Below are positions 1-64,000 of a stretch of 64,000 nt of DNA, in pieces (position 1 is the stretch's first letter; each line of letters starts with the position of its first letter). This DNA comes from an uncultured Candidatus Poseidoniales archaeon (GTDB taxonomy: Archaea > Thermoplasmatota > Poseidoniia > Poseidoniales > Thalassarchaeaceae). The position numbers were made by a program, and so were the translations under genes. Location of the stretch: positions 62,001 to 126,000 of the forward strand of contig CAJJBW010000008.1 in assembly GCA_905182515.1 (NCBI GenBank). Direction: 5' to 3'. The notes below the pieces were generated by a model. That model searched no databases, was not told the DNA's origin, and saw only the letters and a list, made by a program, of their open reading frames with translations.

Positions 1-2
1 TA

Positions 3-968
3 GAGACTAAAAATCTCTGTAAGATGTACGGCCCACACTTGGCATTGGATGATGTAAATTTACGAATTCCAAAAGGTGCAGTAGGCGTACTCGGGCCAAA
101 TGGAGCTGGAAAATCAACTCTTTTCAAGTGCATACTGGGTCTTATACAAATTACTTCAGGAAGCGGAAGTGTCCTTGGCTTTGATATTAGGACGGAAGGT
201 AATTTGATTCGTTCAAAGATTGGATATATGCCAGAATATGATGCACTAGATCCCGGTTTATCTGCTATTGATCAAGTAAGGTATTCTGGAGAAATACTTG
301 GTATGAATACAGATATTGCTACACAACGTGCCCACGAGGTATTGGAATATGTTGGTCTCAAAGAACAGAGATATAGGAAAATAGATACTTTCAGTTCTGG
401 GATGAAACAAGCAACAAAGTTAGCCTGTGCATTAATACACGATCCTGAAATATTAATTTGCGATGAACCAACTAATGGTTTAGATAAAAGAGCCCGCAAA
501 TTCATGCTAAATACTCTTAGAAGAACTGCTGAAGAGGGAGGTAGAACTGTATTATTGAGTAGTCACGTTATGGAAGATGTTCAAGAAGTATGTGATAGTA
601 TTTTGATGATATATAAAGGAAAAGTAGTTCTTCAAAAAAGTATCGATGAGCTTGTTGAGCAGGTAGATTCTGAAATTGAATTAACAATATGGGGCGGTGC
701 GTCAAATATGGAAATTCAACTAATTAAAAAAGGCTATAATGTTAGGAGGCTCGGTCGAATTTTAAGGGTGACTTTAATTGATGAAGATACTATTTCTGGA
801 ATTTTAAAAGTCGCCGCAGAGTGCGGAGTCCAAGTACGCCAATTAAAAGAATATAAGCCAGATTTAGAAGATATTTTCCTCTTAATAATGGATAAATTAG
901 GGGAAGAAATTAAAGTGACTTCTGATTTAATGACTGCCGAGCACTCAGGAGGTGTTTCTAATGCCTGA
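3..968 (+). CDS. ABC transporter ATP-binding protein, 5' end outside window
   Basis: Walker A GPNGAGKST, signature FSSGMKQ, Walker B ILICDEPTNGLD; the frame stays open upstream of the listed ATG to the window edge (ETKNLCKMYG...), so the true start lies outside. Confidence 0.93.
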   Translation, partial: ETKNLCKMYGPHLALDDVNLRIPKGAVGVLGPNGAGKSTLFKCILGLIQITSGSGSVLGFDIRTEGNLIRSKIGYMPEYDALDPGLSAIDQVRYSGEILGMNTDIATQRAHEVLEYVGLKEQRYRKIDTFSSGMKQATKLACALIHDPEILICDEPTNGLDKRARKFMLNTLRRTAEEGGRTVLLSSHVMEDVQEVCDSILMIYKGKVVLQKSIDELVEQVDSEIELTIWGGASNMEIQLIKKGYNVRRLGRILRVTLIDEDTISGILKVAAECGVQVRQLKEYKPDLEDIFLLIMDKLGEEIKVTSDLMTAEHSGGVSNA

Positions 969-1971
969 TGATATTGACATTAGAAGTTCACAAACAAGAA
1001 TGGAGGTCGCATATGGCTCCGGAGATGGCGACGAGAATATGGTTGCCATAGTTGCAAAAAAAGAAGCAAGTCTAGGTACTATTTTTGATCAATCTTACAA
1101 GCCGTGGGATGGGGAATTAGGGCCCAGATGGATGCGTAATTACTCAATTTACCGACATCATGTATACGGCCTTTTCACAAGTAAAGGCCATAGATATTAT
1201 CACCCCTTCGTACGACTCACTATCTTGGTAATATTTTTAGCATCTCTAACGCCAATACCAATGTTATTCCTTTCGTCTCTTCTGCCGGGCCAGGATGGAG
1301 ATATTTTATCTAAAATGTGGGGAATTAATAGGTTCAACTTATGGGGGCAAATTTTAGGATATTTCCCTAGAAATCTATGTATGTGGCCTCTATTAACAGC
1401 ATTAGTCGTTGGGGGAATGATATCTGACGATAGAAGAAATGGAACTAGTGCGATATATTTTTCTCGCCCTATAAATCGTTTTGATTACACTGCAATGAAA
1501 TTTCTAAGTGTATCTGTAATTTTAGGTTTTGTAATACTATTCTCATATTTTGCATATTATACTTCCGCCATAGTTTTCCGTGGAGAAGGTTGGGCATATT
1601 TGATAGACACATTGCCATTATTCATCGGTGGAATGATATCTGGAATCATTTTGATAATAACATATACTTCAATTGGTTTAGCCTTATCAAGTATTAGCCA
1701 AAGTCGTTTTTTTGCAGCCATCGGTTTCCTTAGTGTCATATATGGGACTAAAATTATAGCTTTATTGATTGATTTGCAATTCGACACCTCAATAATGTAT
1801 ATTCTTAGTCCGTATGATTGTTTAGCACATTTAGGGCAGTTCTTACTTGGCTTGGAATTAAATTATAGTCACCCATTAGCATTTTCTATAGTATCTTTAA
1901 TATCTTTTAATATTATTTCTATGGGTATTTTGATATCTCGTATCAGCTCAATGGAGGTTACCAGGGAATGA
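961..1971 (+). CDS. ABC-2 type membrane permease
   Basis: multiple hydrophobic segments, overlaps the upstream ATPase; start at 952 or 961. Confidence 0.8.
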   Translation: MPDDIDIRSSQTRMEVAYGSGDGDENMVAIVAKKEASLGTIFDQSYKPWDGELGPRWMRNYSIYRHHVYGLFTSKGHRYYHPFVRLTILVIFLASLTPIPMLFLSSLLPGQDGDILSKMWGINRFNLWGQILGYFPRNLCMWPLLTALVVGGMISDDRRNGTSAIYFSRPINRFDYTAMKFLSVSVILGFVILFSYFAYYTSAIVFRGEGWAYLIDTLPLFIGGMISGIILIITYTSIGLALSSISQSRFFAAIGFLSVIYGTKIIALLIDLQFDTSIMYILSPYDCLAHLGQFLLGLELNYSHPLAFSIVSLISFNIISMGILISRISSMEVTRE

Positions 1972-2921
1972 GTGATTTAAATAAAAAAGCACCTTCAATA
2001 TTACTTGAAGGCGTCTCAAAATGGTACGGCGAAGTAATTGGAATAAATGATATATCGTTGGCTATAGAAGGAGGGGTGACTGGCATACTGGGTTCGAACG
2101 GTGCCGGGAAATCTACTCTATTCAAATTACTCATGGGCCGCCTAAAACCGAGCCAAGGAACTATCAGATTGTTCGGTATTGATCCATGGAAGAGCACTGC
2201 TCCTTATCGCCGTATAGGTTATGTAAGCGAATCTGAAAGAATGTATGATTGGATGACTTCTTTAGATTTTATTTCTACTCTGGCTCGGCTTCATGGTATG
2301 TCTAGAGAGGAAGCCATCAAAAGATCGAAGCATGTTTTAGACTTCGTCGGCCTTGAGGATGTTCATCATAAAAAAATAGGAAAATACAGTAAAGGCATGA
2401 GGCAACGCGTTAAGATAGCTCATGCATTAGTACATGATCCCGATTTAATAATTTTAGATGAGCCTCTACATGGTTGTGATCCTATTGCAAGAACTAGTAT
2501 AATGAATGTTGTTAGGGAGCTTGGTTCACAGGGTAAAACTGTTCTTATTTCAAGCCATATATTGGAAGAAATAGAGAGAATAACTGAGCAAATAGTTATT
2601 CTACATAATGGAAAGTTACTCGCTATTGGAAATTTACATGCAATTAGAGATTTACTAGATCAACATCCTCATCGAATCCTAATAAAATGTGAAAATCCAA
2701 GAGATTTAGCAAAATTATTTATTACTTCAGGACCAATATATGGGGTACGTTTTCCAGATGTCGGCCAATTGGAAATTCAAACAAATAATTTATCCGCTGC
2801 ACATGATATTATTCCATCTACATTAGTTGAATCAGGGCAAAAAATAACTTCAATTGAGAATCCAGATGATAATTTAGATTCATTAATTGGTTATTTATTG
2901 GGAGGGATTAATGATGGATGA
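1968..2921 (+). CDS. ABC transporter ATP-binding protein
   Basis: Walker A GSNGAGKST, signature YSKGMRQ, Walker B LIILDEPLHGCD; 4-nt overlap with upstream permease. Confidence 0.93.
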   Translation: MSDLNKKAPSILLEGVSKWYGEVIGINDISLAIEGGVTGILGSNGAGKSTLFKLLMGRLKPSQGTIRLFGIDPWKSTAPYRRIGYVSESERMYDWMTSLDFISTLARLHGMSREEAIKRSKHVLDFVGLEDVHHKKIGKYSKGMRQRVKIAHALVHDPDLIILDEPLHGCDPIARTSIMNVVRELGSQGKTVLISSHILEEIERITEQIVILHNGKLLAIGNLHAIRDLLDQHPHRILIKCENPRDLAKLFITSGPIYGVRFPDVGQLEIQTNNLSAAHDIIPSTLVESGQKITSIENPDDNLDSLIGYLLGGINDG

Positions 2922-4590
2922 AAAAGGGTTATCTTTGAGAGAAACTGTTTGGTCGCAATTAGATCGTAAAGCAGGTGCAATAATCGAACTAACAATCAGG
3001 CAACTTAGAAATCGAATTTCTACTTGGGTAGTACTTGGAGTAGGTTTCTTGCTAATGATATTACTACTCGCATTTTATGTTGATTCTGTGCGGGAAGGAT
3101 TCGAATCAATTGATAATGATGGAGATTCCGTAGATATGGATGGCGATGGTTACCCACTTGGCCAAGAAATAAAGTATGGACATAGTGATTGGGATTCCAA
3201 TCAATTTCCGGGTTCTAGTGAATTTATTCAAGTTAGTGCGATAGGATATAATGACCAAGTTAGGGCAATTTCTGGTAATTATACATGGTCTGGTGCAGGC
3301 ACTCTTAATCCAATTTGGATAGATAGTAATTATGTAGGGCAGCAGTGGTCTGGAATTATCAATTGGTTTGATGTTGACAATACATCATGCCCTTTGGGTA
3401 CGGTTTATGAGGATTGGTGGCCACAATATTTTGGATATGGATGCCACTATGAGAATAATGAATATTTTGTTTATGGAAAATTTACAGCATCAGGAGAAAT
3501 TGTTGTACCAGATGGTTCTGAAATGCTGTGGGGCTATAATACTGAATTATTTTATGTAGAACCAGATCCTAAATCAATGTATATAAATGAAGACGATATA
3601 GATTGGAATGGTATTTTATTACAAAAAAGCCAAGGTTTTGACGATGATGGAGATTGCCTTAGATATAATTGGATACTAGATAGCGAAGATGGTTCATTTT
3701 ATTATGATAATGATGGCGAACCGTTTGATAATGATAAAAATGACAATGGAATTATTTGTGATGTATTATGGTTACTAGACGATGATCTTGATGAAATTGA
3801 ATCTATAGAGCCAGATTCAAATGTTGATGAAGATCCTGATGATGAGAGATATATGGGGGAGTCCAGCCATAGGACTTTCATTATTGGAGTTGGTAAAATG
3901 GCGTTTGTTATAATGATAGGTTTATTCTTGCCATTATTCCTTGCATTAGGTTTAGTAAGAGATGAAACAGAAAACGGTACATTACATTACCTACTTTCTA
4001 AACCTATTCATCGGGGGGAATTTATATTATACCGGCTACTTGGATACCTGGCAGTAACGGGAAGTTATGTATTTATGTTGTCTTTATTTGTAGGGATACT
4101 TACTGCGATTTTAGGGCCAGGTGAAGGAATAATCAGATTATCTGATATTCCTGTGTGGTTAGGGATAGGATTTGCTACTTTTCTTGTCTTAGCCGCTTAT
4201 GGGGCTCTATTCAATACATTAGGATTAATTTCTCCAAAATATGGTGTTTATATTTCTATAGTTTTTGGAGTATGGGAGTTTGTTATGGGAATTTTAACAA
4301 TAGCAAATCCTAATTGGACACTATCTGCAATTTCTATAAATCACTGGGCTCTTCAAATTATTGATTCAGTGGTTTTACTTGCATGGCCAGATACCCTTCA
4401 ATTACAACAAATGGCCTCAGCATTCAATTTAGATACCGGTTTAGATATTTTTTGGAAACCACCCGCGCATACTCTTGGGACCGCCAATCCTACAGTTGCA
4501 ATATTAGTTAGCATATTCGTTTTATCAACATTTACAATTCTAATGCTAGGAATCGGCCAATCTGTATTTAAGAACCGAGAGATTATGTGA
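2911..4590 (+). CDS. ABC-2 type permease with large Asp-rich extracytoplasmic domain
   Basis: N-terminal TM, D/N/G-rich segments (DNDGDSVDMDGDGYPLGQE), then several C-terminal TMs; GGAGGG at 2901-2906 precedes ATG 2911/2914. Confidence 0.8.
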   Translation: MMDEKGLSLRETVWSQLDRKAGAIIELTIRQLRNRISTWVVLGVGFLLMILLLAFYVDSVREGFESIDNDGDSVDMDGDGYPLGQEIKYGHSDWDSNQFPGSSEFIQVSAIGYNDQVRAISGNYTWSGAGTLNPIWIDSNYVGQQWSGIINWFDVDNTSCPLGTVYEDWWPQYFGYGCHYENNEYFVYGKFTASGEIVVPDGSEMLWGYNTELFYVEPDPKSMYINEDDIDWNGILLQKSQGFDDDGDCLRYNWILDSEDGSFYYDNDGEPFDNDKNDNGIICDVLWLLDDDLDEIESIEPDSNVDEDPDDERYMGESSHRTFIIGVGKMAFVIMIGLFLPLFLALGLVRDETENGTLHYLLSKPIHRGEFILYRLLGYLAVTGSYVFMLSLFVGILTAILGPGEGIIRLSDIPVWLGIGFATFLVLAAYGALFNTLGLISPKYGVYISIVFGVWEFVMGILTIANPNWTLSAISINHWALQIIDSVVLLAWPDTLQLQQMASAFNLDTGLDIFWKPPAHTLGTANPTVAILVSIFVLSTFTILMLGIGQSVFKNREIM

Positions 4591-4599
4591 GGTATTGAA

Positions 4600-5790
4600 A
4601 TGGCATCAGAAATGAATAAATTCAAGGGTGATTTCACCTCTTTATGGAGGCTCGATGTCCTGCCCTCTATCCCTCGATTATCGTGGTGGTGGTGGTGGGT
4701 AATAATTTTCATACCTGATAATGATAATCCAGGTCGGTCTAAACAATTAATGGTACTTTGGTCTACTAAAGAAACTCCTGCAATAAGGATGACTGGCCAC
4801 TGGTGGCTACCCGGCTCTAGGATGAATATAGATGAAGAAGGCGGAATTGTTTTTCCTGGAATGGTATGTTCTTGGTGGTATGATGGAAATAAAATGTTTG
4901 AACCGCTGGTTATGAAAGAGTGTAGAATGGCTGCTATTAATGACCAACATTCATTATGGCCAGGGGAAGGCGACGGCAAAGGTGCAGGAGCCGTAATACC
5001 TCTTCTACAAGAGGATTTATCATTTGGAATGAGTCCAGGAAATGATAAATTTTGGCTAAACCTCATGTCTGATAAAGATGCAAGGAAAAAAGGTGCACCT
5101 TCAAAATTTCAAGCTGAATTGACTCCCTTGGCCGGCCCTCCAAGTACTCTTACTTACAAAAATAATATTATGGCAATGAATATGGGTTATGATATTTTAA
5201 GATTACAAGGAACAAAGTGCAAACTTGTAGTTGATGGAGAAGAAATGCACGGCACTGCTTATTTTCAAAAAGTATCTGTACAAGCCCCCACTGTCCCTTG
5301 GTTTTGGGGGATGCTGCACTTTGATGATGGCTCCTACCTCGATTGGTTCTTACCTCACATATCTTTTTCTACTACTTCTCAAGACTCAACTCCATGGCGG
5401 CTGAGGGATGCATTCCGAACACCTTCTAATGGGACTGGACTTTTCCATGATTCCAAAAGAGGTAGGTCTGAGACTTTTGCTAGATGCGAAGTAGAATTAT
5501 CTGAATCTGAATCTGATTTAAGGGATGATGATGGTAATCTTCTGCCTAGATTTAGAATTAGGCTATGGAATGGCCGGACACAAATATCAGTTGAAGTAAA
5601 GGCGGTGAGTAGGGCAAAATGGGCCTTTGATCAGCCAACTAGGGCTGGTATTGTTAGCCACTTGACATATAATGAATATCCCTTAGAAGTGGAGAGAATA
5701 GCAATCTTAGATGAACAAGGTTTGAGGTCTATCAAAGATTATTCTTGGATACATGGAAATGCTGAACACACATGGGGATTATTACATTAA
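4600..5790 (+). CDS. uncharacterised protein, possibly CrtC/AttH lipocalin-like
   Basis: follows permease by 9 nt; motifs GTAYFQKVSVQAPTVPWFWGMLHFDDGSYLDWF and C-terminal EHTWGLL reminiscent of carotenoid hydratase-like lipocalins. Confidence 0.6.
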   Translation: MASEMNKFKGDFTSLWRLDVLPSIPRLSWWWWWVIIFIPDNDNPGRSKQLMVLWSTKETPAIRMTGHWWLPGSRMNIDEEGGIVFPGMVCSWWYDGNKMFEPLVMKECRMAAINDQHSLWPGEGDGKGAGAVIPLLQEDLSFGMSPGNDKFWLNLMSDKDARKKGAPSKFQAELTPLAGPPSTLTYKNNIMAMNMGYDILRLQGTKCKLVVDGEEMHGTAYFQKVSVQAPTVPWFWGMLHFDDGSYLDWFLPHISFSTTSQDSTPWRLRDAFRTPSNGTGLFHDSKRGRSETFARCEVELSESESDLRDDDGNLLPRFRIRLWNGRTQISVEVKAVSRAKWAFDQPTRAGIVSHLTYNEYPLEVERIAILDEQGLRSIKDYSWIHGNAEHTWGLLH

Positions 5791-5801
5791 TAACCTTTTT
5801 T

Positions 5802-7418
5802 TTAAATATCTAGATAATATTCATCTCTTAGTTTTTGATTATAATGCTCACCTAAGACTTCATCATGTGCCAAAACCTCTAATGTTTTAATATGGGTTTT
5901 CTTAATCTCATCCATGGTATCTTTATCAAAATATTCAATATTCATTATTTTCCCTGCAATGGCTTCTAATTCAGTCAACTCCTTTTTGAACCTATCAAGT
6001 TTCTGAGGGTGGAACATTTGTGGCCTCTTTTTCTTTAAATAATCCAATTCAACCTTGAGTGCCATGGGATTATTTTTATTTAGCAATAGCGAATTTTTAA
6101 TCGCATCATTCATATTTCCATCTTTATTCCCTCTCATTCTATGGAATATTGCAAGTCCAGCATATATGTCAGATAGTTTTTCATTGGAATTACTGGTATC
6201 TTTAAGTTTTATTTCTAGTCCTTCAATATAGTCATCAGCATGGCTGGCAAGAATATTCCCGTTGTTAATTCTCTTCTCCAGATCCGGATTAATAATTTCA
6301 GTAAAATCATATTTTTTACCACCTATGTCAAGTATATCTCTCTGTAAATCGACAGATATTCCTCCGCTTTGCATTTCCAATGCAGCTTCAACTTTTCTTT
6401 GTAAATCATCTTGTTTAATTCGGTGCTCTAGTTTAATATTTTCCTTTTTTATGGCTTGTTTATCCTTTATTCTATCTATCGAACCTTGATGGGTAATTTT
6501 TGTACCTCTTTCTAAGATTTCAATTTTTTCAATTTCTGATTCCATTTCTAAGATTTCCAAATCTATTCCGGCTTCTAATTCCACTCTATCTAATTCTGTT
6601 TTTCGATCAATTTCTGCAATTTCTGATCTATGCTTTCCTCTCTTTACTAATTCCTTAGCAATTCTTATTTGTTCCTTTTCACTGAGAACTGCTTGTAATT
6701 TAGAATCTCCCTTTGCTGCTGCTAAGGCACCTTCTCTAGTTTCTATTTCAAAATTTTCCAATCCAATTTCCAGTGAGCTTTTTCTAGATTCATTCTTCTC
6801 CTCTTCTGTCATCTTATATTTTATCTCAATACTCTTCAAATGAAGTCCATACTCACCTAGTAATTCTCTCATTTTATTTTTTGCTTGCTCCTCTAACTGC
6901 CCTCTAACCTTCCTAAAATTGTCATTACTCATTCCTTTAAAAATAGTTTTTCTTTCATTATCTAACATCTCCTGTACAAACACGTGTACAAATGAATCAT
7001 TGAGTTGGCTAATTTCTACATGATTCTCAAATATTGTTTCTACTAATCTTATTGCACCTATGTCTCTTGAACCCGTTGTACTACTTCCAGCCTGATCACC
7101 GATTGAAATTTTCAATCTAAAACTTCCAATTATTACAGGAGAGGAGGGCGATGGAAGATATTTGAAAGGCATTTCCAAATTTAAAGAGGAATTTCTATAA
7201 AATATGATTCCCTTATATCTGTCTCTAAATTTTGATTTACTGAGATCTAATTGCCTATTTTTTGGCCAAAACTCAGTTTTAGATGAAAATAGTATTACGT
7301 TTTCCATGTCAAAATCTATTTTTATCTTAGTCTGTAATTTCTTTGGTAAATCACTCATTCTATAATAACTCGCAATTGGGCTGCCTTCAAGTTTCCAATC
7401 ATTGGCCCGGGAAAACAT
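5802..7418 (-). CDS. SPFH/Band 7-like protein with long coiled coil and C-terminal helical region
   Basis: GLHLKSIEIKYKMTEEEKNE... followed by E/K/R-rich coiled coil; family call by pattern only. Confidence 0.55.
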   Translation of the reverse strand: MFSRANDWKLEGSPIASYYRMSDLPKKLQTKIKIDFDMENVILFSSKTEFWPKNRQLDLSKSKFRDRYKGIIFYRNSSLNLEMPFKYLPSPSSPVIIGSFRLKISIGDQAGSSTTGSRDIGAIRLVETIFENHVEISQLNDSFVHVFVQEMLDNERKTIFKGMSNDNFRKVRGQLEEQAKNKMRELLGEYGLHLKSIEIKYKMTEEEKNESRKSSLEIGLENFEIETREGALAAAKGDSKLQAVLSEKEQIRIAKELVKRGKHRSEIAEIDRKTELDRVELEAGIDLEILEMESEIEKIEILERGTKITHQGSIDRIKDKQAIKKENIKLEHRIKQDDLQRKVEAALEMQSGGISVDLQRDILDIGGKKYDFTEIINPDLEKRINNGNILASHADDYIEGLEIKLKDTSNSNEKLSDIYAGLAIFHRMRGNKDGNMNDAIKNSLLLNKNNPMALKVELDYLKKKRPQMFHPQKLDRFKKELTELEAIAGKIMNIEYFDKDTMDEIKKTHIKTLEVLAHDEVLGEHYNQKLRDEYYLDI

Positions 7419-7451
7419 GTTTATCGAAACGTATCTCTGTATTTGAACTAT

Positions 7452-8255
7452 TCAAGGATTAATCCGTATGAGTAAAGCACTACAATTGTCACTACTTCCT
7501 CGATTCAAAGCTTCATTAACTAGTAAATCTACAAAAATTTGATTATCATGTTCACCTTTAGGAATCCATAATCCGTTCTTTTTATGTAATGGGGCCCAAA
7601 CACCATCACAACATAATAAATATGAATGTGTAGAATGGAATTCTAATGTTGATATATCTGCTAATGAGCCATTTATATCTCCAATACTACGGGTGAGACT
7701 ATTATTTCCGGGAGTTTCTGAAATTTCATGCATCTCAATATAGCCCGCCTTTACCATGTCTCCTGTTACTGAATGATCTGAGGATAACAACTCTGCACAA
7801 TTATCTCTGACGCTGTAACATCTGGAATCTCCTATGTGTATCAGGTCAACATACGCCGGGGCTTCTCCATCATAGGTAACCACTAATGCTGTTAGAGTAG
7901 TTCCTGATAGTCCAGGGGCACCTACTATTGAATTAACTCTCGAGTGACACATTCGGATCAATTTAGCATAAACTACATGCCTATATTTTTCTGATTTCCA
8001 TTCCTCACTTCTCTTTTCCAATATTGATTCAATTCCTTTAGTGAATGCTGAGCCTACTTCTTTTGAGGCTATTTCACCATTTCTACCTCCGCCCATTCCG
8101 TCACATAATATCCCAATTTGGACATTTTTAATGGCAGTACACTGGATATAATCTTCATCTTTGTCCCGTTTGCCAGTAAGTGAGGAACCAAACATTCCAT
8201 TTGTTCCATGAATTTCTACTCTGTCCATACTATCACTCACTATTTTTGCCCTCAT
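7452..8255 (-). CDS. PP2C-family Ser/Thr protein phosphatase
   Basis: KRDKDEDY, GILCDGMGGGRNGEIAS, LIHIGDSRCYSV, LLCCDGVW, SSDNCSALLI motifs. Confidence 0.9.
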   Translation of the reverse strand: MRAKIVSDSMDRVEIHGTNGMFGSSLTGKRDKDEDYIQCTAIKNVQIGILCDGMGGGRNGEIASKEVGSAFTKGIESILEKRSEEWKSEKYRHVVYAKLIRMCHSRVNSIVGAPGLSGTTLTALVVTYDGEAPAYVDLIHIGDSRCYSVRDNCAELLSSDHSVTGDMVKAGYIEMHEISETPGNNSLTRSIGDINGSLADISTLEFHSTHSYLLCCDGVWAPLHKKNGLWIPKGEHDNQIFVDLLVNEALNRGSSDNCSALLIRINP

Positions 8256-8469
8256 CCTCTAATAATAATCTAAATTCAAATACAGATTGTATTCTTTTGA
8301 ACCATCACTGGAAAGAACCCTATTCTTTCCTAAATTCATTGTCGGCATTATTCTGTTGTAAGGATATTTTGATTTAACTGTTACATAGGTTTATTGTTTT
8401 TCGAATAAATTTAAGATAGTTTTAACCAATATGTTCAGTAAGCACCTCCTATACGGCGGAGTGAGATAG

Positions 8470-9435
8470 ATGACAGACTACATTCAAGATTTTAAATCAA
8501 AAATTGATGAAACATCTGTAAGAAAAGATTTTCCAGAGATAACAGATACTGAAATCCCTGTTTGGCAAGGTAATCCCTCATTCCTTTCGATGGTCGATAA
8601 ATATGTTTTAGCAATACTAGTCTTTGGGTTACATATTTTATTTTTTATTGCAGAACAATTTGACTCTCCCGAAGGAGATGGCCAACTTAATGCAATAGTT
8701 AGTTTAATGAGGGCTATAATAAATGTTTCTGGAACTATGGGATTTGTTATTGCAGTCTTTTTCCTGGCAAAAATAAATCATTATGCAAATTTTTCTACTT
8801 CTGGTAGATGGACTACAACTTGGTTAGTCATAACAGGATTAGTACCATTTACATGGTATACAATGGATGTTGCTTCAATGATTGGCGGTTTCGTTGGTTC
8901 CGATTTCGATAATCCATTACCAGTCTGGAATAATCTGTGGTTTCTACCTCTGGGGATCATCTCTAGTACTATGATGATAATTCTGACTTTTATATATCAA
9001 CATGCATTCCAATATGCAATAACTGATCGTAGAATTCATATCCGTAAAAGCTTTTTAATTGTAAATTCAAGCGTTCATGGGATTGCATTTGATAAGGTAG
9101 AGAATCTAAAAGCCAATCCGTCAATACTTGGACGAATATTTGGCTTCGGCAATGTGCATATTCTAACTGCATCAGGACTTGGCTTGCAACATGATTCCTT
9201 TGGTTCAAGCGTAGGAGTTGGCCAAGAAATGTCGAATGCTGCCCCAGGAGGATTAAGCAAAATTTTCTCTTTGATGTTTGGTTGGGTGACAAAACAACGC
9301 CAAAGGACTTCAGTAGGTCAAGACCCTGCTGATTGCCTTTATGGAGTCCGAAACCCAATGAAAATTTACAGATTAATAAATGAACTCATGGATGCCAATG
9401 CCGCGCTTAGCCAAAATAATACAAATTCAGACTAA
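8470..9435 (+). CDS. membrane protein with bacterial PH-like (bPH2) domain
   Basis: 3-4 TMs followed by YAITDRRIHIRKSFLIVNSSVHGIAFDKVENL...GFGNVHILTASG. Confidence 0.75.
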   Translation: MTDYIQDFKSKIDETSVRKDFPEITDTEIPVWQGNPSFLSMVDKYVLAILVFGLHILFFIAEQFDSPEGDGQLNAIVSLMRAIINVSGTMGFVIAVFFLAKINHYANFSTSGRWTTTWLVITGLVPFTWYTMDVASMIGGFVGSDFDNPLPVWNNLWFLPLGIISSTMMIILTFIYQHAFQYAITDRRIHIRKSFLIVNSSVHGIAFDKVENLKANPSILGRIFGFGNVHILTASGLGLQHDSFGSSVGVGQEMSNAAPGGLSKIFSLMFGWVTKQRQRTSVGQDPADCLYGVRNPMKIYRLINELMDANAALSQNNTNSD

Positions 9436-9496
9436 TCAATAAAAGCGTATCGTTCATAACCTATTGTCTTACGAGAAGGGGCTAAGGAGCATCCCA

Positions 9497-10045
9497 ATGA
9501 CCGAAGAAGATATATTAACCCAAGCAGCACAATGCATAACACAAGGCAATTATATGGGTGCTATGGAGATTTTTGAATCATACGTAACTGCAAATCCAAA
9601 CGATCCTTCTGGATACCATGGATGGGCAGAAGCAGCAATGTTTGAGATCCAAGAAAATGGCAATATGGATGATAAAGGAAAAGATATAATAAATGAAGGA
9701 AAGATTCAATCTTACCTTAGAAAAGCAGCAGGCTTAGATTCAGATAATGCTGAATATTTAGCATCATATGCTAATGCCCTAATTGAGTTTGATAGAGTCC
9801 CTATGGCAATTAGAGAATTCCAGAAGCTTAGAGTATTGGGGGAAAAGTCAGAAGAAGTGGATGTATCTTTCCATTTGTATGAGGCTGCTAGGATGTTAAT
9901 TGATTCAATAAATCTCAAAACTAATTTTGATCGTAGTGAAAAATTCGCCCAGCAATATATACCTATAGCAATAGAATTCGCTATTGTTGGCTTAGGGTTC
10001 TCTTCTGTTGAAGAAGCCATGGAATACATGGCTACCGAGGAATGA
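9497..10045 (+). CDS. TPR-like protein
   Basis: helical repeat pattern; ATG at 9497 is a better start than 9464. Confidence 0.6.
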   Translation: MTEEDILTQAAQCITQGNYMGAMEIFESYVTANPNDPSGYHGWAEAAMFEIQENGNMDDKGKDIINEGKIQSYLRKAAGLDSDNAEYLASYANALIEFDRVPMAIREFQKLRVLGEKSEEVDVSFHLYEAARMLIDSINLKTNFDRSEKFAQQYIPIAIEFAIVGLGFSSVEEAMEYMATEE

Positions 10046-10058
10046 GGGAGAGGAAAAT

Positions 10059-10940
10059 TTGTCTAGCGACCGAGTCATGGTCGCTTTCGGATACCATGGT
10101 GATTCATTTCATGGATCCCAAATTCAACCGGATATTAGGACTGTAGAAGGCTCTTTACAGAAGGCCCTCAAAAGACTAACTTGGTGGACTAAAGGTTGTT
10201 TGGAAATATGTAGTCGAACAGACGCAGGTGTAAGTGTTAGAATGAATTTAGCATGCATCAATTTACCTACTTCAGTGGCTAATAAAGTTAGTTTCAAGTC
10301 TATGGCTAGAGCGATAAACGATCAGTTACCAGTCGGAATGATAATATGGTATATTCAAAAAGTTCCCCAATCTACTAGGAGTAGGAAAGCTAATTCTAGG
10401 CATTATCTTTACCGCTTAGGTTCGGTCGAAGAATGGCCGCTAAATCCTAATATGGAATTAATGAAATCTGCTTGTTCAATAATTGAAGGTAGGAATAATT
10501 TTACTAATTTATGTAAGCTAGAGGGTGACTTAAATCCTGATAGAATTATTGATGAATGCACGCCTTGGGTTGATTCAAATGGCAATATAATTGGAATTTC
10601 TGTAAAAGCAAGGGCATTTCTCTGGAATCAAGTAAGAAGAATCGCATCTGCAATTGCAGGAGTAGTTTCTGGCCGTATAAGTTTAGATGCTTTACAATCA
10701 GCACTTTCCAATCCGCACATCCCAGTGGATTTTGGTAGGGCAAATTCTGATGGTTTGATATTATGGTCTATATCCCACGATGAAATTGACGAAATTATTG
10801 ATTCTAGTTTTCCGGATGCAACACTTTTTACTCCAAGGCCGGCAGATCAAAGAGAATATAATAGATGGTTATCATTACTTAGGTATGAGACTTCAGCATT
10901 TTTAGAAAGAGAATGGTTAGTTAGAATCAAATTAGATTAA
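10059..10940 (+). CDS. truA: tRNA pseudouridine synthase A
   Basis: VAFGYHGDSFHGSQIQPDIRTVEGSL, catalytic SRTDAGVS, RAFLWNQVRRIAS; in-frame TTG at 10059 or ATG at 10077. Confidence 0.9.
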   Translation: MSSDRVMVAFGYHGDSFHGSQIQPDIRTVEGSLQKALKRLTWWTKGCLEICSRTDAGVSVRMNLACINLPTSVANKVSFKSMARAINDQLPVGMIIWYIQKVPQSTRSRKANSRHYLYRLGSVEEWPLNPNMELMKSACSIIEGRNNFTNLCKLEGDLNPDRIIDECTPWVDSNGNIIGISVKARAFLWNQVRRIASAIAGVVSGRISLDALQSALSNPHIPVDFGRANSDGLILWSISHDEIDEIIDSSFPDATLFTPRPADQREYNRWLSLLRYETSAFLEREWLVRIKLD

Positions 10941-11409
10941 TGTAAATTTCTTCACCATCTTTACAAGGCATACTTTCTCTAAGAAATGAAGGTGATATTA
11001 TTTCCGCGGTTTTTACATGCCTAGTTAAATCGGGGATAAGAACGGCACAATCAATCCACTTTTCTCCCTCTTTTGAAATTCTAGCTCGAAAAGCAGTAGC
11101 CCCTCCGAATGACCTCCCATCTCTTTCAAATCCATGTATCCTATGAGATTCTGGACCATCTTGTGAGTTTCCTTTATCTAGGCCTGAAATTATTCTTAAT
11201 ATATTATATCCATCGACACTATCTTGAAATAAGTCAACATTTAATGTCCCGGGCCATGCACTATTCTCTAAAACTGCTTTAAATTGGTCTTGATAGTGCT
11301 TTTGAGCCATGAAAATATGGGCGCGCCCTAGGCCACTAGAAACCTCGCCTCGCAGCTCCATGGGGAAGTCAAAGAAATCTCCCTCATAAGGTTCGGCATT
11401 TTCCTTCAT
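10927..11409 (-). CDS. ribK: CTP-dependent riboflavin kinase (DUF120)
   Basis: GEVSSGLGRAHIFMAQKHYQDQF...PGTLNVDL; ATG at 11409 overlaps upstream stop as ATGA. Confidence 0.85.
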   Translation of the reverse strand: MKENAEPYEGDFFDFPMELRGEVSSGLGRAHIFMAQKHYQDQFKAVLENSAWPGTLNVDLFQDSVDGYNILRIISGLDKGNSQDGPESHRIHGFERDGRSFGGATAFRARISKEGEKWIDCAVLIPDLTRHVKTAEIISPSFLRESMPCKDGEEIYINLI

Positions 11410-12305
11410 AACGTAAACGTTTGACCTTCGGTTAAAATTTGCCATCCTAACTCAATAACTCGCACTGTCTCTTTTGAAGATGTGTTTAGTACCGGATTGG
11501 TATGATTAAGATGAAAGAAATATATTTCAATATCATCATCCGTACGCTCTCCTAACATCTCTAAGGTTTCACTAATTGTTGGATGGGGTATTTTGGACAT
11601 ATCTCTATCTCTTAATTCATTTTTATCCCAAAATGTGCCATCAATTAGTGCATAGTCAATTTTTAGTTTACTAAACCATTCTCTTATGGATTTACAATTA
11701 TGCATTTCCAATGTATCTCTCCAATCATCATGATCCGGTAAGAATAATAATGCATTATTACTACCTCTAATTATAATTGCATGAGTATCTGCGTACTCAT
11801 CTCTATGAGGGACTTTTATGAATTCTAATTCGAAACCGCATCTTATTGAAGGAAAGAATGCTATGTTAGATTCTATTATTTCACATTCAAAAGGAGATAA
11901 TAACTCCCTTTTCCTCAAAGCCTGAATAGAAGATTTACTTGCAAAAAAAGGAACTTCTTTTAAATTCATTACTTCTTTACCGAATTGTCCTAATCCTTCT
12001 ATATGTCCAAGATGGGTGTGCGTTATGCTTATTGTATCGGGGATTTGAATTTTTTTATAATTCATCATTTTTGACCATAAATTTAATTGGTCAGCAATAT
12101 TTCTGCCTGCTTCAATTAAATGAAAAGTCCCATCTTTCCCCTTTATTCCGCACGAAACAGAGTTTCTTTTTAAATTATAATTACTATGCGCAGCAATACA
12201 ATTTTCGCATGAACATCCAGTCTGAGGGACTCCTCCATCTTGTGCAATCCCAAGAATTGTAACTTCTATTGATTCACTTTTCACAATACAGGGGAGGGCT
12301 ATCAT
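11406..12305 (-). CDS. PqqB-like metallo-beta-lactamase-fold hydrolase
   Basis: ILGIAQDGGVPQTGCSCENC, SITHTHLGHIEGLGQFG, LLFLPDHDDW. Confidence 0.82.
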   Translation of the reverse strand: MIALPCIVKSESIEVTILGIAQDGGVPQTGCSCENCIAAHSNYNLKRNSVSCGIKGKDGTFHLIEAGRNIADQLNLWSKMMNYKKIQIPDTISITHTHLGHIEGLGQFGKEVMNLKEVPFFASKSSIQALRKRELLSPFECEIIESNIAFFPSIRCGFELEFIKVPHRDEYADTHAIIIRGSNNALLFLPDHDDWRDTLEMHNCKSIREWFSKLKIDYALIDGTFWDKNELRDRDMSKIPHPTISETLEMLGERTDDDIEIYFFHLNHTNPVLNTSSKETVRVIELGWQILTEGQTFTL

Positions 12306-12377
12306 AAATTAAATTCATTCATCATTCTATGACGAATCTTCCGATGGAGCAAAGAACTCTATCCATGCTTGCATGTC

Positions 12378-13556
12378 ATGGTAGCTGACATGTCGTGGAT
12401 GCGCGAAAGATATGAACAACTTCAATCACAAGGTCTAGATTGGAATCCTCCAACTTTAGAATCTGCCAGCGATTCAAGATGTATGATGGATGGAAAAGAA
12501 ATTATTATGCTTTCAGCAAACAATTATTTGAATTTAACAACCCATCCAAAAGTTGTCCAAGCTTCAATAGATGCGACCAAAAAATACGGTGCTGGTTCAG
12601 GTTCAGTTAGGGCAATTGCAGGAACTCTTGATTTACATTTGGAGGCTGAAAAAGTATGTGCAGAATTTAAAGAAGTAGAGGCAGCATTAATTTATTCTTC
12701 AGGTTATGCAACTAATGTTGGGCTTATTCCCACACTCGTCACTGGTCCAAATGATGTAATAATTTCCGATGAATTGAATCATGGTTCAATTATCGATGGA
12801 GTTAGACTTACTAAAGCATCTAGGGCCGTTTATCAACACAATGATATGGGGGCATTAGAAAATGTCCTCAATAATAATAAAAATTCTGATAGAAAATTGA
12901 TAATTACCGATGGTGTCTTTAGTATGGACGGAGATATCGCACCGCTTGATGAAATAACAAATTTAGCAGAAGAACATGATGCCATGATATTCGTTGATGA
13001 TTGCCATGGAGAAGGTGTTCTAGGGGGAGGAAGAGGAATAGTTTCGCATTTTGGTTTACAAGGAAGGGTAAATTTTGAAGTTGGTTCTTACTCAAAAGCC
13101 CTAGGTGTGCAAGGAGGTATATTGGCAGGCAGTGAGGATGTTAGGAATCATGCACTAAATCATAGCAGATCTTGGTTATTATCGGGAAGTCAACCCCCTG
13201 GCGTAGCAGCAGCCCAAAAAGCAGCAATTGAAGTTTTAATGTCAGAACCTGAACATGTGGAAAAATTGTGGAATAATACAAATTATTTCCTTAAAGAATT
13301 AAACTCTTTAGGCTTTGATACTGGAGTCAGCGAAACTCCGATAATACCAGTTATGTGTGGTGAAAGCATTATTGCTCAGAACTTATCTAAAGAACTTCGA
13401 AAAGAAGGCGTTATGGTCGGAGCGATTGTTTTCCCAATGGTGGCTCAAAATAAGGCTAGAGTCAGAACACAAATGTCCGCAGGGATATCGCGTGATGACC
13501 TTGACATAGTATTATCCGCTTTCGAGCGATGTGGCCAACGAATAGGCTTAATTTGA
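12378..13556 (+). CDS. kbl: alpha-oxoamine synthase family, likely glycine C-acetyltransferase
   Basis: SANNYLNLTTHPKV, GAGSGSVRAIAGT, VDDCHGEGVLG, GSYSKALGVQGG. Confidence 0.82.
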   Translation: MVADMSWMRERYEQLQSQGLDWNPPTLESASDSRCMMDGKEIIMLSANNYLNLTTHPKVVQASIDATKKYGAGSGSVRAIAGTLDLHLEAEKVCAEFKEVEAALIYSSGYATNVGLIPTLVTGPNDVIISDELNHGSIIDGVRLTKASRAVYQHNDMGALENVLNNNKNSDRKLIITDGVFSMDGDIAPLDEITNLAEEHDAMIFVDDCHGEGVLGGGRGIVSHFGLQGRVNFEVGSYSKALGVQGGILAGSEDVRNHALNHSRSWLLSGSQPPGVAAAQKAAIEVLMSEPEHVEKLWNNTNYFLKELNSLGFDTGVSETPIIPVMCGESIIAQNLSKELRKEGVMVGAIVFPMVAQNKARVRTQMSAGISRDDLDIVLSAFERCGQRIGLI

Positions 13557-13634
13557 GATTAATCAAGGTAGTTATGTTATTCTTCATAGGAGATATTATC
13601 ACCAAACCTCTATCAGAGATGATTCTGAGATTCC

Positions 13635-14801
13635 ATGACCGATGAAGAAGAATTATTTACAATCAAAACAAATCATCTTGATTCAGGTATGAGAGGGATG
13701 CCAGTAGGGACTTGTCAAACATCTTACGTTGATCCATTGGAAGGAGTTCATTACGTTGGCTACCCAGTTGGGGATTTAGCAAATTTAGAAGAAGAAGATG
13801 TAGTCTTTCTCCTACTTCACAAACACCTGCCAACTCCAGAAGAATCTGAAGCATTCCGGGCCGAACTCACTCATAGAGCTGAAGAAATGCCAACAGGTGC
13901 ACTTAGAGTTCTAGAATCATTAACTCCAGGTAGTGGCCATCCTATGGATTGGCTATCAATAGGAATAATGGCTCTTGGTGCCGCTGAAACTACTGGCGAT
14001 GTAAAAATAGACTCTATGAATTTAATAGCTAGAATGCCTGAACTAATGGCCAGAATTTTTCTCCTTAGAGGAGGTAAGAAAGAAGAAATAAGGCCTAGAA
14101 AGCCTGAGTTAGGATTGGTTGAAAACTTTGTTCACATGCTAGGCGTTAATGGCGAAAAAGCAAAAAAAATGGAACGCGTCCTAAAATTCTTTTTCATTCT
14201 TCATATGGATCATGGAGGTGGCAACTTATCTACGTTCTCAGGAAAAGCAGTCGCCTCGGGCCGGGCATCTGTTTATGCATCTCTATCTAGTGCTATGAAT
14301 GCATTATCCGGTCCCCTGCATGGACGAGCAAACCAATCTTGTTTAGAATTCATTCAAAGAATTGGAACTTCAGATCATGCTAAAATAGAGAAATTCGTGC
14401 GTGCGGAATTAGCTGCCCGCCGTCCAATATATGGCTTTGGACATGGGGTATTGAGGGCCGAAGATCCACGTGCAAGGCTGTTAATTGAATTGGGTTCAGA
14501 AGTATGTCCAGAAGATTCAAACTTCAAAATAGCCAAATCATTAAGGGAAGTTGTTCCTAATATATTAAAAGAAATACCTAAAATAAGTAATCCTTATCCC
14601 AATGTAGATTTAGCAAGCGGGAGTCTTCTGCATTCAGTAGGCTTTAGAAAACCTGATTATTATACTACATTTTTTGGCTGGTCCAGAGTAGCAGGAATAT
14701 GTGCTCAAATAATGGATGAAAGAAATGCTAGAGATGGCCGCGGAACTCCAATTTATAGGCCTAAATATATAGCTAAAAATCAACCTCAAAGAAGGCTGTA
14801 A
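13635..14801 (+). CDS. gltA: citrate synthase family protein
   Basis: HMDHGGGNLSTF, GPLHGRANQ, YGFGHGVLRAEDPRA. Confidence 0.92.
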   Translation: MTDEEELFTIKTNHLDSGMRGMPVGTCQTSYVDPLEGVHYVGYPVGDLANLEEEDVVFLLLHKHLPTPEESEAFRAELTHRAEEMPTGALRVLESLTPGSGHPMDWLSIGIMALGAAETTGDVKIDSMNLIARMPELMARIFLLRGGKKEEIRPRKPELGLVENFVHMLGVNGEKAKKMERVLKFFFILHMDHGGGNLSTFSGKAVASGRASVYASLSSAMNALSGPLHGRANQSCLEFIQRIGTSDHAKIEKFVRAELAARRPIYGFGHGVLRAEDPRARLLIELGSEVCPEDSNFKIAKSLREVVPNILKEIPKISNPYPNVDLASGSLLHSVGFRKPDYYTTFFGWSRVAGICAQIMDERNARDGRGTPIYRPKYIAKNQPQRRL

Positions 14802-14802
14802 T

Positions 14803-15930
14803 TTAAGCACTATGGGTCTTTCCTGCCCCTCTATGGCCTATTATCCGTGGTACTTCCCAAGGTAAGCTAGTTGCAGAAGTTTCCTCTAATATGGTGTTCA
14901 AACTTCTCTCCCAAGACCACTTTTTCCTCCATTTTTCTATGAATAAATTTCTTTCTTGATCTGATAATTCATGCCATGGAGATATCTCATCTCTGAATTC
15001 CAAAAGAATAGATTCATGTTGTTCCTCTGGAACTGCATACAGTTCAGCCTTTTTTTCATCAGTCAATGGTTTAGTAGCAGGTTTTGTCCATCTCGGATAT
15101 CCATTTTTTAAAGTGGTCGAATAAGGGGATAAATTATCAGTTATCCCAGTAAGTCCGGCTTCTAATAGTAATCTTTCTATATCTGTGTCACAAGGCCATA
15201 CATATATCGGATATCCTCTTCTATACTTGTTTAATCTTTTCAATCTAGGGCCTTCAAGTCCGACAGATAATCCTAAATTTATTCTGCTTTCTATTCCTCT
15301 TAGATATTGTAGCGAACAAGGAAGCATAGGCGAACCTTCTTTACGTTGTTTATTTAATAATCTGGGTAAAGAACTTATTAAAAATGAAGGTGCAGCGGTT
15401 ATTCTTTGTGTCTTCCAATTCCCCCATTGTCGAATATAAGGTCTTAATCTACTAAATTTAAGTTTGCTATCAATTTGTTTTGCTGCTGAAATCAACTTAG
15501 GTTCAAAAGAATATATTATACTACTGCTTTCAGGGATATCGAGTGGGTCAAGGCTTTTTTCAATATATTGAATCATTTTTACCATGTGTTCTTTCCTATG
15601 TTTACCTCCTATCCAACCTCCTGCTTTACCGCTTGATGGATGAGGTGGTTTTAATTCAATGCATGCAAAAGCTCCCTCTTCAGTTAACCTTCTTATGAAG
15701 TGTGTATCATCTAACAAATCTTCTATCGGCCGGATAAAATTAGGTAATTCATCTAAAGTCATACATTCGGGATATTCTCCATTTTCAGTTTTTGAATCAT
15801 GATGTAATACTAAGTGATTATCTTTTGTCAACCTTAGGTCAAATTCTACTCCATCGCTAACCTGTATGCCATAGGATAAAGCCTCAATCGTATTTTCTCT
15901 AGGTTGACGCCACTCCCCTCCATCGTCCAT
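14803..15930 (-). CDS. glycerophosphodiester phosphodiesterase (GDPD) family protein, apparently circularly permuted
   Basis: N-terminus RENTIEALSYGIQVSDGVEFDLRLTKDNHLVLHHDS, central FACIELKPP and IIYSFEPKLISAAKQ, VWPCDTDIERLLLEAGLTGITDNLSPY; C-terminus PRIIGHRGAGKTHSA*. Confidence 0.88.
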   Translation of the reverse strand: MDDGGEWRQPRENTIEALSYGIQVSDGVEFDLRLTKDNHLVLHHDSKTENGEYPECMTLDELPNFIRPIEDLLDDTHFIRRLTEEGAFACIELKPPHPSSGKAGGWIGGKHRKEHMVKMIQYIEKSLDPLDIPESSSIIYSFEPKLISAAKQIDSKLKFSRLRPYIRQWGNWKTQRITAAPSFLISSLPRLLNKQRKEGSPMLPCSLQYLRGIESRINLGLSVGLEGPRLKRLNKYRRGYPIYVWPCDTDIERLLLEAGLTGITDNLSPYSTTLKNGYPRWTKPATKPLTDEKKAELYAVPEEQHESILLEFRDEISPWHELSDQERNLFIEKWRKKWSWERSLNTILEETSATSLPWEVPRIIGHRGAGKTHSA

Positions 15931-16032
15931 TAGTTAACGCACCTTGCTATTACACATAACTCTCATCATTTTATCATTGAATAAGCCCCAATACTAAAAC
16001 CCTAGTACGTATACCGGGGTACAGGTATTGAC

Positions 16033-17847
16033 ATGTCAGGCACAATTGAACTAGACCGAGAATCAGACCCGCAAGCAGTAAGAGGATATGCATTTTATGA
16101 CTGGGGTAAATCTGCATTTGAGACAAGCGTCACTACAGCAATATTGCCGGTTTGGTTTGGTGTATTATTCTTAGAAGCAAATGGTCTCACCACAACGATT
16201 CTTGGTAAATCTATGTCCAGTGACGCAATTTGGTCATTTGCTGTTGCAGGAGCTGCACTCTTGGTGGCTCTTGTCAGTCCTTCATTGGGAGTAATTGCAG
16301 ATCGTCGTGCGATTAAGATATGGTGGTTAAAAATCCTAACTTACGTAGGGGCGGGGTCTACTTTCTTACTTTTTGCAGCGCCTTTCCTTCCTATTAGTAC
16401 TCAATGGATATGGTTGATGGTAATGTTTGTTTTAGCAAATATAGGTCTCAATGGTGCTGGCGTATTTTACAATGCTTTACTTCCTCATATGGGTAAAGAC
16501 GATGAAATGGACAGAATTTCTAATCTCGCATTTGCATATGGATATTTTGGTGGAGGTGTCCTGTTGGTAATTCATTTAGCCTTACTCACAATGACTGATT
16601 TTGCCGAATGGGCAACTCAATTTGCAATGGCATCTTCAGGATTGTGGTGGTATGGATTCGCTTTTTTAACATTTAAATGGGTCCCTGAACCACCGATTGA
16701 AAATGAGATGGAATCTTTAGGAATCAGAGAATCAGCATCTTTAGCATTTAGTGAAATCAAGAAAACTATTAGTGAGAGGAATAAATTCAGGACATTATTC
16801 ATTTACATGGTAGCATACTTTTTCTTTATTGATGGGATTAATACTGTCACAGCATTAGGGGGGATTTTTGGAACTATCGTTCTCGGAATCACTGCTTTTG
16901 ATTTGATGATAACAATTGTTGCAATTCAGTTTGTAGCTGCTCCATCTGCTATTTTATTTACAAGATTAGCCAAGAAGATAGGCACAAAAAAGGCGCTTAC
17001 AATGTCATTAGTTGGTTGGGTAGTTCTTTGTTTCGCTGCTCTATCTTTCGCACCATTAGAGTTAGAATCTCATGATGAATACCAGATACAATTTGACTGG
17101 GATGAGGAACAAAATGTGTATACTGTTCAAATGGCTGATGACAATGTTCCTCAATTAGCTCAGAAATTGCAATATGATGAATCTGAATTCAACGAACAAG
17201 CGTGGGCGAGAAAATGGAGTCGCTTTCTTCCTGTAGAAATTGATCATCGCAGCGATACTATGAAATGGACGTTTTATGAAACTAATTCTGACGGTGAAGA
17301 TGTAACTTACATAATGGCAATTCAAAACCCTAGTGTTTCAGATATTACTGCACTTCTCTCATCTATGGATGAATCTAGATTTAGTGCTAGCATTTCAGGC
17401 GGTAGTCTTGATTCCTCATCTAATATTGGTGTTGATCATCCAACAAGTCTTGGAGACGGTAAATTAGATGCTATACCAGAGGTTGCTAGAGATAAGGTAT
17501 GGCAGCCTCTAGGTCTAGCAGTAGGATTTCAATTCTTACTTTTGGGCTGTGCAATGGGGACCTTATTGGGTGGTTCTCAAGGACTTGCTCGTAGTATGTT
17601 TGGCCAAATTGTGCCCGAAACCAGAAGTGCTGAGTTCTTTGGTTTCTTTGGTTTCTTTGGAAAGGTCGCTGCTTTAATCGGGCCTCTACTTTATGGTACA
17701 TTGACTATAATGTATGATAGTCGTGTTGGAATACTTAGTATTTCAGTCTTAATTTTGATTGGAGCAGTTATGATGAGATTGGTCGACATTGATCAAGGTC
17801 GATTAGATGCCCAAGAAGAAGATGCACGTAATCGAGGATTAGTTTGA
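16033..17847 (+). CDS. MFS transporter, UMF1/Atg22-like family
   Basis: AVRGYAFYDWGKSAFETSVTTAILPVWFG; multiple TMs; non-TM insert in middle. Confidence 0.85.
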   Translation: MSGTIELDRESDPQAVRGYAFYDWGKSAFETSVTTAILPVWFGVLFLEANGLTTTILGKSMSSDAIWSFAVAGAALLVALVSPSLGVIADRRAIKIWWLKILTYVGAGSTFLLFAAPFLPISTQWIWLMVMFVLANIGLNGAGVFYNALLPHMGKDDEMDRISNLAFAYGYFGGGVLLVIHLALLTMTDFAEWATQFAMASSGLWWYGFAFLTFKWVPEPPIENEMESLGIRESASLAFSEIKKTISERNKFRTLFIYMVAYFFFIDGINTVTALGGIFGTIVLGITAFDLMITIVAIQFVAAPSAILFTRLAKKIGTKKALTMSLVGWVVLCFAALSFAPLELESHDEYQIQFDWDEEQNVYTVQMADDNVPQLAQKLQYDESEFNEQAWARKWSRFLPVEIDHRSDTMKWTFYETNSDGEDVTYIMAIQNPSVSDITALLSSMDESRFSASISGGSLDSSSNIGVDHPTSLGDGKLDAIPEVARDKVWQPLGLAVGFQFLLLGCAMGTLLGGSQGLARSMFGQIVPETRSAEFFGFFGFFGKVAALIGPLLYGTLTIMYDSRVGILSISVLILIGAVMMRLVDIDQGRLDAQEEDARNRGLV

Positions 17848-17849
17848 AA

Positions 17850-18623
17850 TCATTCTTTAAAAAATATTCTATCAAATATTAAAGATAATTCTAGTAGTAT
17901 TAACATCGGCCCACCTACTAAAAATAGGGATAATGGGTCTGGAGGTGAAACTATTGCTCCAAAAAGTAGTGAAATAAACCACAATGCCCTTCTATTTTCA
18001 AATATTACAGCCCTATCAATTACACCACTTCTTAGTAAAAGAATAGTTAGTAGAGGGATTTGAAAACCAACAATTGAAGAAAAATAAAGCCCTGTTATGA
18101 ATCCTATCCAAGATTGCAGCCTCCATGTTGATGAAAGTCCAGCCGTACTAGCATCTTGAGAAAGATAATCTAGTAACGTTGGGATCAGAATTTCATGGGA
18201 ATAAATCACTCCTATGAATGCTAATAATATGGAAAATGTGGCAGATATTAATATTACTCCAAAATTTAAATTTTCACTGTGGTGAAAATTTCGTTTAGCA
18301 TCATTAATAATATTTTTTCCATTCCACGATAAGTCTAGTATAAGTGTTGATAAAAGAAATAAAATTCCTATTTTTACGGACATACGGAGTTTCAGTAATA
18401 TTACTTCCATGGGCTGTAATATTATTATCTCTACATTATCTGGTTTGAATCCATCAGATTCAATTAACCATTCTATTATTATTCTACTTACTGGATAACC
18501 TATTATAAATCCAAATACAAATATACTTGTGAAAATATATATTCGTTTCTTAAAATGATTAATAAATCCTCTTAATTCTGCTCTTGGAATCAAATCAAAA
18601 ACTTCATTTTCCATCATTATCAC
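17850..18623 (-). CDS. tatC: Sec-independent protein translocase TatC
   Basis: AELRGFINHFKKRIYIF, LQPMEVILLKLRMSVKIGILF, ~6 TMs, GAIVSPPDPLSLFLVGGPMLILLELSLIFDR. Confidence 0.8.
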   Translation of the reverse strand: MIMMENEVFDLIPRAELRGFINHFKKRIYIFTSIFVFGFIIGYPVSRIIIEWLIESDGFKPDNVEIIILQPMEVILLKLRMSVKIGILFLLSTLILDLSWNGKNIINDAKRNFHHSENLNFGVILISATFSILLAFIGVIYSHEILIPTLLDYLSQDASTAGLSSTWRLQSWIGFITGLYFSSIVGFQIPLLTILLLRSGVIDRAVIFENRRALWFISLLFGAIVSPPDPLSLFLVGGPMLILLELSLIFDRIFFKE

Positions 18624-18647
18624 TTTGTATCATGGTTTTTCATATAT

Positions 18648-19772
18648 TTAATTTCTCGTTATTATTGACAATATGTCCCCATCTTTTAGAATATGATCAA
18701 GTCCAACTCTTTGCCAATCGAATTTTGCACTTGGCCCTCTAACTCTAGCATATCTGAACTTTCTTACAAATTCCCGGTGTAACTTGACACAAACTTGTCT
18801 AACTGTACAAGTGTCTTTGACTATCAACGGTTCTACCATGTCTGCCTCTTGCCCCTGTGGTTTCAGATATATTGACATGAAATGTAAATTATTATAAATA
18901 AAATCCTTCATATCTTCAATCCCTTGTCCAGTTTTAGCAGAAACTTCGAGGACGGGCCATCCTTCCGGTAAACTATTTCTGGTCCTCTGTATATCATTTT
19001 CTGTGGCTAAATCAACTTTATTAAGGACAACAACCGCTCTGCTGTATACTCTATTACCTGCTAATGTATCTACAATATTGTCATCAGTTACATTTGTTCT
19101 TAATGTAACGGTGGCTGAAACTATTCCAAAACTTCGGACGATGTCTTGTATTTCTACATCAGTTAAATTTGTCTGTTTAACAGTAGATCTTACTACTATT
19201 CCTCCTCGATTAGTCCTAGTTATGAATACTTGCGGTGTTTTTTGATTTAATCTCAAACCACCTCTCCAAAGCTCATAATCCAAAATGTCAAAGTGAGAAT
19301 CTTGAAATGGATCTACAACATATAAGACCATATCTGATCCTCTAATTACGTTTAGGATTTCCTTGCCTCTGCCTTTGCCATCAGAAGCACCTTTTATCAA
19401 ACCTGGTAAATCTAAAATCTGGATTTTTGCCCCTCTATGTTCCATCAATCCAGGTATACAAGTTAAAGTTGTGAATGCAAAACTACCAATATCCGAATCA
19501 ACCTCCGTAAGTTGTGAAATTAAGCTAGATTTACCAACACTGGGGAAACCAACTAATGCTACTGATGCATCTCCTGATTTTTTTACTTCAAAACCCGGGC
19601 CGCCACCACTTGCTTTAGAGTGCGCTTGAGCCTTCTCTTTACGTTCCCTTAGTGCAGCTATTTTGGCTTTTAATTTACCAAGATGGCCTTGTGTTGCTTT
19701 ATTGGATTTTGTTTTGGTAATTTCTTCTTCTAGAGATTTTATTTGCTCTTCAATAGTCGCCAAATATATCAC
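18648..19772 (-). CDS. DRG/Obg-family GTPase with TGS domain
   Basis: VALVGFPSVGKSSLISQLT, DLPGLIKGASDGKGRG, NKVDLA, C-terminal TGS VCVKLHREFVRKFRYARVRGPSAKFDWQRVGLDHILKDGDILSI; start may be downstream TTG/ATT codon. Confidence 0.93.
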   Translation of the reverse strand: MIYLATIEEQIKSLEEEITKTKSNKATQGHLGKLKAKIAALRERKEKAQAHSKASGGGPGFEVKKSGDASVALVGFPSVGKSSLISQLTEVDSDIGSFAFTTLTCIPGLMEHRGAKIQILDLPGLIKGASDGKGRGKEILNVIRGSDMVLYVVDPFQDSHFDILDYELWRGGLRLNQKTPQVFITRTNRGGIVVRSTVKQTNLTDVEIQDIVRSFGIVSATVTLRTNVTDDNIVDTLAGNRVYSRAVVVLNKVDLATENDIQRTRNSLPEGWPVLEVSAKTGQGIEDMKDFIYNNLHFMSIYLKPQGQEADMVEPLIVKDTCTVRQVCVKLHREFVRKFRYARVRGPSAKFDWQRVGLDHILKDGDILSIITRN

Positions 19773-19911
19773 CTCTTTGAATCAAAAGCATCTTCCATTC
19801 TGCCACTTTTCACTCTCAACGCTTAGCCTAAGGTTATTGAATCCGGTGGCCTCTATTGCTCTCATCGTACTAAGCAAGACTTATTCTACTTATGCGGAGG
19901 CGTCATATGAT

Positions 19912-20583
19912 ATGGCAGATGTGATTTTGTATATCGTCGATCAGCATTCTTTATCTTCAATCCTCAATACTCCAATTTCTCAAATATTAACTATGCTTAA
20001 TAGTCAAATATTTCAAAAAAACAGACCTCCAATTTATAATAATTTTCATAGGGATTTTGATGTCGACTTAGAGGGAGATTTATTGGAATTATTTGATAGT
20101 AATCCTGATATGAAAGTCACAAATCAAAGTCCCTTGGTTTATGAGTCAGAATTAAAATCTGATTTAATTTTATTACTTGCTAAATGGTCTTCTGTAGCTC
20201 AGTGGAGTTGTTGGGATGCCAGATTATTTTTATATATTGAACCATATATTGATAGAGATATTTCTGATACTTCAGACTTCTTAAGTCCAAAGATTTGGTC
20301 ATCGTTCCAAAATGCAATATCTTTAAAAGATCAAGATTCCTTTGTAGAATCTGTAATTCTGGATTGGATGAATAGAAGGGAAAAATTAGGGGAAACAATG
20401 GAGCCTTCAGAAGATCCCAAAATACTGCCAACTATGTCTTCTCATGGTCTCTTGAGTAAATCATTATTTAATTTTATTAAATATTCTTTACAACATGATT
20501 TAGGCTTACTCATAGGCAGAGAATATCTGGATTCCAAATTATGGAATTTATACGAGAATAATATATTAGATTATAGGGGGTAA
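19912..20583 (+). CDS. uncharacterised protein
   Basis: open frame ending immediately before nadM; upstream part of the listed ORF is antisense to the GTPase, so start placed at ATG 19912. Confidence 0.6.
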   Translation: MADVILYIVDQHSLSSILNTPISQILTMLNSQIFQKNRPPIYNNFHRDFDVDLEGDLLELFDSNPDMKVTNQSPLVYESELKSDLILLLAKWSSVAQWSCWDARLFLYIEPYIDRDISDTSDFLSPKIWSSFQNAISLKDQDSFVESVILDWMNRREKLGETMEPSEDPKILPTMSSHGLLSKSLFNFIKYSLQHDLGLLIGREYLDSKLWNLYENNILDYRG

Positions 20584-20585
20584 AT

Positions 20586-21206
20586 TTGTTGACAGAATTA
20601 ACTTTGACTCCTCCTCCTCCTAATAATTTAATACACCAAGCAGTCATTGTTCTTGGCAGATTTCAACCATTTCACAAAGGTCATATTTCTTTAATTAACA
20701 AAGCAGAATCATGGCGTATGGAAAACTCTCCCAAATCCAAATTAATATTGGCCATTGGTTCTTCTAATAGGCCAGAAACCATGGATAATCCATGGTCGTA
20801 TCAAGAGAGAGAAGAAATGATAAAATCATGGATTAACAACCAAGATGGCTATGTCGATGTCATGATTGTCCCTATCCCTGATATTGAAGATCCTCCAAAC
20901 TGGGTTTCTCATGCAGAAAAATATCATGGAAAAGGGGGTGTTTTTTTTACTAGTGATGAATACTCTGCTGATCTATACAAAAAATCAAACTGGAAAGTAA
21001 TAATATCTCCACTTACGGAAAGAGAAAAATTCGAGGGGTGGCGAGTCAGAGCAACTGCACACATGATGTCTACGATAAGTGATATTGAAGCAATTCGCAC
21101 TGTTCTTTCGCCATCGGTACATATCGACGTGATTAATTATCTAATAAGAATCAACGGATTAAGGCGCTTAGCATTCTTGGGACAAGGTGGAGAGCCAGTA
21201 GGATGA
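20586..21206 (+). CDS. nadM: nicotinamide-nucleotide adenylyltransferase, archaeal type
   Basis: VLGRFQPFHKGHISLINKAE, AIGSSNRPET, WRVRATAHM; TTG start. Confidence 0.88.
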   Translation: MLTELTLTPPPPNNLIHQAVIVLGRFQPFHKGHISLINKAESWRMENSPKSKLILAIGSSNRPETMDNPWSYQEREEMIKSWINNQDGYVDVMIVPIPDIEDPPNWVSHAEKYHGKGGVFFTSDEYSADLYKKSNWKVIISPLTEREKFEGWRVRATAHMMSTISDIEAIRTVLSPSVHIDVINYLIRINGLRRLAFLGQGGEPVG

Positions 21207-21217
21207 ATAATCAAATA

Positions 21218-22198
21218 TCACCATATTATTGCGTTTGCACCCCATGATAATCCGCCTCCGAATGCTACAGTTATTATTAAATCACCAGACTTTATTTTAC
21301 CTTCTTCAACTGCTTCATAGAGTGCAATTGGTACACTAGCAGCAGCAGTATTCCCATATTTTTGTAAATTAATGAATGTCTTTTCAATGGGTAAATTTAA
21401 AGCATTCATTCCAGCCTTTATTATGTTTAAATTTGCTTGATGAGGTATTATCATGTCTACATCCTTTAAATCTCGATGCACTCTTTTGAGGACGTTTCTG
21501 ACGGCCTGTGGCATTGCTTCAATAGCAAAATCCCAAACTGCCCTACCATCCATATGGAAATATTGCTCTCCTTCATTAAAATTATCTGATGATATTGGTT
21601 TTCTTATGCCTCCGGCTGGTATTTCTATAACGTCAGAACCCTTTCCATCTGAATGTAGCCATGTCCCTAATATCCCTCTGCCTTCCTCTACTTTTTGTAA
21701 TACTGCTGCACCAGCGCCATCTCCAAAAAGGACACAAGTAGATCTATCACTCCAATTTACAATCCTACTATAAGTTTCGGCACCGACAACTAATATATTC
21801 TCATAATTATCATCTGCAGCAAATTTAGATCCAATTTCTAAGGCATGAATCCATCCTGAACAGACTGCATTTATGTCAAATGCACTTGCATTAATGCAAC
21901 CTAATTTGTGTTGAATAATTCCTGCGGTAGATGAAAGAGGGACGTCAGGACTACTAGTTGCCAAAATTATCATGTCTACGTCTTCAGGTCTTATTTGGGC
22001 ATCATCCATGGCCTTTTTACAAGCAAATACTGCTAAATCACTAGTACAAACATCTTTTTCAGAGATCCGTCTTTCTTTAATTCCTGTTTTTTGCGTAATC
22101 CATTCATCGCTGGTATCGACGACTTTTGCCCAGTCTTCATTTGTCATAATTTTTGGTGGGACATAGGCACCAATCCCAACAATTCCAACTGCAACCAT
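21218..22198 (-). CDS. fabH: 3-oxoacyl-ACP synthase III / KASIII-like
   Basis: IGAYVPPKIMTNEDW, TSDEWITQKTGIKERR, active-site AVCSGWIHAL, LFGDGAGAAVL, IIPHQANLNII, KYGNTAAASVPIAL, FGGGLSWGA. Confidence 0.92.
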   Translation of the reverse strand: MVAVGIVGIGAYVPPKIMTNEDWAKVVDTSDEWITQKTGIKERRISEKDVCTSDLAVFACKKAMDDAQIRPEDVDMIILATSSPDVPLSSTAGIIQHKLGCINASAFDINAVCSGWIHALEIGSKFAADDNYENILVVGAETYSRIVNWSDRSTCVLFGDGAGAAVLQKVEEGRGILGTWLHSDGKGSDVIEIPAGGIRKPISSDNFNEGEQYFHMDGRAVWDFAIEAMPQAVRNVLKRVHRDLKDVDMIIPHQANLNIIKAGMNALNLPIEKTFINLQKYGNTAAASVPIALYEAVEEGKIKSGDLIITVAFGGGLSWGANAIIW

Positions 22199-22244
22199 CG
22201 TTATCGTGTTACATCATGGACTATTAGACTTTCAGATTTACTAA

Positions 22245-23696
22245 CTACTCTTCTTTGATACATATATTCATGACTTCTGAAAAAAAACTCAGACTCCATC
22301 TCCCGCCTTCTCTGCCGACTCCACTGTCCTTCACTCCTCCAAATGGGACTCTCAGATCCCTGTGTAACCATGTATTGATCCACACCATTCCAGTATGGAT
22401 GGATTCAGCTATTCTTCTTCCTTTAATCAAATCTTCAGTCCAAATACTTCCTGCAAGTCCATATCTAGTATTGTTCACCATTTCTAAAACTTCATCTTCT
22501 TTAGTAAATTTGTGCAGTGTAACTACTGGCCCAAATATTTCTTCTGTCGAGCATCTTGAATCAGGACTCAATCCTTCAACAATCACGGGAGCCATCCAAT
22601 TACCTTCTTCAAAATTAACAGGTAAGTAAGGTTCTCCGCCAGTAAGTAACGTTCCTCCTTCTTCAATTGCTAAATTAGAATAATATTGTACCTTTTGCAA
22701 ATGCTCCTTAGAAATCAAAGCCCCCAATTGTGTATTTTCATCTAACGGGTCTCCTATTTTCATAGATTCAACTTCGTTAATCAACTTATTTTTAAAATCA
22801 TCATAAATTTCTTCTTCAACAAATATCCTTGAACCGCATAAACAGACTTGTCCCTGATTCAAAAAACCCGACCTCACGACTCCTGGTATGGTTTTATCTA
22901 AATCACAATCAGCGAAAACTATGCTAGAATTCTTCCCACCTAGCTCCAAACTTAGTTTTTTGAAAGAAGGTGCGGCAGATGCTGCAACCTTTGAGCCTGT
23001 GATGGTACCTCCAGTGAATGAAACAAAATCAATATCAGAATTTTCAACTAATGGTGCTCCAGTTTCTAATCCATTACCGTGAATCAAATTTACGACTCCT
23101 TTAGGTAATCCAACATCGTTTATCGCGCGCATCAATAAATCTGCAGTCATAGGAGTAAGCTCACTCGGTTTACAAATTACAGTATTTCCCATTCCTATGG
23201 CCGGCGCAACTTTCCAAGATAGTAGGTATAATGGTAAATTCCATGGTGTTATTAAGGCACCAACACCAACTGGTTTGTGAATGACGTAATTTCTTGCATC
23301 TTGCATATCAAACGTTTCTATTTCTATTTCTCTTATTATTTTAGCAAAAAATCTGAAGTTTGCAATAGATCTTGCTGCATCTACTGACCTAGATAATGAA
23401 ATAGGTTTACCTGTGTCTCTACTTTCAAGTTCTGCAATTTCTTCATGCCATTCCTCGAGTTTATCTGCAATCTTATCCAGCCATAAGGCTCTTTGAATGT
23501 GAGATAACTTTCCCCAGCCTTTTTGAGCATCCTTTGCTGAAGTTATTGCTTTTTGGACATCTTTTGAATTTGATATAGGTATTCTACATATCTTTTTTCC
23601 TGTTGCTGGTTCTAGATTTATAATCCAATTTTCCCCGGACTGTCTACAAAAATCTCCATTTATATAATTTTGAAGATCCATATGTATCCAACTCAT
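22245..23696 (-). CDS. aldehyde dehydrogenase, ALDH8/2-aminomuconate-6-semialdehyde DH-like
   Basis: GALITPWNLPLYLLSWKVAPA, LELGGKNSSIVFADCDL, NQGQVCLCGSRIFVEE, NTWLHRDLRVPFGGVKDSGVGREGG. Confidence 0.87.
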   Translation of the reverse strand: MSWIHMDLQNYINGDFCRQSGENWIINLEPATGKKICRIPISNSKDVQKAITSAKDAQKGWGKLSHIQRALWLDKIADKLEEWHEEIAELESRDTGKPISLSRSVDAARSIANFRFFAKIIREIEIETFDMQDARNYVIHKPVGVGALITPWNLPLYLLSWKVAPAIGMGNTVICKPSELTPMTADLLMRAINDVGLPKGVVNLIHGNGLETGAPLVENSDIDFVSFTGGTITGSKVAASAAPSFKKLSLELGGKNSSIVFADCDLDKTIPGVVRSGFLNQGQVCLCGSRIFVEEEIYDDFKNKLINEVESMKIGDPLDENTQLGALISKEHLQKVQYYSNLAIEEGGTLLTGGEPYLPVNFEEGNWMAPVIVEGLSPDSRCSTEEIFGPVVTLHKFTKEDEVLEMVNNTRYGLAGSIWTEDLIKGRRIAESIHTGMVWINTWLHRDLRVPFGGVKDSGVGREGGRWSLSFFSEVMNICIKEE

Positions 23697-24874
23697 GTAT
23701 CCTGTCCTTCATTTTTAAACGGATCAGATTTAATTGCTTTTGCAGAATACTCTTTCCAATCTAATGAAAAACTATCTTGATTAGGATCCCACTCATCCCA
23801 AGTGACAACTTCTTCAAGTTTAGTTAGGTATTGAGGAGGGACAATACCTGGGACAATGAATGCCTTCTGACGATGTAATGGATATGGGTTCCTGAGTTGT
23901 ATGCCCAAAACTCCCAATACTGCTCGAGTTACGTACCAAGTTGCTTGGGAATTCCAGCCATGGGCAATTTTGATTACTATTCCAAGACCTTTAGGCCAGT
24001 CTGGATGTATTATTGATAGCCCTAGTAAACCATCTGCTCCTTCTTTTGCAATTAAAGTACCCTTTCCGGCTTTGATGCAAGTAGAATCCAGTCTGTTAAA
24101 GCCCCCAATTAAGTCAGGGTGCAGATTCATTGATTCCCAAATCCAATCATCATCTTTTTCTACTGCAAGTCCAGCAAACATTACTGCTAGCTCATCAACC
24201 GTGTTTGAAACGGTTGGTAAACCGCATCCATCTTTTGCAACCCTAACGGGTTCCCAATCAGGTTTGTTCATCATCCTTCTAAGGACATTTAAAAATTCAG
24301 GAAACCATGGTGAACTTGGAAGAGTATATCCTGCTCTACTCATGCCCATTCTCCTCATGCCTCTTAACATTCCTGCATGCTCGCCTGAGCAAGTATGAAA
24401 CCATCTTCTCGGCCTCCTTACTTGCCTGCCAAATTGTATCAATGGAACATCCAACGGGCATTGCATCAATCCCCATTCTGATTCACTCAGCATCGATTGA
24501 GCAGCAGAAACATGCTCAGTATCGCCATTATGTGATGAGCAACAAATCGCCTTCTGTTCCCATGTCAAATCTTCTTTTCCTAATGCTTCGGCAAAAGTTT
24601 TCATCATTAGTGGCTTCATCATGGATCGCCCGTAAACTAGTACATTACCCCCGAATGAATGTATTATTTCATCACCGTGAGCCCATGCAATTGCTCCGTG
24701 AATAGTATTTTCCGATATGTCCATTCTACGAAAATCCACTAAAGGTTCCCATTCAACATCTCTTCCTGTGGCTATTCCTGAGAACTTTTCTCCAAGTGGA
24801 GTTGTTGGATATATTGCAGACCCAGGTCTACCTGGTGCAACACTTGAAGGCCTTTTACGAGGTTCCTCATTCAT
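23693..24874 (-). CDS. asparaginase II-like (PF06089 type) amidohydrolase
   Basis: SMMKPLMMKTFAEALG, CSSHNGDTEHVSAAQSML, HTCSGEHAGMLRGMRRMGM, DGCGLPTVS. Confidence 0.8.
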   Translation of the reverse strand: MNEEPRKRPSSVAPGRPGSAIYPTTPLGEKFSGIATGRDVEWEPLVDFRRMDISENTIHGAIAWAHGDEIIHSFGGNVLVYGRSMMKPLMMKTFAEALGKEDLTWEQKAICCSSHNGDTEHVSAAQSMLSESEWGLMQCPLDVPLIQFGRQVRRPRRWFHTCSGEHAGMLRGMRRMGMSRAGYTLPSSPWFPEFLNVLRRMMNKPDWEPVRVAKDGCGLPTVSNTVDELAVMFAGLAVEKDDDWIWESMNLHPDLIGGFNRLDSTCIKAGKGTLIAKEGADGLLGLSIIHPDWPKGLGIVIKIAHGWNSQATWYVTRAVLGVLGIQLRNPYPLHRQKAFIVPGIVPPQYLTKLEEVVTWDEWDPNQDSFSLDWKEYSAKAIKSDPFKNEGQDT

Positions 24875-24876
24875 GC

Positions 24877-26118
24877 TCAGGCATCTCCATTTATTCTTGG
24901 GACTACTTTATTCATAAAAGCAGTCATATTTCTTTTCACACGTTCATTATCATGATTGAAAAAGTCGAACCAACACATTAGTCTATCATCCGAATTAAAT
25001 CTAGCATTAATTTGTTCTACAACTTCTTGTACATTTCCTATCACTGCATTGTCAGTTGCCTTTTCTAATTTATTAGGATCAATTGTACCTTCTAATGCAT
25101 TCCAATATATTGAAAGAGCACTTTTAGCTTCTTGTCTAGCAACTAAACTTTTTTCCTTAGAAGTCAAATCAGCTTCATCATTAAGAAACACCATAATGGT
25201 TCTCGGCATCATACTTCTTTTCCATGCTCCTCCATCTTTGTGATAATTTGTTGTAAAACGCTCATGAGTCTCTTCTATTATGTGAGGAGGAGTTATGCTA
25301 AGATTAAATACTTGCACAGGCCTCCATTTATTAGCTTCTATTTGTAAATTTTTATCATGACTGCCTATTACTACATTCAACAATTCTTGTCTCCAATCTT
25401 GAGGAATTGTCTTAATATCTTCAAATTGATATCTTCTATTTATTTCAATTTTATCTGGGGTAATTTTTAAATCTCTGAATTCTTGTGCTTTACTCTGAAC
25501 TCGTTCCCAATCCTCATCTGAGTAAAAATTAGTTCTTGTTAAAATTGTCTTTCGAATATCTTGACTAGAAATTGTTTCCCCATTCAATAATCTCAGAAAT
25601 ATTTCACTCGCTTCAGCAAATATTTGACCTCTTAGTGCCGGCCATGCTAATTCTTCAACGGGATCTCTCGGGACAATTCCATACGGCCTAGCCATGAATT
25701 CAAAACGACCTGCAGAATACCCAATATGCAATTTTCTTTTTTCATTTTTATCCATGCCATGCAAGGTTAAAAATGAACCAATTCGTTCTGCATGTGATAT
25801 TGGCCCTCCACTTGCTAATATACTCATAACTGCACTGCCAACTTCCATACTCTTGGTTATTGAAAACATTTTGTGAGCAACTTGAACAAAATCTGTACAT
25901 AAACCAACTTCTCCTGGGTAATGAGGTACAACTGGCTTTTTGTTGCCCTTCTGAACTTCTGTCGATAGATGGGCTTGTGCGACCCAACCAACTCCAAAAC
26001 CTAAATTGTCAGCAGTTTTTACTTGATCAAAAAAGTTAGAAAACATCTCGCTTTCTGAAGGAGTACGCTCTGATGAATCAGGTGTTTGAGAAATTGAAAA
26101 GAATATGTCGAACTCCAT
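24877..26118 (-). CDS. luciferase-like (LLM) flavin-dependent monooxygenase
   Basis: DNLGFGVGWVAQAHLS, GSAVMSILASGGPISHAERIGSFLTLHG, IGYSAGRFEFMARPYG. Confidence 0.85.
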   Translation of the reverse strand: MEFDIFFSISQTPDSSERTPSESEMFSNFFDQVKTADNLGFGVGWVAQAHLSTEVQKGNKKPVVPHYPGEVGLCTDFVQVAHKMFSITKSMEVGSAVMSILASGGPISHAERIGSFLTLHGMDKNEKRKLHIGYSAGRFEFMARPYGIVPRDPVEELAWPALRGQIFAEASEIFLRLLNGETISSQDIRKTILTRTNFYSDEDWERVQSKAQEFRDLKITPDKIEINRRYQFEDIKTIPQDWRQELLNVVIGSHDKNLQIEANKWRPVQVFNLSITPPHIIEETHERFTTNYHKDGGAWKRSMMPRTIMVFLNDEADLTSKEKSLVARQEAKSALSIYWNALEGTIDPNKLEKATDNAVIGNVQEVVEQINARFNSDDRLMCWFDFFNHDNERVKRNMTAFMNKVVPRINGDA

Positions 26119-26127
26119 TACTTCACC

Positions 26128-26937
26128 TCAGATAGAACGCATTCTTCCACCATCGACAGGCAGACTGATACCCCTTATTGACCCACTTGTTGGTAAACTT
26201 AGCCATGTTACTGCAGTAGCAGTCTCTAAAGGATTGACCAGCCTTTGAATTGGCACACCTTTCATCCATGTGTCTCTAACCTCTTCTGTGGACTTACCAG
26301 TTTTCTTAGATATTGATTCTGACAATGAACCGAGCCTATCAGTATCAGTAAATCCTGGTAAAATATTGTTAATAGTTATACATGGCGGTAATTCACGGCT
26401 TAATGATTTTGACCATGACCCCATTGCCCCTCTAAGAGTATTTGAAAGCCCAATATTGTCTATTGGCTCCCTGACTGAAGTGGAAATAATATTTATTATT
26501 CTTCCCATATTACTTCTTTCCATTCCTGGTACTAACATCTGAGTTATAGTATGCGATGCATAGAGATGTCTTTTAATTGGGCCCTCAAAATCTGCAATAT
26601 CATTTTCTAACAAAGGACCTCCAGGGGGGCCTCCAGAATTATTGACAAGTATTTGTATGTCTCCAATTTCTCCAATAAGTTTAGATAAACTTTCCTTTAT
26701 TGATTCAATTTTTTCTAAATCAAGTACTAGAATTTTATGATTATTTCCGCTCATATTCTCAATTAACTTTTGCAACTCACTTTCATTTCTTGCACAGGCA
26801 ATAACATTCGCACCAGCCCTAGCCAACATCTGTGCAGTTGCCTTCCCTATCCCTTTTGATGCACCACAAACAAGTGCATTATATCCTTTCAAAATATCTT
26901 CCGCAAATGGAAACTTTTCATTTAATATATCCTTCAT
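26128..26937 (-). CDS. SDR-family oxidoreductase
   Basis: NALVCGASKGIGKATAQML, LVNNSGGPPGGPL, RIINIIS..., C-terminal LPVDGGRMRS. Confidence 0.88.
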   Translation of the reverse strand: MKDILNEKFPFAEDILKGYNALVCGASKGIGKATAQMLARAGANVIACARNESELQKLIENMSGNNHKILVLDLEKIESIKESLSKLIGEIGDIQILVNNSGGPPGGPLLENDIADFEGPIKRHLYASHTITQMLVPGMERSNMGRIINIISTSVREPIDNIGLSNTLRGAMGSWSKSLSRELPPCITINNILPGFTDTDRLGSLSESISKKTGKSTEEVRDTWMKGVPIQRLVNPLETATAVTWLSLPTSGSIRGISLPVDGGRMRSI

Positions 26938-26949
26938 ATTTTATCCTCC

Positions 26950-27672
26950 TTAGTCAATATAGTGCGCATATGTCTCTTTAGTTAATTTTTCTCGTACAGA
27001 TTTCAAAATATCTTCGGATGCATTCCTAAATGTTGGATATTTGCTGTCACCCTGAGGTCTTTTTAACTCTCTCCATCTATTTTCATCATATGCAATCAAA
27101 GCTTCTTTCATTAACACACCAGCTAAGACCAGAGTTTCAAAACATAAATCTTCGTACGTCATTCCCCGTGTGACAGGCACTTCTCTTCTCATTAAGAGGT
27201 TTCCAGTATCGACTCCATTATCACAAAAATGGGTTGATGACCCGATTGGAATATCATGATAAACTGACCACGCAGGTGATGCTGAACCTCTGCACTCTGG
27301 TAAAAGTCCAGGGTGAGAATTTATTACTCCATCTTTGGGATAATCAAGGATAACACCTCTTATTATTCGAGTTCCTCCGAAGACTATCAGATCTAATTCG
27401 TAATTTTGTATCAGTGGCATGACTTCTTCTGAGTTATGAATTTTAACTGAAACTACTTTTATTCCATTTTCAACGGCTTGTTGCTTAATTGTTGGTGCTA
27501 TTGGATTACCCTCGATTCTATTTAGAAATTTTACCCTCTCTTCATCAGCTATCTTTGAATCTTCCTCAATGATTATTTCTGGCACAAAATCTTCAGAAAG
27601 TAACTGTTTTAACATTTCACGGCCATAAGGATGTTCTTTTAGAAGTAAGTAGGCAAATCGCGGCTTAGCCAT
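26950..27672 (-). CDS. formyltransferase-fold protein (Formyl_trans_N)
   Basis: DLIVFGGTRIIRGVILDYPKDGVINSHPGLLPECRGSASPAWSVYHDIPIGSSTHFCDNGVDTGNLL. Confidence 0.85.
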   Translation of the reverse strand: MAKPRFAYLLLKEHPYGREMLKQLLSEDFVPEIIIEEDSKIADEERVKFLNRIEGNPIAPTIKQQAVENGIKVVSVKIHNSEEVMPLIQNYELDLIVFGGTRIIRGVILDYPKDGVINSHPGLLPECRGSASPAWSVYHDIPIGSSTHFCDNGVDTGNLLMRREVPVTRGMTYEDLCFETLVLAGVLMKEALIAYDENRWRELKRPQGDSKYPTFRNASEDILKSVREKLTKETYAHYID

Positions 27673-27733
27673 ATTATCATATCTCGGAGAAGGTGCTCAT
27701 ACCCGTTCTTTTCGGTCCTATGTTTATCTAAAG

Positions 27734-29158
27734 TTAGGGGGTAACTCGGCTTCTATCGCGAGGGAATAGTACAACTTCACGTACATTTCCTGTACCAGTC
27801 AGCACCATCAATAATCTTGCCACTCCCAATCCCCATCCAGCATGCGGGGGTGCTCCGTATCGAAAACCATCGGTATAGAATGAGAAATCTTTCGGATCCA
27901 AATCCATGTTTATTAGATTCTGTTCTAAGACTTCTACTCTGTGCTCCCTCTGGCCTCCTGAAGTCATCTCATCTCTCCCATAATTTAGGTCGAAACCACG
28001 ACTTAATTGCCCTCCGGTAGAGCTTTTCTCATTTTCTTTATGATGTATGTAAAAAGGCTTCATTGCCATGGGCCATCTTGGTATGAAATGGAAACCAGGA
28101 TATTTTGAAGCAATAATGTCACAATGATGACTTTCTATGTCATCTCCCCAATTAATTTCGGCCCCTCCTGATTTGACAATCTCAATTGCATCACAATACG
28201 ATATTCTTGGGAATGGAATAGTAGGAATTTCAACAGTTATACTTTTATCTCCTTGGCTAATTCTAAATTCATTAATTATATCAATTAGATTTTGGTCAAA
28301 TTCTGCAACGCATGTCCAAATGTGATTAATCATTCTTTCTTGTACGCCCATTACATCCTCATCATCCATCCACGCTCCTTCTATGTCGAATGAAATAAAT
28401 TCATTCAAATGGCGATAAGTATCATGCTTCTCAGCTCTAAATGCAGGGCCAATTTCAAATACTCTTTCTAGGCCTCCCAAAACTGCAAGTTGCTTGTACA
28501 ATTGTGGAGATTGACTCAGAAAAGCTGGGGTATCAAAATACATCATTGGAAATAGATTCGTCCCTCCTTCGGAAGCACTAGCTATTATTTTCGGACTATT
28601 CATTTCCATAAAGCCTTCCTTTATCAGGTGCTCTCTTCCATATTGTAACACCTTACTTCGTAATTGAAAAATAGCATTAACATGTGATCGCCTTAAGTCT
28701 AAATATCTATTATCTAATCTTACATCAAGCCCTACATTTACATCATCTGTAACTCCAAGTGGAAGTGGCGTCTCAGCACTTGCTAAGATTTCTCCGGATG
28801 AGACATTAATTTCATATTCGGGTGCAGGTAATTGTTGCCCCTCTGGAACCTTGGGGGGGCGTTTTTGCGCTACTGTCCCTGTTACTTTAATTGTTGATTC
28901 CCGTGTTGCAGATTGGATAGAATCAAATATGGACGCCTCCATATTATCTTTTTTTAGAAAAGCCTGAATGTTTCCAGTCCCGTCCCTCAACATCAAGAAG
29001 CAAATAGCGCCTCTTCCTCGAACAGTTTCTGCATAGCCTGCTATTGAAACTTCTTTTCCTAATATCTTCGAACCGCCGCTCACTACTTGGCCAATGGTGT
29101 GAGTCCTATAGGCTGTTGAGTGCCAGTCACTACTGTCTCGCATATTCTTCCGAGTCAT
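27734..29158 (-). CDS. aspS: aspartyl-tRNA synthetase (archaeal/nondiscriminating class)
   Basis: OB-fold N-terminus; [53 protein letters not shown]. Confidence 0.93.
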
Positions 29159-29215
29159 GACATGGTTAAGAAAGATATTATTTCTTTAATCGTCATTATA
29201 CTAAATTTGTCATGT

Positions 29216-30034
29216 TCATTCTTCTTCTTCAATGGCTATTTTTGCTCCAATGACTAAAAATGCAGTATGTCCCATAGGGGCATTTCCCGGCCTAACTCCT
29301 CCCTTACTTGCCTTAACCCATTTTCTTTCTATCATTTCACCAGCCCATTCTACTATCATTCCATTATTTTCAATTGATTCCCAAGCCTTTTCCAGTTGAA
29401 TTGTAGTCGGACAATAGCATGCCAAACGGCCTCCATATCTCAGTAATTTTCCCACTCCTGGGACTACTTCCCATGGTTGTGCTATATCAATTATTATTGC
29501 ATCCAATGAATCGCATATATCCTTAATAGAATTACCAACTTTTTGAAATTCACCTTCAATCAAATGCCATTTAGGGAATTCAGAGAGTATTTCTTCTAAT
29601 CTATCCATATTTTGTTTTCCTACTAAAGCATGCTCATGACGTGACTCAACAGAAATTAGTGTACCAGAAGATCCTAAGACGCTAGCTAAATTCATGGCGA
29701 GACCCGCAGACCCGTGTCCGCCTTCTAATACTCTGGAGCCCACTCCTATTCCAAGCCAAGAGATTAGAAATCCAGAATCCTTGATTCCAATAGTTTGGGC
29801 TCTTCTAGCCATGTTCCTTCTTGCTTCTGGAAGTGCCGCTTTGACTATTGTTAGGGATTTATGCCCTACTACAATCCTATCTCCAATTTTATATCCATTA
29901 AGAAGTTTCGAAGCATCAAATCTTCCAAGGCCTTTGACTTTAATTTCGCCAGGGATATTATTCAACAAGTAGGCCCGGCCATCATCTTCTCTGAGGGCAA
30001 CCCATTGGCTCTCCTGTTCTCTTTCCACATCCAT
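29216..30034 (-). CDS. trmI: tRNA (adenine-58-N1)-methyltransferase, TrmI-like
   Basis: RRAQTIGIKDSGFLISWLGIGVGSRVLEGGHGSAGLAMNLA, LDAIIIDIAQPWE. Confidence 0.85.
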   Translation of the reverse strand: MDVEREQESQWVALREDDGRAYLLNNIPGEIKVKGLGRFDASKLLNGYKIGDRIVVGHKSLTIVKAALPEARRNMARRAQTIGIKDSGFLISWLGIGVGSRVLEGGHGSAGLAMNLASVLGSSGTLISVESRHEHALVGKQNMDRLEEILSEFPKWHLIEGEFQKVGNSIKDICDSLDAIIIDIAQPWEVVPGVGKLLRYGGRLACYCPTTIQLEKAWESIENNGMIVEWAGEMIERKWVKASKGGVRPGNAPMGHTAFLVIGAKIAIEEEE

Positions 30035-30153
30035 CCGAGTACATTTACTCCTTCAATACCTTCGTTAAATTATTGATTTCATTATTGACTTTGAAGTTAA
30101 AAGTCATCTTTAGTAGTATATAGTTATATGAAATTACTCATCCGAATGTTTTT

Positions 30154-33100
30154 GTGGAGTCTATTAATCATAAATCATTCAGGCCGGCCTTTTACATGTC
30201 ATTATTATTAATATTAATGCCATTTTCAGGAATTTTAGTGTTTGAAGAAATTAAAGAAGAACCTATTGAATTATCACAAGTTAATGTACCACTTTACGCA
30301 ACTAGCCCTGGGCATTCTGTTTTTGGAGAATATGTCGGAGCCCATTGGTGCGGGCCATGCATGAGCAGTGCCACTCCTTCTTTAGATAATTTGAAAACTT
30401 CAAATCCAGAGGATTTTACATTTGTTTCCTTTTTCGAGTCTCAGTCTGGTTGGCCCTCAACGTCTCCGATCGATCGGAGCGAACATATTATGGAAGCTTC
30501 TAGTGGATATCCAACTTTTGCTTTTGCTGATCAACAATCAGGATCTTGCTTCAAAGTAGGGGCTAGCGGCACAAATTATTATGACTCTGACTTTTCAAAT
30601 GGAGGTTGCATGAGTGCAAATTCAACCGATTTTAGTTTGAACTTATTGACGAGTTTAAATACAACATCTGAACAAGTAACAATATCTCTCAATGTCACTT
30701 ATTTAGGGGCATCTTCTATATCTGTGTATATTTATGGCGCAATTACGGAAAAAATAGGTGCTGATGCATATGATAATGGAGTAAATCCACATCATAACTG
30801 GAGAGAATGGTTATTAAATGACGATCAAGATGGTTTTACTGAAATTACACTTTCTTCTAGTGGAGATTATGAGCTCCTAACTTGGGAGATGCCTTTAAAT
30901 TCAGTCAGGGCTACAGGAGAAAATTCCCAAATAGAAAATTTTTGGCCAGTGTTTGCTATCATGGATGGCCCCCATTCTTCATTTAATTCGGTAATAGCTG
31001 CAATTGATTTAGACATGGGTCCCTTGATTGATATAGGTATTTCTGAATTTTCTGTGACTAATGAAGCCGGAACTATTGGATTTCAATCTGGTGATATTTT
31101 AGACATTGCCGCCATTATATCTAATAATGGTGCTGAATCTTATGGAGATGGTGGCTCAATATCTCTTTACTTACTCGACGGTTCAGAAGAAATCAATTTA
31201 GGTAATGCGGATATAGGGACTCTTAATTTTGGTCAAACACAAGAATTCGAATTACAGTTTGATTCTTCAGAAGTATCGCTATCTCCCTCTGGGTCTTCTG
31301 TTTTTAGGGTCAAAGTTAATGATTTAGAAGGCGACCGTGTTTCTTCAAATAATTATTTCGATACTTCAATCTTTCACGATATGCCTCCAATTGCCGTTAG
31401 GCCCACTTCTTTAGGTTCTTCAATTTTGGAAAGAGGTGAAAACATTGCATTTGAGTCCAGTGCTCTAGCGAATGATATGATTGATAACATGTCAACTATG
31501 CAACCAATTTTACAACATTCCAAGTCTGGTATCTCTGATTGGAGTGATGACTGGATTACAGATATTTCTGTTTTAGGTGCCGGGGTAGGTTCAAAATATA
31601 TTCATACCTTGACGACTGATATCAATGCCGAAACAGGAAGTTATGATATCCGCATGGCATGGCAAGATGCCTCTGGTCAATTTAGTGACTGGCTTATTGT
31701 AGGGGGTATATTTTCATTACAAAATTCTCTTCCTAGAGTTCTAGGAAGTGATGACGTAGACTATATCGGAATGCCAACTGTAAAAATCGATATCATTGAA
31801 GAAATTTCACTAATAGGACTCGTGGAAGATGCTGAGACCGACTTGTCTAATTTGATCATTAATAGTACAGACTCTGAATTCTATGGTTGGAATTCTGCCA
31901 CTCTTGAAATAAGTGTCAAATTCCATAGATTAGTCATGGATAATGGTAATCCAGTGCCTCAGGGAATATTTGTTTCAATTAATGATGGAGAAGGGACAAA
32001 TCAAGGTATGTTGATGTTCAATGTCATTGGAAATGGAGCACCTAGGTGGTCACCCATACCTACTATTTCAATTAACGAAGGAGGATCAACAAGCTTTGGG
32101 TTGTCGCAATTTCTTTCTGATACCGATGATGAAGGAAAAAACGCCCCCGTATCAAATCTAGATATATCTATTGTATCGGTTTCTGATGATTCTTTAGTTG
32201 AAGCCTCAATATCTGGCCGGTCATTAACTGTAGGAACTATTGATTTGGATTCTTATGGAGTAGTTGATGTAATTATTAGGGCTGATGATGGAGAGCAGTA
32301 TTCTGACACTACGGTCTCTATTCATGTGATAAATATTAACGATGAACCAATTATAGATTTATCTAAATATAATAATTTAGAGATAAAAGTCAATGAGATG
32401 AGTACTATCAATATTCTTGATTGTTTATTCGACGTGGATGATGATATTGCCGATATGTGGGTATCTGCTCATAGTCTGTCTGAAGGTTCCGTTAATTTAA
32501 ACCCTTTAACTGGTGAATTGAGCATGTTTTGGGAGAATGCTGGGACTAAAAATATCATAATAACTGCAACTGATCGTAATGGAGCATGGGGTACTTCGAC
32601 ATTGACATTAGAAGTTCTTTCGAATAAATTACTTACTTGGGATGAAGATAGCAATAATGGTGATTTATCTGTATCTTACGACACAATTGGATACAAGACA
32701 GACCCAGTATTTCAGATAAATAATATTGGAGATTTACAATTATCTCAGATTGAGATCACTTGGACCATATGCAATAGCATTACAGGAATCTGTCATTCAT
32801 ATGGGGAGGAGAATTCCTTTGGCTCATTCATCACATTATCTCAAAGTGGCGGTGGATTAATGAATGGAGATTATATAACTTTACAAGTAAGTGCATTAGA
32901 CTCTGAAGGATGGTTGAGAGAAACTTCTGAGATATTAAAAATATTTGCACAAAAACCTGATTCTGATGGCGATGGGATTCAAGATACGGATGATGCATTC
33001 CCAAATGATCCTTCTGAATCAAAAGATTCTGACGATGATGGCGTTGGAGACAACTCCGATGCATTCCCAAATGATCCCTATGAAACTCAAGACATGGATG

Positions 33101-33222
33101 GAAACGGAATTGGAGACAATGAGCAATACGCCAGTAGTCAATCTGTGCCCAGTGCTTCGTTATCGTTAACAATCATAACAATTATTGGTGCAGCTATGAT
33201 AGCTCTTAAAAGAAAAATATAA
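30154..33222 (+). CDS. large cell-surface protein: thioredoxin-like N-terminus, cadherin-like repeats, TSP3-type Ca repeats, C-terminal TM anchor
   Basis: GTG start; VGAHWCGPCMSS; DSDGDGIQDTDDAFPNDPSESKDSDDDGVGDNSDAFPNDP; C-terminal LSLTIITIIGAAMIALKRKI. Confidence 0.85.
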   Translation: MESINHKSFRPAFYMSLLLILMPFSGILVFEEIKEEPIELSQVNVPLYATSPGHSVFGEYVGAHWCGPCMSSATPSLDNLKTSNPEDFTFVSFFESQSGWPSTSPIDRSEHIMEASSGYPTFAFADQQSGSCFKVGASGTNYYDSDFSNGGCMSANSTDFSLNLLTSLNTTSEQVTISLNVTYLGASSISVYIYGAITEKIGADAYDNGVNPHHNWREWLLNDDQDGFTEITLSSSGDYELLTWEMPLNSVRATGENSQIENFWPVFAIMDGPHSSFNSVIAAIDLDMGPLIDIGISEFSVTNEAGTIGFQSGDILDIAAIISNNGAESYGDGGSISLYLLDGSEEINLGNADIGTLNFGQTQEFELQFDSSEVSLSPSGSSVFRVKVNDLEGDRVSSNNYFDTSIFHDMPPIAVRPTSLGSSILERGENIAFESSALANDMIDNMSTMQPILQHSKSGISDWSDDWITDISVLGAGVGSKYIHTLTTDINAETGSYDIRMAWQDASGQFSDWLIVGGIFSLQNSLPRVLGSDDVDYIGMPTVKIDIIEEISLIGLVEDAETDLSNLIINSTDSEFYGWNSATLEISVKFHRLVMDNGNPVPQGIFVSINDGEGTNQGMLMFNVIGNGAPRWSPIPTISINEGGSTSFGLSQFLSDTDDEGKNAPVSNLDISIVSVSDDSLVEASISGRSLTVGTIDLDSYGVVDVIIRADDGEQYSDTTVSIHVININDEPIIDLSKYNNLEIKVNEMSTINILDCLFDVDDDIADMWVSAHSLSEGSVNLNPLTGELSMFWENAGTKNIIITATDRNGAWGTSTLTLEVLSNKLLTWDEDSNNGDLSVSYDTIGYKTDPVFQINNIGDLQLSQIEITWTICNSITGICHSYGEENSFGSFITLSQSGGGLMNGDYITLQVSALDSEGWLRETSEILKIFAQKPDSDGDGIQDTDDAFPNDPSESKDSDDDGVGDNSDAFPNDPYETQDMDGNGIGDNEQYASSQSVPSASLSLTIITIIGAAMIALKRKI
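32992..33077 (+). repeat. two copies of a TSP3-type repeat unit inside the surface protein
   Basis: gatgcattcccaaatgatcc repeated at 32992 and 33058 (66-nt spacing), encoding DAFPNDP. Confidence 0.85.
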
Positions 33223-33339
33223 ATTTTAGATTAAAAATATATTAATGTTATCATTTAAAATTTGATGGGCAAATATCTAACTATATTTACACAACTTCAA
33301 GAAGGTGTCATGTGCAGGATAGAATTACGAGGGTGCCTT

Positions 33340-35391
33340 ATGAACGATGAAGCAGATATTGCTGAAGAATTAGAACCCTCTGATGATCCATTAGATTCTT
33401 GGCTGGATGGCGCTGCATTTGGCGTTTCAGCAGATACTGATGAGATATGTAATATACCTGTTGAAGAATGGATTCAAGATATTAAGATGGAATCAACTGC
33501 TGATGTTCCAATACCAGAAAAACTAGTAGATAGGGTAATCGGCCAAGAGGCGGCAGCCATTGTCGTCCGCAAGGCTGCAGAACAACGTAGGCACGTGATA
33601 ATGGTCGGTGAACCAGGAACTGGTAAATCAATGCTGGCTCGTTCTATGACGGAGTTTTTACCCAAAGAACATTTAGAAGATATTTTAGTATATAGGAATG
33701 TTGATGATGAAAATGAACCAAAAGTCCGTACAGTACCTGCAGGACGTGGTTCTCGAATCCTCTCAGAACGAAAAGCACATATCAAAATACAAAGAGAAAA
33801 AACCAATCGTACACTATTGTTTATCGTATTAGTAGTGGGGGCAGCATTATTATTGGCAACAATAAGTTCAGGTGAAATTATTACTTTTATATTTGGTTCC
33901 TTTTTATTAATTTTTGGTTATTTTTTCCTCAGAACTAGGTTAACTTCAGGTGATGAATCAAACATGCCAAAATTATTAATTAAACATGATTTAAGTGATA
34001 AACCTCCATTTATTGATGCTACTGGGACTTTGGCTGGGGCATTACTGGGGGATGTCAGGCACGATCCATTCCAATCTGGTGCTGATTTAGCAACTCCTGC
34101 ACACGAAAGAGTTGAGCCAGGGGCTGTGCATCGGGCCAATAAAGGAGTTTTGTATATTGACGAAATTCGAATGTTGAGGATGGAAGAGCAACAAGCACTT
34201 CTTGTTGCTATGCAAGAAAGGAAATTAGCAATTAGCGGACGTTCTGAAAGATCATCCGGTGCTCTAACTAAATCTGAACCAGTTCCTAGCGACTTTATTC
34301 TTATTGCTGCTGGAAATTTAGATGGTATTAAAAATATGCATCCTGCTTTAAGAAGTCGAATAAGAGGTTATGGTTACGAAGTTTATGTTAATACTGATAT
34401 GCGCGATACAGCTCGAAACCGTCGTCGCCTCATTCGTTTTATAGCGCAAGAAGTCAGCAATGAGCAATCTAAATCTACAGGTAAAGATATCCCTCATTTT
34501 GATAGAGAATCTACGTCTTTAATATTAAAAGAGGCACAAAGGAGAAGCGGCAGGAGAGGAAAATTATCTCTCCGCCTTCGTGAATTAGGTGGATTAGTCA
34601 GAATAGCAGGAGATTTAGCTGCTGAAGAAGGAGAAAAGTTGACTCGTTCTAAGCATGTAGTTAGGGCACGTATGATAGCCAAACCTCTGGAACAACAGGT
34701 TGCAGATAGATATATAGAAAGACAAGCGGATTATTCTATGTTAGTAAATAGCGGCAATAGGATAGGCAGGGTAAATGGTTTGGCAGTCTTAGGTGCAGAT
34801 AGTGGACTCTCAGATTATTCGGGTATAGTTTTGCCTGTGGAAGCAATGATAACTCCTTCTCAAGGTAGGTCCGGGCATGTAATTGCAACAGGTGGATTAT
34901 CAGATTTAGCAAAAGAAAGTGTAGTAAACATAAGTGCTGTTGTTAAGAAATTAACTGGTAAAGATATCAAAGACTATGACATACATGTGCAATTCCCTGG
35001 GACGCATAATGTCGATGGAGATAGTGCATCAATAGCAATGGCAACTACTATAATTAGTGCATTTGAAAACATACCAATTGATCAAAACTTAGCGATGACA
35101 GGTTCTCTTTCAGTCAGGGGAGAAGTACTTCCTATTGGAGGAGTAACTGCAAAAATTGAAGCAGCAGCAAAATCAGGTATTAGTAATATCATTATCCCTC
35201 GATCCAATCTACAAGATGTTTTAATTGATGATAAATGGGCAAATAAAATTAATATTATTCCCGTGGACTCATTAGATGAAGTCTTACATCACGCCCTTGT
35301 TGGTTCTGAAGATAAGGTAAGTTTGGTTGAAAGGTTAGCGAATATCGTAGATACAATTGCTACCGTCAAAGATACACAACCTTCTACATAG
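33340..35391 (+). CDS. lonB: archaeal membrane-anchored ATP-dependent protease LonB
   Basis: GEPGTGKSMLARSM, two TMs inserted in AAA domain, GVLYIDEIRML, catalytic DGDSASIAMA and Lys region GGVTAKIEAA. Confidence 0.93.
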   Translation: MNDEADIAEELEPSDDPLDSWLDGAAFGVSADTDEICNIPVEEWIQDIKMESTADVPIPEKLVDRVIGQEAAAIVVRKAAEQRRHVIMVGEPGTGKSMLARSMTEFLPKEHLEDILVYRNVDDENEPKVRTVPAGRGSRILSERKAHIKIQREKTNRTLLFIVLVVGAALLLATISSGEIITFIFGSFLLIFGYFFLRTRLTSGDESNMPKLLIKHDLSDKPPFIDATGTLAGALLGDVRHDPFQSGADLATPAHERVEPGAVHRANKGVLYIDEIRMLRMEEQQALLVAMQERKLAISGRSERSSGALTKSEPVPSDFILIAAGNLDGIKNMHPALRSRIRGYGYEVYVNTDMRDTARNRRRLIRFIAQEVSNEQSKSTGKDIPHFDRESTSLILKEAQRRSGRRGKLSLRLRELGGLVRIAGDLAAEEGEKLTRSKHVVRARMIAKPLEQQVADRYIERQADYSMLVNSGNRIGRVNGLAVLGADSGLSDYSGIVLPVEAMITPSQGRSGHVIATGGLSDLAKESVVNISAVVKKLTGKDIKDYDIHVQFPGTHNVDGDSASIAMATTIISAFENIPIDQNLAMTGSLSVRGEVLPIGGVTAKIEAAAKSGISNIIIPRSNLQDVLIDDKWANKINIIPVDSLDEVLHHALVGSEDKVSLVERLANIVDTIATVKDTQPST

Positions 35392-35441
35392 GTTTCCCTA
35401 ACTAACCATATGATAAATGATTGGTACATCTAAATGACTAC

Positions 35442-36779
35442 ATGGTAAAGAACTCCCGCTCTCCAATGGGTATTCTTTTCCTAGTTGTTTTCGTAGATAT
35501 GATAGGTTTCACAATAGTTATTCCTTTTTTGACTTATTTTGTTCAAGACCTGGCAGCATCTGATGGTATTATTAATACTGGAAAAAGAGATTTATGGGTA
35601 GGAATAATAATTTCGATTTACTCGTTTGCCCAATTTTTATTCACTCCGATATTGGGTTCATTAAGTGATAGGATAGGGAGAAGGCCGATTCTATTATTTG
35701 GCTTGGTTATGAATACTATTTTTTTCACAGTATTTGGGCTATCTAGTACTTTGGCAATGGCATTCATAGCGCGATTCCTTGCCGGGGCAGGGAATGGGAA
35801 TATAGCAGTAGCAAGGGCGTATATTGGCGATATCAGTGATCCTTCTATGGTTGCTAAGAGAATGGGTGCATTAGGGGCAGCCTTTGGTCTAGGCTTCATG
35901 ATTGGCCCATTTGTTGGTGGGTTATTGTCAAATCCTGCATCCGGCATAGGGGGCCCATTTGAAACTGAGTTTTGGGTCAAGTATCCTTATCTTTTACCTT
36001 GTTTAATTTCAAGTTTGTTGTCTTCAATATCACTTATATTGGCGATAACTAAATTACCTGAAAGCCTTCCAAAAGAGAATAGAAATACAAATGCAAATTC
36101 TTTATTAAATAGCCTTAGAGGTACCTTTACTAATATCGCCAAAGTTGTTAAAATTCCTGTGATATCCACTCTAATATTTACAAATTTCTTATTTTTAATG
36201 GGTTTTAGTATGATGCATGGGACATTTATTCTATTTACTGCTATGAGTCCTGAAGCAGGTGGTTTAGGATTTGATACAATGCAAAACGGTTGGGTATTTG
36301 CATTCATAGGACTAATGGGTGTAATAATACAGGGTGGCCTAATAGGTAAACTCACAGATAGGTTTGAAATGAATAAATTGATGATTTTAGGTACTATTAC
36401 TTGTGGTTTAGGCATTGCCAGTATCCCATATGTCCCTAGTGAAATGAGTTGGTTAATATTGCTATCTTCTGCATTTATATCAATTGGCCATGGTTTATTT
36501 TCACCTACTCAATCATCTTTGTTAACTTTTGAATCTTCAAAAAAGGGGCACGAATTAGGGGTGGTGATGGGGGCGCAAGAAGGCTATGGAGCATTAGCTA
36601 GGATATTCGGACCTCTATTAGCAGGCTACTTATGGTCATTGACGGTCGAAGGCTCAGGATTTTGGACATATCATACATGTTTTAGAGTTGCAGGTTTGGT
36701 TTTCATAGTTGCAGCATTATTACAGTTAAATTTGATTAAAAATTCAGAACTATCAAAAACAATTACCCGTGTCGAGTAA
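35442..36779 (+). CDS. MFS transporter, TetA-like
   Basis: GSLSDRIGRRPILLFG; 12-TM pattern. Confidence 0.87.
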   Translation: MVKNSRSPMGILFLVVFVDMIGFTIVIPFLTYFVQDLAASDGIINTGKRDLWVGIIISIYSFAQFLFTPILGSLSDRIGRRPILLFGLVMNTIFFTVFGLSSTLAMAFIARFLAGAGNGNIAVARAYIGDISDPSMVAKRMGALGAAFGLGFMIGPFVGGLLSNPASGIGGPFETEFWVKYPYLLPCLISSLLSSISLILAITKLPESLPKENRNTNANSLLNSLRGTFTNIAKVVKIPVISTLIFTNFLFLMGFSMMHGTFILFTAMSPEAGGLGFDTMQNGWVFAFIGLMGVIIQGGLIGKLTDRFEMNKLMILGTITCGLGIASIPYVPSEMSWLILLSSAFISIGHGLFSPTQSSLLTFESSKKGHELGVVMGAQEGYGALARIFGPLLAGYLWSLTVEGSGFWTYHTCFRVAGLVFIVAALLQLNLIKNSELSKTITRVE

Positions 36780-37575
36780 TGGTATGTCAATACCAGCAGT
36801 TGTTGCACATGGAGGGGCAGGTCCCGGGCCAGAAAGGACTGAAAATGTAGAAATGGCGGTAAAAAATGCTGCCAAGATACTAGAATCGGGTGGTTCAGCG
36901 ATAGAGGCCGCAGTTAGTGCATGTATTATTTTAGAAAATGATCCGGTCTTTAATGCCGGAACTGGAGGAGTTTTTAGGACAGATGGATCTGTACTTCTGG
37001 ACGCATCTATTCAAACATGTGATGGCAGTATTGGATTTGTTATAGCAATTAAAAATACTCCCAATCCCATAGAAGTCGCTGCCGCCCTTTTGAATGAGGA
37101 TATCAATGGACTTACTGGCGAAGGAGCTAGAGTTTGGGCTGATGAAAGAGGTTTTATCAATTCCAAAGTTCAAGGAGGATTGCCTAGTGAAGGCATTGGA
37201 GACACAGTAGGGGTAATAGCCAGGGATAAAAATGGCTTATTTGCCTGCGCGACAAGCACAGGAGGTTGTTCATACAGGCCACCGGGAAGGGTCGGAGATG
37301 TCCCTCTGCCTGGCTCTGGATTCTGGACACAAACCGGACTTTCAGTAGCAGCAACAGGTAATGGTGAGGAAATAACTAAGAAATTACTAAGTTATAGAGT
37401 ATTAGAAAAAATTAGAATTTCTAAATGTACATTATCCGAGGGGATGGCATGGGGGTTGGAAAAATTTATTGACGACTCTATTTCAGTGGGCTTAATCGCT
37501 CTTGGAGATGAAGGAAAGGGCGTTGGAGTCTCAAATACCGATATGCCCTGGTCCGCTTGGTTAGGGGATATATAG
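36769..37575 (+). CDS. isoaspartyl peptidase / Ntn-hydrolase asparaginase
   Basis: VVAHGGAG, FNAGTGGVFRTDGSVLLDASI, GDTVGVIARDKNGLFACATSTGGCSYRPPGRVGDVPLPGSGF. Confidence 0.9.
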   Translation: MSSNGMSIPAVVAHGGAGPGPERTENVEMAVKNAAKILESGGSAIEAAVSACIILENDPVFNAGTGGVFRTDGSVLLDASIQTCDGSIGFVIAIKNTPNPIEVAAALLNEDINGLTGEGARVWADERGFINSKVQGGLPSEGIGDTVGVIARDKNGLFACATSTGGCSYRPPGRVGDVPLPGSGFWTQTGLSVAATGNGEEITKKLLSYRVLEKIRISKCTLSEGMAWGLEKFIDDSISVGLIALGDEGKGVGVSNTDMPWSAWLGDI

Positions 37576-37635
37576 GACATTAAATAGGGATGCGCTTAAG
37601 GACAACTCTTCAGTCGCGGCATCAGAGATGATATC

Positions 37636-37905
37636 ATGTCAGACCTTGAGATACGTATTCAACAGATTGCTTCAGTCCTAGGACAGTTAGATGATACCCA
37701 AGTACCTCGTAATATCAGGTCTTCAGCAAAAGATGTAGTTGACAAGTGGCTTTTGAACAAGAATAAAGATATGGATATCCGTTTAGGGATGACTGCATCA
37801 ACATTAGATGATATTTTCAATGATCCAAATCTTCCAGGTCACTATGGGCCATTATGTCTCCAAATACAAACCGCATTGGAAACACTTCTTACTGAAGTAC
37901 GGTAA
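37636..37905 (+). CDS. UPF0147 family protein
   Basis: VLGQLDDTQVPRNIRSSAKD...DPNLPGHYGPLCLQIQTALE. Confidence 0.85.
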   Translation: MSDLEIRIQQIASVLGQLDDTQVPRNIRSSAKDVVDKWLLNKNKDMDIRLGMTASTLDDIFNDPNLPGHYGPLCLQIQTALETLLTEVR

Positions 37906-37970
37906 TTTCAATTAGGTAAGTAACATAATTAATATGCATCACATACAAGTCCATACCAAGGGGCTTAACT

Positions 37971-39101
37971 ATGGGAGAAAATGATATCGAATGGATTAAT
38001 CTTTCATATGCTAACATTGCCACAACTTCTCCAGGGGCATATAAGGAAAATCTAGAATGGTCAAACTCCTTAGCATCTTCTGGAGCTGCAAAATTTGATG
38101 GAGAATCAGAAAAAAATGCTATGATTCCACTAAGAAAATCAGCCTCAAATCTACTAAATTGTGATATGAAAGATATTTGTGTCGGCTCTAGCGCTACTGA
38201 ATTACTATGTTCTTTAGCATGGGCCATCGCGCCAAGGAAAGGAAGTAATATTGTTTCTACTAAGGCATCCTTTCCATCGACTGTATATCCTTGGACCAGG
38301 GTTTCTATGGAATTCGGTTCAGACATAAGATTAGCTAATCATGACGATGATAATTATACTCAACCTGAAGATATATTAAATTTAATAGATTCTGATACTG
38401 CAGTTGTTACAATTTCTCATGTAGAGTACGTTAATGGCCAGCGTTATGATTTGAATTTATTTTCCAATGCAGCCCATGAAGTAGGGGCTCTTCTGATAGT
38501 AGATGCCACTCAGTCCATGGGGGTGTTTCCTTTAGATGTCCAGAATATGAATATCGATGCACTTGTGTCTTCTGGATATAAATGGCTCAGAGGAAGCTTC
38601 GGAGCAGCAGTCGGATATATCTCCCCTCATCTACAATCTTCTCTTATACCTGGTCTATTGGGCTTTCGTAGTCATAATGATATTTGGGATATGCAAGCCG
38701 AACGTCTAGAATTGCCTGATGATGCCAGCCGCTTTGAATTCTCAACTATTCATTTTGGATCCGCTTTGGGTTTATCTAAATCTATCGACGAAATATGCTA
38801 TTTTGGTATTGAAAAGGTTTGGCAGCATAGTCTAAAATTGACTGAAATGATTATTTCTGAGTGTGATGACCTAAATCTATCAATAGCATCTCCTAGGGGG
38901 GAATCCGAAAGGAGCGCAATAATAAGCATTAGAATACCATCTAAGTTTAATGCCGGAAATGTAGTTAGAATACTTCAGGAAGACTATGGAGTATTGGTAA
39001 CTTCCCGCTCAGGATTCATACGAGTCTCACCTCATATGGATAACACAATAGATCAGATATCATTCCTTATGACTTCACTAAAGACTATTTTAGATTTATG
39101 A
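37971..39101 (+). CDS. class V aminotransferase (cysteine desulfurase-like fold)
   Basis: VGSSATELLCSLAWAI, LLIVDATQSMGVFPLDV, SSGYKWLRGSFGAAVGYI. Confidence 0.85.
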   Translation: MGENDIEWINLSYANIATTSPGAYKENLEWSNSLASSGAAKFDGESEKNAMIPLRKSASNLLNCDMKDICVGSSATELLCSLAWAIAPRKGSNIVSTKASFPSTVYPWTRVSMEFGSDIRLANHDDDNYTQPEDILNLIDSDTAVVTISHVEYVNGQRYDLNLFSNAAHEVGALLIVDATQSMGVFPLDVQNMNIDALVSSGYKWLRGSFGAAVGYISPHLQSSLIPGLLGFRSHNDIWDMQAERLELPDDASRFEFSTIHFGSALGLSKSIDEICYFGIEKVWQHSLKLTEMIISECDDLNLSIASPRGESERSAIISIRIPSKFNAGNVVRILQEDYGVLVTSRSGFIRVSPHMDNTIDQISFLMTSLKTILDL

Positions 39102-39734
39102 TAGATAAGGAGAAATTATAAATCCACTCACGATAAACATTATTGCAGCAATAATGAGATCTATAATTTTCCAAGATTTTGGATTATTCAGTATCGGCGA
39201 CATAAACTTGGCCCCATACCCTAAAGAGAAGAAGAACACAAAAGAAGCCGATGCAGCCCCTATTCCAAATATCATTTGTTCATCTCCTGAATACCTACTC
39301 GATGCCCCTCCTATCAATAACAAAGTATCGACATACACATGTGGATTGAGGTATGTAAACGCTAATCCTGCAATTATAGTTACCTTTAAACTTTTAGAAT
39401 CGCCTTCATTGACTTCCATTCCAATTGGATCTAGTGCCGATTTAACTCTCATAATTCCATACGTAAATAAAAATAATGATGCCATTATGGAAATCCAAAT
39501 CTTTATTTCTTCTATTTCAGATATGAATGCGCCTACTCCTAAAACACCTGCGCCAATTAAGAATGCGTCAGAAACAGCACAAACTAAGCAAGAGATAAAA
39601 ACATGCTCTTTCATCAAACCCTGTCTCAAAACAAAGACATTTTGAGGGCCTAATGCAAATATTAGTGATATACTTATTGCAAAACCTTCGAGCCAAATAG
39701 ACTCTAATGACAAATCACGTAGACCTTCTTTCAA
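39096..39734 (-). CDS. LysE/ArgO-family amino-acid exporter
   Basis: GFAISISLIFALGPQNVFVLRQGLMKEHVFISCLVCAVSDAFLIGAGVLG; TTG start. Confidence 0.88.
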   Translation of the reverse strand: MKEGLRDLSLESIWLEGFAISISLIFALGPQNVFVLRQGLMKEHVFISCLVCAVSDAFLIGAGVLGVGAFISEIEEIKIWISIMASLFLFTYGIMRVKSALDPIGMEVNEGDSKSLKVTIIAGLAFTYLNPHVYVDTLLLIGGASSRYSGDEQMIFGIGAASASFVFFFSLGYGAKFMSPILNNPKSWKIIDLIIAAIMFIVSGFIISPYLS

Positions 39735-39870
39735 TTGCCTTTGGCCTTAGCTTGTTGTATGAGCATTTTCTACAACATCGAGGCTTAGATCCCCTATGGG
39801 TTGCTGAACAATTCATGCAAACCCACTTCTTCAGTAGTCTTTCCTCTGCCACTGGGTGTCTTGTAGCCAT
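39715..39870 (-). CDS. rpl40e: 50S ribosomal protein eL40 (L40e), absent from ORF track
   Basis: hand-translated: MATRHPVAEERLLKKWVCMNCSATHRGSKPRCCRKCSYNKLRPKAIERRST*; CxxC...CxxC plus terminal LRPKA motif of L40e. Confidence 0.9.
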   Translation of the reverse strand: MATRHPVAEERLLKKWVCMNCSATHRGSKPRCCRKCSYNKLRPKAIERRST

Positions 39871-39924
39871 ATGCTTAACGGGGATGCAATCCCTTCATAA
39901 TCGCTTCCCACAAATTTTACTTAT

Positions 39925-42060
39925 TTAATTGTAGACAATAGGTAAGAAAGCATTAGCCGCATCTTCACAAGCATTAGCCACATCGTCTAATCTTTGCAGT
40001 ACTCTGTACATGTGGACAGCTGCCAATGGGTCATCACTTCCTTCACTAAAAACATAGCCTGCAGCCTTACTTTCTACTAAATCAGTCTCATGTTCCGAAA
40101 CATTAACTTTGTGAATTAAATCACGTAATTTATCTATATCTGTTTTAGTGTGGCCAGAAAGGGTCAAATTTCTTAGTTGGAGGACAGTATCTTCATAAAT
40201 GGATACCGTCCTTTTAACTGATTCAGCCATTTCCATTACCATTTCTCTGGCTTGTTTATTATCATATAATTCTCTAAAGGATAATTGCTCTGCCACATTC
40301 TGTGCATAGTCAGCAATCCTATCTTGACGACCTAACATGTAAATGAATTCATCACTATTTATTAATAACTTCCATTTGCTTTCTCCAATCTTGTTACGTA
40401 GCACATTCTTTAATTCATCTGCCCTTAATTCGGATTCAATTGTTGCTTTTATTTCTTTAGAGGGGTCTTCGCCCCTTGTCGCCTTTCCTACTGCAGTTAG
40501 CATGTGCTCTACTGTTTCTTCTACTATCACAGCATGAGAGTGGAATAATTCGAAAATAGTTGGCATAGAACCTCCATCTCCTCCCGCATCTGCTAGTGCA
40601 TCTTCTACGTGAATTTCATCATCTTTAGTTTTCCACATTACATATCCTACAAGCAGGAAAGAAATAGGTAATACTACGATTAACTTTAGCGGATCTGAAC
40701 CCATTGCCATATATATAGTCACTGAACCAAAAGCCGCAGCAGGTAAACTGGCAACCCATGATGCAAAAATCTTTCCAAATACTCTAAAATTCACGTTTTT
40801 TGCACCCCCTGCTAAACCAACTCCTACTACTGAACCAACAAGTGTATGCGTGGTAGAAACTGGAACTGCAAGGAATGGCATGGAGAATATTAGAATTGTT
40901 GTTGCGGCACCAAATTCTGCTGCAAAACCTCTAGTCGGAGTTATCTCAGTAATTTTGGTACCTATAGTTTCCATCACTCTCCACCCCCATGTCATTACAC
41001 CTACTGCAATACCTGCCGATCCAAGAAGAACGAGCCATAATGGAACATCAACCTTTGAAGATAACTCCCCTCCACTAGAAAGAATATCGTATACTGCAGC
41101 CATTGGCCCTATTGCGTTAGATCGATCATTAGCACCATGTGCAAACGCAACATATGCTGCAGTAATTATCTGCAACCATACGAATATTTTTTCCACACCT
41201 TGAAATCCGTCTCCTTTGGATCTAAATTCATATTTTCTCAATACAAACCACAGTATCGATGAGGCAATCAGCCCAATTAAGGCAGATACAAGTAGTGAAT
41301 TAATTGGAAACCAAGCATTTTCCGCAATCGGATTAAACACTCCATTTTCTTTTACTGGTAACCAATCATATTTGTTTTCAATCCATCCATTTGATTCAGC
41401 TTTGGCTATAAATCCCTTCAAAGCCTTAAATTGTAGTGCTAGTCCTAATGTAAAAAATGTCGGGAATGCTAATATTGGAGCTAACCATCTTGATCTTGCT
41501 ATTGGATCTACTGACTCTAAAATTAGTATTCTTACTATGAAAAATGTCAGGAATGCTAGGATTCCTCCTATCAATGGACTTGCAACCCATGACAACACAA
41601 CCTTACGAATAACATTCCAATCTATCAGTGAAGCACTATGCTGAACCTCGAGGACCAATCCTATGCCAACAATTCCTCCTATTATTGAATGAGTTGTGGA
41701 CACGGGTAATCCAAATCTAGTAGCTATTGTTAACCAAATTGCTGCAGCCATCATGGCAGAAATAAATCCATACATTAAATCATTTGCAAAATCATCTGTT
41801 ACAGTTTCAAAATCAACGGTCAGTATCCCTTTACGGACAGTGTCAGTAACTGCATCTCCTGCAAAAAAAGCACCAAAAAATTCGAATACAGCCGCTATAA
41901 CTACTGCCTGTTTCAAAGTCAATGCCCGAGACCCTACTGAAGTTCCCATTGCATTTGCGACATCATTGGCTCCGATATTCCATGCCATGTATGCACATAC
42001 AGCGATAGAAAGTATCAACACGACAGTCATAATGGGTTCCATATTTAATGCAGGATACAT
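39925..42060 (-). CDS. pit: PiT-family phosphate permease with C-terminal PhoU-like (DUF47-type) domain
   Basis: NIGANDVANAMGTSVGSRALT, FAHGANDRSNAIGPMAAV, PVSTTHTLVGSVVGVGL; C-terminal helical PhoU-like region. Confidence 0.92.
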   Translation of the reverse strand: MYPALNMEPIMTVVLILSIAVCAYMAWNIGANDVANAMGTSVGSRALTLKQAVVIAAVFEFFGAFFAGDAVTDTVRKGILTVDFETVTDDFANDLMYGFISAMMAAAIWLTIATRFGLPVSTTHSIIGGIVGIGLVLEVQHSASLIDWNVIRKVVLSWVASPLIGGILAFLTFFIVRILILESVDPIARSRWLAPILAFPTFFTLGLALQFKALKGFIAKAESNGWIENKYDWLPVKENGVFNPIAENAWFPINSLLVSALIGLIASSILWFVLRKYEFRSKGDGFQGVEKIFVWLQIITAAYVAFAHGANDRSNAIGPMAAVYDILSSGGELSSKVDVPLWLVLLGSAGIAVGVMTWGWRVMETIGTKITEITPTRGFAAEFGAATTILIFSMPFLAVPVSTTHTLVGSVVGVGLAGGAKNVNFRVFGKIFASWVASLPAAAFGSVTIYMAMGSDPLKLIVVLPISFLLVGYVMWKTKDDEIHVEDALADAGGDGGSMPTIFELFHSHAVIVEETVEHMLTAVGKATRGEDPSKEIKATIESELRADELKNVLRNKIGESKWKLLINSDEFIYMLGRQDRIADYAQNVAEQLSFRELYDNKQAREMVMEMAESVKRTVSIYEDTVLQLRNLTLSGHTKTDIDKLRDLIHKVNVSEHETDLVESKAAGYVFSEGSDDPLAAVHMYRVLQRLDDVANACEDAANAFLPIVYN

Positions 42061-42087
42061 ATTTAGTTTATCAATTTTGTAATATAG

Positions 42088-42101
42088 AATCTATATAGAT
42101 T
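42088..42101. promoter_or_regulatory. 14-bp perfect palindrome AATCTATATAGATT between pit and phoU
   Basis: read directly in divergent intergenic region 42061-42165. Confidence 0.6.
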
Positions 42102-42165
42102 TTTTAAAAACGTAATACTGCAGATTATATATAAGTATATATGTCAATCACTTTTCCCAAAAAAT

Positions 42166-43227
42166 ATGGCAGATAGAGGAAAGCAAATTTCCGAAGTTAG
42201 AAAAATACAATTAACTGGTGGGTCGACATATATAGTAAGTCTTCCCAAAAAATGGATTACAGAACATGGTTTGAAACCACGGGATCAAGTACGCATTGAA
42301 TGGCGTCCTTCTGGTACTTTGAGGATCATAGCAGACACATCTCCAATAACAAGTCAAAGGGAAGTTAGTATAGATTGCAATGAAATACCTGATCATATGA
42401 TTTACGACCATTTAGTGGCTGCTTACTTGTCTGGAGCGCATAGGATAATTATTCATGATTCTAATGAATTTTCCCGCCATCAAAGAAAAATATTTCGAGA
42501 ATTTGTAAAATCAACGAGGGGAATTGAAATAATTAATGACTTAGGTCAGAAAATAGAAATGATAAGCCTACTAAGTCCCTCAGAAATGCCATTATTCTCA
42601 AGTATCAATAGAATGTATTTATTAATATCTAGTCAAATAATGGATTTCTCTGAAGTCCTCATCGGCGGTAATGTCAGTATTCTCGATGACTCTTTTGATA
42701 GAGAAAATGAAGTAGATGCTCTGCGATTACTTCTTGAGAGACAAGTTGGGCAGATTTTGGAATCTGCAAGCATAGAAGGCTCATTAGGAACGTCGAGATG
42801 GGAAGCTTCAGAATTATGTAAATTAGTCAGGACTTTAGAAAGAATGGGTGATCATAGCCATAACTTATGTGATTTAACAAGATCATACAAAGTCCCTAAA
42901 TCACTCAATATGGAATCTTTACCTGTGTCAGTAATACCAATATGGCAGGCATCTATAAAATTATTAATTTCAAATTTGAAAAAGAAGAAGATTTCAGAAA
43001 TACATAAAGCGAAATCCCAATTAATATCTGCCAAAGAAAACTTGATGCAATATGAAGAAGAATTACGAAGTAGTAAGATTAGTTTAGAAAGTGCGTTATT
43101 CTTGGATAGGATGTCTGAATCACTTAGAAGAATATGTGCATATTCGATAAATATGGCTGAAATTTTGATGAATATACAGACTCATAGAGATTCTAGAGAA
43201 GTTTATTCCTCATCAATGGTCAATTGA
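42166..43227 (+). CDS. phoU: PhoU-like phosphate uptake regulator with N-terminal AbrB/SpoVT domain
   Basis: VRKIQLTGGSTYIVSLPKKWITEHGLKPRDQVRIEW; PhoU helical repeats with RMGDHSHNLCDL. Confidence 0.88.
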   Translation: MADRGKQISEVRKIQLTGGSTYIVSLPKKWITEHGLKPRDQVRIEWRPSGTLRIIADTSPITSQREVSIDCNEIPDHMIYDHLVAAYLSGAHRIIIHDSNEFSRHQRKIFREFVKSTRGIEIINDLGQKIEMISLLSPSEMPLFSSINRMYLLISSQIMDFSEVLIGGNVSILDDSFDRENEVDALRLLLERQVGQILESASIEGSLGTSRWEASELCKLVRTLERMGDHSHNLCDLTRSYKVPKSLNMESLPVSVIPIWQASIKLLISNLKKKKISEIHKAKSQLISAKENLMQYEEELRSSKISLESALFLDRMSESLRRICAYSINMAEILMNIQTHRDSREVYSSSMVN

Positions 43228-43322
43228 TTTTACCTAACTCTCCAAAACATAATTTTATTATTATGAGCACACACTATAATATGTAAAGATACTCAGCATG
43301 AGATACAAATTATTGTAGAAGG

Positions 43323-44078
43323 TTGGGTAAAGGGGGATTAAAAATGTCAAAAGAAGGTATTTTAATTGCTGTAGAAGGAATGGATGGCTCTGGTAAAAGT
43401 ACCCAAGCCAAATTACTCTACCATTGGTTACGTGCAAAAGGACTCCCTGTGTATCATACTGAATGGAATTCAAGTAAGATAGTAAAACAAGCAACTGAAA
43501 TAGGGAAAAATGAAAGAAGACTATTGCCAAGAACATTCCATCTAATTCACGCTGCAGATTTTGCTGACCGTTGGGCTAAACAAATAGAACCAGTTTTAAA
43601 AATAGGTGGAATAGTAATATGTGATCGTTACAAATATACTGCTATGGCAAGAGATGGATCTAGAGGAGTCCCTCTGGAGATGATAGAAAAAACATATTCA
43701 TTTGCCAGAGAGCCCGATTTAACTATATATTTTGATGTTCCAGTTGATACAAGCTATGATAGAATAGCCAAGGGCAGAGGGGCACTAAAGCATTATGAAG
43801 CCGGAATGGATATGAACTGGTCATCAGACCCCTTTGAATCATATCGTATCTTTCAGTCAAAAGTTTCAGAAATATATGCCCAATTAGTTAAAAAAGGTAG
43901 AATAATGCGCTTAGATGCCACTGGAACTGTCCCTGAAGTCCAAAAAAGAACTAGGATTATGTTTGAAAATTATATAGATTTATCTAATATATTTGTTATT
44001 GACCATGCTGATAGATTGGCTGAAAACCTTAATCAGTCGGATATAGATTGGTTAAGTTATAAAGAAGGAGTTGAATAA
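43323..44078 (+). CDS. tmk: thymidylate kinase
   Basis: AVEGMDGSGKSTQAKLL, ICDRYKYTAMA; start may be ATG 43344. Confidence 0.9.
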   Translation: MGKGGLKMSKEGILIAVEGMDGSGKSTQAKLLYHWLRAKGLPVYHTEWNSSKIVKQATEIGKNERRLLPRTFHLIHAADFADRWAKQIEPVLKIGGIVICDRYKYTAMARDGSRGVPLEMIEKTYSFAREPDLTIYFDVPVDTSYDRIAKGRGALKHYEAGMDMNWSSDPFESYRIFQSKVSEIYAQLVKKGRIMRLDATGTVPEVQKRTRIMFENYIDLSNIFVIDHADRLAENLNQSDIDWLSYKEGVE

Positions 44079-44753
44079 TTGCCTTACCCTGGTAAATTGA
44101 TAGTTATCGAGGGTGCTGACCAAGTAGGGCGTAGCCTTCATGCAAGATTATTATCAGCAAGGTTAGAGGCCCATGGAATTGCAACCCAAACCATAGGACT
44201 TGCCCGTTCTAAATTAATGGGAGAATTACTAAAATCTCATACTAATGATATTCATCACTTGAACTGGAGGACTAGGGCTTTATTATATGCTACAGATTTA
44301 CATGATCAAATAAAAAATGATGTCCAACCATTACTAAATGCCGGATTCGTAATCATCTCAGATAGGTATGATTTAACACCAATAATAAGAGAAAAAGTTA
44401 GAGGAGGAGATCCGGAATGGATAAAAGACCTTTACTCTGAAATACCTATTCCAGATTCAGTTTTAATATTACATTGTGGTCCAAGAAGGTTATTGAATAG
44501 AATAATGTTTGGAGAAAAATTAGAAACCCTAAATCACTTTGAATCAGGAATGGATTTAGCATTATCTACATCAATAACATCTTCTTTCCTCAAATATCAA
44601 AAATTGTTGAGGCAAGAATTTGAGATAGTGGGAGAAGAATCAGGAGCAGTCTTGATTCCAACAAGAGGTACAGTTGAGAATGTTCATGATAAAATTTGGA
44701 AACAAATTCAACCCATAATTGGAAAATTAATTCAACCAATTAATAATGGTTAA
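44079..44753 (+). CDS. thymidylate kinase paralogue with degenerate Walker A
   Basis: VIEGADQVGRSLHARLL, IISDRYDLTP; begins immediately after tmk stop (TTG start). Confidence 0.85.
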   Translation: MPYPGKLIVIEGADQVGRSLHARLLSARLEAHGIATQTIGLARSKLMGELLKSHTNDIHHLNWRTRALLYATDLHDQIKNDVQPLLNAGFVIISDRYDLTPIIREKVRGGDPEWIKDLYSEIPIPDSVLILHCGPRRLLNRIMFGEKLETLNHFESGMDLALSTSITSSFLKYQKLLRQEFEIVGEESGAVLIPTRGTVENVHDKIWKQIQPIIGKLIQPINNG

Positions 44754-46198
44754 CCTATTAATGACACGATTAGTTCAGCCTGAGTTAAGTAAATTAAAAG
44801 TCCTATTCCAGCAAATATCATCATCCAAGATCCAGTAGATTTTATTATTAAAGATGATTTTCTTAGAGTCTGAATCATATTTTTTCTCCCTGAACTAACT
44901 AATACTGTGACAATTATCATCAGGGCAGTAACAGATATAATTAGTCCAGCAATTCCTGAAATAAAGGCAACATTGCTAATCGTAATCAACCATGCCATAA
45001 ATGGAAAAACTGCAGCTGCAGTGCAATCTACAGAGGCAGCTGAATACCCAATTCCCCAAATATACATATTCTTCCGAGGTGTAAATATATCATCTTGTTC
45101 AGTATTTTGGTACTTATCAAGTATTTTCTGAGTCTTGGCCAAGATATTTGAAGTCCAGCCAAGCAACATCAATACCCCAAGTATAACTAATATCAATGCA
45201 ACCATAATTGCAATATCATGTAATGCCCCTGATAAATTTACCACTCCATTAAGTCCAAAAATAATCAATCCTATGATTGAGAAAAAAGTTAATTGCCCCA
45301 ATGCTGCAAATCCCCCTACTTCGAAAGAATTCGGTATTCTTCCAGAGATTTTCCCATTCTCTCTTAATTCATCTTCCCGCATTCCTAAATTTAGATAATA
45401 AGTAATAAAAGATGGTAAAACTGGAAAAGCACAAGGGCTAAAGTATACTAACACTCCAACGAATAATCCAATAAAAAATACACCCAATATGGAATTATCA
45501 GTTTTTGTAAGGCCAAAACGTAATCCTTCTGCCTCTCCTATGTTGGCCATCTCAACTGCAGAATCAAACGATTCCCATTGATCCAGTGGGAAGCCAGTAT
45601 TTTCTCTCGAAACTGCAAAACCTTCATGATCTATGACCAGAATGTAAGGGGGAAGCCTGACATTATAGTACTCTAGGATATCTCCTCCACCTTCTTCTAA
45701 TATTATGACATCATTACCTCCATTGGCCACTGGCCATCTCATATATTTGTTTGAATTTTCGTCACCAAATGTACTATTAATATTGTCATAAGTCTCTATT
45801 GCATACCAAGAAGCGATTGAAAGCACTACTATCGGATACTCTCCTTGTAAATTATTCCAATCATCAAAATTTTTATCAATATGTGCTTGAACTAAGTGAC
45901 AATTGCTACAATCTATCGCCATGAAATCTAATATGACAACACTTCCACGTAATTCTGATAGTTTTACCATCCCATCTCCATCATCGTCAATTAAACTATC
46001 AATACCAGTTCTATTCATTGTTGGAACTATGAAATCTGGTGTTACTTTGACATCATCAGAAATTCCATACATGGACGTCGAAATTCCAAACAATGAAAGT
46101 GAGGAATATCCAATTATGCTAAATAATACTATTGCTATGCCAAACGATTTCCACGTATCTTTCTCCTTCAAGATACTGAAGTCAAGAGTGTTTACCAC
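44750..46198 (-). CDS. thioredoxin-like domain fused to CcdA/DsbD-type membrane protein
   Basis: VVILDFMAIDCSNCHLVQAH followed by 6+ TMs with YFSPCAFPVLPSFITYYL and SAASVDCTAAAVFPF. Confidence 0.87.
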   Translation of the reverse strand: MVNTLDFSILKEKDTWKSFGIAIVLFSIIGYSSLSLFGISTSMYGISDDVKVTPDFIVPTMNRTGIDSLIDDDGDGMVKLSELRGSVVILDFMAIDCSNCHLVQAHIDKNFDDWNNLQGEYPIVVLSIASWYAIETYDNINSTFGDENSNKYMRWPVANGGNDVIILEEGGGDILEYYNVRLPPYILVIDHEGFAVSRENTGFPLDQWESFDSAVEMANIGEAEGLRFGLTKTDNSILGVFFIGLFVGVLVYFSPCAFPVLPSFITYYLNLGMREDELRENGKISGRIPNSFEVGGFAALGQLTFFSIIGLIIFGLNGVVNLSGALHDIAIMVALILVILGVLMLLGWTSNILAKTQKILDKYQNTEQDDIFTPRKNMYIWGIGYSAASVDCTAAAVFPFMAWLITISNVAFISGIAGLIISVTALMIIVTVLVSSGRKNMIQTLRKSSLIIKSTGSWMMIFAGIGLLIYLTQAELIVSLIG

Positions 46199-46241
46199 GA
46201 TAGTCCGTCCGAGTCCCTACTTTTGATTACTATGAAGGATA

Positions 46242-47027
46242 CTATTCCCACCCTGCTTCATTTGCCAATGTTTCAACCCCTCTTTTTGATATAATCTCCA
46301 GTGCTGGTTGATATATTTTCCAAGATATGATCCCAATAATCGCACCACTAAATAAATCAAACATGTAATGCTGCTTGGTTGTTAGGATACTTATGCATAA
46401 TAAAACCCATTCAATCCATAGCACCATTATGAAGAAATTAGAGAATTTACTTTGAGAGTAATTATTTTGTATCCAATATGTCATCAAACGAGCTAAGAAA
46501 TATGAATGTACAATGTGCAAGCTCGGCCAAGCATTCCAGGGCTTATCAGATGTATGTATAAATTCAAAAAGTATGATTTCTAAACCATTCATTGAATCCC
46601 AATTTATTGAATCACGCATATCTATTTCAGCAGGAAAAATAAGAAAAAATATTACGCAAAACAAATTAACTAATATCAATATCTGCATTGCAATTATTAA
46701 TTCCATCCTTCCTTTGTCATTTTTTGGAGTAAGGATCAATGTTGTAGGGTAGAATAGATATAATGCGGTATAGGGAATAATCATCCAATTAATTACTGGT
46801 ATTGACCTATCATATGAGCTTTCAGGAAAAATCTTGAAAGTATCATCTAGATACATATCTGCAATATTATTGGATCCAAAATATGGAATTGCAATGAAAA
46901 TGGCTCCCAAAATAAAAATTTCAAAAATAAACCAATTCCCATTGAAAATATTACGTCTACTCCAAGTAGACGCCCAAAATTTTCTCCAAGGGGCAATTAA
47001 TGTAGAAAACAAGCCCGTATCATTCAT
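46242..47027 (-). CDS. PAP2-family membrane phosphatase
   Basis: PWNAWPSLHIVHSYFLARL ... TTKQHYMFDLFSGAIIG. Confidence 0.85.
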   Translation of the reverse strand: MNDTGLFSTLIAPWRKFWASTWSRRNIFNGNWFIFEIFILGAIFIAIPYFGSNNIADMYLDDTFKIFPESSYDRSIPVINWMIIPYTALYLFYPTTLILTPKNDKGRMELIIAMQILILVNLFCVIFFLIFPAEIDMRDSINWDSMNGLEIILFEFIHTSDKPWNAWPSLHIVHSYFLARLMTYWIQNNYSQSKFSNFFIMVLWIEWVLLCISILTTKQHYMFDLFSGAIIGIISWKIYQPALEIISKRGVETLANEAGWE

Positions 47028-47060
47028 GGGTTTGCCTAACAGATTCTGTATTTGAGATTA

Positions 47061-47687
47061 TCACTCATCACTCAATATTTGGGCATTAATATACACTATC
47101 CTATCTGATAATTGATTTGCAGTTTTAGGGTCATGAGTTACATATATGGCTGAAATATTTAATTTTTTTAATAACGATCTGACTTCAATAGCCAAATCTT
47201 CTTTTATATTGGCGTCTAGGCTAGATAATGGTTCATCTAATAAAATCATTTTAGGTTTAGCAATCAACGACCTCGCTAGTGCAACTCGCTGGGCCTCTCC
47301 TCCCGATAAAGTGTGAATCTTTCTCTTGCCATAATCAGATAGTCCAACTAAATCTAATATCTCATCAATCTCTTTAATATCGGATTTTTTATCTAATCCA
47401 AATTTTAAATTTCCTCTAACATCGAGATGGGGGAATAATGCTAATTTTTGAAAAACCATTCCAATTTCTCTTTTTTCAGGAGGAATATTTTCTAAATTTT
47501 TGCCATTGAAATATACATATCCAGAATCTAAAGTTTCCAAACCACATATTATTTTTAGAAGAGTAGATTTACCCGAGCCTGAAGGCCCAAGTAAAGCTAC
47601 TATTTCTCCTTGCCTGACTTCTAGATTGAAATTAGAAAGGATTGTTTTTGAATATGATTTATTTATTTGTTTACATATTAACATCAA
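47061..47687 (-). CDS. thiQ: ABC transporter ATP-binding protein, thiamine/iron type
   Basis: LLGPSGSGKSTLLKI, LSGGEAQRVALARSL, ILLDEPLSSLD. Confidence 0.85.
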   Translation of the reverse strand: MMLICKQINKSYSKTILSNFNLEVRQGEIVALLGPSGSGKSTLLKIICGLETLDSGYVYFNGKNLENIPPEKREIGMVFQKLALFPHLDVRGNLKFGLDKKSDIKEIDEILDLVGLSDYGKRKIHTLSGGEAQRVALARSLIAKPKMILLDEPLSSLDANIKEDLAIEVRSLLKKLNISAIYVTHDPKTANQLSDRIVYINAQILSDE

Positions 47688-49342
47688 AATTCCCCTCCTC
47701 TACCAACTGGTCTAAATCGCTCCACGCCAATAAATAATATTAATGTCATTAAAAGAAGTACCGTGCCTGCTGCATTCGCTACTGATCTAAGTAATGGATC
47801 ATATCCGGGACGGCTCAATATATTGCCAATCATAACTGGGATTGTTGTATATTCTGTAAACCTTAGGACAACCCATGATGCCCCAAACTCTCCTAAAGAA
47901 ATAGCAAATACTAAACTAGATGCAACTATTATTGAGGGGGCTAAAATAGGAATTTTAATTGTCATAAGCCTTTTCAAATATCCTGCACCAAGTAATGCAG
48001 CCGATTGTTCAAACTCTGGATTAAGATTTCTCATTGCCGGCAATAATACCCTTACTACGAATGGAGTTGCCAACATTAAATGCCCATAAATTGGAATCCA
48101 CCAAACTCGGGCTAATTCTGGCTCAGTTCGAATTATTCCCACTAACACTCCAAGGCCAACCATAACTGCAGATAAAGCAAGAGGGAACATAACTAAAATA
48201 TCCAATATTGTACTAAATTTAGAATCTTCTTTTTCTAATTCATTGATACTATCCGAAAGTACAAATCCTATTGGTAAGGAAATTAAAACTGTTAAAAATG
48301 CATATGATAAAGAAGAATATAATGATTGATATACATTCGTGGGAGAATGAGTCCCTCCAAAAGCTGCAACCCAACCTTGAGTTGACCAAATCATGACTCC
48401 ATTTTCTCTAACTAGGAAAGAAGATGAAATTAATGCAAACAATGGAGAAATAATAAATATTAACATCATTAAAATATATAATCCACGAATACTAAAAAAA
48501 GACACTTCTTTACGACTGTCCTTTAGACTAGAAAGATGATGCCCTTGAGATCTAGATTGTAATTTTGAAGATATCGCCAAAGCCAAAATAATAGTTAGTA
48601 ATTGGATACTTGAGGAAGCAAGTACGATCTCAGACGGTGCCCTACCCAAGGCAGGTATCTCCACTCCAGCCCATTCTGCTTGATTAGACATAACTACTTC
48701 CAAATTTCTTTTGGCAGGAACAAGAAATTTAACCAAAGCAAATGATGTAAATGAAAAAACAAATACCAAAGATGCCGATGCGATTATATTCGGCAAAAGG
48801 AGAGGCCCCCAAAGTCTTCCAAATCTCTTCAATTTAGTATTGCCTGAAGGCAATAGTCGTGCTGCATCCTCATAAGATTCTTCGATGGTCGAAAGTATTG
48901 GCTCACAAAATCTTACTACTAGTGCCAAATTGAACCAAGCATGAGCCAATAATAGTGAATATATTCTTAAATCTTGAGAATTATTATCTCCAAATATAAC
49001 TTCAAACCAATCTAAAAGTGATAAGAATCCCATTGCAACTAAAATCGAAGGCATCACAAAAGGTACGGTAAATATACTTCGCAGTATGATATGATACCTC
49101 CATTTATATCTCCCTAAATTCCAGGCTAATGGAATTCCAATAATCATGGTTAATATTGTCGAAGAGATAGCAACAAAAAACGTAAATGAAATAGAACCCT
49201 GGGTCTGAAACCTACTATCAAAATTTCTTAGAGTTTCTAGTATTGTTTGTTCGGCTACAATTTCAAGTTGTTGCCATGATATGAGGGGCGGTACTAATAC
49301 AAGCATTGACCAAATTACTACTATTAGTATTTTTATTTTCAT
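47684..49342 (-). CDS. thiP: ABC transporter permease, two fused membrane units (ThiP-like)
   Basis: 12-TM pattern with two EAA-type loops (EESYEDAARLLPSG..., EFEQSAALLGAGYLKRLMTIKIPIL). Confidence 0.85.
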   Translation of the reverse strand: MKIKILIVVIWSMLVLVPPLISWQQLEIVAEQTILETLRNFDSRFQTQGSISFTFFVAISSTILTMIIGIPLAWNLGRYKWRYHIILRSIFTVPFVMPSILVAMGFLSLLDWFEVIFGDNNSQDLRIYSLLLAHAWFNLALVVRFCEPILSTIEESYEDAARLLPSGNTKLKRFGRLWGPLLLPNIIASASLVFVFSFTSFALVKFLVPAKRNLEVVMSNQAEWAGVEIPALGRAPSEIVLASSSIQLLTIILALAISSKLQSRSQGHHLSSLKDSRKEVSFFSIRGLYILMMLIFIISPLFALISSSFLVRENGVMIWSTQGWVAAFGGTHSPTNVYQSLYSSLSYAFLTVLISLPIGFVLSDSINELEKEDSKFSTILDILVMFPLALSAVMVGLGVLVGIIRTEPELARVWWIPIYGHLMLATPFVVRVLLPAMRNLNPEFEQSAALLGAGYLKRLMTIKIPILAPSIIVASSLVFAISLGEFGASWVVLRFTEYTTIPVMIGNILSRPGYDPLLRSVANAAGTVLLLMTLILFIGVERFRPVGRGGEF

Positions 49343-49351
49343 ACAATCGTC

Positions 49352-50437
49352 TCAAACTACTGCAGCATCCCATTCATCTAGCCAATTAGCAATTCCCTCA
49401 TTTATGGACGAAATATTCATTTCACAATCTACGGGAACTATGGAATGCCAATTATAACCAAAATCTTCAATTATCCCTCCTCCTTCAATGGCAGGATACA
49501 TCCAATTGATCGTAGACATTTGAGAATTTATTTCATTAGATACCAGCCAATCAACAAAAATGTTCGCTGATAAATGTTCATCAGTTCCTTTCAGTAAAGA
49601 TACATACTCAATTTGAGAAAATGAAGCGCCATCTATGTTTAGTGCTACTGATGTAGTCCAATTTTCTCCATAATATGCCTCAACCCCTGGTGAATGGCAA
49701 TATGAGACTACAGCATGTGCATCTCCTATGAAACCGTCCCCCCATTGTCCATAGCCTCCTGAATAATGCGTTTCATATGCCATGGTCCAGCTGTCTGCAA
49801 TTATTACATTATTATCTTTCATATCGCTCCACCAATTTGTATAATCAGATTGCTCATCTATGTCATTATTAAAATAATCAACAGTTGATATAAAAAAGGC
49901 ACGCCCAGGGCTACTTGTACGAGGATTCTCTACGGCTATTTTACCATCCCAACTAGTGTCTGTGAAATTCCATAAAGATGTCGGGATGCTGATATTTTCT
50001 CCATCTACATAATTAGAATCATAGTTTATACATACACTGCCTACATCAAAAGGAATGGCTAGGTTTCCATCATATGAGGAAAGGGCACGATTAGAAAATA
50101 TAGTCCTATCGGTATCCAATGGTTCGAATAATTCTGCTGCCAATGCTGTGCCAAGATAGGAGTTATCTATGCCCAATGACAAATCAAATAACCCGGTTCC
50201 TTTAGTTTGTATTACTGTTGATAATACTCCTCCTGCATCACCTGCCCTAGTTATTTCAACATTTATTCCAGTTTCATTTGTAAATTGTTCCAATAAATTT
50301 TGGCTAATTCCAAATGCATCATATGATACAATATTCAAATTTTTACCTTCCTCTCCATCACTCAAACATCCAGCAAACATCGAAAAAGTAAACATCAAGC
50401 ATATCAATATAGATTTTTTTATTTTTTTATTTTTCAT
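49352..50437 (-). CDS. thiB: thiamine-type ABC substrate-binding lipoprotein
   Basis: lipobox FSMFAGCLSD; LNIVSYDAFGISQNLLEQFTNETGINVEI; GGAGGATT Shine-Dalgarno-like sequence upstream. Confidence 0.82.
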   Translation of the reverse strand: MKNKKIKKSILICLMFTFSMFAGCLSDGEEGKNLNIVSYDAFGISQNLLEQFTNETGINVEITRAGDAGGVLSTVIQTKGTGLFDLSLGIDNSYLGTALAAELFEPLDTDRTIFSNRALSSYDGNLAIPFDVGSVCINYDSNYVDGENISIPTSLWNFTDTSWDGKIAVENPRTSSPGRAFFISTVDYFNNDIDEQSDYTNWWSDMKDNNVIIADSWTMAYETHYSGGYGQWGDGFIGDAHAVVSYCHSPGVEAYYGENWTTSVALNIDGASFSQIEYVSLLKGTDEHLSANIFVDWLVSNEINSQMSTINWMYPAIEGGGIIEDFGYNWHSIVPVDCEMNISSINEGIANWLDEWDAAVV

Positions 50438-50482
50438 TTTTTTAATCCTCCTCTCACAAAGTCAAATTTAATTTTATATAAT

Positions 50483-51280
50483 TCAACAAATCAATATTAA
50501 CTCATTTACCATTCTAGGTATACTTTCAATGTTATTCGTAGCTAAGTAAAGGCTAGGTTCCCAGCCAAAATCTCCTCTATCAACAAGTATTCTACTATTT
50601 TTTTGTGGAATACCACGGGGAGCATCACAAATATCAACTTTTAATATGTTAGATAAATTATTGATAATATCCTCATTTGGAAGTTTTAAATTAATAATTG
50701 CTATTGCATCAGATCCGGTTTCTCGTAGAGAGAGTAAAACATTGGCAAGGTGCATACTCGCCCCAATTTGTGGGGGCATCTGTGCCAATAATTTCCCTTT
50801 TTCTAGCCTCAATCGTCCTGGGAATGCAATAACTTCTGAATTATGTATAACTTCTTTTGAGCATGATGCGATATTTATTCCAACGGCGGGTATAAGGCAT
50901 TTTGGTAGTTCTGAGAATTTATTTATTAATCTAGACATTGAATTAATTAATAGATTATTTGTGGCATTTTTTCCTTTTTTAATCATTGAAAGATTACATT
51001 TAGATATTTCTTCCCCAATAGTTATTCCCATTGCAATTTTATCAGGAATTCCGTTTTTCAATAATTCTGATGTTATTGTTGCTGCTAGAAGATCTATTTC
51101 TAGATTATCTTCCTGAGATGCCAACTCGATAACTGGGCGTTCATTCCATCTACTGATGGTACTCTGTGTAGTGCCTAAGACTTGTGCCACTTGAGTTTGT
51201 TGCCACGAATTTTCTAACAATAAATTGGCAATTTTGGAATGTAAGCGCATTTGCCATAGTTGTGCATTAGCGCCAAGCAT
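50483..51280 (-). CDS. thiR: HTH + ThiN-like domain regulator (ThiR-type thiamine repressor)
   Basis: HTH WQQTQVAQVLGTTQSTISRW; C-terminal IPAVGINIASCSKEV...VIAFPGRLRLEKGKLLA..PQIGASMHLANVLL..LVDRGDFGWEPSLYL; ATG at 51280 preferred over GTG 51331. Confidence 0.78.
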   Translation of the reverse strand: MLGANAQLWQMRLHSKIANLLLENSWQQTQVAQVLGTTQSTISRWNERPVIELASQEDNLEIDLLAATITSELLKNGIPDKIAMGITIGEEISKCNLSMIKKGKNATNNLLINSMSRLINKFSELPKCLIPAVGINIASCSKEVIHNSEVIAFPGRLRLEKGKLLAQMPPQIGASMHLANVLLSLRETGSDAIAIINLKLPNEDIINNLSNILKVDICDAPRGIPQKNSRILVDRGDFGWEPSLYLATNNIESIPRMVNELILIC

Positions 51281-51311
51281 AATGAGGTCTAAGGTGACTA
51301 TTATATCAATA

Positions 51312-51327
51312 TGCATATTAATATGCA
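51312..51327. promoter_or_regulatory. 16-bp perfect palindrome TGCATATTAATATGCA upstream of thiR start
   Basis: read directly; 32-47 nt upstream of the preferred ATG. Confidence 0.65.
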
Positions 51328-51334
51328 ACACGCA

Positions 51335-53011
51335 TTACTCGTCTAAAAATGGATACGTCCAATCCTGGGGTATTTCTATCGTTCTTTTTATTGAGCGCGG
51401 GCTTATCCATCTTAACAGATTCAATGGCCCTCCTGCTTTATCATTAGTTCCACTAGCTCTAGCGCCTCCAAATGGCTGCTGTGCAACCACTGCTCCCGTT
51501 GGTTTATCATTAATATAGAAATTGCCAGCTGTAAATCTGAGGTGATTGAAAGCCTTCTGAATATCATCTTCTTTGTTTGCAAAAATTGAACCAGTAAGCG
51601 CATAAGGCGACGATTCATCACAAATTTGTAATACTTCATCAAATTCATAATCTTCATAGACATATACGGTCAATACAGGCCCAAATATCTCTTCAACCAT
51701 AGTTTCTGCTTTTGCTTCGGTGGTAACTATTACTGTTGGTTCTATAAACCAACCAACCGCATCAGAATATTCTCCGCCCACTATTATTTCGCTATTTTGA
51801 GATAGTTTTGCCCTATCTATATATCCTGTTATTTTATTATATGATCGCCCGTCTATCACTGCTGTCATAAAATTGGTAAAATCTAATGCATCTCCCATCT
51901 TAATTTTTTTTATTTCTTCGCACAAATCTTCGGAAATCGCATCCCAAACCGAACGTGGAATATATGCCCGACTTGCTGCAGAACATTTTTGTCCTTGATA
52001 TTCAAAAGAGCCGCGAAGTAAAGCAACCAATAGCCCTTGATGGTCACAATCTCTGTGAGCGACTATGAAGTCTTTACCGCCTGTCTCTCCTACTATTCTC
52101 GGATAAGATTTTAGTTTTGGTAATGCCAATCCAATCTCTTGCCACAATCCTTGAAATGTTGCAGTAGATCCTGTAAAATGTAATCCTGCAAAATCAGGAT
52201 TTGATAATGCTGCTTCTGTAATTTCAGCCCCGGAGCCGGGAAGAAAATTTATTACCCCTGGGGGCAATCCAGCTTCCATCATTAATTGCATTAAGATGTA
52301 GTTTGAATAATATGAATTACGACTAGGCTTCCAAACTGAAGTACAACCAACAATGGCTGGAGCACTTGGAAGATTGGCCGCAATACTAGTGAAGTTAAAT
52401 GGAGTTATGGAAAGTATAAATCCCTCTAATGGCCTAATTTCAGTAGAATTTTCTACTCCCGGAGGGGATACAAGTGGTTGCAAGTAGTCATGAAAACCTC
52501 TAGCATAATGACAATTAAATCTCCAAAAATCTATTAGTTCACAAGCAGCATCAACTTCTGCTTGAAAAACTGTTTTAGACTGATTAAGCATCGTCGCCGC
52601 GTTAACTTTCATTCTCCAGTCTCCTGCTAACATATCGGCACATTTCTCAAAAATAGCGCATCGCCCCTCTAATCCTAATTCAATCCATTCTTTCTGAGAA
52701 TTAACAGCAGCAATACATGCTGCTTCCATTTCTTTATTTGTTGCTAAGTGAACTTTAGCAATTACATGCCCATGATTATGGGGTATTACTTGATTAGCAG
52801 TAATTCCTGTGAAAATTTCTTCCCCATTTATTATACAAGGTATCTCTATGACTTCATTCATTTGCCTTTGTAATTCATTTTTAATTAAATCTCGTTCTTC
52901 TGAACCCGGTGCATATCCTAGGATCGGTTCATTGATGGGCTGATGGTTCATATGATTTGCGAAGGGAGCACTGTCTATATTCTTACGCACCATTGTTAGT
53001 TTTATGACCAA
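51335..53011 (-). CDS. pruA: 1-pyrroline-5-carboxylate dehydrogenase (ALDH4-like)
   Basis: ILSITPFNFTSIAANLPSAPAIVGCTSVWKPS, FTGSTATFQ, GETGGKDFIVAHRDCD, YQGQKCSAASRAYIP. Confidence 0.9.
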   Translation of the reverse strand: MVIKLTMVRKNIDSAPFANHMNHQPINEPILGYAPGSEERDLIKNELQRQMNEVIEIPCIINGEEIFTGITANQVIPHNHGHVIAKVHLATNKEMEAACIAAVNSQKEWIELGLEGRCAIFEKCADMLAGDWRMKVNAATMLNQSKTVFQAEVDAACELIDFWRFNCHYARGFHDYLQPLVSPPGVENSTEIRPLEGFILSITPFNFTSIAANLPSAPAIVGCTSVWKPSRNSYYSNYILMQLMMEAGLPPGVINFLPGSGAEITEAALSNPDFAGLHFTGSTATFQGLWQEIGLALPKLKSYPRIVGETGGKDFIVAHRDCDHQGLLVALLRGSFEYQGQKCSAASRAYIPRSVWDAISEDLCEEIKKIKMGDALDFTNFMTAVIDGRSYNKITGYIDRAKLSQNSEIIVGGEYSDAVGWFIEPTVIVTTEAKAETMVEEIFGPVLTVYVYEDYEFDEVLQICDESSPYALTGSIFANKEDDIQKAFNHLRFTAGNFYINDKPTGAVVAQQPFGGARASGTNDKAGGPLNLLRWISPRSIKRTIEIPQDWTYPFLDE

Positions 53012-53289
53012 GCATCAGGCTCGTCTTTTTTATGTTTCTTGCCAACTCTATAATGAGTCCTACACAATGATACTCTTCTTGATTCATTTGATATTCCAGA
53101 ATCTCCCCACACATCTACTGCCCAATCATAAGCTTTTTTTCTTCCGCCTATTTTTTTATCTGCCCAATTAGTGCAACCTGCTACGTCGCATTTTATTTCT
53201 CCGACATATTCTTCTTTCATTTTTTGATCTGTTCCTGCTGCAGAAGCAGCAACATCTCTCTTCTTACGGGCATTGGATTTGAATCCCAT
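53002..53289 (-). CDS. small basic Cys/His protein of unknown function
   Basis: KCDVAGCTNWADKKIGGRKKAYDW...LCRTHYRVGKKHKKDEPDAWS; overlaps start of pruA. Confidence 0.7.
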   Translation of the reverse strand: MGFKSNARKKRDVAASAAGTDQKMKEEYVGEIKCDVAGCTNWADKKIGGRKKAYDWAVDVWGDSGISNESRRVSLCRTHYRVGKKHKKDEPDAWS

Positions 53290-53312
53290 GTCACTCCGCC
53301 CATGTTAATTGT

Positions 53313-54737
53313 TTAGAACATTGCCTCAGTATTTGGTAAATCAAAAGGTCCACCGCATGAAGCTAAAGATGCGTCTCTATCTGGGCCAACTCCGATACTT
53401 ACAATTGGTACACCAGACAATTCTTCTATTCTTTTTACATAGTTGCGCATTTCTGAGCCCAACGCATCAAAACCTATTTTTTCATCTCTGGATTTATTTG
53501 CCATCTCTATCCATTCTTCTTCAGACATTGCATCAAAACCTGGATGTGTTTCATAAATGGGCTTACACTTGGCCAATTCTTTACTTGTCGTAGGCATCAT
53601 TTGCAATAACTTTCCTTCCATTTCATAACCAATACATATCTTAATTTCATCCAATCCTCCTAATACATCTAATTTAGTAAGAACAAGTCCAGTATACCCA
53701 TTCAATCTGTTGCTTTCCTTTAATGCAACTAGGTCTAACCACCCAGTCCTTCTTGGTCTACCAGTAGTGGTGCCAAATTCATGTCCAACCTCAGCCATAT
53801 GTTTACCGGGTCCATTTTCTAGAGTCAATTCAGATGGAAAAGGGCCATTGCCGACTCTTGTGGTGTACACCTTAGTGATGCCAAAGCATTCTTCTACATG
53901 CCCTGGATGTACTCCTGCTCCATGAGTGGCGTTTGCCCTACATGTTACTGAGGATGTTACGAATGGATAGGTTCCCTGGTCAATATCTAACATTGCTCCT
54001 TGTGCACCTTCTAATAGGACATTTTCCCCATTTCTTAGGGCGAAGTCTACCATTAAACCAGTAGGCTTAATTGAATTCCCATACCTGGATAATATCCATT
54101 TCAAATCATTTTGTAAAGCATCCAAATCAATTCTCGTATCTATATTCACAGATTCTAATTGCCTGTTCATTCTTTCAACAATTTTTCGTAATTCTTCAGT
54201 ATCCTCTACGATGTTTATTATATCTGCAAACCTTATGCCTACTCTTTCGATACGATCTCTGTATGCCGGGCCTATCCCTCTTCCTGTAGTTCCAACGATC
54301 TTATCTACACTATCATATAATCTATGGAAAGGGAGGATTACTGACGCTCTTTCGCTGATGAATAATCGTTTCCCTTCTGGCCTCTCTTTTGAAATTGCAT
54401 ACCATCTTTCCAACTCTTCCTCTAGTACCCATGGATCGATTACCATGCCATCTCCAAGTATCATTGTACAATGCAGGGAAGACACCCCAGAGGGGATCTG
54501 ATGTAATTTTAATGTTGTATCTCCAAATACAACTGTATGACCAGCATTATTGCCACCTTGGAAACGTACTGCCCACGAAGAACTAATTGCAAGTTGATCT
54601 ATTGCCTTTCCTTTTCCTTCATCTCCCCATTGGGCTCCAAGTACTACAGTGGCAGGCACGATTTTCCCGTCAAGGCTGACGGTGTTTGAATACTTTGTAT
54701 GACAATGCGTTTTGAAGGTCAAGATTGACGTTATCAT
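53313..54737 (-). CDS. purA: adenylosuccinate synthetase
   Basis: VVLGAQWGDEGKGKAID, GNNAGHTV, TTGRGIGPAYRD, TTTGRPRRTGWLD. Confidence 0.93.
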   Translation of the reverse strand: MITSILTFKTHCHTKYSNTVSLDGKIVPATVVLGAQWGDEGKGKAIDQLAISSSWAVRFQGGNNAGHTVVFGDTTLKLHQIPSGVSSLHCTMILGDGMVIDPWVLEEELERWYAISKERPEGKRLFISERASVILPFHRLYDSVDKIVGTTGRGIGPAYRDRIERVGIRFADIINIVEDTEELRKIVERMNRQLESVNIDTRIDLDALQNDLKWILSRYGNSIKPTGLMVDFALRNGENVLLEGAQGAMLDIDQGTYPFVTSSVTCRANATHGAGVHPGHVEECFGITKVYTTRVGNGPFPSELTLENGPGKHMAEVGHEFGTTTGRPRRTGWLDLVALKESNRLNGYTGLVLTKLDVLGGLDEIKICIGYEMEGKLLQMMPTTSKELAKCKPIYETHPGFDAMSEEEWIEMANKSRDEKIGFDALGSEMRNYVKRIEELSGVPIVSIGVGPDRDASLASCGGPFDLPNTEAMF

Positions 54738-55837
54738 TTGCCTTTCGAAGCATATCTGACTTCAAAACTTTTCATAAAATTCACTAATACGACTACACTT
54801 TGCTTTGGCAGATAATTGTACATACTTGCCCTAATTCCGCCAACGCTTCTATGCCCTTTTAATCCACCAAGTCCCAATTCAGAAGCCTCTTTTAAGAATA
54901 TTTCTTCTAACTCTTGATTTTTTATTTTCCATGTGACATTCATTCTCGATCTAGATGATTTAGAAGCATGAGGCTCCCAAAAATCTGTTCTATCCAACTC
55001 TTCATAAAGAATATTTGATTTTTCTATATTTCTTTTAATCGCGCCCTCCATTCCTCCATTCCTTTCTAACCATGCAAAAACACGACTTAACACATATATT
55101 CCAAATGTATTTGGTGTGTTATACATAGATTCCTTTGATGAATGAATTTGATAATTCAACATTGTAGGGACGTTGTCCGTAACTCTAGACATTGCCCATG
55201 GAGAGAGTATTACTAAAGTAACGCCACTTGGTCCTAAATTTTTCTGAGCACCTGCATAGACAACTTCATGTTTAGATATGTCCATATGTACTCCAGTGAT
55301 ATCTGAACTAGCATCGACTATTCTGGGCTTACCTTTACTGTCTGGTATTTTATGGTATTGAGTGCCATAAAGTGTATTATTTGACGTATAATGAACATAA
55401 ACTGCGTCTTCTCTAATTGTATAATCTCCATCTTCAGGAATTGTCCTAAATCCATTGTGTTCATCATCCCAAATACATTGTGCATCTCCAATTCTCTTTG
55501 CCTCTTTAAGGGCCTTTTTAGACCAACCTCCAGTGACTAAATAATCAGCCTTTTCTCCTTCCTTTAAAATGTTTAAAGCAGACATGTAGAATTGTAATGA
55601 AGCACCACCTTGGAGGAACAAAACCGTGTATTCATCAGGGACATTCAAAACTTTCCTTACACTATTAGTTGCATCCTTCATTATTTCTTGAAAAACATCG
55701 CTTCTATGTGAGATTTCTAATAAACCAAATCCACTTGATGATATATTTGGGAGAGAATTAGCAACTTCTTCGACTACCTCTATAGGTAATACTGCTGGGC
55801 CTGCACCAAAATTATGAATTCTATTGTTATTCTCCAT
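54734..55837 (-). CDS. serC: phosphoserine aminotransferase
   Basis: NFGAGPAVLPIEV, LFLQGGASLQFYM, YVHYTSNNTLYGTQY, YAGAQKNLGPSGVT. Confidence 0.92.
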   Translation of the reverse strand: MENNNRIHNFGAGPAVLPIEVVEEVANSLPNISSSGFGLLEISHRSDVFQEIMKDATNSVRKVLNVPDEYTVLFLQGGASLQFYMSALNILKEGEKADYLVTGGWSKKALKEAKRIGDAQCIWDDEHNGFRTIPEDGDYTIREDAVYVHYTSNNTLYGTQYHKIPDSKGKPRIVDASSDITGVHMDISKHEVVYAGAQKNLGPSGVTLVILSPWAMSRVTDNVPTMLNYQIHSSKESMYNTPNTFGIYVLSRVFAWLERNGGMEGAIKRNIEKSNILYEELDRTDFWEPHASKSSRSRMNVTWKIKNQELEEIFLKEASELGLGGLKGHRSVGGIRASMYNYLPKQSVVVLVNFMKSFEVRYASKGK

Positions 55838-55882
55838 GAGCCCGTGCAGATGCAACGGGTCTTTGACTACATCGGATAAATG

Positions 55883-55894
55883 CCCCTATAGGGG
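55883..55894. promoter_or_regulatory. 12-bp perfect palindrome CCCCTATAGGGG in serC/pdxT divergent intergenic region
   Basis: read directly; GC-rich against AT-rich flanks. Confidence 0.5.
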
Positions 55895-55928
55895 TGAGGT
55901 TCATTTCATATTGCTATGACCGAGACTC

Positions 55929-56540
55929 GTGATTCGTATCGGGTTAGTTATGCTCCAAGGGTCACGACATGCTCATATTACTGCCTTGGAACAGGCTGCA
56001 AATGAATCCAATATCGACATAGAAGTCGTAGAATTACGTTCTTCATCTGATTTAATTTCTTCAGAAATTGATGGCATAATAATTCCTGGAGGGGAATCAA
56101 CTACTATGAGATTAATTGGTAATTCTAATTTTTCAGGACTATTGCCCTCACTCATGACTTTGATAAGAGATAATCCTCATATTCCTGTCATGGGGACTTG
56201 TGCTGGCGCTATATTATTGACCGATCCGCAAGATGAATACACTTCTCTTATAGATGCTTCAATAGATAGAAATGCATATGGGACGCAAACCAATTCATTC
56301 CAGGCCGATGTACAAACATCTCTCCTAAAAATGAACTTTCCTGGTGTATTTATCCGGGCGCCTAAATTTCGTTCAGTAAATAATCCTAACTCTATTATAG
56401 CCACATGTAATGGAGAAGTGGTGGGGGTCCGAAAAAATAATCTAATAGCACTTACATTCCATCCAGAACTTTCAAAAAATCGTGGATTTCATAGCTGGCT
56501 CATAGGCCAAGCAGTAATTTATTCGGAGGGATCAAAATAA
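55929..56540 (+). CDS. pdxT: pyridoxal 5'-phosphate synthase glutaminase subunit
   Basis: GLVMLQGSRHAH, IIIPGGESTTM, MGTCAGAILL, LTFHPEL. Confidence 0.9.
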   Translation: MIRIGLVMLQGSRHAHITALEQAANESNIDIEVVELRSSSDLISSEIDGIIIPGGESTTMRLIGNSNFSGLLPSLMTLIRDNPHIPVMGTCAGAILLTDPQDEYTSLIDASIDRNAYGTQTNSFQADVQTSLLKMNFPGVFIRAPKFRSVNNPNSIIATCNGEVVGVRKNNLIALTFHPELSKNRGFHSWLIGQAVIYSEGSK

Positions 56541-57682
56541 TTCATCAACTAAGACTTCCACAAGTTCCAGAGTTACATGAGGCACCTGATAAGTCAGATA
56601 CCGAAGGGTGCATACAATGTCAATTAGGAAGTAAATTAGTTTTATTTATCACAGGACATTGCCATTGGCAATGCGATTATTGCCCTCTTTCTGAAAATAG
56701 GAGAGAGATAGATTGGATGTATGCCAATGAAAGAAAATGTGAAAATTTCGATCAAGTAATAGAAGAAGCCCGTGCTATGAGGGCCACAGGTGCCGGAATA
56801 ACTGGGGGCGACCCATTGATGGCGAGAGAAAGAACTCTCGAAGGAATAAAACGTTTAAAAGACGAATTTGGACCTTCTTTTCATCTTCATATGTATACAA
56901 GTATACCTTTTAAGCCAGAATGGGCGAAAGATTTTGCAGAAGCTGGACTTGATGAAATAAGATTTCATTTTCTTAAATTGGACTCTTCTAAATACAAAGA
57001 TACAATCACTGCATGTCATGAATCAGGAATGCTCACTGGCGTTGAATTACCTTGTGAACCAGATAAAGAATTAGAATTACTAAATTTATTGGATGAATTA
57101 AGGGAATTTGATATCTCCTTTATGAATGTTAACGAACTAGAAATAACAGTTGGGAATCATGGTAATATGGAGCTTAGAGGCTTCAATTTATCTTCTGGAA
57201 TAACGGCTGGTGCCAAAGGATCTGCAGAATTGGCAATGTCTATGAGAGATAGGATAAATGCTGCTGAATTAGGTTTACCGGACCCTCTTGATAAAGTAAT
57301 CAGAAAACCATTTGGATATAGTTTGAAATTCTGTACTGCAGTATACAAAGATGCGGGTCAACTACGCCGCCGTTTCCTTCGTAGAGGTGAAGCGACAATC
57401 GCCCCTCATGAAACTCTGACTGAGGACGGGACACTAATGTTTGGTGCAATATCTTCTAGCGACGAAGATCAAGAAGTTTGGATTTCAGAGATAATGGAGG
57501 AAACCAATTTACCCAGGAGATTCTTATATTGGGATAAAGATAACCAAAGAATTGAGTTGCCTTTGGTTGTTGCTGAATCTATAGCACCAGATGTCGAAGC
57601 ACCAGTTTCATTAGTTGAAGTATTACCTACATTTGAAAGGATTGAAATGTCTCTTATTTGGCTAAATGAATATCCTAAATAA
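56540..57682 (+). CDS. radical SAM protein (archaeal COG2108-like), non-canonical start
   Basis: upstream of the listed ATG 56717 the frame encodes GCIQCQLGSKLVLFITGHCHWQCDYCPLSENRREIDW; no ATG/GTG/TTG between in-frame stop 56516 and 56717. Confidence 0.82.
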   Translation: MHQLRLPQVPELHEAPDKSDTEGCIQCQLGSKLVLFITGHCHWQCDYCPLSENRREIDWMYANERKCENFDQVIEEARAMRATGAGITGGDPLMARERTLEGIKRLKDEFGPSFHLHMYTSIPFKPEWAKDFAEAGLDEIRFHFLKLDSSKYKDTITACHESGMLTGVELPCEPDKELELLNLLDELREFDISFMNVNELEITVGNHGNMELRGFNLSSGITAGAKGSAELAMSMRDRINAAELGLPDPLDKVIRKPFGYSLKFCTAVYKDAGQLRRRFLRRGEATIAPHETLTEDGTLMFGAISSSDEDQEVWISEIMEETNLPRRFLYWDKDNQRIELPLVVAESIAPDVEAPVSLVEVLPTFERIEMSLIWLNEYPK

Positions 57683-57730
57683 GAGTTCTTTTGGACACAT
57701 TGATAGAGTTTAACATACGCAGGGATTATA

Positions 57731-59569
57731 GTGCCAGTTAGAAGACCCGACTTAGAAAACACGAAAGTTAGTCCATTTCGCCGTTTATCTGCATCACAAG
57801 TTATCGCGTGGAGAAATTGCCCTAGATTATGGTATTATGGTTGGAGGGAACGCCTCAAATCTCCGCTACCTCCTCAAATAATTAGAGGAAATGCTGTTGA
57901 GGAATGTATATGCCGAGTTTTACGGGATTCTCCAATATATTTACTTCCAGATTCTGATCAAGACATGTCTTCTCCAATACTTGAAGATGGCTCTCCTGCT
58001 TTAGATGTGCAAGAAGGTTGGATAGGTCCAGAATTAAAACCTCTTCCTAAGATAAAATGGCCAAAAAACCGAATAGAATTGGAAAATTGGGCTATAAAGA
58101 GGGCTATGTACCATTTTGATGATTGTTGGGAAAAGGCAACTACTGATTGGGAGTCTAACCCAAATAGGAAAGGAAATTCATCAGATATCGAAACTCAAGA
58201 AGGAATGGAAATGACCGTAGCTGGATTAAAATTACATTTGGACGAATTACAGAGATGCATCGATGAAGATGGAGGTGAAAATTTTAAAAATTGGAGAAAT
58301 GGGCAATATCGTGATATATGGCCATCCCCAGATGGTTTTCCCCGAATTCGGAACACAAATAACCCTGCAATATCCGAAGGAGATATTACATGGGTCGAAG
58401 CGTGGGAATACGCAAGGCCGTGGTTTGTAGATCCTGATTCTGATTCATTTTCTCAAACAACTTCTCACCCCGGGGAATGGTTCCAAGGAGAGTATGACTT
58501 AGTTTACAGATGGTCAGGAAAAACAAATATCGTTGATTTAAAAGCATCAATAGGCAAAGGAGATCGGTCAGCAGGATATCTTGAACAACTTCGCCTATAT
58601 GCTTGGTTATGGTGGGAAACTCATAATCGATCAGATGAAGTTTCAAAATTAGAAATATGGTACCTTGGGGCTGGAACAGCTAAAAAGGTCCCTGTGCCAA
58701 GTACGGAGGAAATGTCTAAACTAAGCATTGAATTAGAAGAATTGTATCAATTAATCCATGCAAGAAACCCTAGTATTTCTGATTGCCCACCAACTCCAAC
58801 ACCTTTGAATATATTTAACGAAGGAGGAAATCCTGCTAATCCTCCTATTGATAAAACTCCATTTTCACGCTGCAAGAAATGCGAAGTACGTGCTATTTGT
58901 GAAGGTAGCGATTATGAGATTGACTTACCTATGGAAAGCAGAATAGAGCGTTTTGGCCATGCATGGCCTGTAACTCCATTAGATAAGTTAAAAACTAGAT
59001 TTACTATAATGGGCGAAGTACTGCATTTGAAAGGGCCCGAATTGGGGAAAAATAATACGATAGATCTTTCTTTCACGTTACAAAATGGTTATGATCGTGC
59101 TACTGTAAAGCCTCATAGAAATGGAGGTCCAACAAAAATATCACGTTCAATAACTGAAGGCTCTTGGATAAGAATAGATGATGCATTAGCCTCATTATGG
59201 AAAGGACAACTAGTGATCGACCTAGATAATCTTTCTAAGGTTAGCACTGTCGAAAAATCTGAAGATTTCCCTATAGTTGAGGTTGAAACAAGGGTAAGTA
59301 TAGTTGGGCGCGTTTGGTCGATTAATGCATTCCCTGATGGCAAAGGAGTTAGGAGGTGGGCTGTAACTATTGTAGACCAATCTGGCTCAGGGGGGGCGGT
59401 AGCATTCAAGCAATTCATACCCAACTCTGCCGCAGCCATTGAAAGAGGGGATGAAATAGCAATTCTAAATGGCGAATCGGGGGAGTTTGCAGGTAGGCCA
59501 CAGATAAGAATAGGTCCTGGAACTAGAGTGGTTATCCTAAATAACTCCGAAGATCTAATGTCTTTTTGA
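57731..59569 (+). CDS. PD-(D/E)XK (RecB/Cas4-like) Fe-S nuclease domain fused to OB-fold(s)
   Basis: SASQVIAWRNCPRLWYYGW, GEYDLVYRWSGKTNIVDLKAS, QLRLYAWL, SRCKKCEVRAICEG; C-terminal OB-like TRVSIVGRVWSINAF. Confidence 0.8.
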   Translation: MPVRRPDLENTKVSPFRRLSASQVIAWRNCPRLWYYGWRERLKSPLPPQIIRGNAVEECICRVLRDSPIYLLPDSDQDMSSPILEDGSPALDVQEGWIGPELKPLPKIKWPKNRIELENWAIKRAMYHFDDCWEKATTDWESNPNRKGNSSDIETQEGMEMTVAGLKLHLDELQRCIDEDGGENFKNWRNGQYRDIWPSPDGFPRIRNTNNPAISEGDITWVEAWEYARPWFVDPDSDSFSQTTSHPGEWFQGEYDLVYRWSGKTNIVDLKASIGKGDRSAGYLEQLRLYAWLWWETHNRSDEVSKLEIWYLGAGTAKKVPVPSTEEMSKLSIELEELYQLIHARNPSISDCPPTPTPLNIFNEGGNPANPPIDKTPFSRCKKCEVRAICEGSDYEIDLPMESRIERFGHAWPVTPLDKLKTRFTIMGEVLHLKGPELGKNNTIDLSFTLQNGYDRATVKPHRNGGPTKISRSITEGSWIRIDDALASLWKGQLVIDLDNLSKVSTVEKSEDFPIVEVETRVSIVGRVWSINAFPDGKGVRRWAVTIVDQSGSGGAVAFKQFIPNSAAAIERGDEIAILNGESGEFAGRPQIRIGPGTRVVILNNSEDLMSF

Positions 59570-59574
59570 TTTTC

Positions 59575-59660
59575 TGGCGCCGAGAGAGGGATTTGAACCC
59601 CCGAGTCCAATGGACAGCGGATTTCGAATCCACCGCAATACCGGGCTATGCGATCTCGGC
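59575..59660 (-). tRNA. tRNA-Ser (anticodon CGA), CCA encoded
   Basis: GCCGAGA...TCTCGGC acceptor, loop TTCGAAA, long variable arm, GTTCAAATC T-loop, GCCA end. Confidence 0.93.
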
Positions 59661-59715
59661 CGAATCTGACCCAACCTTGGATTAGAAATAAGTCTGACTA
59701 GTACTTCCGAGGCAC

Positions 59716-59916
59716 ATGAAGGTCGAAGTAGAAAGTGAAGGCAATGTATTATTTGTAGAATTTGACAGTTCTATAACTGTCAATGAAGTTTTATCCAAAT
59801 TAAAAATCCAAGCATCTACGGTACTAGCAGTTTATGAGGGCACAATAGTCCCTCACACTTCCTTAATCAAATCTGATTTACGGCTAGAATTGGTTGTAGT
59901 TTCTTCAGGTGGCTAA
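59716..59916 (+). CDS. ubiquitin-like beta-grasp protein (ThiS/MoaD/SAMP-like)
   Basis: 66 aa ending VVVSSGG*. Confidence 0.78.
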   Translation: MKVEVESEGNVLFVEFDSSITVNEVLSKLKIQASTVLAVYEGTIVPHTSLIKSDLRLELVVVSSGG

Positions 59917-59919
59917 TTT

Positions 59920-61530
59920 TTAAATTAATAACTCGCCTTTTACAAATTTGATGTACCGTTGTTCTTCATTTTCTTCAAATGGATGAATTCCAATGTTAGT
60001 CTGATATGCTATCCCTATCCATGAACCATCTTCTGAAATGACAGTCTCAAAGAAATCATGTAACGCATGTGTGTCTCCTTCTAACTCTTCATAAGCTGTA
60101 ACTATGTGCAATGGTTCAGGATCAACAATTCTAAAATCCCATAAATCTCCTTCTTTTGGATCTTTAATCGCTGCAGCGTAAAGATGCCATTTCCTACCTT
60201 CGACATAATCTCCTTCTAAATCTCCCTCATCAAAATCAAGGCCATAAAATGCTATTGCTACAACATTATTATCACTAATACTTAGGAATGGGTACATTTG
60301 AATGCCATTAATGTGGCTAATATCCCATGTGCTCCAATTATCTCCATAGTCGTAAGAGATGGCTAGTCGCATTTCCCAAGCCCCTGTCCCTCCATTGGGG
60401 CAATCTGCCCAAACAACTGCTACGGTCCCTATTTCATTTGTATTTACTACTGGATAACCTTCGGGGCAATTACCCTTCCTTTCTCCTATTTCTTGTGGTT
60501 CACTCCAACTCCCATCGGTCAATCCGGTACCTCTTCCAAATTCACCACTAGTTCTAATAACTATACTGCCAGTTGCCGTATCTGCATCTTCCTGGGCAAT
60601 ATATACGTAAGAACCATGCTTTTGACTGGCAATCGTGCTCCACCCTCCGGGCACGGCGTAGCATTGTGAGAATGTCAAACCTCCATCTTCAGAGTGATAG
60701 TACCAATATCTACCAACATCACCTGTGCATTCCGGTGGGCTCGCACCTGAATTTCCTAAATAATGAATTATGCCATCCCCTTGAGCTGCAACCCAAGGCC
60801 TATCATCCGCGGCCATGGTATTCATTCTTTGACAAGTTAGTGTTTCGTACTCGGTGCCATTTGATGATAGTATATGCCACCAGTTATCTTCCAGCGTCGT
60901 ATCTAAATAGTAGACATTATCTTCTGCATCTACGGAAATATCACCTTCGTCACCTAAGCATTCAGATCCTCCTGCAATGTAATTAGCAGTAAATGAATTC
61001 CCCGGAGTTGGTTCGAATCCATCTCCGTGTTGCCAAGTTGTTCCATTATCAAATGATGCCCAAAGCCAAGATGCCCAATAGTCCCATGAAGTTTTCTGGC
61101 CGCTTTGACATGCATACCAAGGCCCTGGCTCACCTCCTAAAACAGGGAAAAATGGATTACTTTCACCTCCCCATCGTAGGTCTTTGTGCGCAGTTACGAA
61201 CAAATTTCCATTACTTGTCATTGAAATACTTGGTTCATAGCCAATCCCATATTCTGGTAAATCTTGACCATTGGAATCATCTACGCATTCTTCATGCCTT
61301 GGCAGAAATTGAGTTTCTTCCCAAATTATATCAATATTTTCTGAGTTATTATTGTTCTCTAAATCTTCTTCTAAATCATCACTTAAGAAATATGAAAACA
61401 ATCCTCCGGTACTGGATATAAGCAAACCTATTATTCCAATAATTAATAATAATCTAAATTTAGTGTCAAGTCTAAACCTATTTTTTACTATTTTATAAAA
61501 TTTGAAAGGATCTACGAGGTCAAAGTTCAT
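59920..61530 (-). CDS. membrane-anchored BNR/sialidase-like repeat protein
   Basis: N-terminal TM; Asp-box-like SFDNGTTW, SEDGGLTF, SYDYGDNW. Confidence 0.75.
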   Translation of the reverse strand: MNFDLVDPFKFYKIVKNRFRLDTKFRLLLIIGIIGLLISSTGGLFSYFLSDDLEEDLENNNNSENIDIIWEETQFLPRHEECVDDSNGQDLPEYGIGYEPSISMTSNGNLFVTAHKDLRWGGESNPFFPVLGGEPGPWYACQSGQKTSWDYWASWLWASFDNGTTWQHGDGFEPTPGNSFTANYIAGGSECLGDEGDISVDAEDNVYYLDTTLEDNWWHILSSNGTEYETLTCQRMNTMAADDRPWVAAQGDGIIHYLGNSGASPPECTGDVGRYWYYHSEDGGLTFSQCYAVPGGWSTIASQKHGSYVYIAQEDADTATGSIVIRTSGEFGRGTGLTDGSWSEPQEIGERKGNCPEGYPVVNTNEIGTVAVVWADCPNGGTGAWEMRLAISYDYGDNWSTWDISHINGIQMYPFLSISDNNVVAIAFYGLDFDEGDLEGDYVEGRKWHLYAAAIKDPKEGDLWDFRIVDPEPLHIVTAYEELEGDTHALHDFFETVISEDGSWIGIAYQTNIGIHPFEENEEQRYIKFVKGELLI

Positions 61531-61618
61531 CTTACTCTGGACTCCAATTTATTAACGAGCATTAGCATTATACTAATGAAAATTGTGATTAAAATAGATT
61601 CATATAAATCTAGAATAT

Positions 61619-61726
61619 CTATTGCTTAGCACGTTTTCTAGATGCTTTTCGTCGGCGGAGTTTCTTCTTTCTCCATTTCCAACGCTGCTGCCCTCGCTTC
61701 TTCCATGCACGAGAGCCACGCTTCAT
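61619..61726 (-). CDS. eL41-like very small basic ribosomal protein candidate, absent from ORF track
   Basis: hand-translated: MKRGSRAWKKRGQQRWKWRKKKLRRRKASRKRAKQ*; C-terminal half resembles eL41 WRKKR.RRLKRKRRK. Confidence 0.6.
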   Translation of the reverse strand: MKRGSRAWKKRGQQRWKWRKKKLRRRKASRKRAKQ

Positions 61727-61782
61727 TCGGGCCGCCGACTTACTGCCTCTATATGAGTAGTTCGTGTGATGCTATTTTTTTT

Positions 61783-61859
61783 TGGTGGGCAATACAGGAT
61801 TCGAACCCGTGTCGCCGGCTTAGAAGGCCGGCATGATATCCAGACTACACTAATCGCCC
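61783..61859 (-). tRNA. tRNA-Arg (anticodon TCT), CCA encoded
   Basis: GGGCGAT...ATTGCCC acceptor, loop CTTCTAA, GGTTCGAATCC T-arm, ACCA end. Confidence 0.93.
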
Positions 61860-61907
61860 TTGACCTTCCGCGTAGGCATCTCTTTCATGAACCTAACACA
61901 TGATAAT

Positions 61908-62444
61908 CTAATATATTTTTTTAGTTTTGAAACTCCTTGCACACTTGGGGCATCTTTTTGGGACACTTATTCTCCTTCTATCCCAGGTGTGCCCGCATTC
62001 TCCGCAAATCCACTGTCTTTCAGGTAATCTATCAAGGACTTGTTGCCGTAATTCTCTAAGTACAGCAGAATCTTTCAACTTTGGAGCGGGGGCAATTTGA
62101 TTGACTAATTCTGCATGTGTACCGCTGTGATCTGTTAAGCCAGCAGCATGCAACAACTCATGTGCCAACGTATGCCTAAACAATAAATCGTCACGGAGGA
62201 GAATTGGATTCAGGGCTATCGTAATTGGCCCCGGTGGCATACTAAGTCGTTTCCTTCTAAAAATTTCATTATGGTCATATTCAAATCTTGTATACCCTAA
62301 CCTGGTTTCTTCTTTGTCGGTCCACTTAAGTCTAACTTGAGATTTAATATGTTTGATAAATGGGGCTTTAATGCCTTTTAATGAGATTTCTAGGGAATTA
62401 ATTATTCCTTCAGGAATTTCTGGCTGTTTGGATAAATCGGTCAA
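61908..62444 (-). CDS. SprT-like zinc metalloprotease with C-terminal zinc ribbon
   Basis: HTLAHELLHAAGLTDHSGTH; CGECGHTW...CPKC. Confidence 0.85.
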   Translation of the reverse strand: MTDLSKQPEIPEGIINSLEISLKGIKAPFIKHIKSQVRLKWTDKEETRLGYTRFEYDHNEIFRRKRLSMPPGPITIALNPILLRDDLLFRHTLAHELLHAAGLTDHSGTHAELVNQIAPAPKLKDSAVLRELRQQVLDRLPERQWICGECGHTWDRRRISVPKRCPKCARSFKTKKIY

Positions 62445-62513
62445 GTGGCCATACTCCTCTATGCCTTCCGTACTCCATTCTCCTTAAATGGGCACCGTTA
62501 TACGCAGGTCCAT

Positions 62514-62590
62514 GGGCGTGTGGCGCAGCTTGGAAGCGCGCTTCCTTGGCATGGAAGAGGCCCCGAGTTCAAATCTCGGCACGTCCACCA
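62514..62590 (+). tRNA. tRNA-Ala (anticodon GGC), CCA encoded
   Basis: GGGCGTG/CACGTCC acceptor with G3-U70 pair, loop TTGGCAT, GTTCAAATC T-loop. Confidence 0.94.
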
Positions 62591-62744
62591 TTTTAGAAAA
62601 ATAAATTGTATTAGCAATCATAATAACTTATACACAATTTAAAAATAAATTTATAGCATTCTCTTATCACAACTAAGTAAAAATACAAAAAAAACAACGA
62701 ATTCAGGGTTTATTCTATATAGTCTAAATACTCCCCAACAACTG

Positions 62745-64000
62745 ATGAAGTCAAGATTATCTGCAATACTTCTATGCTCGCTAATGATTGCCTCCGCCCT
62801 AGCAGGGTGTACTGGTGGTGAAGAAGATGTGGAAGTTGTGAATGGTTGTATGGATACAACCGCAACTAATTTCATGTCTGATGCTACTAATGATGACGGT
62901 ACATGTACCTATGATACCGACGGAGATGGGACTATCGATTCCAATGAAGTTGACACCGATGGAGATGGAATCGATGATAATGATGAAATAGAAGGATGCC
63001 AAGATATGGCAGCGACAAATTATGATGCTACTGCTACAGATTCTGGTTCTTGTGATTTCGATCAATCATACTACATGGGAATGTTTGCATCTGGAGATAT
63101 GGCCTATGCTGACGCATGGTCTTCACTGCAGAGTGTCCGTGCTTGTGCAGAAACAGGTTCTAATAACCCCTGTGAAATCGTGCAGATGACCATTGGAGAT
63201 GCTTCAACCTTTGATCCGCATGATGCATATGATTCAGCATCTGGTGATGTAATTGAAAACGTATTCGATACACTTTATAGGTACGAGGGAGATGGAAATG
63301 GTAATGCCATCATCGTTCCACGTCTAGCCACTTCTCATACTATCAGTGATGATCAATTAACTTACACTTTCACTCTTCGTGATGATGTATACTTTAGCAA
63401 TGGCGATCACATGACTGCAGAAGATGTTGTTTATTCATGGGAGAGAGTTAATGAAATGGCAAGCCCACTTTCTCACGTTTCATGGATTACTGAACAAAAC
63501 TTCAATACTTCCGGCCTATCTATGATTGACGCAACTCACTTTTCAGTGACTTTAACTCAACCATATGCAGGTTTCATATCAACGATTGCATACACAGTAG
63601 GTGCTGTAGTTAATGCAGATCTTTGTGAAGCAAACCGCGTAGTAACTGTAGATGACGCATCAACTGCAGATGTTGATGAATCCTCAGACGACTTCTGTCA
63701 TGAATGGATGGATGAAGCACCTTTGGGTGCTGGTACTGGTGCATACGTCGTAGAATCATGGGTCCGCGAAACTGCAATCACCCTTACTCCTAACTGGATG
63801 TATTGGGAAGACGGCGGATTTAATATTAATCGATTTACATCACAAATAGTCACTGAAGCTTCAACACGCCTTCTTGCTTTCCAAGATGGCGAAGCCGACT
63901 TTGGAAGTTTAAACATTGAAGATGAACCTCAGTTCTGCGATAACTATGATGATGCACCTAATGTTGCAGGTAAAGATGGATATGTTTGCACATACCGTGA
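62745..64000 (+). CDS. ABC peptide/solute-binding lipoprotein (SBP family 5), truncated by window end
   Basis: MKSRLSAILLCSLMIASALAGCTGGEED lipobox; GC.D..A.N...A...G.C repeats; TIGDASTFDPHDAYDSASGDVIENVFDTLYRYEGD, YTFTLRDDVYFSNGDHMTAEDVVYSWER. Confidence 0.9.
   Translation, partial: MKSRLSAILLCSLMIASALAGCTGGEEDVEVVNGCMDTTATNFMSDATNDDGTCTYDTDGDGTIDSNEVDTDGDGIDDNDEIEGCQDMAATNYDATATDSGSCDFDQSYYMGMFASGDMAYADAWSSLQSVRACAETGSNNPCEIVQMTIGDASTFDPHDAYDSASGDVIENVFDTLYRYEGDGNGNAIIVPRLATSHTISDDQLTYTFTLRDDVYFSNGDHMTAEDVVYSWERVNEMASPLSHVSWITEQNFNTSGLSMIDATHFSVTLTQPYAGFISTIAYTVGAVVNADLCEANRVVTVDDASTADVDESSDDFCHEWMDEAPLGAGTGAYVVESWVRETAITLTPNWMYWEDGGFNINRFTSQIVTEASTRLLAFQDGEADFGSLNIEDEPQFCDNYDDAPNVAGKDGYVCTYR

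Follow-up and report, generated by a model that had tools for sequence, protein, structure and literature searches.

We report a 375-aa protein, encoded at positions 14803 to 15930 on the minus strand of the window (the whole stretch of archaeal DNA analyzed, 64,000 nucleotides), that we hold with high confidence to be a natural circular permutant of glycerophosphodiester phosphodiesterase (GDPD). The identification rests on the open reading frame (ORF), the Pfam GDPD profile PF03009, and homologues across the order Poseidoniales; the activity, active-site geometry, substrate, and intramolecular packing of the protein are inferred. A circular permutation had been proposed in an earlier note on this DNA, and it remains the best reading in light of the conserved motif order, the invariant catalytic positions, the rejoined profile, and two AlphaFold2 models.

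Reading of the ORF bears out the unusual arrangement that the note had described. The protein begins with MDDGGEWRQPRENTIEAL, opening just ahead of the EN motif, keeps the later motifs in their normal order, and ends with PRIIGHRGAGKTHSA, so that HRG lies at the C-terminal end. The E-N-T motif (residues 12 to 14; 15889 to 15897, here and below on the minus strand) comes closely after HRG in canonical GDPDs but opens the protein in this ORF. It is followed by the metal-binding ExD on strand beta2 (E29 and D31; 15838 to 15846), the second catalytic histidine, H44, with D45 (15796 to 15801), the E-L-K motif on strand beta3 (metal ligand E92, and K94; 15649 to 15657), and the active-site tryptophan W245 on strand beta7 (15196 to 15198), a conserved residue described for GDPDs (PMC8016129). 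A folded helical linker is predicted at residues 270 to 362 (14845 to 15123), joining the old C terminus after beta8 to the old N terminus before beta1. The C-terminal strand beta1 and the start of the catalytic loop occupy residues 363 to 370 (IIGHRGAG; 14821 to 14844), with GHRG at residues 365 to 368 (14827 to 14838), seven residues short of the C-terminal end. The codon of the predicted catalytic His366 is at 14833 to 14835.

The match to PF03009 is significant (41.8 bits, above the cut-off of 23.6; E value, 1.8e-10) and aligns residues 9 to 49 with profile positions 8 to 48 of 244. Because the match begins at profile position 8, the front of the protein is without the first seven positions, which make up the HRG strand. 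A study of the Pyrococcus furiosus enzyme gives the GDPD family motif as HR(X)nEN(X)nEXD(X)nHD (PMC4926365). In the permuted protein the order is EN...EXD...HD...HR; the linear motif is not met, but the circular order is. Judged by its motifs, the protein is a permuted variant of PF03009 and not a canonical member.

Joining the C terminus to the N terminus restores the canonical order, as the note had anticipated. We placed the C-terminal strand ahead of residue 1 in four proteins and rescored them against PF03009. All four gained between 4.2 and 7.9 bits (41.8 to 49.7, 29.6 to 35.3, 54.6 to 58.8, and 36.5 to 44.1), and the match then began at profile position 1. The rejoined protein aligns through the join with 2OTD, which it also resembles in the residues ahead of beta1 (PWEVPRIIGHRGAGK in the permuted protein versus WPYPRIVAHRGGGK in 2OTD). 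Further, E29, D31, and H44 align with E44, D46, and H59 of the T. tengcongensis GDPD (2PZ0). A PDB profile search with the rejoined alignment gave no overall gain (2PZ0, 57.3 to 56.8 bits); this profile was built on 7 sequences versus 81 before, and the rejoined loop is longer than usual.

By protein search, 183 of the 194 Poseidoniales (marine group II archaea) genomes examined from across the order have a homologue; among those at least 90% complete, 31 of 34 do. We read the DNA of more than 80 homologous loci and compared motif order in 85 distinct protein sequences. All 85 start just before EN and carry HRG near the C terminus; a homologue with a normal N-terminal HRG, which would have pointed to a local assembly error, was not among them. 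The C-terminal motif is GHRG in 84 of the 85 sequences and CHRG in the remaining one, and its placement is not due to chance. Nearly all ORFs open with the pattern W.QP.EN[ST], at times slightly varied, and finish with PW...R.IGHRG.G and a short tail of 5 to 16 residues; at one locus (L015), the tail holds a second HRG (SHRG) in addition to IIGHRG. Between the Asp of beta8 and the His of beta1 there are, in the main, either 76 to 79 or about 100 residues, and the spacing ranges from 76 to 108 overall. Split-match loci in three genera (g2, g7, and g15) were considered as unpermuted candidates and rejected, because their motifs are in permuted order and their linker is shorter. An in-frame TGA in one genus, considered as a possible recoding event, is the protein's own stop codon, following ...GE[TN]H.

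The alignment of 81 sequences has invariant columns at N13, D26, E29, D31, H44, E55, E92, K94, F142, P164, W245, E252, G259, D265, R280, W319, R362, H366, R367, G368, and G370, with D45 nearly invariant. The GDPD active-site residues (E29, D31, H44, E92, K94, W245, H366, R367, and G368) are thus all invariant. Close pairs show dN/dS ratios of about 0.05 to 0.15 (dN, about 0.03 to 0.07; dS, about 0.23 to 1.4), and the purifying selection covers the last 60 codons as well.

AlphaFold2 modeled the window protein with high confidence (pLDDT, 94.4; pTM, 0.93). Predicted strands at residues 27 to 34, 88 to 93, 137 to 141, 159 to 161, 203 to 206, 242 to 247, and 261 to 264 correspond to beta2 through beta8 in the GDPD order, and residues 363 to 366 form a paired eighth strand at the C terminus. 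The linker is modeled as four helices with pLDDT values of about 95 to 98. Similarly, a distant short-linker orthologue from the other of the two Poseidoniales families was modeled (pLDDT, 95.4; pTM, 0.93) with a C-terminal strand at residues 320 to 323. DSSP calls a strand only where a segment pairs, indicating that the C-terminal segment of the model belongs to a sheet. That this strand sits between beta8 and beta2 is inferred without model coordinates, and AlphaFold2 may have placed a GDPD-like strand out of learned knowledge of the fold. The models do not refute the structural prediction made in the note: the C terminus is modeled as an ordered strand, and the proximity of HRG to the metal ligands is only inferred. 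The best solved structures in a Foldseek search are GDPDs, with TM scores by target of up to 0.72; the alignment is sequential and cannot use the moved strand. The expectation of a PLC-like TIM barrel is met at the level of the predicted model.

We propose that the old C terminus, after beta8, was joined to the old N terminus, before beta1, by the folded helical linker and that the new ends of the chain were made between HRG and EN, inside the catalytic beta1-alpha1 loop. Strand beta1 would then consist of the last residues and would close the TIM barrel between beta8 and beta2. His366 and Arg367 would thereby come to lie at the metal site (E29, D31, and E92), opposite His44, as in ordinary GDPDs. 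The P. furiosus study assigns the roles of general base and acid to His17 and His59 and metal binding to E44, D46, and a third Glu (PMC4926365). By analogy with the family, and in the absence of biochemical data, the permuted protein very likely hydrolyzes glycerophosphodiesters or lysophospholipids; glycerol phosphate (or lysophosphatidate) would be released by the standard two-histidine, metal-dependent mechanism. The protein is probably cytosolic, an inference from the lack of an N-terminal extension ahead of the barrel.

The cut in the catalytic loop could itself be functional, which we regard as unlikely but not negligible. The catalytic His and Arg lie about ten residues from the C terminus, so the enzyme might have to leave the ribosome and insert its last strand before it can act. 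Alternatively, the open loop might provide a wider or gated active site for larger lipid substrates, or strand exchange might act as a switch. Any benefit of the rearrangement is inferred. It is also conceivable, though improbable, that the protein is a dead or repurposed relative, for example a binding protein, that has kept the fold and the permutation. There are no assay data, the substrate is unknown, and overall identity to known GDPDs is low (about 12 to 22% in the Foldseek alignments); however, every catalytic and metal-binding position in the GDPD motif is unchanged throughout the 81-sequence alignment, which argues against loss of function.

Sequence data alone cannot distinguish intramolecular from intermolecular insertion of the last strand. 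In a strand-swapped oligomer, the C-terminal strand would complete the barrel of a neighboring subunit, and the protein would be active only as a dimer or ring; the span between beta8 and beta1, at 76 to 108 residues, is long enough to reach. We nevertheless give this arrangement little weight, since the monomer models pair the strand at high confidence and have an ordered linker, in the short-linker member too. Exchange of the strand between subunits, which the note had left as an option, is thus possible yet not needed, and packing within one chain remains an inference.

Circular permutations are usually proposed to arise through duplication and subsequent loss (PMC2213659), and the C-terminal HRG might be the idle start of a decaying second GDPD copy, with the true beta1 lost or otherwise supplied. 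This possibility, also raised in the note, fails on several counts and is very improbable: HRG does not vary across the order and is under purifying selection, in every protein the chain ends within the short tail past HRG without a remnant of EN, and neither a second EN segment nor a duplicate copy remains. A first-copy HRG is likewise missing upstream. There is an in-frame TAA two codons 5' of the ATG, as had been noted, and only 102 bp separate the start of the permuted GDPD from the divergent transporter gene at 16033, leaving no room for a hidden N-terminal part. The note had found no HRG-coding stretch in the 5' flank; across the loci scanned, within 400 bp upstream, in three frames, HRG was present at 8 of 106 loci, none of them in a GDPD-like strand context. 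Some of these loci are the same gene fetched twice, and a rough estimate puts the chance expectation at about 9; upstream HRG is no commoner than that. Although the genome is a 71% complete draft, mis-assembly, a frameshift, or a wrong start codon masking a normal N-terminal HRG deserves almost no credence, being refuted by the 85 concordant distinct sequences from separate assemblies, the divergent neighbor about 100 bp upstream, and the chance level of upstream HRG.

The permuted gene lies in a conserved context. Pfam matches identify a convergent citrate synthase gene abutting its 3' end (13635 to 14801, plus strand) and a divergent gene for an Atg22-like MFS transporter (16033 to 17847, plus strand); these are syntenic neighbors and not part of the enzyme. 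In both families, citrate synthase lies tail to tail with the GDPD at nearly all loci, with 8 to 106 bp between it and the point where the GDPD match stops. The transporter is head to head at most loci, about 80 to 490 bp upstream, in most of family f1 and some of f2. A gap of 1 bp separates the permuted GDPD gene from the citrate synthase gene in the window, and at four loci the two overlap tail to tail by 13 to 17 bp (L123, 479 to 1582; L124, 702 to 1715; L125, 703 to 1716; L126, 724 to 1815). In the transporter at 16033 to 17847, a soluble stretch of roughly 100 residues appears to be inserted between transmembrane segments. The conserved neighbors date the locus and give no pointer to the substrate. 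A tree places the two families on opposite sides of one branch (support, 99/97). A locus named Poseidoniaceae falls beside f2, from which we infer that f2 is probably Poseidoniaceae and f1 Thalassarchaeaceae. The shared synteny and the split of the tree into two families suggest that the permutation most likely arose before these Poseidoniales families diverged. For the ancestral permuted form we infer an origin before the split, through duplication and loss or through fusion.

Across 293 genomes of the phylum, best scores exceed 330 bits within the order and reach at most 40 bits outside it, and no permuted copy was found elsewhere in the phylum, suggesting that, on this sample, the permuted form is confined to Poseidoniales. 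A scan of a genome collection, which did not cover bacteria or other archaeal phyla in depth, returned only five relatives, all from the Poseidoniales group, and no viral relatives were found. A single match to the linker region came from outside the order, in another family of the same phylum (G338:C1:1546994-1547185; profile positions 272 to 340, 18.8 bits, in a 547-aa frame); it could be due to chance.

Canonical relatives occur close by. The sister order, which belongs to the same class, has GDPDs of about 235 aa with HRG in its usual N-terminal place, and Poseidoniales genomes themselves carry GDPD-like paralogues of about 200 aa and about 320 aa in canonical order. These paralogues and the sister-order GDPDs (L107 to L122) share the superfamily motifs of the permuted protein and come from the same or closely related organisms, but they have HRG or HRL at the N terminus and are without the linker. 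The paralogue of about 200 aa, present in several f1 genomes (L107 to L116; e.g., L107, L109, and L112), starts with GHRLGASGTKLENT and has a conserved KW[LF]FG[LFI] end. Its length is apparently insufficient for a complete barrel, and the late strands that carry the conserved Trp seem to be missing. The permuted protein resembles PF03009 GDPDs of solved structure (2PZ0, 2OTD, and 7E0V from P. furiosus) in its predicted TIM-barrel fold and in the HR, EN, ExD, HD, ExK, and Trp motifs. It differs from them in having the HRG first strand at the C terminus, in having the catalytic loop opened by its termini, and in bridging the old ends with a helical linker, which spans 76 to 108 residues from beta8 to the catalytic His.

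To our knowledge, only a few enzymes offer a well-supported natural circular permutation, and such cases are usually recognized between distant proteins. Among TIM barrels, transaldolase and class I aldolase are a natural permutant pair (PMC2213659), and glucosyltransferases and transaldolases are listed among natural permutants (PMC2395249); a circularly permuted GDPD was not found in the open-access literature, subscription papers being outside our scope. Like transaldolase and class I aldolase, the present case is a natural circular permutation of a barrel. Unlike that pair, it belongs to the GDPD superfamily, the cut lies inside the catalytic loop and parts the first catalytic His from the rest of the site, and unpermuted relatives share the same genomes. 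The permutation is fixed in one archaeal order, against a canonical sister order and same-order paralogues, which allows its age and origin to be bracketed. Motif annotation recognizes GDPD in only the first 41 residues and overlooks the catalytic histidine, and proteins of this kind could therefore be taken for truncated or dead enzymes. This protein probably has a role in phospholipid recycling in marine archaea. It offers a rare, testable natural circular permutation with new chain ends at the active site, and it puts to the test the tolerance of a TIM barrel for free ends there.

Follow-up and report, generated by a model that had tools for sequence, protein, structure and literature searches.

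The radical SAM gene downstream of pdxT in this archaeal genome is very probably translated from a natural AUA codon at 56537, held by a strong Shine-Dalgarno sequence. Initiation at this codon is predicted from the sequence, and it is probably coupled to the termination of pdxT. Starts at AUA, AUU or AUC (AUH, or ATH in DNA) occur in other genes of this and related genomes, and they look like a real and recurrent mode of gene start in Poseidoniales (Thalassarchaeaceae). The window is the whole 64,000-nucleotide stretch of DNA that was analysed, and G000 is the genome that contains it. The features at the junction of the two genes are as follows.

55929 to 56540, forward strand: pdxT, the PLP synthase glutaminase subunit (from the open reading frame list; TIGR03800, E 6.6e-45, above cut-off; PF01174)
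56492 to 56494, forward strand: TAG, the upstream in-frame stop of the radical SAM frame, read from the sequence
56524 to 56533, forward strand: extended Shine-Dalgarno sequence CGGAGGGATC, which pairs with the 16S 3' end GAUCACCUCCU (duplex dG -15.5 kcal/mol)
56537 to 56539, forward strand: proposed AUA start, forming AUAA with the pdxT stop (-4 nt overlap), at a gap-free start column in 24 of 28 relatives
56537 to 57682, forward strand: radical SAM protein, 381 aa counted from the AUA (PF04055, E 2.3e-10; PF13353)
56538 to 56540, forward strand: pdxT stop TAA
56540 to 56716, forward strand: 59 codons that precede the first canonical start and evolve under purifying selection (dN/dS 0.023 against G002)
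56606 to 56620, forward strand: GCIQC, a conserved N-terminal motif 5' of the ORF caller's start
56660 to 56683, forward strand: CxxxCxxC [4Fe-4S] cluster motif (CHWQCDYC), absent from a product begun at 56717
56717 to 56719, forward strand: the ORF caller's ATG, an internal Met kept across the genus, with an SD-like stretch (dG -8.2) at long spacing

The radical SAM frame lies -1 relative to pdxT. As an earlier sequence-only reading had pointed out, the ORF list starts this gene at ATG 56717, the same frame encodes GCIQCQLGSKLVLFITGHCHWQCDYCPLSENRREIDW 5' of that position, and there is no in-frame ATG, GTG or TTG from the upstream stop to 56717. That reading had taken a TAA at 56516-56518 for the upstream stop. 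The in-frame codon there is AAT, a TAA at 56515-56517 sits in the third frame, and the real in-frame stop is the TAG at 56492-56494. The open stretch therefore includes CTG 56495 as well, which we rejected as a start since it has no Shine-Dalgarno sequence (dG -3.1). The GGAGGG at 56525-56530 lies where it had been placed, 6 nt 5' of ATA 56537 and 9 nt 5' of ATT 56540. Besides this junction, the window holds three tRNA genes (59578-59660 and 61786-61859 on the reverse strand, 62514-62587 on the forward strand), and no other Rfam family was found in it.

The encoded protein belongs to the Radical SAM superfamily by its CxxxCxxC motif and a PF04055 domain over the gathering score, provided that translation begins 5' of 56660. 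It differs from other members in that no NCBIfam equivalog matched at its cut-off and no relative was found in the PDB by sequence. Orthologue-grade matches are present in 54 of the 59 genomes searched. Those near relatives that have names are MAGs assigned to Candidatus Thalassarchaeaceae or to Marine Group II, and no relatives were found in IMG/VR.

Alignment of the N-terminus with homologues, which the sequence-only reading had proposed as a check, identifies the start column. Canonical starts fall on the column of ATA 56537 in the 24 relatives (17 ATG, 6 GTG and 1 TTG), including ATG in the nearest species, G002 and G003 (91 and 90% amino acid identity). The window thus has a non-canonical codon at a conserved start column and no usable canonical start. 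Because the relatives' starts align with ATA 56537, AUA rather than AUU is the predicted start. G003 has ATG-ATT where the window has ATA-ATT, indicating that ATT 56540 is an inherited second codon. A natural AUA or AUU start, possibly coupled to pdxT, had been suggested from the sequence; this holds as the best reading with AUA favoured, and AUU is not borne out. The -4 nt stop-start overlap is found in 15 of 29 loci. It takes the form NTGA in several other genera as well as in G002 and G003, where it reads ATGA, against ATAA in the window. A single G-to-A change would therefore alter start and stop together, ATG becoming ATA and the TGA of pdxT becoming TAA.

Coding selection extends to the start codon. 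Compared with G002, codons 2-60 carry 24 synonymous and 6 nonsynonymous differences, and their dN/dS is 0.023 against 0.045 for the remainder of the gene, both ratios being approximate since synonymous sites are near saturation. Within codons 2-60 just two changes, each of them synonymous, can be placed on the G000 branch, which makes a lineage-specific test of selection weak. The reading frame is unbroken over 381 codons.

The Shine-Dalgarno sequence is exceptional in strength. The 16S 3' tail GGATCACCTCCT was found in the genome, and none of the 413 conserved-start genes of G000 pairs with it as strongly as CGGAGGGATC does. The median duplex is -5.1 in these genes, and -6.6 in the ATG orthologues of G002 and G003. 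A fairly strong Shine-Dalgarno sequence is common for the radical SAM gene across the family, suggesting that its strength is not purely compensatory.

A census of coding signal 5' of every canonical start, blind to the codon used and with third-position filtering against shadow ORFs, compared all 1.26 Mb of G000 with the 1.23 Mb of G002 (736 usable orthologous coding pairs). The radical SAM gene ranked first (log-likelihood 23.8). Five genes in G000 have AUH starts: the radical SAM gene, fibrillarin, CoxB and an NTPase with AUA, and ABCE1 with AUC. Four do in G002: ABCE1, a TBP-like gene and a small protein with AUU, and the THEP1-like NTPase with AUA. The identities are by Pfam and NCBIfam, the TBP match being weak. 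In G002 the counterparts start with ATG (fibrillarin) and TTG (CoxB); in G000 those of the TBP-like gene and the small protein start with ATG; and these four starts are based on G000 and G002. AUH starts make up at least ~0.7% of genes. All seven accepted census events are ATH, with no ACG, AAG, AGG or CTG, while random single-base loss would yield about three of seven. The Shine-Dalgarno sequences of AUH-start genes are stronger than those of the genome (Mann-Whitney p 0.001 in G000 and 0.002 in G002), though only moderate at CoxB and the small protein. Three census signals were rejected as antisense ORFs, and one that is 100% identical between the species as probably rRNA. Diacylglycerol-kinase-like and PAN-like genes, which have a later start, and the signal C1+180119 were dropped by inspection only. 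Separately, ~70 nt directly 5' of a uS13-like ribosomal protein gene (G000:C1:32943-33494, forward strand) are nearly identical between the species (GTAAGTCGCGAGGACGCCCATTGGGCC...) and may form a structured leader. The other AUH-start genes of G000 are located as follows.

G000:C8:10546-11283, reverse strand: fibrillarin, ATA start, no canonical start in G000
G000:C12:6437-7216, reverse strand: CoxB, ATA start, no canonical start in G000
G000:C1:214202-214807, reverse strand: THEP1-like NTPase, ATA start behind GAGGTGAT in G000 and G002
G000:C8:44495-46312, reverse strand: ABCE1/RLI ribosome-recycling factor, ATC start (locus L184; the G002 counterpart, L185, has ATT)

The AUH codon is conserved across species at the NTPase and ABCE1. 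The NTPase starts with ATA in G000, G002 and G003 and with ATG in seven other congeners and two other genera, so the ATA is common to a clade across separate assemblies. At ABCE1, 30 fully read loci show the following codons at the start column: ATC in G000, ATT in G002, G003, G005 and G053, GTG in one and ATG in 24; the G005 codon is less certain since an N adjoins it. A pattern search of 320 genomes of the order matched 103 (ATG 84, ATT 8, TTG 6, GTG 3, ATC 2). Ten of these 103 Poseidoniales genomes, from four genera, thus have AUU or AUC, with ATT common to four species of genus g12; independent events were judged by genus membership rather than on a tree. Ascertainment began in the clade of the first sighting, and seven of the ten genomes lie outside it. 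A GAGG-type Shine-Dalgarno sequence precedes the AUH start in eight of the ten; G000 has GGGG, and the upstream sequence of G210 was unread.

The radical SAM gene itself has ATG in G002 and G003, and its AUA is known from a single MAG that is 71% complete. The AUA is therefore not needed for function. The true codon could be ATG, one base away as in the closest relatives, if the consensus sequence of this single MAG is in error or reflects a variant from a minority strain. We consider this unlikely. The assembly has no N, the Shine-Dalgarno sequence is extreme, and the accepted losses in the census are uniformly ATH, not an assortment of codons. Moreover, the AUH starts of the NTPase and ABCE1 are common to independent assemblies, which indicates that the lineage does use such codons. 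For the same reason, ATG in other species does not refute the AUA; the sequence-only reading had named ATG in other strains as evidence against its proposal, and what was found is ATG in other species at 90-91% amino acid identity. The S. aureus citZ AUA is also lineage-specific (PMC13009471), and start-codon conservation is not strictly defining for such genes. It is very unlikely that the start has simply been lost, leaving a decaying gene or one whose sole product is a shortened protein begun at ATG 56717. The ORF caller picks this ATG and an SD-like stretch precedes it, but its product would lack CxxxCxxC, and decay is at odds with the low N-terminal dN/dS, the synonymous changes on the G000 branch and the intact frame.

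Two other readings concern the junction itself. Initiation at AUU 56540, with a UAAUU stop-start overlap, would use a better studied rare start that lies 10 nt behind GGAGG. However, the relatives' starts align gap-free one codon earlier, the conserved -4 overlap requires AUA, and the G003 sequence marks the AUU as an inherited second codon, making this reading highly unlikely. Least probable, and extremely unlikely, is a PdxT-radical SAM fusion protein made by programmed -1 frameshifting where pdxT ends (CAAAATAA). The relative frame of the two genes and an A-run of four nucleotides ahead of the stop would allow it, but a classical slippery heptamer is absent. Such a fusion, raised in the sequence-only reading as a possible refutation, is unsupported because the relatives start the second gene independently with a canonical codon and do not conserve the A-run. 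Initiation at AUA 56537 remains the preferred reading, and the recurrence of AUH starts in core genes of related genomes makes it look real.

In the proposed scenario, a G-to-A change in an ancestral AUGA overlap converted the AUG start to AUA and the pdxT UGA to UAA together. The AUA would most likely be decoded as Met by the initiator tRNA (anticodon CAU) with a third-position mismatch, as this anticodon may pair with the A and U that open any AUH codon. The strong helix formed by CGGAGGGATC, together with a ribosome that has just terminated on pdxT, could offset the lost third pair. AUH starts in Poseidoniales genes would likewise recur mostly behind good Shine-Dalgarno sequences. Output from the AUA is probably below that from AUG, and is expected to be low but real. 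An altered initiator tRNA was rejected as an explanation, as nothing unusual appears in the two CAU tRNAs identified in G000 and in G002. A gene for aIF1, the functional analogue of IF3, is present and normal-looking in both genomes. Its start is a normal ATG, excluding an AUH start at aIF1 itself; the query sequence for this search was approximate. Archaeal initiation involves aIF1, aIF1A and aIF2 with Met-tRNAi (PMC7531240). Two observations count against the AUA: non-canonical starts are disfavoured by the aIF1 of Sulfolobus (PMC6237735), and such codons initiate weakly in E. coli, AUU at ~0.3% of AUG as cited in PMC10666635. In S. aureus, AUA and AUU starts with an extended Shine-Dalgarno sequence give ~10% of AUG output, and up to 30% (PMC13009471).

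The closest known systems are bacterial genes with AUH starts and extended Shine-Dalgarno sequences, namely infC (AUU/AUA), ccpN (AUA), citZ (AUA) and cvfC1 (AUU) (PMC13009471). Like them, the radical SAM gene combines a start-position AUH codon, here AUA, with an extended Shine-Dalgarno sequence, and it resembles citZ as a metabolic gene with a lineage-specific AUA. Unlike them, it is archaeal, with start selection by aIF1, aIF1A and aIF2 rather than IF3, its start overlaps the upstream stop, and the start is predicted from sequence. No report of an archaeal AUA or AUU start was found in the open-access literature. The junction also resembles ATGA termination-reinitiation gene pairs (Huber et al. 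2019, PMC6728339; PMC10666635), sharing the -4 nt overlap, the Shine-Dalgarno sequence inside the upstream gene and conservation in relatives. It differs in that the overlap is AUAA, an AUA start with a UAA stop that is impossible with NTG starts, and in that the coupling is putative.

ABCE1 dissociates ribosomes after termination and is considered to connect recycling with initiation (PMC7196836), so its repeated AUU and AUC starts invite comparison with infC. A tentative and rather doubtful possibility, drawn by analogy, is that Poseidoniales regularly use AUH starts as low-output, Shine-Dalgarno-dependent sites in core genes. On this view ABCE1, like bacterial infC, would have come to AUU or AUC repeatedly because the amount of ABCE1 regulates initiation or reinitiation on its own mRNA, which would be an archaeal counterpart of IF3 autoregulation.

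Gene callers usually permit ATG, GTG and TTG only, so AUH-start genes are called too short or overlooked; in the present case the caller's start cuts off the catalytic iron-sulphur motif. The AUAA junction suggests that a single stop-codon change that is silent (UGA to UAA) can, within an overlap, retune the next gene. The recurrent AUU and AUC at ABCE1 make autoregulation of ribosome recycling directly testable. If confirmed, natural AUH starts would be common to archaea and bacteria, despite the eukaryotic-type start selection (aIF1, aIF2) of archaea.
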